A DNA stretch of 24,691 nt from a virus. The stretch spans positions 1-24,691 of IMG/VR virus record IMGVR_UViG_3300025889_016136; one strand, written 5' to 3'. Positions within the stretch are counted from its first letter, which is position 1; each line of letters starts with the position of its first letter. Under the pieces are notes generated by a model. It was not told the DNA's origin. It worked only from the letters and a program-made list of their open reading frames with translations, and made no database searches. This document shows, piece by piece, positions 1 through 24,691 of the stretch. A program made the translations under genes and the position numbers.

Positions 1-61
1 CCGGGTCACAGGATAGGCTTGCCACATCCCGTCTTTCGACTCTGAGGCTGGTCGTGTTCAT
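1..61 (-). CDS. Possible next gene of the leftward operon, cut by the window edge
   Basis: An ATG at 61-59 opens a frame of about 20 codons, without a stop, to the left edge (begins MNTTSLRVERRDVASL). It starts 9 bases after the stop of the RuvC-like gene, which matches the tight packing of this operon. The upstream sequence (ACTCCTTGC) is not a clear Shine-Dalgarno. Too little is visible to name a product, and a frame this short can be open by chance in GC-rich DNA. Confidence 0.3.
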   Translation of the reverse strand, partial: MNTTSLRVERRDVASLSCDP

Positions 62-70
62 GCAAGGAGT

Positions 71-619
71 CTAGCAACTGCTCGGCGGCGTAAGGCTGGC
101 AAGCCGAGCCGTCGCAGCAATAAGCGCGGCATCCGCGAGCCCCCACCGAGCTTTCACCTGGAGGTCTGCCGTTAGCTCAGGCCACCGCTCGCCAGCGACG
201 AGTGCGGCGCTCGCCTTGATCTGCTCGCGGCTTCCCTTCCGGTGCCCTCGGAGGAACGTGCGCTGCCAGTCCTTCGGGCTGATCTCGACCGTAGCGGCAC
301 CGATTGCTTCCGCAAAGTCAAAGCAGACTTGGAGGCTCCGCCCGAAGCTGAAGGCTGAGACCACTCCGTCGCTCGGAGCGGAGGAGACGCGCTCAATGGC
401 GACGGTCACGGTCTCGTGCGGTGTCGCGGCGTCTCGGTATCTGATGCCCTCCTGGGTTGCCTCCAGCCAACGGAGGAGCAGGGCGAGGCTGGGTCGGGAG
501 CGTTTCGTGCCCTTGCCCACCACTGGCATGAGGCTGTGCCCGACGAGCCGGCCACCTCTGTCGAGGATGACCAGCCCGCCGGTCTTGCCGGGGTCGATAC
601 CGATCCACAAGTCGGTCAC
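71..619 (-). CDS. RuvC-like Holliday junction resolvase
   Basis: A 182-aa protein starting at GTG 619-617, which overlaps the stop of the beta-helix gene as GTGA. The N-terminus WIGIDPGKTGG carries the RNase H-fold first strand with the catalytic Asp (D9). The strand VTVAIERVSS supplies the acidic residue E76, and the C-terminal helix GLADAALIAATA supplies D163. This spacing and the length (RuvC proteins are about 170-180 aa) fit a phage RuvC-type endonuclease that resolves branched DNA before packaging. The first acid of the usual C-terminal Asp pair (position -3 to D163) is Gly here, so the metal site may be arranged as in divergent phage RuvCs. A longer in-frame reading upstream has no coding character and lies inside the neighbouring gene. 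Its place at the end of the replication operon fits the role. Confidence 0.85.
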   Translation of the reverse strand: MTDLWIGIDPGKTGGLVILDRGGRLVGHSLMPVVGKGTKRSRPSLALLLRWLEATQEGIRYRDAATPHETVTVAIERVSSAPSDGVVSAFSFGRSLQVCFDFAEAIGAATVEISPKDWQRTFLRGHRKGSREQIKASAALVAGERWPELTADLQVKARWGLADAALIAATARLASLTPPSSC

Positions 620-1848
620 CCGATCGGCTGGCCGGTGATGCCGTCGAACACAAGCTCTCCGCCGGGGCAGTCGATGTCGTGCTTGACGGACTGCTGCTGC
701 CCCTGAGCGTTGGCGGCGAGCAGGATGTTCAGCCGAACGCCCTTGCTGCGGCAGTTGCGGAACACGATGCGCTTGGTCTTCGTGCCGTCCAGGTTGCCGT
801 AGTCCTTGTCGACGCTGATGAAGGGCAAGTTGTGATCCCGAGCAATGAACGCACAGTCCTCGAAGACGACCTCGTCCACCGAGCGCAGCTCGGCTAGGGC
901 GCGGTCGCCTGCCGTGAAGTCGAACAGGCAATTCTTCAGGAACACCTCCCGCATCATGTTCTGCCCTGCGAGCGGCTCGTTCCCCTGCGAGGGCGTGACG
1001 ACGAGGCCGCCGGTGCTTCGCTTGCCTGACCGCTCTTCGTCCCACCGGCAGACGAAGCTGCTGTCCTCAATGGCAATCGAGCCGGGGAACTCTGAGGTGC
1101 CAGGGCTGAAGTACGTCAGGTTGAAGCTCGGTCGGGTGCCTCCATCGGCGCAGTCGACGAAGTGCGAGTCGAGCACAATGTGCTCTGGCTCCGCGTCGTA
1201 CGGCATATTGTCGCCGTCGTACTGCTGGTAAGGCAGCGGTCGATATGCCCACTGCGCTCCCTGGCTCCCGACACGCAGGAAGGTGCAGCCATCGAGCCTT
1301 GTGTTGCCGCTGTTGGAGACGTACAGGCCGTGCTCCTGCGTGATCTCCGTGAAGTCGCAGTCGATGAACGAGCGGTCGGGAGTGTTGTACTCGCGGGTGC
1401 CCCACTTGAGCTGTCGCGCGTCTTCAGCAGCGGTCACGCCGATGTTCCGCCACTCGTAGCTGCCGCCTCGGCGCTTCAGCTCGCCTCGGTGCATATTGGA
1501 AGACCACTGGGCGTAGCCCTGCGGGACGAGCGACTCCTTGTTCTGCCACACGAGGTCTTCGCCGGTCTGCCAGTCGTTGGCGCGGATGTCCCCGAGGGTG
1601 CCGACGTCCTCACGCGCAGCGCGGCTCTCCCTGAGCGCCGGCAACCTGACCAGCTTGTTGGTCTCGACGTCGTTGTCGATGCAGTCAAGCGCCTTGAACT
1701 CTCCGGGCACCGGCTCGGGCGGGTCCGGCGGTTCGGGCGGGTCGGGCGGCTGCGGAGGGTCAGGCGGGTTGATCGCAGGGAGGATCGGTTTCGCGAGCGC
1801 GGCCTCGATGCGGGCCACCCTCCGGCTGAGGTCGTTGATGTTGCTCAT
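616..1848 (-). CDS. Right-handed beta-helix protein with proline-rich linker
   Basis: A 410-aa protein from ATG 1848. Residues 1-20 (MSNINDLSRRVARIEAALAK) look like a short coiled coil. Residues about 24-47 are a low-complexity PP-D/E-PP linker. The rest has repeated short strand-turn units of the type 'hhhxxCxF' (SFIDCDFTEI, TRLDGCTFLRVG, IVLDSHFVDC, IAIEDSSFVC, VFLKNCLFDF, VVFEDCAFIA, IVFRNCRSKG), the signature of a parallel beta-helix of the pectate-lyase/tailspike type. No catalytic residues can be assigned. Such folds usually belong to tail fibres, spikes or polysaccharide-active enzymes, so its place inside the replication operon is unexpected. It is preceded by an SD-less leader (CCCAGAAACC before ATG), 10 bases after the stop of a 35-aa membrane protein, and overlaps the RuvC-like gene by 4 bases. 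Whether it is virion-borne or intracellular is open. Confidence 0.85.
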   Translation of the reverse strand: MSNINDLSRRVARIEAALAKPILPAINPPDPPQPPDPPEPPDPPEPVPGEFKALDCIDNDVETNKLVRLPALRESRAAREDVGTLGDIRANDWQTGEDLVWQNKESLVPQGYAQWSSNMHRGELKRRGGSYEWRNIGVTAAEDARQLKWGTREYNTPDRSFIDCDFTEITQEHGLYVSNSGNTRLDGCTFLRVGSQGAQWAYRPLPYQQYDGDNMPYDAEPEHIVLDSHFVDCADGGTRPSFNLTYFSPGTSEFPGSIAIEDSSFVCRWDEERSGKRSTGGLVVTPSQGNEPLAGQNMMREVFLKNCLFDFTAGDRALAELRSVDEVVFEDCAFIARDHNLPFISVDKDYGNLDGTKTKRIVFRNCRSKGVRLNILLAANAQGQQQSVKHDIDCPGGELVFDGITGQPIG

Positions 1849-1858
1849 GGTTTCTGGG

Positions 1859-1966
1859 CTACAGGGTTTCTCGGATGGCGGCGGTGCATTGCGATGCCAT
1901 GAGGCAGAGCAGTGCCACGATAAGGTAGGGGATGCACCCGCTTCGGGGCTCGTCTTCGATCTTCAC
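1859..1966 (-). CDS. Very small (35 aa) membrane protein, coupled to the helicase gene
   Basis: The GTG at 1966-1964 overlaps the helicase stop as GTGA, and the frame runs 35 codons to a TAG at 1861-1859. The product starts KIEDEPRSGC after the initiator and then has one hydrophobic span, IPYLIVALLCLMASQC, followed by a short tail TAAIRETL. The acidic N-terminus, single helix with small residues and final CT are compatible with a single-pass membrane peptide; the LMASQC stretch weakly resembles a lipobox. Support comes from the exact stop/start overlap, a clean fill of the otherwise empty gap between two genes, and good hydrophobic patterning. No family is recognised. Confidence 0.6.
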   Translation of the reverse strand: MKIEDEPRSGCIPYLIVALLCLMASQCTAAIRETL

Positions 1967-3777
1967 AGGTCTGCGTACTGCCTCTTGCGGCGGTACTTCG
2001 GGGCTGGGTCCAAGAGAAAGAGCCGCGAGCTTGCCCTTGTCGCGCCAACGTACATCAGGCGGATGATCTCGTCATGGCCGTCTGGTGACTGCGTAAACTC
2101 CTCGTGGTGTTTCTTCAGGAGGTCTGGTGCTAGGAACACGCTGCCGGCGGTGCCTCCCTTCACGCTGTGAATGGTGCCGACGATGAGCCTCGGCTCGGTC
2201 GTCAGGGCTCGAAGGTCCTTGCGGGCCACCTGGATCGGGTAGCGGAGCCGGGCGGCGTTGGCCGGCGTCATGTGCGCCACGAGCCAGTCGAGCGCCTTCT
2301 GCTCAAGGTGCGGGTCGCGGACCATCGGCAGGAGGTAGTTCGCGACGAAGCCGGGGTCCACGAAGATCCGGGCGAGGTCGGCCTTGTCGATGATGGCCCT
2401 GGGGCGCTTCTTCGCCCACTCGGGGATCAGCCGTGTCTTGGCTCCCTTCACAAACAGGTCCTTCGCGGCGCAGATGCTCGCCCAGTCGTGCAGCTCGCCC
2501 CACCTCCATATGCGAGGCTCAGAAGGATCCGGTGCGCCTTCTGAGATCGAGTCCGACATCGCGTTACTGATGGCGAAAAAGGATCCGATGTGCCTGTGGG
2601 CCGTCTTCAGCGGGTTCCAATCACCTCGGGCGAGGGCGTAGGGGTTGTAGAACCGCATCCCTCGTCGCCTCAGCTCCGCGAGCAGGCTGTTGAGCAGGAA
2701 GCCGGCGGAGGCCAGCACCATGACTCGTGCGTTGTCGCCGGTCGCGCCCTCGCGGTCGAGCCGCCTCACCTCCTCGTCGATCAGGCTGGCGAGGTCGTAG
2801 TGTCCTCGGACCTTGCCGGTGATGGAGCAGGCAGGCCGGAGCACCTCGCCAGGGTCGCCGGGCTTGGGCTGGTAGCTGACCGGAACGTGCCGGTGTGCCC
2901 GTTTCGCAAGGCTCTCCGCGAACGTCTGGATGGCCGGCGGCAGCCGGAAGGACTGGCCGAGCACCTCGGTCTGCTCCTCAGGGAACGTTGCCGGGTCGTG
3001 GAACGCGGCCCTAGCCGCTCCTCGGAACCCGTAGATGGACTGGTTCGGGTCGCCGGCGAGGGCGAGGAGGTCGATGCTCTCCGCCCACTGCCGGATCAGG
3101 GCCACCTCCAGCTCGGTGCAATCCTGAGCCTCGTCGACGATCAGGGCCTTGACTGGCGTGTCGTCGTACAGCGGCATCTCAGCGCCCTCGTCGAGGCACC
3201 GCTCGATCAGGTCGGTGAAGTCGGTCATCTGGTTCTGGAGCTTGAAGTCGCTCCAGGCGGCCCAGAACGGCTTCACATCCGCCGGCCATTGCTCCGGCGG
3301 AACGCGGCGCTGCCGGAGCACCTCGATGCGGGCCAGGGACGTGTCGCCTGTGACGGCCCCGTGCTGCCCCCTGCTGCGTCCTGGGCCATTCGTGCCCCCG
3401 TGGTCAAGCTGCTCCGCTGAAGCGGCCTCAGGGTCATCCAGAGCCCTTCCAGCGGACGAGGTCAGTCTTAGCAGAGGATCAAGGCCAGCGTGCTCGTTCC
3501 AGGCGGCGAGGCCCTCAGGCGTCTGGATGAGCACAGGTGCCCCCATGAAGTCCGCCAGAGCCCTTCGGGCGAGACTGTGCAGGGTCGCCACCCGCTCCTT
3601 CGGCAGGTGGACGCCAGGGCGGGATGCAATCTCCTTGGCGGCGGCTCGGGTGAGCGAGACCACAGCCACAGCGTGCGGCCCGTACTTCTCGATGGCCCTT
3701 GGAATCCAGCGTGCGGCGAGACGGGTCGTCTTGCCGGTGCCCGGCGGCCCGATCAGGTGATATTCAGTCGCGGTCAT
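1963..3777 (-). CDS. UvrD/Rep-like superfamily 1 DNA helicase
   Basis: A 604-aa ATP-dependent helicase from ATG 3777. Walker A is GPPGTGKTT (residues 10-18). Motif Ia is VVSLTRAAAKEI and the Walker B/motif II is DEAQD (215-219). Motif III is GDPNQSIYGFRGA (242-254), motif IV SFRLP (about 276-280), motif V GTIHSVKG and motif VI LMYVGATRA. All SF1A motifs are present in order, so the enzyme should unwind DNA 3'-5' during phage replication or recombination. Residues about 105-148 are a glycine- and alanine-rich, probably disordered insert. The start is supported by a strong ribosome-binding site, GGGGGAGG, seven bases from the ATG. That site is folded into a hairpin (3783-3798) and lies inside the preceding small gene, which ends 14 bases past this start. 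Confidence 0.95.
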   Translation of the reverse strand: MTATEYHLIGPPGTGKTTRLAARWIPRAIEKYGPHAVAVVSLTRAAAKEIASRPGVHLPKERVATLHSLARRALADFMGAPVLIQTPEGLAAWNEHAGLDPLLRLTSSAGRALDDPEAASAEQLDHGGTNGPGRSRGQHGAVTGDTSLARIEVLRQRRVPPEQWPADVKPFWAAWSDFKLQNQMTDFTDLIERCLDEGAEMPLYDDTPVKALIVDEAQDCTELEVALIRQWAESIDLLALAGDPNQSIYGFRGAARAAFHDPATFPEEQTEVLGQSFRLPPAIQTFAESLAKRAHRHVPVSYQPKPGDPGEVLRPACSITGKVRGHYDLASLIDEEVRRLDREGATGDNARVMVLASAGFLLNSLLAELRRRGMRFYNPYALARGDWNPLKTAHRHIGSFFAISNAMSDSISEGAPDPSEPRIWRWGELHDWASICAAKDLFVKGAKTRLIPEWAKKRPRAIIDKADLARIFVDPGFVANYLLPMVRDPHLEQKALDWLVAHMTPANAARLRYPIQVARKDLRALTTEPRLIVGTIHSVKGGTAGSVFLAPDLLKKHHEEFTQSPDGHDEIIRLMYVGATRASSRLFLLDPAPKYRRKRQYADL

Positions 3778-3973
3778 GATAAAGCCTCCCCCGAGGCTCG
3801 GTTTTTCGCTGCTTCAGGTGGTCAAATCGCTGCTTCAGATTGCGCCCGATGGGCCTTCTTGGGGTCACGAAGGCCGATTCGCTGAAAACGCTGAGTGCAT
3901 TGGCCCCCCCCCCATTCTCGTGTGCGTTTTCGAATCGTCCCCTCATTTCCCCCCCTATAAAGGCTGCGGTCAC
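3764..3973 (-). CDS. Small basic protein with LKQR heptad repeat, between primase and helicase
   Basis: A 69-aa frame can begin at GTG 3973-3971, overlapping the primase stop as GTGA, or a 60-aa version at ATG 3946-3944 just after a run of seven G (AGGGGGGGAA before ATG). The C-terminal half is basic and contains LKQRFDHLKQRK, a perfect heptad-spaced repeat that explains a 12-base direct repeat in the DNA (3806-3817 and 3827-3838, 21 bases apart). The N-terminal part includes three glycines coded by a run of ten G (3904-3913). It fills the gap between two firmly assigned genes and runs through the helicase start. Position suggests a small replication accessory such as a helicase or primase partner, but this is inference; no family is recognised. 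Confidence 0.6.
   Translation of the reverse strand: MTAAFIGGEMRGRFENAHENGGGANALSVFSESAFVTPRRPIGRNLKQRFDHLKQRKTEPRGRLYHDRD
3783..3798 (-). promoter_or_regulatory. Hairpin enclosing the helicase ribosome-binding site
   Basis: On the leftward transcript AGCCTC and GAGGCT pair perfectly around a GGGG loop. The Shine-Dalgarno GGGGGAGG of the helicase lies in the loop and the 3' arm, seven bases from its ATG. The stem would hide the site unless ribosomes translating the small upstream gene, which runs across it, open it. This suggests translational coupling. On the opposite strand the same hairpin is followed by TTTTT, but no rightward gene would use it as a terminator. Confidence 0.5.
3904..3913. 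repeat. Homopolymer of ten C (ten G on the coding strand)
   Basis: An uninterrupted C10 run lies inside the small gene between primase and helicase; a second run of seven C lies at 3949-3955. On the leftward mRNA these give G7, G4 (after ATGA) and G10 tracts within about 50 bases. Such tracts are slippage-prone in replication, transcription and sequencing. Confidence 0.9.
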
Positions 3974-5970
3974 GCTGCCTCGTCCGTCAGGCCGTCCTCG
4001 AAGGCGGTGTCGAGCCACTGCCCGATCTCCGGCGGCCCATGCTCTTGGAGCACAGCTCGCGGCACCCGGAGGTAGCCGGAGCGGCTCGTGCGCTTGCCTG
4101 AGCCGTCCACGCACTGCACGGCGATGAACTTGCAGCCAGCGTTGGCGCTCTCGATCAGCAGCCTCAGCGTCCGCCGGGCCATCGCGGGGCACTGCGGATC
4201 CTCGTCGATCCAGTTCGTGAGGGCTTGCCCGTCGATGACGACGCTGCGCCCCTCCTTCCCCTTACCGTTCTCGTACAGCAGGCAGGGCTGACGGAGCGCC
4301 ACCTGATGGCCCCAGCTCTTGGTCTTGGGCAGCCACGCCGGCTGCCCCACCCCGAGGAGGCGGTCGACGGCGAAGCGCACCACGCTCCTGAGGATCTGGC
4401 TCGCCTCGTCGCCTGAGTCGAACTCCACCGAGGCCAGCCGGATCGCCGTGAGCACCGGTGCCCACTGGCGCTTCTTCCCTGGCTTCGTCGTGAACGGCTC
4501 CACGATGGCCCCCGTGGCGCTCCACAGGTTCGACAGGAAGTCGTGACTCGATGCGAACAGGCTCTGGCTTGTGCACTCAAACATCGCCCCTGGGCCGGTC
4601 TGGAAGATCCAGACGCTCCTGGCCGCTGCGGTCGCGGCGCTGAACTTGACCAGTGCGATCTCCTGCTCGTCCTTCAAGCCCAGCGCGCTGTTGAGCGCCT
4701 CCAGGGCTCGCTGCCGAACCGTCGCGTCCAAGCTCTCCGTCTCCACGAGGATGACCTGCGCTCGCTCCTTAGCCGCCGGCGGTGCCGCTGGGTCTTGGGC
4801 CACCTTCTCAGCCTCCTCTCGGCGCTCGACGATCTTGGCGCACTCTTCGATGGCCTGCTTGTTCCTCTGATCCTCGTCCACGGCGCGGAGCGCCTTCTGG
4901 ATCGTGCCGAGGTAGTAGTCGGCGCGGTGGACCTTCTTGCTGTCGGTCGCGTTGCCCTGCATCCGGTGGTAGCGGAGCAGGTCCACAATCTCCTGCACGG
5001 GCATATCCGTCGCCGCGAGCCTCGTGGCGAGGCTCAGGTCCATCTCGCTCTGCGAGGGTAGGCTGCGGCGCTTGCGGTCCCAGACGATCCTCAGGTCGTC
5101 GTCGATCTCGCACAGGTCATAGATCCGCTCCTTCAGCTCCTGCGAGATCGCGCTTGGGTCCTTGTCGAGCGTGAACTGGATGCGGTCGTCGAACTGGGCA
5201 GCGGCCTCCTGGGCGACCGACTTAGGCGCGGCCAGCGTCAGGTCGCTCGGCACGCTCATCCACAGGGTGTCGATGCTGTAGCGCGGCCCTGTCTCCTTCC
5301 ATGTCACCGGCCTCGGATCGCCGTGCGACAGGTTCTGGCCGCCAGGGATCCGCATGACTCGGGGCAACGCCCAGGTCTGGTCATCGGCCCAGCCGTTGGC
5401 GGCAAGCTCGTCGCGGACCATCGCCTGGATGCTCTGGCAGAGCCGCTCCAGCGCCTCGCGGCTGCGCTCGGTGCCCTCCTCGAACTCGACGACGCCCTCC
5501 TCAAACAGGTAGTACGCGTGGATGCCTCCGCCGGTCCACACGGTGATCGTCGGCGGCCCGATGGGCACGGCGCGGAGCAGGGCCGCGTACGCCTCTTCGG
5601 TGTCAGGGCAGAGATGCTTCTTCTTGTGCCCGTCGCTTCGGATGTCGATGTCGACCCAGACGCCGGGCATCGCGCAGAGGTCCTCCGTGGCCCCTTGGAG
5701 CTGCTCGATGTTCTTGCCCTGGTCTCGGGCCTTCTCGCGCAGGGCTCGGTCGTCGCGGGCGCAGACGCCGAAGTAGCTCACGTTCTCGAACCCTCCGGTG
5801 AACGCCTTGTCGGCGGCGTCGTCGGCGGAGTAGGAGAGCCGGGTCAGCTTGCTGGCCTTGCTCCAGACCGTGATGCAGCCCTTCGGGAGCCGCTCTCCGT
5901 CCGGCTCAAAGATCAGGGCGAGGAACTTGCGGGCGACGGCGGCGGGGCTACGATCTTCAGTGCTGGTCAT
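3970..5970 (-). CDS. Archaeo-eukaryotic-type primase-polymerase (PrimPol)
   Basis: A 666-aa protein from ATG 5970. The frame stays open far upstream of this ATG, but that extension is arginine-rich out-of-frame sequence inside the neighbouring gene. The N-terminal third shows the AEP primase motifs in order: motif I VWVDIDIR (D107, D109), motif II TVWTGGGIHAYY (H151), and motif III RIPGGQN (207-213) preceded by WALPR. This is the arrangement of RepB/PrimPol-like phage primases, which prime and may extend DNA. The middle (about 400-470) is a charged helical linker rich in Glu, Lys and Ala. The last 200 residues (RSVWIFQTGPGAMFEC onward) are not recognised, and no helicase motifs are seen in them; helicase activity may come from the separate SF1 gene downstream. 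No Shine-Dalgarno is evident, and a long hairpin lies in the 95-base leader. Confidence 0.9.
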   Translation of the reverse strand: MTSTEDRSPAAVARKFLALIFEPDGERLPKGCITVWSKASKLTRLSYSADDAADKAFTGGFENVSYFGVCARDDRALREKARDQGKNIEQLQGATEDLCAMPGVWVDIDIRSDGHKKKHLCPDTEEAYAALLRAVPIGPPTITVWTGGGIHAYYLFEEGVVEFEEGTERSREALERLCQSIQAMVRDELAANGWADDQTWALPRVMRIPGGQNLSHGDPRPVTWKETGPRYSIDTLWMSVPSDLTLAAPKSVAQEAAAQFDDRIQFTLDKDPSAISQELKERIYDLCEIDDDLRIVWDRKRRSLPSQSEMDLSLATRLAATDMPVQEIVDLLRYHRMQGNATDSKKVHRADYYLGTIQKALRAVDEDQRNKQAIEECAKIVERREEAEKVAQDPAAPPAAKERAQVILVETESLDATVRQRALEALNSALGLKDEQEIALVKFSAATAAARSVWIFQTGPGAMFECTSQSLFASSHDFLSNLWSATGAIVEPFTTKPGKKRQWAPVLTAIRLASVEFDSGDEASQILRSVVRFAVDRLLGVGQPAWLPKTKSWGHQVALRQPCLLYENGKGKEGRSVVIDGQALTNWIDEDPQCPAMARRTLRLLIESANAGCKFIAVQCVDGSGKRTSRSGYLRVPRAVLQEHGPPEIGQWLDTAFEDGLTDEAA

Positions 5971-6022
5971 GTACGGCTTCGGCTGTCTTGAACGGTGCGA
6001 ATTGTGCTTCCCCCTCTGCACG

Positions 6023-6058
6023 GCGAGCCGCCAGGGTCCCCCCACCCTGACGGCTCGC
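6023..6058 (-). other. Strong intergenic RNA hairpin, 15-bp stem
   Basis: Arms 6023-6037 and 6044-6058 pair over 15 positions around a six-base loop (GGGGGG on the leftward RNA). The only imperfect pair, 6031/6050, is a G-U wobble on the leftward transcript but a C-A mismatch on the other strand, so the fold favours the leftward RNA. It sits between the Cys-rich gene and the primase. No T-run follows on that strand, so it is more likely an mRNA-stability, processing or partial-termination element than a classical terminator. Confidence 0.6.
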
Positions 6059-6065
6059 TTCTTTG

Positions 6066-6782
6066 TCAGGCCCTCTGCGCGGCGTCGGCAAGGATGGCCG
6101 ACAGCTCCGCGAGGCGGCCAGTCTCGTCCTCGGTGAGGTCGCGGACGAAGCTGAACTCGACGGTGTAGTAGTCCGGGGATCCGCTCTGCTTCGCGAGCGA
6201 CAGCCTCGTGACGGATCGGCTGAGGCGCTTGCGTCCGTTCACCAGCTTCATCTTGTACTGCTTGAACGGCTTCAGCGTGGCCGCCGGGATCTGCAACACC
6301 ATCGGCAGGAGTGCGTCTCCGTTGAAGATCACGAGCCTGACGCGCTGCTTGCACGCCTGCCCCTTCCCTCCGCCGAGGTCGCTGCCGAACTTGCTGAACG
6401 CGCAGGACGCGCAGTCCTGCTCGGTCACGGGCAGGTCGTCGTTGCTGGCGCTCGCATGGATGGCGTCGATGTCTCGACACCCGTGCCCGACGCGACCGTC
6501 AGCGCTGGAGCAGTGCGGCGGCCCTCCGTCGCCCTCGTCGATGCCGGTGGCGTAGAAGCTCCGCTCGATGGGCGACTCGTAGGCCACCACAACGTCGAGG
6601 GTCTTCTCGAACCGCTCGCCGTCGAGCGACTCGATGACGAAGGCTGCGCCTCCGGTGCCTGACGGCACGACGAGCTTCTGGAGGTCCGCCGGCGTCGGCT
6701 GCACCTCTGCGATCATCGCAGCAGCCTCCGGGTCGGCGAGGGAGAGGAACGTGTCGGCTTTCTTGGCTACTTCTTTGGTCAT
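6066..6782 (-). CDS. Conserved Cys-rich replication-module protein
   Basis: A 238-aa protein from ATG 6782, whose leader ends CACCCAGAACC with no Shine-Dalgarno. Conserved-looking features are PPHCSSADGRVGHGC (C91, C102), then CASCAFSKFGSDLGGGKGQAC (C124, C127, C144) followed by KQRVRLVIF and LPMVLQIPAATLKPFKQYK. I recall this 'P-x-C-SxDG ... CxxC ... GxGxxCK' pattern from uncharacterised proteins in phage replication regions. The cysteines probably bind zinc or a metal. The C-terminal half is beta-rich with basic loops, which would suit nucleic-acid binding, for example a single-strand binding role, but that is inference. Its place just upstream of the primase supports a replication function. 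An in-frame extension above the ATG is Thr/Pro-rich antisense-type sequence and is discarded. Confidence 0.85.
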   Translation of the reverse strand: MTKEVAKKADTFLSLADPEAAAMIAEVQPTPADLQKLVVPSGTGGAAFVIESLDGERFEKTLDVVVAYESPIERSFYATGIDEGDGGPPHCSSADGRVGHGCRDIDAIHASASNDDLPVTEQDCASCAFSKFGSDLGGGKGQACKQRVRLVIFNGDALLPMVLQIPAATLKPFKQYKMKLVNGRKRLSRSVTRLSLAKQSGSPDYYTVEFSFVRDLTEDETGRLAELSAILADAAQRA

Positions 6783-6825
6783 GGTTCTGGGTGGGTTGGG
6801 CCGCCCTGGGCGGCGGTGTGCAACC

Positions 6826-6839
6826 TCAGCGTTCGCTGA
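6826..6839 (-). other. Small intergenic stem-loop
   Basis: TCAGCG and CGCTGA pair around an AA loop in the 64-base gap between the 59-aa membrane-protein gene and the Cys-rich gene. A GC-rich near-palindrome GCCGCCCTGGGCGGC follows close by on the plus strand (about 6800-6814). No T-run is present. Possible mRNA spacer structure; function unknown. Confidence 0.35.
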
Positions 6840-6846
6840 AGCTGTG

Positions 6847-7026
6847 CTAGTAGTCGCCGTAGTAGGAGTCGGGCGGCTCGGGGTTGTAGTCGTTGAACTT
6901 GCGGTCCTGATATCCACGGTCGTAGGCGGCCTTCCGGTGGCGTGCGTTGCACTCGCCCACAAACCAGAGGAGAACAAAGACGGCGATGAGGAGGCCGCAG
7001 CCTCCGTCCTTGGGTTGGTAGGTCAT
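6847..7026 (-). CDS. Small (59 aa) single-pass membrane protein with Tyr/Asp-rich tail
   Basis: ATG 7026 to TAG 6847-6849. After a short polar N-terminus with a GGCG motif there is one hydrophobic helix (LLIAVFVLLWFV, residues about 12-23). It is followed by a basic segment NARHRKAAYDRGYQDRK and a tail rich in Tyr, Pro and Asp (DSYYGDY). The charge pattern suggests N-terminus outside and tail in the cytoplasm. The gene starts 2 bases after the stop of another tiny membrane-protein gene, in the same leftward operon. No family is recognised; it may be an early host-membrane effector or replication-membrane anchor, which is inference. Confidence 0.7.
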   Translation of the reverse strand: MTYQPKDGGCGLLIAVFVLLWFVGECNARHRKAAYDRGYQDRKFNDYNPEPPDSYYGDY

Positions 7027-7028
7027 GG

Positions 7029-7136
7029 TTACTCGGGGCCTCTGTACCAGATGGGAGCGGTGACTCCTGCCAGGAGGACGAACAAGCCGAGGGCTGCGGC
7101 TGCTCCAAACGCGATCAGCTTGAGGGCGAACAACAT
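7029..7136 (-). CDS. Very small (35 aa) hydrophobic membrane protein
   Basis: The ATG at 7136 overlaps the TGA of the preceding gene as TGATG, and the frame ends at TAA 7031-7029. The product, MLFALKLIAFGAAAALGLF followed by VLLAGVTAPIWYRGPE, is one long hydrophobic helix with a short aromatic/basic C-terminus. The overlap with the preceding stop and the 2-base gap to the next gene argue that it is real despite its size. It could be a membrane peptide modifying the host envelope early in infection, but nothing in the sequence fixes a function. Confidence 0.6.
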   Translation of the reverse strand: MLFALKLIAFGAAAALGLFVLLAGVTAPIWYRGPE

Positions 7137-7594
7137 CAGACCCTCTTGATCCCGAGGGTCAACGTCGTGTCCACCTTGAGGACCTCACCCAGCTTGCCGG
7201 GCAGGGCCTCCGCGATCACAGACGCGGTCGCGTCCCTTACGTTAGCCTCGTCGGCCATTTCGCGCACGATGGCGCTCAGGCTGTTCGTGTTGACGGACTC
7301 CTTGATGAGGTGCTCGTAGCCCTGCTCGCGGAGGGCGTCGAGGAACGCGCCCTCGTCGGCGTCCTTGTTGCGCCGGGCGAACAGCCGGTTGATCGGGTAG
7401 ACGCGGGCGCGGCCTCCGTCTGGGGCGAACACCTCGACGCTGGGGGCCTCGGCGTACAGCATCTCGTCGACGAGCTGGTCCCGCATTCCGTCGCGGGTCT
7501 TCTTGGCGGCCTTGAGTTTCTCTTCGAGGACGCGGACATCCTCGTCGGCGGCAACGAAGTCGCGAGCAAGGTCTTGGACTGAATTGAGTGTCAT
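7136..7594 (-). CDS. Phage replication-region protein with N-terminal coiled coil
   Basis: A 152-aa protein from ATG 7594, whose leader CGTTCCAACCC has no Shine-Dalgarno. Residues about 5-45 form a heptad-like helix (ARDFVAADEDVRVLEEKLKAAKKTRDGMRDQLVDEML). Next comes a strand segment (SVEVFAPDGGRARVYPINRLFARR) and an acidic 'DEGAFLDALREQGYEHLIKESVNTNSLSAIVREM' region. The 'coiled coil, small beta element, D-x-LREQGxxxLxKExVNTxxLSAxVRE' layout resembles hypothetical proteins common beside phage recombination and primase genes, but no activity is known to me. It is the second gene of the leftward operon. Confidence 0.85.
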   Translation of the reverse strand: MTLNSVQDLARDFVAADEDVRVLEEKLKAAKKTRDGMRDQLVDEMLYAEAPSVEVFAPDGGRARVYPINRLFARRNKDADEGAFLDALREQGYEHLIKESVNTNSLSAIVREMADEANVRDATASVIAEALPGKLGEVLKVDTTLTLGIKRV

Positions 7595-7649
7595 GGGTTG
7601 GAACGGGTGCGAGGATGAGCTTTGCAGCTCAGCCTCAAGGGATGGGAGC

Positions 7650-7673
7650 CCTCCGGCGGCGGTGCGCCGGAGG
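7650..7673 (-). other. Perfect 9-bp intergenic stem-loop
   Basis: CCTCCGGCG and CGCCGGAGG pair without mismatch around a six-base loop in the 87-base gap between the first and second genes of the leftward operon. There is no T-run on either side. It may set transcript stability or partial termination after the first gene. Confidence 0.5.
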
Positions 7674-7681
7674 CGTGCGGA

Positions 7682-7873
7682 TCAGACGGCCTTCTGCTCG
7701 TCGGCCTTGCGCTCGAAGTACGTGGCCTCCATGAGCAGTTGGTGGCGTGTCAGGTTGCCGAGGCCACGCTCGCGGAACCCGAGGACGTCCTTGGAGAGGT
7801 CCGAGACGTAGGTGAGAAGCTCGGCGACGGAGAGGCTGCGGGCGAAAGTGGTGGGGCGGGTCGTGTTCGTCAT
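7682..7873 (-). CDS. Small (63 aa) first gene of the replication operon
   Basis: ATG 7873 to TGA 7682-7684. The product begins MTNTTRPTTFARSLSVAEL and is predicted helical with a basic centre (FRERGLGNLTRHQLL) and a charged C-terminus (FERKADEQKAV). It is the promoter-proximal gene. The promoter cassette at 7964-7920 would start transcription near 7912, giving a leader of about 40 bases ending ACCACCCAGCC without a Shine-Dalgarno. No family is recognised; position suggests an early-expressed regulator or host-takeover protein, which is inference. Confidence 0.65.
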   Translation of the reverse strand: MTNTTRPTTFARSLSVAELLTYVSDLSKDVLGFRERGLGNLTRHQLLMEATYFERKADEQKAV

Positions 7874-7919
7874 GGCTGGGTGGTGGTTGCTGGCGAGGGC
7901 TGATTCCCTCGACACGCCT

Positions 7920-7964
7920 ACTTTCGGCTCTCTGGCCTGTTTTCGCAAGGCCCTTTTCGGAAAA
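7920..7964 (-). promoter_or_regulatory. Promoter with palindromic operator (copy 1, leftward replication operon)
   Basis: Read leftward: palindrome TTTTCCGAAAA (7964-7954), two bases, GCCTTGCGA with -35 box TTGCGA (7948-7943), 17 bp, then -10 box GAAAGT (7925-7920). The same order and spacing recur at two rightward sites (9802-9846 and 11248-11292). It lies right after the stop of the SNF2-like gene and faces the replication operon. Confidence 0.7.
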
Positions 7965-7968
7965 ATAG

Positions 7969-9384
7969 TCAGCGGACGCCCTCCAAGACCCCTGAGACCA
8001 GTTCCTCCCTCCGGCCCAGGACGCGGTAGACGACCTCGTCGATGGTCTCCCTGGCGTGAACGTGGTAGTAGGTCACTGGCCGGCCCTGCCCTGGCCGGTG
8101 GACGCGGGCGAGGCTCTGGAGATAGAGCCCGAGGTTGAACCCAGTGCTCAGGTAGACGCAGATCCGGGCTCGGGTCAGGTCGATGCCTTCAGCGCCGCTC
8201 GCGATCTGGACGACAAGCACGCGGGCTCCGCCGTTGCGCCACAGCTCCAGGTCGTTCGCCTCGCCGGACAGCTCCGCAACACTGGTGCCGGCCAGGGCTG
8301 CCGCCTCGCGCGTCACGCGGATGTCTTGGCGGAACTGCCCGAAGACCACGACCGGCTCGTCGGTGCTTTCTAGGATGTCGATCAGCGCCTGCTTCTTCGC
8401 CGTACACACCTCGACCTCCTCTCGGTCTTCGTGGCCCAGCAGGTTCGCTACCAGCGAGGCATCGTCTGTGCCGGTGGGCTCGTTCCGCTCAACGACGGCG
8501 AGTCCGCTGCACAGTTGCTGCATCCTGAGGAGCCGCACGAGGCCGTTCTGCGCGTTGATCTCGCCCTCCGCGATGGCGGCCTGGAGGTCGTTCGCGAGGG
8601 CGTCGTATAGCCTCCTGGCCTTGCTGTCGAGGTCCACTGTGATCGTCTCGTGACGAGCCTCCGGCAGGTTGAGCTGCACAGCATCGTCAGGCGGGCTGTG
8701 CATGAGGGCCGACATCCGGTCAGTCATCTCCTCTTGGCGCTGGTAGCCGACGACCTGCTTCGCCTTGTACCCGCCCATCTGGGCGTACCGTGCGCGGAAC
8801 GACACGAAGCTCCGCCCGAATACGCTGGGGTCCAGCGTGCGGAACTGGGCGAAGACGTCCATCGGGGAGTGCGGCATGGGCGTACCCGAGAGCATGACCA
8901 CGCGCCCGGCGGTCTGCGTGAGCCGCGCTGCCGCCTTGCTGGTCTTGCCGTGCGGGCTCTTCAGCTTCTGGGCCTCGTCGAAGACCACGAGGTCGAAGGC
9001 GACGGTCCTGAGCCACGCGGTCGCCTCGCGGGACAGCAGCATCTGGTAGTTGATGACGGCGACGAACGGCGCTCGGTCGTACCGGGCTCGCTCGTACTGC
9101 TTCTTCATGCCGCCGACGCGGGCCTTCACGCTGCGGCCCAGCTTGGTCGCGGGTGCGACTCGCCAGGGCCGCTCGCTCCAGGTCGAGAACTGGTTCGGCC
9201 ACACAGACGCGACCACGCTCTTGGGCGCGACGATCAGGACAGCCTGAGCGTGCGTTTCGTCGGCGGCGCTGACAACGCAACGGCTCTTGCCTGCGCCCAT
9301 CGTCAGGTGCAGGTAGCTCGCTCGGCGCTCGCGCACCCAGTCGATGGCGGCACGCTGATGCGGCCAAGGCTCGGGGATCGGCAT
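7969..9384 (-). CDS. SNF2-like superfamily 2 DNA helicase/translocase
   Basis: A 471-aa protein from ATG 9384, overlapping the HTH-gene stop as TGATG. Motif I is TMGAGKS (28-34), motif II DEAQ (136-139) and motif III SGTP (166-169). Motif V is QIASGAEGIDL (393-403) and motif VI LARVHRPGQ (425-433). Together with the N-terminal WPHQRAAIDW 'Q-motif' this is the SNF2/RapA-type two-lobe ATPase set found in many phages. These proteins move along double-stranded DNA without strand separation and are thought to serve replication, recombination or template remodelling. Length is typical of the minimal phage form, with no accessory chromatin domains. The in-frame extension above the chosen ATG is Arg-rich shadow sequence within the HTH gene. 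It is co-transcribed with the HTH regulator. Confidence 0.93.
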   Translation of the reverse strand: MPIPEPWPHQRAAIDWVRERRASYLHLTMGAGKSRCVVSAADETHAQAVLIVAPKSVVASVWPNQFSTWSERPWRVAPATKLGRSVKARVGGMKKQYERARYDRAPFVAVINYQMLLSREATAWLRTVAFDLVVFDEAQKLKSPHGKTSKAAARLTQTAGRVVMLSGTPMPHSPMDVFAQFRTLDPSVFGRSFVSFRARYAQMGGYKAKQVVGYQRQEEMTDRMSALMHSPPDDAVQLNLPEARHETITVDLDSKARRLYDALANDLQAAIAEGEINAQNGLVRLLRMQQLCSGLAVVERNEPTGTDDASLVANLLGHEDREEVEVCTAKKQALIDILESTDEPVVVFGQFRQDIRVTREAAALAGTSVAELSGEANDLELWRNGGARVLVVQIASGAEGIDLTRARICVYLSTGFNLGLYLQSLARVHRPGQGRPVTYYHVHARETIDEVVYRVLGRREELVSGVLEGVR

Positions 9385-9710
9385 CAGCGAGCGAACACGA
9401 CCTTCATGTCGTCGAAGTCTCGGGCGAGGTCCTTGGGCTTGATCCTCCTGCCGAGCTTCTCGGTCAGGAGCTGAGCGACGGCTGCGGCCTGATCGACGGT
9501 GGGCTTCCTCCCCACGCGGGCGGATTGCCAGCAATACACGAGGTGCGTCGAGACGCCGATCTCCTGAGCCATCTGGGCCGGACTAAAGCCAGCCATCTGA
9601 GCGAGGAACTTGTAGGTGCCAGGGCTCCACTCCGCGCGTTCGAGCCGGGGTCGCCCGACTCGTGCGGGCTTGCTGGCGGTCTTGCGGGGAGTCTTCTTGC
9701 GGGTCGTCAT
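9384..9710 (-). CDS. Helix-turn-helix DNA-binding regulator
   Basis: A 108-aa protein from ATG 9710. It has a basic N-terminal arm (TTRKKTPRKTASKPARVGRPRL, with an AT-hook-like GRPR) and then a Cro/XRE-like HTH, FSPAQMAQEIGVSTHLVYCW (about 43-61). A C-terminal helix pair ends the protein. Other ATGs at 9764 and 9761 exist, but the sequence between holds a GC-rich stem-loop (9719-9733) and would code Pro/Arg-rich residues, so the later start is preferred. The gene lies divergent to the ATPase gene and among three copies of a TTTTCSGAAAA palindrome. It is therefore the obvious candidate repressor or activator of those promoters. That link is inference; the protein is too small to contain a RecA-cleavable peptidase domain. 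Confidence 0.85.
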   Translation of the reverse strand: MTTRKKTPRKTASKPARVGRPRLERAEWSPGTYKFLAQMAGFSPAQMAQEIGVSTHLVYCWQSARVGRKPTVDQAAAVAQLLTEKLGRRIKPKDLARDFDDMKVVFAR

Positions 9711-9718
9711 AGGGCTTG

Positions 9719-9733
9719 GCCGGCGCTGCCGGC
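9719..9733 (-). other. Leader stem-loop before the HTH gene
   Basis: GCCGGC, AGC, GCCGGC on the leftward strand forms a 6-bp GC stem with a three-base loop, ending 8 bases above the chosen ATG of the HTH gene. It could modulate translation of the regulator. No T-run follows. Confidence 0.35.
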
Positions 9734-9759
9734 GTCTCGGGGTGATCTGCACGGCCTCC

Positions 9760-9788
9760 ATCATGGGGCGGTGCTGGGCGTTCAACAA
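9760..9788 (-). promoter_or_regulatory. Candidate promoter of the HTH-SNF2 operon
   Basis: Leftward TTGTTG (9788-9783), 17 bp, CATGAT (9765-9760) would start RNA near 9753, about 43 bases before the HTH ATG. The boxes are weak and only share the general nAnnnT form of the other -10s. The shared TTTTCCGAAAA palindrome (9812-9802) lies 13 bases upstream instead of 5, so regulation may differ. Confidence 0.3.
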
Positions 9789-9801
9789 GCCCCAGAGCGC
9801 C

Positions 9802-9846
9802 TTTTCGGAAAATACCCTTGCGAATGCCTCGCTGAGGTCCGATGGT
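9802..9846 (+). promoter_or_regulatory. Promoter with palindromic operator (copy 2, rightward ATPase gene)
   Basis: TTTTCGGAAAA (9802-9812), TA, CCCTTGCGA with -35 TTGCGA (9818-9823), 17 bp, -10 GATGGT (9841-9846). It matches copy 3 in every box and in spacing. The predicted RNA starts near 9853, leaving a leader of about 58 bases before the ATPase ATG at 9911. A GTG at 9854, in frame with the ATPase, would permit a leaderless alternative. Confidence 0.75.
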
Positions 9847-9910
9847 TGTGTCAGTGCCGGTCACCGGCGCAGCAACAACAACACCGACCCTTAGCCAACG
9901 AGGTTCCACG

Positions 9911-11188
9911 ATGACTCCCTTCACCTGCTTCTCCTCCTCCCATCAGGGCTGCGGCTCTGTCCACCGCACCCTCAAGGCCGCCCACGGATGCTGCAAGGTC
10001 GCAGAAACGCGATTCGGTGAGGTGCGCCAGCCGGTGCCCGTCGCCAGCCGTGCAGAGAAGGACGAGAAGTACCCGGCATCCGAGGCGGCTGCTGCTCGTT
10101 ACGCCGAGTGGGCCGCGAAGAACGGCGTCAACACGAAGGGCAAGCCCACGGAGGCAAGCGCAGAGCCGTCAGCCGAGCCCGCTCAGGAGCCCGAGCCCGC
10201 TCAGGCGGAGGCTGGGGCGGGTGCCCTCAACGGCGCGGACATCGCCGCTGCGGCTGCGACCGACGCCCACCCGCTCGCCGGCCTTGCGGAGCAGCTCCAG
10301 CCGCTCCTGGCTCCGCCGATCATCGAGGACGTCTGCGGATCCGTTCAGACGATGCTCGACTCCGCGATCAAGCAGGTCGAGGTTGAGCCGAAGGTGATCG
10401 AGGTCGTCACGCCCGACGCTGAGCCGGTGCAGATCGAAGGCGACCAGCACGAGAACTTCGAGCTGCTGCTCAAACTCGTCGGCGCTGGCGAGAACGTGTT
10501 CATGTCAGGCCCTGCCGGCTCAGGCAAGACGACCGGCGCAAAGAACGTCGCGGAGGCGCTCGGCATGGACTTGATCGTCCAGCCGGTCGCCCTCGACAAG
10601 TTCGAGGCTACCGGCTTCATCGACGCCGGCGGCAGCTACCGCGAGTCGGCGGTGTACCGCTGGGCCACATCCGAGAAGCCGGCGCTCCTCCTGCTCGACG
10701 AGGTGGACGGCTGGATGCCTCAGGCGCTCGTCGCCCTCAACCCGATCCTCGACAACCGCCTCGGCATCTTCCCTGGCGGTCAGCAGTTCGAGATCGACCC
10801 TCGCCACAGGGTCATCGCCACGGCGAACACCTGGGGCCTCGGTGCCGACGCCGAGTACGTCGGGCGCAACCGCCTCGACGCGGCCTCGCTCGACCGGTTC
10901 GGCGCTCGCATCGGCTGGGGCTACGACGAGAAGTTCGAACGCAAGATGGTCAAGGCCAAGTTCGGCCACGAGATCGGAAAGGCCGCCGTGGACGCCTCCC
11001 TGCAGGTTCGCAAGCGCCTGAAGGACACCGGCACGAAGGTGCTCTGGGGGCCTCGCCAGACGCTCGGGCTGGCCGCCCGGCTTGCGGCCAAGTTCACCCT
11101 CGCTGAGGCGTTCGAGGTTTCCGCCCTGGCCCAGCTTGCGGACGCCAACCGCAAGCGCATCCTTGAAGGTATCGCTGGAGTGAGCTGA
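9911..11188 (+). CDS. CobS/MoxR-like AAA+ ATPase
   Basis: A 425-aa protein from ATG 9911 (weak GAGG eight bases upstream). The N-terminus has a Cys/His cluster, CFSSSHQGCGSVHRTLKAAH then GCC, like small zinc-binding modules of phage proteins. A Pro/Glu/Ala-rich linker (about 75-105) follows. The AAA+ core has Walker A GPAGSGKTT (200-208), Walker B LLLLDEVDG (259-267), sensor-1 ATANTWG (303-309) and a LDRFGA arginine-finger region (327-332). This matches the MoxR/CobS group (AAA_5-type), which work as hexamers with VWA-domain partners to remodel proteins or insert metals; phages often carry a CobS-like ATPase of unknown target. The next gene encodes a VWA-like protein, reinforcing the pair. 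Upstream in-frame ATG 9842 overlaps the -10 box and is rejected. Confidence 0.93.
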   Translation: MTPFTCFSSSHQGCGSVHRTLKAAHGCCKVAETRFGEVRQPVPVASRAEKDEKYPASEAAAARYAEWAAKNGVNTKGKPTEASAEPSAEPAQEPEPAQAEAGAGALNGADIAAAAATDAHPLAGLAEQLQPLLAPPIIEDVCGSVQTMLDSAIKQVEVEPKVIEVVTPDAEPVQIEGDQHENFELLLKLVGAGENVFMSGPAGSGKTTGAKNVAEALGMDLIVQPVALDKFEATGFIDAGGSYRESAVYRWATSEKPALLLLDEVDGWMPQALVALNPILDNRLGIFPGGQQFEIDPRHRVIATANTWGLGADAEYVGRNRLDAASLDRFGARIGWGYDEKFERKMVKAKFGHEIGKAAVDASLQVRKRLKDTGTKVLWGPRQTLGLAARLAAKFTLAEAFEVSALAQLADANRKRILEGIAGVS

Positions 11189-11247
11189 TTCTCACTCGGT
11201 GTGTTGTTGCGGCGGCGGCGGTCCTTCGGGGTCGTCGCCGCCTTTCT

Positions 11248-11292
11248 TTTTCGGAAAAGGCCCTTGCGAGATCCGGCGGAGTTGCCGATGGT
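11248..11292 (+). promoter_or_regulatory. Promoter with palindromic operator (copy 3, VWA-like gene)
   Basis: TTTTCGGAAAA (11248-11258), GG, CCCTTGCGA with -35 TTGCGA (11264-11269), 17 bp, -10 GATGGT (11287-11292). The -10 ends six bases before the ATG at 11299, so RNA should start at or next to the A of the start codon, giving a leaderless message. The site lies in the 110-base gap after the ATPase gene. Confidence 0.75.
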
Positions 11293-11298
11293 TAGGTC

Positions 11299-12288
11299 AT
11301 GCAGAAGCAACAGCACACCCCTTCCACCGTCATGGTCTCCGACGAAGACGGCTCGCAGCACCGCTGCCTCAACGGAAACGTCCTCGCGGACATCTTCGCC
11401 AACTCGCCCGTCTACCGTCGCGAGACCCCTCCCGAGACCATCGCGCCTGACCTTAGCCGGATTGGCTACGAGGCCAACGGCGAGCGCATCGTGCGCGTCT
11501 TCGGGGACTACGAGTCGGCCCTGGCTCGCATGGAGGACATCTGGGGCACCCGCGACCAAGACACCCTCAAGGGCTTGCTGGCTGACCGCTACAAGCCCGT
11601 GCTCGGCGCGACGAAGGCCGCTGAGGCGCTCTTCGATCGCGTGCAGCGCGAGGTCCCCATCGAGACTCTGCGCTCGCAGATGGAGGCGTCCGTCTGCGGC
11701 GGCTCCCCCCGCATCGGCGCGTACCTCGCCAACGAGCCGCTCTCGATGAACCGCTTCGTCAGCCAGCTCAACGAGCAGGGAGCGATCCGAGTGTTCTACG
11801 ACCTCTCGACCTCTTCGGGCACGGCTTCCGATACCGTGCTCGGTCGCGGCGTTGCCGCCCTGGCCTTGGTCACCTGCCTTCAGCAGGTCCGCCCGGTGGA
11901 GCTGTGGATCACGACCAGCGGCACCGCTCGGAGCGCCTCAGGCGGCCAGTGCCACACCCTCTTCGGCCTCCGCCTCAGCACAGCACCGCTCGACCTGTCG
12001 GTTGCGTCTCGCGCCCTAGCGGACTACCGGATGCGGAACTTCCTTTACCGGGGCGAGATGCGGATGATCGGCGCTGGGTTGCACGAGCCGACTGCCCTGG
12101 CCTGGTCCCCGATCCCTTACGCTGTCAAGTGTGGCGCGACCCCGAACGACATCGTGATCGGGCCGCACAAGGAGGGCGAGAAGAACAGCGTCTCCCCGAC
12201 GCACTCGCCGGTGGACTGGATCAAACGGGAACTCGAACTGTGGCTGACGAACAGCGGGAACAGCGCGGCGATGGCCTCGCTCGGGTGA
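11299..12288 (+). CDS. VWA-like partner of the CobS-type ATPase
   Basis: A 329-aa protein from ATG 11299. The centre, IRVFYDLSTSSGTASDTVL (about 163-181), reads as a strand ending in a MIDAS-like DxSxS (D168, S170, S172). It is followed by an amphipathic helix GRGVAALALVTCLQQV and a strand VELWITTSGT carrying a possible third MIDAS Thr. This is the layout of a von Willebrand A domain as in CobT/MoxR-associated VWA proteins. The preceding SVCGGSPRIGAYLANEPLSM is reminiscent of uncharacterised phage/plasmid proteins (DUF7192-like) found with CobS-like ATPases. It probably forms a remodelling complex with the upstream ATPase; the substrate is unknown. It has its own promoter, almost certainly leaderless. 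Its stop overlaps the start of the next gene as GTGA. Confidence 0.88.
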   Translation: MQKQQHTPSTVMVSDEDGSQHRCLNGNVLADIFANSPVYRRETPPETIAPDLSRIGYEANGERIVRVFGDYESALARMEDIWGTRDQDTLKGLLADRYKPVLGATKAAEALFDRVQREVPIETLRSQMEASVCGGSPRIGAYLANEPLSMNRFVSQLNEQGAIRVFYDLSTSSGTASDTVLGRGVAALALVTCLQQVRPVELWITTSGTARSASGGQCHTLFGLRLSTAPLDLSVASRALADYRMRNFLYRGEMRMIGAGLHEPTALAWSPIPYAVKCGATPNDIVIGPHKEGEKNSVSPTHSPVDWIKRELELWLTNSGNSAAMASLG

Positions 12289-12530
12289 GCGCCGAATGGC
12301 AAGCTCAGCTCCTCCGGCACGCGCTCGAACACGCGGCGGAGGGGCTGGCTCACATCCAGGAGGCGTCTGCTGCGCTCCAGGCGGCGTTGGACGGCTCGCC
12401 GGGCTCAGCGGTCGCGGAAGCGCCCGGATCGCCTGAGGGCGAACACAGGGCGCTTCTGCGGATAGGCGACGTCGAGCTTGTCGACGGCGACGAGGGCGTG
12501 GAGCTTCGCCCTGCTACTCCGGCACGGTGA
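12285..12530 (+). CDS. Small (81 aa) helical protein, third gene of the rightward operon
   Basis: GTG 12285-12287 overlaps the VWA-gene stop as GTGA and the frame runs 81 codons. Residues 1-40 (SAEWQAQLLRHALEHAAEGLAHIQEASAALQAAL) form an amphipathic helix with coiled-coil character. A Pro/Gly/Ser linker follows, then a short acidic beta part (RALLRIGDVELVDGDEGVELRP). A longer reading of the frame inside the VWA gene is discarded as shadow. The 3' end overlaps the convergent lipoprotein gene by 17 bases. No family is recognised; position suggests a component of the ATPase/VWA system. Confidence 0.65.
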   Translation: MSAEWQAQLLRHALEHAAEGLAHIQEASAALQAALDGSPGSAVAEAPGSPEGEHRALLRIGDVELVDGDEGVELRPATPAR

Positions 12531-12768
12531 CCGGGGCGCTCGGGTCGTCTGCCACGATTGCTCGGAGGAGGGCGCTCTCGCCCCTCCAGGTCTCGTACTC
12601 GACGGCGTTCATGTCGTCATGCTGAACGGCGAGATCCAGAAGCTCGTCGAACTTGCCGGTGACGGCTCCCACGCTGGGGGCGATGGCGTCTCGGCGGATC
12701 ATCCCCTTCCCGCCAGGACAGGCGGTCAGAAGGAGGCACGCGGCTGCTGCGGTGAGGGCTCGTCTCAT
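12514..12768 (-). CDS. Small lipoprotein in the lysis region (possible outer-membrane spanin)
   Basis: An 84-aa protein from ATG 12768, overlapping the holin-like gene as ATGA. It has a basic start MRRA, a hydrophobic core LTAAAACLLL and a lipobox LTAC (Cys17), a textbook lipoprotein signal peptide. The mature part is about 68 aa and mostly helical/acidic. Phage o-spanins (Rz1-type) are small lipoproteins next to holin and endolysin genes, so this is a reasonable candidate. However, it lacks the Pro-richness of classical Rz1 and no i-spanin partner is obvious. Its presence suggests a Gram-negative-type envelope, which is inference. It is the last gene of the leftward late operon in the window. 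Confidence 0.8.
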   Translation of the reverse strand: MRRALTAAAACLLLTACPGGKGMIRRDAIAPSVGAVTGKFDELLDLAVQHDDMNAVEYETWRGESALLRAIVADDPSAPVTVPE

Positions 12769-12977
12769 TTCTTCCTCGGGGCCTTCTTGGCCGGCTGGGG
12801 CTTCTCCTGCGTGACGGCTCGGTAGCCGAGCACGCCGACCACGGCGGCGATGATGGTGCCGCCGGCGGTCTGAGTTGTGACGTCTTCGGCCCTGCCGCCC
12901 ATGACGAGGAGCACTGCTCCAGTCACGAGGGCGGCGATGGAAAGGCCGTAGCGTTGCTTCGGGCTAAGATCACTCAT
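12765..12977 (-). CDS. Holin-like two-helix membrane protein
   Basis: A 70-aa protein from ATG 12977, overlapping the end of the esterase gene by 8 bases. The N-terminus is SDLSPKQRYG, helix 1 is LSIAALVTGAVLLVMGG (12-28), a polar turn RAEDVTTQTAG follows, and helix 2 is GTIIAAVVGVLGYRAV (about 40-55). The strongly basic tail is KPQPAKKAPRKK. Two helices with a charged cytoplasmic tail is the class II holin layout, and the neighbouring lipoprotein supports a lysis cassette. The functional call is by topology and position only. Confidence 0.75.
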   Translation of the reverse strand: MSDLSPKQRYGLSIAALVTGAVLLVMGGRAEDVTTQTAGGTIIAAVVGVLGYRAVTQEKPQPAKKAPRKK

Positions 12978-13959
12978 CGGTGTCAATCGGCACGACTGCC
13001 GTGCGTACGTCTGCGGTGGCCTGGATGGGCTGGCTGCCAGTTCTCTGGCGTGCGGCATACAACGCCTCTCCTACGCGGAGCATCGCCTCAGCGGTGTAGT
13101 GGGCGTCGTCCGTCTTCAGGGTGAAGTCGTTGCCGTCGATGACCTGCGCGGAGTTGGGCGAAATTTCAAGGAATCGGTCGTACTGGTCTCGGACGTCGCG
13201 GATGTCCTGAAGCCCAGTCGTGGCATTGACCTGCGCGTTGATGATGTATTGCACCGGCGGCTTCACGCCGACAAACGGGAGGCTGCCTCGCGGCACGGAA
13301 AGATAGAACTCCGTGGCGGCGACCATGTCCTGGAGGCCCCCAGCGACCATGAACCGAGTCTTCTGCGAGGCGAAAGCTCCTGGCACTGCAACCGTGCCAG
13401 GGTCGTAGGCGGCGGTTTCGTCCCCGAGGTAGTAGAATCCGTCGTACAGGATCCGGTCGATGCTTGTGTCGTCCTGAAGGTTCTGGATCGCCTCGGTCAT
13501 GTATCCCTCCGCGAAGATTTGCCACAGCGGAGTGTCGGAGACGTTCTCGCTGCCTGGGTGGATCGCGCTGTTCGGGCTCACCTCCGTCGCGGTGTCGAGA
13601 GGGCATCGCATCGTGCTGAACGCGAACTGGATGATGTAGACGTTCTTGGGCGCGGAGACCGGCTGGCCTTTGGCTGCGGGCGAATAGAACCGCTCGTAAT
13701 ACTTCCTGCCGATGGCGTAAGGCGGAGCCATCCCAGTGGCCTGGAAGTTCCGCGTGCTCGTCATGTCCTCCCAGTCGTAGCTGCCGTTGAGGTTGCCCTT
13801 GTTGCCGCTGTTGTACCGCCCCCACATCTTGATGTTGGGCAAGGTCGCCGGCGTCAGCGTGTCGCTGACAACCAGATCGTTGTCGGTCTGCCACCCCGCC
13901 ATGTTGGAGGAGCCGACGCACATGATGACCAGCGCGTCTCGGTCGGTGTATTGGGTCAT
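12970..13959 (-). CDS. SGNH-type (sialate O-acetylesterase-like) hydrolase
   Basis: A 329-aa protein from ATG 13959. The start motif VGSSNMAGW (15-23) matches the block I 'G-x-SNM-G' of the SASA/SGNH esterases, with S18 as probable nucleophile. Near the C-terminus DDAHYT supplies the D-x-x-H pair (D284, H287). This family removes acetyl or other acyl groups from carbohydrates. In a phage it could deacetylate capsule or O-antigen as a tail-associated enzyme, or act on the cell wall during lysis. No separate endolysin is seen between the tail genes and the holin-like gene, so this enzyme occupies that slot. It lies one base after the preceding gene. Confidence 0.85.
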   Translation of the reverse strand: MTQYTDRDALVIMCVGSSNMAGWQTDNDLVVSDTLTPATLPNIKMWGRYNSGNKGNLNGSYDWEDMTSTRNFQATGMAPPYAIGRKYYERFYSPAAKGQPVSAPKNVYIIQFAFSTMRCPLDTATEVSPNSAIHPGSENVSDTPLWQIFAEGYMTEAIQNLQDDTSIDRILYDGFYYLGDETAAYDPGTVAVPGAFASQKTRFMVAGGLQDMVAATEFYLSVPRGSLPFVGVKPPVQYIINAQVNATTGLQDIRDVRDQYDRFLEISPNSAQVIDGNDFTLKTDDAHYTAEAMLRVGEALYAARQRTGSQPIQATADVRTAVVPIDTDE

Positions 13960-13960
13960 G

Positions 13961-14311
13961 TCAGGGTGCGGCGATCGTTGCGCCTTTGGTCATGAGGGTC
14001 GTGATGATCCGCAGGCTGACTCCTGCGGCCTTGCTGACGACGGCGTAGAACGTGTCCCACGCGGCGTCGTTGGCGCGGATGCGTTGCAGCTCCGCGAGCA
14101 GTCGCGCCTGTCGCCCGGCGCTCGCGAGGATGTCTTCGTTGCCCGTCTGGTGAGCGTAGATCACCTGCGCGGCGAGCCTGTTCGCGAAGAGATTGAGGTC
14201 CTGCTGGCCCACCTCCAGGAACTCTCTCGCGGCCTCGCGGATGAGAGTCTCAATCTCCCCGAGGACGTCTCCGCCCTCCATGAGGTTCGCGATGTCAGAG
14301 GTGTCGGTCAT
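13961..14311 (-). CDS. Hypothetical helical phage protein
   Basis: A 116-aa protein from ATG 14311, overlapping the preceding gene as ATGA. It is predicted all-helical: an acidic N-terminal helix (LGEIETLIREAAREFLEV), a middle helix (LNLFANRLAAQVIYAHQT), then ARLLAELQRIRANDAAWDTFYAVVSKAAG and a hydrophobic end VSLRIITTLMTKGATIAAP. No motif is recognised. It sits between a coiled-coil membrane protein and the esterase in the late operon, so a tail-end or lysis accessory role is possible but unproven. Confidence 0.75.
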   Translation of the reverse strand: MTDTSDIANLMEGGDVLGEIETLIREAAREFLEVGQQDLNLFANRLAAQVIYAHQTGNEDILASAGRQARLLAELQRIRANDAAWDTFYAVVSKAAGVSLRIITTLMTKGATIAAP

Positions 14312-14676
14312 TTCGTGAAGAAGGTGATGATGGCAATGACGAGCGCCGTGATCGAGCTGAGCACGGCTGGGATCATGGCTGCGCGGAAGGTCGCCGTCAG
14401 CCTTCGGCGCTCGGCGCTGGATGCTTTCTGGTCCTGCACGAAGGTCTCGATCATCATCGTGAGCTGCGGCACTGCCTGGGAGAGCGGAGGCTGCTGCCCT
14501 CGCCCGGTTAGCACGATCTCGTCAAGCACCTGCACCGTGTCGGCAACGTGCTTGATCTCGACCTTGATCTCGGCCATGTCAAGCGAGACGGCCTTGAGCG
14601 TCTCGCTGTCTTTGTCGAGCTGCTTGGACAGACTCTTGATGAGGGCTGCCAGCTCGTCGTGCGTCATCTCAGGCAT
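14308..14676 (-). CDS. Coiled-coil protein with C-terminal membrane anchor (XhlA-like layout)
   Basis: A 122-aa protein from ATG 14676, overlapping the preceding gene as TGATG. Residues about 5-60 are a long heptad-patterned helix (LAALIKSLSKQLDKDSETLKAVSLDMAEIKVEIKHVADTV). The C-terminus AMIPAVLSSITALVIAIITFF is one membrane helix ending in TK. This cytoplasmic coiled coil plus C-terminal anchor is the layout of XhlA-type holin-associated proteins and of several phage lysis-cassette proteins. It is longer than XhlA (about 90 aa) and sequence similarity cannot be judged here. A longer upstream frame is shadow sequence. Confidence 0.75.
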   Translation of the reverse strand: MPEMTHDELAALIKSLSKQLDKDSETLKAVSLDMAEIKVEIKHVADTVQVLDEIVLTGRGQQPPLSQAVPQLTMMIETFVQDQKASSAERRRLTATFRAAMIPAVLSSITALVIAIITFFTK

Positions 14677-14957
14677 CACGAATACGTCAGGGCCTGCACT
14701 CCTGCAAGCGTCGTGGGGAGGTTGCTGGTCTGCACCGCTGTCTGCGCCATGCCCGCTGACCCAGCGCGTGTCGCCTTCCAGTTGCTGTTGACGCCGTAGA
14801 CGGTGTAGACGTAGCCGTTGGCTGCGTCGAAGAACTGGTTCTGCGGGAGGACGTTGCGGCCCTGATGCTTGATGTCGTCCTGGAAGTCGGCGCTGCCGCT
14901 CTGTCCGGTGCGGAGCTTCATGCGCTGGAGCGCATCCTTGCTTGGGTTGGTCGGCAT
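14676..14957 (-). CDS. Hypothetical tail-region protein
   Basis: A 93-aa protein from ATG 14957, linked by TGATG overlaps to both neighbours. It begins MPTNPSKDALQRMKLRTGQS, is followed by a polar region, and ends in a probable beta region (NGYVYTVYGVNSNWKATRAG) and a Thr/Ala-rich tail. No family is recognised. Its position directly after the tail-tip genes suggests a small virion or chaperone component. Confidence 0.75.
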   Translation of the reverse strand: MPTNPSKDALQRMKLRTGQSGSADFQDDIKHQGRNVLPQNQFFDAANGYVYTVYGVNSNWKATRAGSAGMAQTAVQTSNLPTTLAGVQALTYS

Positions 14958-15376
14958 CAGTAGATGGACGCACCCTTGGTCCGAACGACGTACCCGGTGG
15001 CCCGTAGATCGTCAGTATGAGTCGCGCCAACGTAGGCGGTGATGGTCGAAGTGTTTGTGCCCCTCAGGCGGAACGAGTCGCCCTGGAGGACCCACAGGCT
15101 GTCGTGAGCCGGGATGATCACCTCTGTCGTCACTGCGTCAATCGCTGCTGTGCTCGTGTCGTCGGAGGGGTTGAGCACCAGGAACAGGTGGACGTTGCTG
15201 TTGCTCGTGTTGTGGACCTGCACCCACACCGAGTCCACATGACCTGCGGTGACATGGTGGAGGACGCTGACGTCTGCCGCCGTCGTGTAGTCGAGGTCGA
15301 TGGGGATCGCGCCTCCGCCTGCGCCTCCGCTCAGGTGATCTCGTCGGCTGTCCTGTTCGTTGAGCTGGATGGGCAT
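14957..15376 (-). CDS. Beta-rich hypothetical tail protein
   Basis: A 139-aa protein from ATG 15376, overlapping the J-like gene stop as TAATG. The composition is beta-rich with alternating hydrophobics: VSVLHHVTAGHVDSVWVQVHN, VHLFLVLNP, TEVIIPAHDSLWVLQG, FRLRGTNTSTITAYVG. A Gly-rich patch follows the N-terminus (SGGAGGGA). This looks like a single beta-sandwich, common for tail decoration or fibre-base proteins. The 'HDSLWVLQGDSFRLRGTNTSTITAYV' pattern resembles small beta-barrel phage proteins where a charged or polar loop precedes the last strand. The exact role is unknown. Confidence 0.8.
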   Translation of the reverse strand: MPIQLNEQDSRRDHLSGGAGGGAIPIDLDYTTAADVSVLHHVTAGHVDSVWVQVHNTSNSNVHLFLVLNPSDDTSTAAIDAVTTEVIIPAHDSLWVLQGDSFRLRGTNTSTITAYVGATHTDDLRATGYVVRTKGASIY

Positions 15377-18300
15377 TAGAAGATCTCGTTCCTCGCGTGT
15401 AGTTCAGTCGGCCCTTGCTCGACGTTGCTGCGCCTCGGGACGATGATGTTTGTGTGGAACCGCTTGATGCGGATGTTGTAGGTGTCGTCTGGCCGTGTCG
15501 AGATGAGGCGCATCCTGACCATGACGGCCGTGTAGATGCCACAGGTGAACGGCTGCCAGTCCGACCAGCCGGAAGAGGTGCCGTCGACGTTTGTGCGGAT
15601 CTGCATCTTCAACGTGCAGTTTGCCTGGTCGTCAGCAGCCACTTCGGTCGGTCCCTCGAAGCTCCATCTCTGAAGCTCCAAGGAGTCAAGCGGCAGCGCC
15701 GTTCCGCCGATGGTTCTTGGGTGGACCTGCTCAGCCTCAGCGGCAGCAGTCACGAGGAGGCGGCGAGGGGCCTGGGCGCTCGTGTCCACGATGGTCGTGT
15801 TGTCCCAGCGCGTGATGTAGGTCCCGACGAGCCCGCTGCCGGTAAACTCCAGCTCGCCGTCCGCGTTCTCGGTCAGAGCACCCGACACCGCCGGGCCGTC
15901 AACGTCAGGGAAGCCGGGATACCACGAACCGGCGGAGTAGGTCTCCCAGGTCGCGGTGCCACCCATCGCGAAGTTCACGCTGTCGTAGGCGGCTGCGAGG
16001 ACCGAGAGGCTCGGGTCTACTGTAGCCTCTGCTGAGAACGTGTCGCTCCGGGCCTTGCTTCGGGCGTGGAGCCGGCCAACGCTGGCGTCCGACACAGGGA
16101 CGAACAGGTCCGGCGTGATTGCGGTCAGCTGCCCCTCGCGGGTCTCGGCTACACGTTGCCCGAGGACCCATCCACCTCGTCGGGTCTCAATCGTCAGCAC
16201 TCGACGCCGCTCAGGGCCATCGTTGCTCGGGATGTAGGCCGCCGTGTAGGTTGCCAGCAGGTCCTCCGCCTCGGCTGTCAGCGAGGTCGGTGCCTCGGGC
16301 CGGAACGACAGCCCCTTGATCCGGTGGACCGCCCGAGTGCCTGACTGGGGAGGCTGCGCCGGGAAGGCCGCTGTGACGGGCACCACGCTCGTTTCAATGA
16401 GCTGCCCGACCAGGGCTCCAGGCAGGACGCAGGATGCCGTAGAGGAGAGCCCAGAGACCTCTGAGCCCAGCGTCCAGCCGCCTTGCGCTGAACCGGCGCT
16501 CTCGAACACTCGCCAGAACACGCGGCACCCCGTCTGGGTCGCTGCCGTTGCCGGACTGTTCGTCCACGTCACGCTGAGCTGGAGCTGGAAGTTGCCGGGC
16601 GTCGGCTCCGTGTTGTTGTCCGTGGCGCTGGAGGCCAGCGGCGACGTCGGCTGAAGGTTCGGCGCTGGCTTCTGGTCAGGGAGCTGGCGGATCGCTCCTC
16701 CGGGCGTGTCCTCGATGGCGTCATCCGCGAACACGCCCTCGTTGTATTCGACCCACTCAAAGTCGGCGCTCATGTCGCGCTTCCGGCTAATACCGCTGAC
16801 CTCCACGATCAGCTCCTCAGCGGAGGAGGCCACAATGTACGCGGAGCCTCGGACGGCAATCGTGTTCAGCGTGTTGCTCGTGAACAGCGTGCTGCCCGCC
16901 TCGTAGGTGCCGGGCGGCGTCAGGGTCGTGTCGAGGCTCGCGGAGACGCTGTTGCCACGGAAGTCCTGCACGAACAGGGTGTAGTTCGTCGCGGCCTCAA
17001 TCGTGACAGGCCGGTCGATGATGGCCCCCTTCGTCGGGATCGGGATCGCGCCGTACTCGCCCTGGGTGGCGTTGGCGAAGCTGAACCTCGCTGAGCCTGA
17101 GGCTCCGCCTGCCCTCGGGTAGATCCGCAAGGTGACCGAGGCCGTCTTCTCGCGGCCATCTGGGGCTTTGACGAAGAACGATGCGGAGAGGTATCGGTTG
17201 AAGCCGCCGAGGTCTTGGATGGAGCCTCGCGTCGGCTGGTCAAACGAGTCGTCGGCGGAGGCAGTGACAGCGCTGAGGTCAAAGGTCACCCCCGTGGTCG
17301 CCCGGTCGGTCACCAGCTCAATGCGCGGCGATGCGTTGAGGATCTGCTCGGCGCAAACGGTGACGCTCACCCACCCGTCGCTCTTGTCGGAGAAGCCGAT
17401 CGCCTGCTCAACGTAGCCGGTGCCGTCGATTGTGTCGGCGGTGCTGCCCCCGAACGGGTCCGCGCCCGTGTTCGCCGTCACAGTTACCGAGGAGGCGGTC
17501 CAGGAGCCGCCTGTGAAGTCTTGACGGTCCTGAAGGGCTCCGGGCTCGGATGGAGCGGCGGACGCAGCACAGCGGCCTGACGCGCCCCTGGGAAGGACCT
17601 CGCTCGACACGCGCAGGAGGTCGCCCACCTGATACGGCAGGGCGTCCATCGCGGCGCTGAACTTGCCGCTCCTCTTCTGGAGCTGGTTAGTTAGCAGGAT
17701 GTAGTTCCCGTGGCGCTCCGCCTGCCCTGCATCGGTGACCCCAAACAGTTGGCTGTTCTCCTGCCGGATGAACGTCTGGTTCGTGACGGAGTCCAGCTCC
17801 TCGCTCTGCACCTGCACGGGGACCGGCTCGAAGCCTTGCTGCGCGTCGAGAATGTTCAGCGTCAGGGCGTTCGGGCGGGTCTTGGCGCTGCTGAAGTCGA
17901 CCTCGAAGCTGCCCTCGATCATGTTGCTCGCCGTCAGCACACCGATGGGCGTCCTGGGCCGCGAGAATCGCACGCTAAGGCTGCTACCGACAGGCACCGG
18001 TGCCGCTCGGCCAACCGCGCAAATCTCCAGCAGGGCATCCCACGCGGATCCGGTCCGGTCGAACACGCCGTTGAACTCGAACCGACGCTGGCCGCCCTCC
18101 ACTGAGGCACCGTTGAGATCGGTGGGAGTCAGAACGTCTGCCCCGAGGCGCTGCCCGCTCGTCCACGGATCCGGCTCCGTCAGCCGGTCCCAGTAGCACT
18201 TGATGGTCCACACGCCGTCGAGTAGCTGGGCCTCGATAATCTCGTATCCAGCCCCCGTGCCGCTGTTGATGTCGTTGCTGACGCCCGGCGTCGTCGCCGT

Positions 18301-20844
18301 AGGAAACCCAGCGAGTCGAAGGAAGTAGCCCGCCTTCCATGTGTCAGGCAGGACGCTCAGCTCTTGGATACCGATCTCGAACCAGATTGCGCCTCGGATC
18401 TCCCCAGAGGCCGGGTCGGTCGTCGTGTTGTCGAAGTAGATGTCTGCGTCATCCACGGCACCAGGGTTGGCGATGACCGTTCTGGGGCGTCCGTCGTAGA
18501 CAACCTCGTCGCAGTAGTCTCCCCATGCCCTCCACTGCTCAAGGTCAATGTCGGCTAGGTCGTAGAACCTGCCGAGGCCGTACCGCCGGTTGAGCACGAG
18601 GTCGAGCGCGACCCAGGCCGGGTTCGCCGTGAAGGTCAGCACGGTCGTCGGCAGCGTCGTGCTGATCCCGTCCCAGACTGGCACCGGGCGGCCCTTGACG
18701 ATTGCCGTGGTCGTCGGGAGGCCACCGTTGAGCTGCTCGCTGGAGTCCACCTCGATGCCGAGGATGGGCGTGTTCGGGTAGGTGAAGTTCTGGCTCAGGA
18801 CGCTGCTGATCGCCTGCACCTCGACGGCGTTGGCGATGCTGGCTCGGTTGCTGCGCCTCGTCGTGCGGAGGATCTCGACGCGCCACTTGCTGCGCTTGTA
18901 GGCCCCTGCTGCGCCAACGCGCACAACGCCCCCAGTGACGCCAGAGGTCGCGCCGACGTTCAGGGTCGGCGTTGCGGCCCACCACTCCTCTGCTGTGCTA
19001 TGCGAGGAGGTGCCTGCCGAGTCCTCGAAGGGTGACCGGAAGCAGAGGAAGAGGCTGTTGCCTGCGACTGCGTCAGGGATGCCGAACCCATTGTTGTACT
19101 CGGCTGCGGCGAAGGTCTGATCGACGTAGATCGTGTAGCACTTCACCTCGTCGAAGCTGACGGACGAGCCAGGGTGTACAGCGTTTCTGTTGCCGACGAC
19201 CAGCGGTGTGCCTGACCAGTTGAACCGGACGTTGTCGGTGACAGGGATGAACGGCACTGACTGTCCGTTGATGAAGAGGCTGATGCGCTCGTTGCCCTGA
19301 GTGTCCCAGCTCGCACCGATGTGCAGCCACTGACCTTCTGCGCTCGAATCGAACCGCCCCTCCGCAGGCGTTGCCGGAGGCGTGTCGGGGATGCAGGTCT
19401 CAAACCCTCCGCTAAGGAAGCAGAATGCGTTGCCCGCTCGGAACTGGAAGGTCGACGAACCTCTCTGCAGCGTGAGCGTCAGCACCGGCACCGTGCCGCC
19501 TGAGTTGAACGACACGTTCTCAACGGAAAGCGCCCAGCCGGTTCGGCTGCTCCCCGTCGTCGGGCCGAGGTTCGAGATCAAGTCCTGAGGGCCGCCGGTC
19601 GCGATCTTGACCCAGCCAAACACAGAGAACGTGAACGCCTCCTGCCCTGCGGCGTAGCCTCCTGTGCTCGATGCGTAGGACAAGTTGCTGCCGTTCGACC
19701 CAGTCGTCAGTGCCTTGTTGCCCGGCGTGGCGGGCACGTTGACCTGCGGGTCCTCAAACCTGTAGCTGTCTTGGATCTGGAAGCCTTCACGCTGGGCAAG
19801 GGCGATCGGGTCAACGACGGGCAAGCGGACGTACCCGTCGTTGTTGTAGCCTCCGCTGGTGATCGGATTGCCGACGTTATCCAGCTCGATGTACCGGATC
19901 TGGTAGCCGAGGAACGCGCTCTGAATGGCTCCGCTGCTCGTGTTCTGAGCGTAGTACCCTCCGGGGAAGCTCAGGGTCCACACGAACCCGTCAACGTCCT
20001 CTGCCGTGAAGTCGTAAGTGACGGCGTTCGCCTCCCATAGCGGATCGTTTACCGCTGTGAACTCGTCATCGCCAGCGGTGCTGAAGCCGGTGATGAGGTT
20101 CGCAGTCTGAGCTGGAGAGAAGTTGCCGAAGTCATCCTCGGGCACGGTCAGGTCCGACTCGATCGGGAACGTCACGCGCGTCTCGTTGAAGCCAGGGACC
20201 GACTCCTGCTCGTTGTTGCCCATCCGCAGCCACACCTTCAGGTCCGGCGTGTTCTGCGCGTTGTTCCCGTTGATGAACACTTGGTTCGGGATGTTGCCGC
20301 CGGTCAGCGGCACCGTCGCCGGGGTGTCTGTCTCGATGCCTCCGATGGCGGTGATCGGCCCCTCCCCGAATCCGATCAACTGCCGGAGCGTGCTCTTCGG
20401 CGGGAGCCCCTGCACGCTCACGAACTCGTTGATGATCGTGCCGCCGACTCGCATCGTTCCGTAGATGATCGGCAGCGGGTTGCCCTCAGCGCGGTCGTTA
20501 GTGACGCCTGCGAAGCCGTAGACCGCAGACGACTCATCGTCTCGGCGCTGCTTCGGCTTGGGCGGCGGGAAGAGCAGCGCGAAGGCTGCGCTGACGGCGA
20601 TGGAGATCAGGAGGTTCTGAGCGACGAACGCAACCGTCAGCAGGTCCTCCGGCACCCGGAACACGACGACCATGTCGTCCTCGCGCAGGCGGTAGTCGTC
20701 GGCCTCCTCGATGCCGTTGACGCGAACGGACACTGCGCCCCAGCCCTCCGGCTTCAGGCTCTCCACCGTCGCCCCGACCTCCGCAACGCTGATCTCTCGC
20801 TCGTCGCAGCGCAGCGGGTTGCTGATCGAGACGACTACAGGCAC
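15376..20844 (-). CDS. Tail-tip protein: fused I-like plus J-like (host specificity) protein with LamG insert
   Basis: An 1822-aa protein from GTG 20844, overlapping the K-like gene by 10 bases. Residues 1-65 look like a beta-grasp domain and 68-93 are hydrophobic (LLTVAFVAQNLLISIAVSAA). Then VYGFAGVTNDRAEGNPLPII followed by YGTMRVGGTIINE (about 108-140) matches the layout of lambda gpI. The J-type hub follows, with RQLIGFGEGPI, NPAWVALDLVLNRRYGLG (741-758), RFEFNGVFDRTGSAWDALLE (921-940) and NMIEGSFEVDF (974-984). Two grafts interrupt it: a concanavalin-like LamG domain at about 375-595 (TFSVFGWVK, WLHIGASWD, ISLFINGQ) and a carbohydrate-binding-like beta region at about 1105-1275. Fibronectin-III-like domains follow. 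The protein should form the central tail fibre/hub tip that recognises the host. No separate I gene lies between K and J. Confidence 0.93.
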   Translation of the reverse strand: MPVVVSISNPLRCDEREISVAEVGATVESLKPEGWGAVSVRVNGIEEADDYRLREDDMVVVFRVPEDLLTVAFVAQNLLISIAVSAAFALLFPPPKPKQRRDDESSAVYGFAGVTNDRAEGNPLPIIYGTMRVGGTIINEFVSVQGLPPKSTLRQLIGFGEGPITAIGGIETDTPATVPLTGGNIPNQVFINGNNAQNTPDLKVWLRMGNNEQESVPGFNETRVTFPIESDLTVPEDDFGNFSPAQTANLITGFSTAGDDEFTAVNDPLWEANAVTYDFTAEDVDGFVWTLSFPGGYYAQNTSSGAIQSAFLGYQIRYIELDNVGNPITSGGYNNDGYVRLPVVDPIALAQREGFQIQDSYRFEDPQVNVPATPGNKALTTGSNGSNLSYASSTGGYAAGQEAFTFSVFGWVKIATGGPQDLISNLGPTTGSSRTGWALSVENVSFNSGGTVPVLTLTLQRGSSTFQFRAGNAFCFLSGGFETCIPDTPPATPAEGRFDSSAEGQWLHIGASWDTQGNERISLFINGQSVPFIPVTDNVRFNWSGTPLVVGNRNAVHPGSSVSFDEVKCYTIYVDQTFAAAEYNNGFGIPDAVAGNSLFLCFRSPFEDSAGTSSHSTAEEWWAATPTLNVGATSGVTGGVVRVGAAGAYKRSKWRVEILRTTRRSNRASIANAVEVQAISSVLSQNFTYPNTPILGIEVDSSEQLNGGLPTTTAIVKGRPVPVWDGISTTLPTTVLTFTANPAWVALDLVLNRRYGLGRFYDLADIDLEQWRAWGDYCDEVVYDGRPRTVIANPGAVDDADIYFDNTTTDPASGEIRGAIWFEIGIQELSVLPDTWKAGYFLRLAGFPTATTPGVSNDINSGTGAGYEIIEAQLLDGVWTIKCYWDRLTEPDPWTSGQRLGADVLTPTDLNGASVEGGQRRFEFNGVFDRTGSAWDALLEICAVGRAAPVPVGSSLSVRFSRPRTPIGVLTASNMIEGSFEVDFSSAKTRPNALTLNILDAQQGFEPVPVQVQSEELDSVTNQTFIRQENSQLFGVTDAGQAERHGNYILLTNQLQKRSGKFSAAMDALPYQVGDLLRVSSEVLPRGASGRCAASAAPSEPGALQDRQDFTGGSWTASSVTVTANTGADPFGGSTADTIDGTGYVEQAIGFSDKSDGWVSVTVCAEQILNASPRIELVTDRATTGVTFDLSAVTASADDSFDQPTRGSIQDLGGFNRYLSASFFVKAPDGREKTASVTLRIYPRAGGASGSARFSFANATQGEYGAIPIPTKGAIIDRPVTIEAATNYTLFVQDFRGNSVSASLDTTLTPPGTYEAGSTLFTSNTLNTIAVRGSAYIVASSAEELIVEVSGISRKRDMSADFEWVEYNEGVFADDAIEDTPGGAIRQLPDQKPAPNLQPTSPLASSATDNNTEPTPGNFQLQLSVTWTNSPATAATQTGCRVFWRVFESAGSAQGGWTLGSEVSGLSSTASCVLPGALVGQLIETSVVPVTAAFPAQPPQSGTRAVHRIKGLSFRPEAPTSLTAEAEDLLATYTAAYIPSNDGPERRRVLTIETRRGGWVLGQRVAETREGQLTAITPDLFVPVSDASVGRLHARSKARSDTFSAEATVDPSLSVLAAAYDSVNFAMGGTATWETYSAGSWYPGFPDVDGPAVSGALTENADGELEFTGSGLVGTYITRWDNTTIVDTSAQAPRRLLVTAAAEAEQVHPRTIGGTALPLDSLELQRWSFEGPTEVAADDQANCTLKMQIRTNVDGTSSGWSDWQPFTCGIYTAVMVRMRLISTRPDDTYNIRIKRFHTNIIVPRRSNVEQGPTELHARNEIF

Positions 20845-21212
20845 TGGGTCTCCGGGTCGCGGTAGATGCCCTGGACGTCCTTGACCGTGCTGAGGCGCTG
20901 CGCGTACACCCCGTAGCCCGTGGCCGCTGAAACCACGAGCGTCGGGCTCGTCGCCGCCACTCCGCTCACATGGAGCCCGTCTCCCGCAAGGCTTAGTACC
21001 ACATCGCCTAGCCTCGCTGGTCCCTCGACCCGAATCCAGTTGTGCGTGGGTTTCTTCAGCAGGCCCAGGAATCTGTCCCTGGCTGCCTCCCCGTGCGCTC
21101 GGGCGACGATCTCGGCAGTCGCCCCATAGCAGTCCAACGCGCCGTTCTCGGGGTCATGAGAGCCTGCCTCGTACCGGAGCGCGAGCAGGTCGTCGTAGCG
21201 CATCATGCCCAT
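20835..21212 (-). CDS. NlpC/P60-like tail-assembly peptidase (lambda K-like)
   Basis: A 125-aa protein. ATG 21212 overlaps the L-gene stop as TGATG; a GTG one codon earlier (21215) would give a GTGA overlap and is equally possible. DCYGATAEIVARAHG carries the candidate nucleophile Cys (C28 from this start), and GLHVSGV carries the candidate His (H81) on the next conserved strand after LGDVVLSL. That is the Cys...His layout of NlpC/P60 papain-like peptidases, here about the minimal domain size. In lambda, gpK sits between L and I/J and is a tail-tip assembly factor with peptidoglycan-hydrolase-type fold. The gene order L-K-I/J is the same here, which strongly supports the call. Confidence 0.88.
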   Translation of the reverse strand: MGMMRYDDLLALRYEAGSHDPENGALDCYGATAEIVARAHGEAARDRFLGLLKKPTHNWIRVEGPARLGDVVLSLAGDGLHVSGVAATSPTLVVSAATGYGVYAQRLSTVKDVQGIYRDPETQCL

Positions 21213-24200
21213 CACTGGCCGGCTCGCGGGATGCCAGGGAATGCTCCGAACCGGGCAGGGTGCGCTCGGGCGAAGCCCTGGGCGACCTCGTCGTCCCCCC
21301 GCTCCTCGCAGTTCTCCAGGGTCTTGTTGCAGGTTGAGAACCCTGCGCCAGCCACCTCAGTGTTGTAGCCGCACTCGGCGGAGCCGAAGATCCACCGGCA
21401 TCGCCTCCGGCTGTGAATGAAGGGCGGGAACTGGAGCTGATACAGGTTGAAGGCTGACACCTGAAGAACGATGGCCTCGCTCTTCACAGCCGCCGAGACG
21501 ACCTCCCCCTGCTGCGACACCGCCGGCTCACCGCTCGCGATGTCGAGGGCGCTCACGAGCATGATGCGGACAGGGAGGCCGACGAACCCGTCTGCCGCGT
21601 CCATCGTCGCACCTACCAGCGGCCCCGCGTGCCCGAGGGTGATCGGGATGGTCGGCAGGCTGCCGTCCGTGCCCTCCTCCACGTTCCCGTGCGTGATCGG
21701 GGCAGGGGAGTAGGTCAAGGGCTGCCCGCTGGCGTTCAGGCCGAACTGGACGCTCTGCGTGAAGTTCGTCAGCCTGTACCGCCGAGGCGGGTCCTCGTTA
21801 GTCTGCAGCTCGTAGAGCCAGATCCAGGGGATCTGAGTCTCAAGCTGGTTCGCGTGGAGGGCCGAGTTGTTGCCAAGGGTCGACGAGACAGCGACCGCAA
21901 TCACAGCGGCAGCCTCGAAGGCTCCAGGGTTGGCTGAGCCCGCTCCTCGCACAACGCCGAGAATGTCCAGCTTGGGCACTCCGGCGGTGGATGTGCCAGC
22001 ACCGGCCTGCCAGACGGCGTTGCTCTCTAGGTCGTAGAGCTGCCCGGTGTCAGCGTCGTAGATCGCGAGGTCTGCGCCGGTCGCAAGGGTGTTCGTCGTC
22101 GGCGTGATCGGGTAGGGCGAGCCCTGGAGGGCGGCGGGGAGGTCAGTGCCCCCGCCCGTGCTGGGCGAAAAGTTGTTCGAGCCCGTCACGGTCAGCGTGC
22201 CAGATCCTGAGGAAGTGAAGGGCCGTGGAAAGGCCGTCCAGCAGTTCAGCACCTGCAAGGAGTTGGTGCGGCCTGTGTTGGTGTATAGGCTGAACTGCCG
22301 CTGGTTTATGTCACCCGCAAGAGCCGGATCATAAAGGTTGGTGCAATTCCTAATGCGGAAGTGCGAGTCAGCGGAATCTGCGCTGATATTAAAGCTGCCT
22401 CGGACTACGCAGTTCTCAACGATGTGCGGGTTCGCTGATGTTCCAGATCCGTAAGGAGAGAAGATGAAGTTGCCTAGGATTGCGCCGCTCGTGGATGACC
22501 CATCCCAGAGGCAGTTCTGAATCAGGTTCCCCGCTGTTCCGGCTGTCTGGAACCTGAGTGCGGAGGGACCAGATGCTTGGAACTGAAGGTCGCGGAACGT
22601 GATGTAATCCGTAGACGCATAGACGCACGCCGTGGCCGTGTGGGTCAGGATCGGCCCCGAACCAAAGACGCCGCCATGCGGCACCGCAGCCCGATAGGTG
22701 ACGTTACGCGTTGGGTCCTTTGTGAGGCCGTCAGACATGACCACCAACCCGCTGTAGGTTGCAGAGTCCACAACGAACTCGATCCGCTCGTTCTCAAACA
22801 CAAGGTCCGCAGACCCGCCGATGTTCTCAACGTCAGCTTCCGCTTCAATGAACGTCGCGTAGTCCCGCCCGACGGGCCCGATGGTCCTCGTCAGCACCGC
22901 AGTCGCCTGAGCCAGCGCGAACGCTCCGGGGTTCGTCGTCGTACCTGACCGCGTGTCGCCAAGGATGTCGGTCGTCGGCACATCGCTGTTAGAGGCCGGG
23001 CCGACGCCACCGTTGATCACGTCGTTGTGCGGCGAGTCGAGGAGCGCACCGTTCTTGCCGACGTACAGCGCGAAGTCGCCGGAGCCAGGGTCGTAGGCGG
23101 TCGATGGCGTGTACTGCGCCCCGATACCAAAGTGCGCGAACGTGAAGACGGAGGTCGGCGCACCAGCGTTGCCGATGTTGTTCGAGCCCTGGACGTTCTT
23201 GCCGCCGCCGCCGATGTTGCAGTCGCTTGAGTTCGGCTCAAGAATGATGCAGTTGACGATCTCGTACAGGTCTGCCGTGACGCCCGATCCCCGCGAGGCG
23301 TTGAACACATTGGTGCCAACGCCTCGGCCCAAGAAGGTGCAGTTCAGGAACCGCTCGAAGCTCGGAAGATTTGCGCCGCCACCGCCTCCGGTAAAGGTCT
23401 GAACCTTGCAGACGAGGTTGCGGTAAGTGATCGGGAACAGATCTGTGCCGATGCTTCCAGGCGCGTAGTTGTTTCGGATGCCCACCATGCTCCCGCCAAT
23501 CGCGCCGTTCGTCTCGTGTTCGCAGTCCTCGAAGATCATCCCCTCGACAATCGGATGCGTTGCGTTGTTACCGATCCAAAAGCCACGGTGGGTGATGCTG
23601 TTGCTGTAGGCGTTTATGCCCGTCCAGCGAGTGAAGCTATCCTGCACCGGGATATCGACATAAGTTGCACGGTAGACGCGCGGCGACTCTCCGGGTGCGG
23701 CCTTCCACCAGACATATCGCGTTGGATCCGCCACGATGTCGCTGATGATGGCTACGTTGCTAAAGTCCGAGTCGGCGTAGCAGACGAACTCGATGCGCTC
23801 GTTGCTGTGGGTGAGGTCCGCGCCACTGCTGCCGATGTTCTCAACGTCAGCCTCGGCCAATCCCAGGGAAGCGTAGTCGCGCGAAGCCGTGCCGACCGTC
23901 CTCGTGATGACCGTAGGCGCAACAAACCCGTCCGCCTCAAACGCCCCAGGGTTACAGCTCGCCCCGCTTCGCGCCACGCCGTTGATGTCGGTCGTCGGAA
24001 CGCTCGCGTTCGCGCTCGGGCCGACGCCCTGCTGCCACACGTCGTTCCCCGTTACGTCCGCGAGGGCTCCGGTCGCGCCCATGTAGACCGCGTAGTCTCC
24101 CGCGCCCAACGGCGTGCTGAAGCTCGTGGTGGCGGTGATCGGGTAGGGGGAGCCCTGGAGGGCGGCGGGGAACGGGTTGGTCGCGCCGCCGAAGTTGTTG

Positions 24201-24691
24201 GAGCCTGAGGCGTTGCTGCCGAAATAACTCCACGCGCCGCCAGTTCCTTCGTTCAAGACCAAGCAATTGAGCACCTCTGGGTATACGGAGAATCCGCCAC
24301 CCTCAATTCCCTGAATCGCTGGTTGCGAGCCGCCAAGAACACGCAACGTGCAGTTCACCACCTTCGCGTAACTGTTGGCAGTGTTGCAAAAGATGTAGCA
24401 CGCCTGATAGTCCAGCGAGATCATTACGCTGTTCTCAACAACAACGGGGTTCCCTGAGGTTGCCGCGTTGGTGATGAACAATGGGCGACCGCTAGAACCA
24501 GTGGCCTCGACGATACACCTAGAGAGCTTGAGCCCCTCAGGTCGCAGGATTGTGACGTAACCAAAGGCCAACGACGAGCGAATGACAATGCCCTCGAAGC
24601 GCAGAAACTTCTCTGTAGCTTGACAGTTGAGTGTGAACCCAGTGCCTGACAGCCGAACACCGGAGTCCTTGTCGCCACCATGCTCACTCCC
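21212..24691 (-). CDS. Minor tail protein L fused behind a modular beta-helix (5' end outside window)
   Basis: The frame is open to the right edge (1159 residues visible; no start inside is needed). The last about 215 residues are an L-type tail-hub protein: a beta domain (YRLTNFTQSVQFG, THGNVEEG, ITLGHAG, VRIMLVSALD) then CRWIFGSAECGY, TCNKTLENC and RFGAFPGIP. The four cysteines (1098, 1107, 1121, 1128 of the visible part) match the metal/iron-sulfur-binding C-terminus of lambda gpL. Before it lie at least three modules of about 330 residues forming a right-handed beta-helix. Each ends in a 'D-I-x-G-x-x-R-x-G-x3-NPGAF' motif (visible residues about 235, 590, 925), and two begin 'RT-I/V-G-x3-RDYA ... 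AEADVENIG'. The modules likely project from the tail tip for receptor or polysaccharide binding. The first visible residues already belong to a module. Confidence 0.92.
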   Translation of the reverse strand, partial: GSEHGGDKDSGVRLSGTGFTLNCQATEKFLRFEGIVIRSSLAFGYVTILRPEGLKLSRCIVEATGSSGRPLFITNAATSGNPVVVENSVMISLDYQACYIFCNTANSYAKVVNCTLRVLGGSQPAIQGIEGGGFSVYPEVLNCLVLNEGTGGAWSYFGSNASGSNNFGGATNPFPAALQGSPYPITATTSFSTPLGAGDYAVYMGATGALADVTGNDVWQQGVGPSANASVPTTDINGVARSGASCNPGAFEADGFVAPTVITRTVGTASRDYASLGLAEADVENIGSSGADLTHSNERIEFVCYADSDFSNVAIISDIVADPTRYVWWKAAPGESPRVYRATYVDIPVQDSFTRWTGINAYSNSITHRGFWIGNNATHPIVEGMIFEDCEHETNGAIGGSMVGIRNNYAPGSIGTDLFPITYRNLVCKVQTFTGGGGGANLPSFERFLNCTFLGRGVGTNVFNASRGSGVTADLYEIVNCIILEPNSSDCNIGGGGKNVQGSNNIGNAGAPTSVFTFAHFGIGAQYTPSTAYDPGSGDFALYVGKNGALLDSPHNDVINGGVGPASNSDVPTTDILGDTRSGTTTNPGAFALAQATAVLTRTIGPVGRDYATFIEAEADVENIGGSADLVFENERIEFVVDSATYSGLVVMSDGLTKDPTRNVTYRAAVPHGGVFGSGPILTHTATACVYASTDYITFRDLQFQASGPSALRFQTAGTAGNLIQNCLWDGSSTSGAILGNFIFSPYGSGTSANPHIVENCVVRGSFNISADSADSHFRIRNCTNLYDPALAGDINQRQFSLYTNTGRTNSLQVLNCWTAFPRPFTSSGSGTLTVTGSNNFSPSTGGGTDLPAALQGSPYPITPTTNTLATGADLAIYDADTGQLYDLESNAVWQAGAGTSTAGVPKLDILGVVRGAGSANPGAFEAAAVIAVAVSSTLGNNSALHANQLETQIPWIWLYELQTNEDPPRRYRLTNFTQSVQFGLNASGQPLTYSPAPITHGNVEEGTDGSLPTIPITLGHAGPLVGATMDAADGFVGLPVRIMLVSALDIASGEPAVSQQGEVVSAAVKSEAIVLQVSAFNLYQLQFPPFIHSRRRCRWIFGSAECGYNTEVAGAGFSTCNKTLENCEERGDDEVAQGFARAHPARFGAFPGIPRAGQ
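22104..22140. repeat. Direct repeat within the L beta-helix (copy A)
   Basis: A 37-base segment (GTGATCGGGTAGGG...) recurs at 24135-24171 with a single mismatch, coding LPAALQGSPYPIT in both modules. Higher identity than the surrounding modules suggests recent duplication or recombination. Confidence 0.85.
22817..22837. repeat. 21-base exact repeat at module starts (copy A)
   Basis: GCCGATGTTCTCAACGTCAG plus C is identical to 23831-23851 and codes ADVENIG near the start of two beta-helix modules. Confidence 0.85.
23831..23851. repeat. 21-base exact repeat at module starts (copy B)
   Basis: Identical to 22817-22837; together the two mark a module period of about 1.0 kb. Confidence 0.85.
24135..24171. 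repeat. Direct repeat within the L beta-helix (copy B)
   Basis: Second copy of the 37-base repeat at 22104-22140, one mismatch, coding FPAALQGSPYPIT in the first visible module. Confidence 0.85.

Follow-up and report, generated by a model that had tools for sequence, protein, structure and literature searches.

A repeated promoter-like cassette with a palindromic, A/T-rich upstream region in a group of phages

The stretch of viral DNA analyzed here (the window) is an entire IMG/VR record of 24,691 bp, and it carries three copies of a cassette in which the palindrome TTTTCSGAAAA is followed by 2 bp, SCCTTGCGA, 17 bp and GAWRGT. The question raised by this arrangement is what the palindrome does. 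The original prediction took it for an operator, with a dedicated protein bound at a fixed face of the polymerase, within a common promoter family of fixed geometry that serves both the replication operon and the ATPase/VWA genes. The promoter family is borne out by the analysis described below; the role assigned to the palindrome is not.

Cassettes in the window and in related phages

All three copies were found at the predicted positions and on the predicted strands (Table 1). Each of them has the layout given above, is intergenic and, as had been claimed, is oriented towards a gene. Cassette B serves the gene of an AAA_5 (MoxR-like) ATPase, and an ATG at 9842, overlapping the -10 element of this cassette, is probably not the start of that gene. 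The gene downstream of cassette C, termed a VWA gene in the original prediction, is DUF7192-like; the T-tract of the terminator-like stem-loop upstream of it extends into the left arm of the cassette C palindrome.

Table 1. Features of the cassette region, in window coordinates; all +1 positions are predicted.
Feature	Position	Strand	Details
First gene downstream of cassette A	7682..7873	-	ATG 7873; 63 aa, no family
Cassette A +1 and leader stem-loop	7894..7913	-	+1 G, 7913; CGAGGG-AATCAG-CCCTCG, 7911-7894
Cassette A	7920..7964	-	TTTTCCGAAAA 7964-7954; -35 TTGCGA 7948-7943; 17-bp spacer; -10 GAAAGT 7925-7920
HTH-like gene	9384..9710	-	Reader proposed in the original prediction
Cassette B	9802..9846	+	TTTTCGGAAAA 9802-9812; -35 TTGCGA 9818-9823; 17-bp spacer; -10 GATGGT 9841-9846
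Cassette B +1 and leader stem-loop	9853..9870	+	+1 A, 9853; GTGCCGG-TCA-CCGGCGC, 9854-9870
AAA_5 (MoxR-like) ATPase gene	9911..11188	+	ATG 9911
Intrinsic-terminator-like stem-loop	11211..11242	+	Directly 5' of cassette C
Cassette C	11248..11292	+	TTTTCGGAAAA 11248-11258; -35 TTGCGA 11264-11269; 17-bp spacer; -10 GATGGT 11287-11292
DUF7192-like gene	11299..12288	+	ATG 11299; downstream of cassette C

Random recurrence of the cassette had been named as a point that would count against it. With at most one mismatch, TTTTCSGAAAA occurs at only three sites in the 24,691 bp against 0.12 expected, a number reached in none of 100 shuffles. The 22-bp left part, allowing three mismatches, likewise matches three times in the window, and the reversed-pattern control gave no match. 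A position matrix scores the copies at 47-71 and everything else in the window and in a 55-kb relative at 5 or below, and nothing above 5 was found in eight simulated sequences with the dinucleotide make-up of the original; the matrix was derived from the cassette copies themselves, and its informative part is the empty range between copies and background. We also considered the cassette as a conserved coding N-terminus beginning at the TTG of the -35 element, and rejected this reading on finding copies B, C and g18 out of frame or running into a stop.

The nearest relative of the window is G001 (IMGVR_UViG_3300025674_000052; 55,417 bp, 65% GC), which is about 97% identical (93-99% over the blocks in common). 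The original suggestion to look for the cassette in related phages proved productive. G001 holds seven copies, namely the homologues of the three in the window, that of cassette A being diverged, and four more at 16717, 17764, 18145 (leftward) and 21414 (rightward); three of the seven are without the left arm of the full palindrome. Further copies are present in the contigs L014 (one), L017 (three), L022 (three) and L028 (two, more distant), and in the whole set each copy is directed at a start codon close by. All seven copies in G001 lie on the coding strand with a start codon no more than about 100 bases downstream, and none of the structural genes of G001 is preceded by a cassette. The alignment used below comprises 14 copies, which are few in number and partly related by descent, some copies in the other contigs being orthologues of those in G001.

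A query made of the -10 element and the leader hairpin, with the -35 element and the palindrome left out, led back to this phage group, apart from four unrelated matches that lack the module; the module is thus confined to this phage group in the scanned collections. A looser pattern also matched L012, L015, L018-L021 and L030-L033, where the rest of the module is absent, and these matches were taken as chance. The cassette pattern also matched a Cloacimonadota contig among bacterial genomes, in a different context and with no leader hairpin, which is most likely a chance match as well. The window has no DNA match among 50,697 phage records from which a cultured relative could be named, and bacterial genomes searched with the terminase as query yielded no relative. 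The phage phiM5 was rejected as a relative, having only distant homologues of the ATPase and the DUF7192 protein and a top matrix score far below that of the cassette copies. Rfam and tRNA searches found nothing. In a phage group for which no close cultured relative was found, the cassette signature may serve to map transcription units. TTTTCSGAAAA is similar to the CodY box of Firmicutes. The tail protein resembles lambda J, and this likeness, together with the 65% GC content, argues against a Firmicutes host in connection with the CodY-box similarity.

Predicted core promoter, start site and leader hairpin

For the alignment of the 14 copies, +1 was placed 7 bases past the -10 element, and every position given here rests on that assumption. 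The spacer between the -35 and -10 elements measures 17 bp in all copies, which agrees with the spacing of sigma70 promoters (17 +/- 1). The -35 element is mostly TTGCGA or TTGCGG, with TTGCCG and TTGACG in L017 and TACCGG and TCGACG in L028; its TTG is present in 12 of the 14 copies, and TTGACG is the best version. The -10 element is GANRGT, becoming GATAGT in L014 and GATGAT in L017 and L028, and matches the sigma70 consensus at two to four of six positions. A-11 and T-7, the key sigma70 bases, are found in every copy, and -12 is G; the earlier observation that only A2 and T6 of the sigma70 box are retained is true throughout the set. Because the -35 element varies and the -10 element reaches GATAGT and GATGAT, a core of the sigma70 type appears likeliest.

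All 14 copies have a purine at the predicted +1. From about +2 or +3, nearly all copies have a GC-rich stem-loop, which is absent in cassette C. The stems differ (CGAGGG/CCCTCG, CGAGCG/CGCTCG, CGGCGG/CCGCCG and GTGCCGG/CCGGCGC) and include compensatory changes, GAGGG/CCCTC being replaced by GAGCG/CGCTC or by GGCGG/CCGCC; a single A-C mismatch is present in the stem of the cassette A homologue in G001. Since only 1.2% of random positions in G001 have a stem of at least 8 pairs at the place of the leader and 2.9% one of at least 7 pairs (G-U allowed), the shared location of four different hairpins is unlikely to have arisen by chance, an estimate that calls for caution in that the hairpins were spotted before they were tested.

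Secondary structure at the 5' end is known to stabilize mRNA, since RppH and RNase E require single-stranded 5' ends (PMC3997798). The stem-loops known for such an effect begin no more than 2-3 bases from the 5' end, as do those described here, given the predicted +1, and the compensatory changes agree with a 5'-terminal stem. By analogy we infer a stabilizing role of the leader hairpin, with the difference that this hairpin belongs to a repeated promoter module and that the stabilization is putative. In cassette C the ATG coincides with the predicted +1, so that the mRNA would probably be leaderless. This fits the absence of a hairpin, because a 5' hairpin would harm leaderless translation.

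The palindrome and the alternative readings

The consensus of the UP element (Estrem) reads -59 NNAAAWWTWTTTTNNAAAANNN -38, its proximal A-tract falling at -44..-41 (PMC5664571). The palindrome places TTTT at -51..-48 and AAAA at -44..-41. All 14 copies have A or T at -50, -49 and -42, and 13 of 14 at -48, -43 and -41, irrespective of whether the arms are complementary. Given the predicted +1, A/T tracts are thus found in both regions expected of a UP element (-53..-47 and -44..-41). The likeness consists of TTTT, a short gap and AAAA at the proximal position. It differs in that the distal tract is short and lies one base further upstream, and in that the gap is made of three G/C-rich bases with a conserved CSG; contact with the alpha subunit is putative. 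We consider the palindrome more likely to be an A/T-rich docking spot for host RNA polymerase than the site of a regulator. A striking palindrome beside a promoter can, on this evidence, be a UP element, which became visible only through more diverged copies.

Our preferred reading, with a probability of roughly two in three, is that the cassette is a multi-copy phage promoter module used by the host polymerase, consisting of a UP element, a weak sigma70-type core, a purine at +1 and usually a GC stem-loop. The A/T island at -51..-48 and the A-tract at -44..-41 would likely be touched by the C-terminal domains of the alpha subunits of host RNA polymerase; they would be followed by the weak core (-35 TTGCGR, 17 bp, -10 GANRGT) and the purine start. 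The host polymerase would begin several short phage transcription units at the copies, probably early in infection. In most copies, the stem-loop from +2/+3 would shield the 5' end of the mRNA, and one copy would put the ATG at +1. Recombination between cassette copies would add or remove whole units. The sequence, geometry and conservation of the copies, their hairpin-forming leaders and the changes of gene content beside them are observed directly; promoter activity, sigma type, timing and alpha contact we infer.

The palindrome would instead be an operator if a phage regulator, such as the HTH protein, or a host protein activated or repressed transcription there and so coordinated the replication operon with the ATPase/VWA genes, which we regard as unlikely. 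An operator for a dimer should retain its symmetry and spacing. The left arm is lost in four of the 14 copies, all with an intact core (AAATC, GAATC, GAATC and GAAGC), and the center has one or two bases, so that the dyad with constant half-site spacing expected in every copy is not found and the palindrome is not conserved in the way of an operator. The orthologous copies g16 and L022c likewise differ in the left arm and share the A-tract, hexamers and spacer. On the other side, the arms are perfect over 5 bp in all three copies of the window and over 4-5 bp in 10 of the 14 aligned copies, and the copies with an intact dyad could be bound by a dimeric regulator. The TC and G around the center are conserved beyond what a UP element requires, leaving room for a protein that reads the palindrome. 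At the middle promoter Pm of phage Mu, an activator dimer is able to attach to inverted repeats of 5 bp placed at a similar distance (PMC4390567). Pm, with its activator Mor, resembles the cassette in being a weak-core phage promoter whose -40s contain an inverted repeat, the arms of which measure 5 bp; there, however, the Mor element is required and stands in for the -35 element, whereas here a -35 element is present and the symmetry is dispensable across copies. The HTH gene adjoins cassette B, and its own operon is without a cassette. The protein gave only weak HTH matches, with no confident family and no informative PHROG, and its model (mean pLDDT 62) is too weak for a fold search and has no PDB match. 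The protein proposed as the reader in the original prediction is therefore a candidate by position alone.

Still less likely, in our estimate, is that another sigma factor or a phage-modified polymerase reads the core, with CTTGCG and CCGANRGT as its hexamers and the A/T tracts still acting as a UP element. The best argument for it is the CCGA at -14..-11, which is invariant across copies and outside the needs of sigma70; CTTGCG is nearly invariant, neither motif is sigma70 consensus, and a general sigma70 scan did not call the cassette sites. GCCGAT is similar to the -10 element of sigma28 promoters, but the -35 element of sigma28 (TAAA) is missing. Against this reading stand the 17-bp spacing, A-11 and T-7, the drift towards sigma70 in TTGACG, GATGAT and GATAGT, and the absence of any recognized sigma factor or polymerase gene among the scanned subset of G001 and window proteins. 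Similarly unlikely is a reading in which a phage lineage has assembled a transferable module for expression, running from a UP element through an unusual CTTGCG/CCGANRGT core and either a 5' hairpin or a leaderless start to the gene and its terminator; the promoter repeat would also serve as a recombination joint for the exchange of small genes, and its core would be read by a non-housekeeping form of the polymerase. That the repeats are mainly sites of recombination or replication, with a secondary likeness to promoters, seems very improbable: gene content does vary between relatives at the cassettes, and repeats in such a role are known from Corndog-type phages (PMC4351075), but the strict orientation to start codons, the 17-bp spacing, the purine +1 and the hairpin or ATG at a fixed distance suit transcription starts.

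Known systems and the turnover of units

The promoter module is best read as functionally like the early promoters of phage T4 (UP/-35/TGn/-10; PMC2988021), which are also present in many copies per genome, are conserved outside the hexamers, have a UP element and target the host polymerase. The T4 promoters have hexamers near consensus, whereas the module has a weak core without TGn, occurs in few copies (seven in G001) and includes a 5' hairpin. The 17-bp repeats of Cluster O mycobacteriophages (PMC4351075) and the SAS/ESAS of Cluster K (PMC3203893) are similarly group-specific and many of them are intergenic or near gene starts, and the Cluster O repeats are also accompanied by gene gain and loss. 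Both have another consensus, and neither is described as a promoter with -35 and -10 elements and a leader hairpin.

Several of the units are ordered promoter-gene-terminator. Besides the one 5' of cassette C, a terminator-like stem-loop lies 3' of the gene served by the copy at 16717 in G001. Inspection of the sequence points to others, in G001 between cassette 17764 and the gene of 18145, in L017 between two of its cassettes, and in L028 following the first unit.

The gene content of the relatives differs at cassette borders. At cassette A the first gene is the 63-aa gene in the window and another gene in G001, where the replication operon follows leftward. Gene flux at repeats has been reported for Corndog-type phages (PMC4351075), and the cassette copies, being repeats, can gain or lose units by recombination. 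Promoter repeats, short promoter-gene-terminator units and turnover would together make a testable case of small-gene swapping without loss of expression. L017 has a short gene between two cassettes that is missing from G001, and the single G001 cassette at this locus is flanked upstream as the first L017 cassette is and downstream as the second is.

Reading frame through cassette and leader

At window 7949-7873, a frame is open from the -35 TTG through the cassette (a repeated putative promoter module) and its leader, in frame with the downstream ATG, as is likewise the case for cassettes 16717, 17764 and 35201 of G001, a 55-kb relative about 97% identical to the window. Because this does not hold for copies B (9802-9846), C (11248-11292) and g18, we prefer a common leader length to coding as the probable reading of these sequences.

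The leader hairpin GTCGAGGGAATCAGCCCTCG has an exact 20-base match at L029:3027-3046 (IMGVR_UViG_3300044644_001490), with an ATG about 55 bases downstream. The cassette is absent at this site and the contig has no DNA similarity to G001; the match may be coincidence.

Repeated and related genes

Genes and their coordinates
Feature	Window	Other sequence
AAA_5 ATPase, then DUF7192-like protein	9911-12288	
Large tail-region gene	21212-24571	
ParB-like and ParB-methyltransferase fusion genes, consecutive, tandem		L010:4222-7267 (G001 24.2-27.3 kb)

Sinorhizobium phage phiM5 carries a comparable ATPase/DUF7192-like pair (about 33-35% identity). Within the tail-region gene, window 22093-24172 contains repeated segments common to several G001 tail-gene sites (68-90% identity), which suggests duplicated or shuffled domains. 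The tandem ParB genes are in part repeats of one another.
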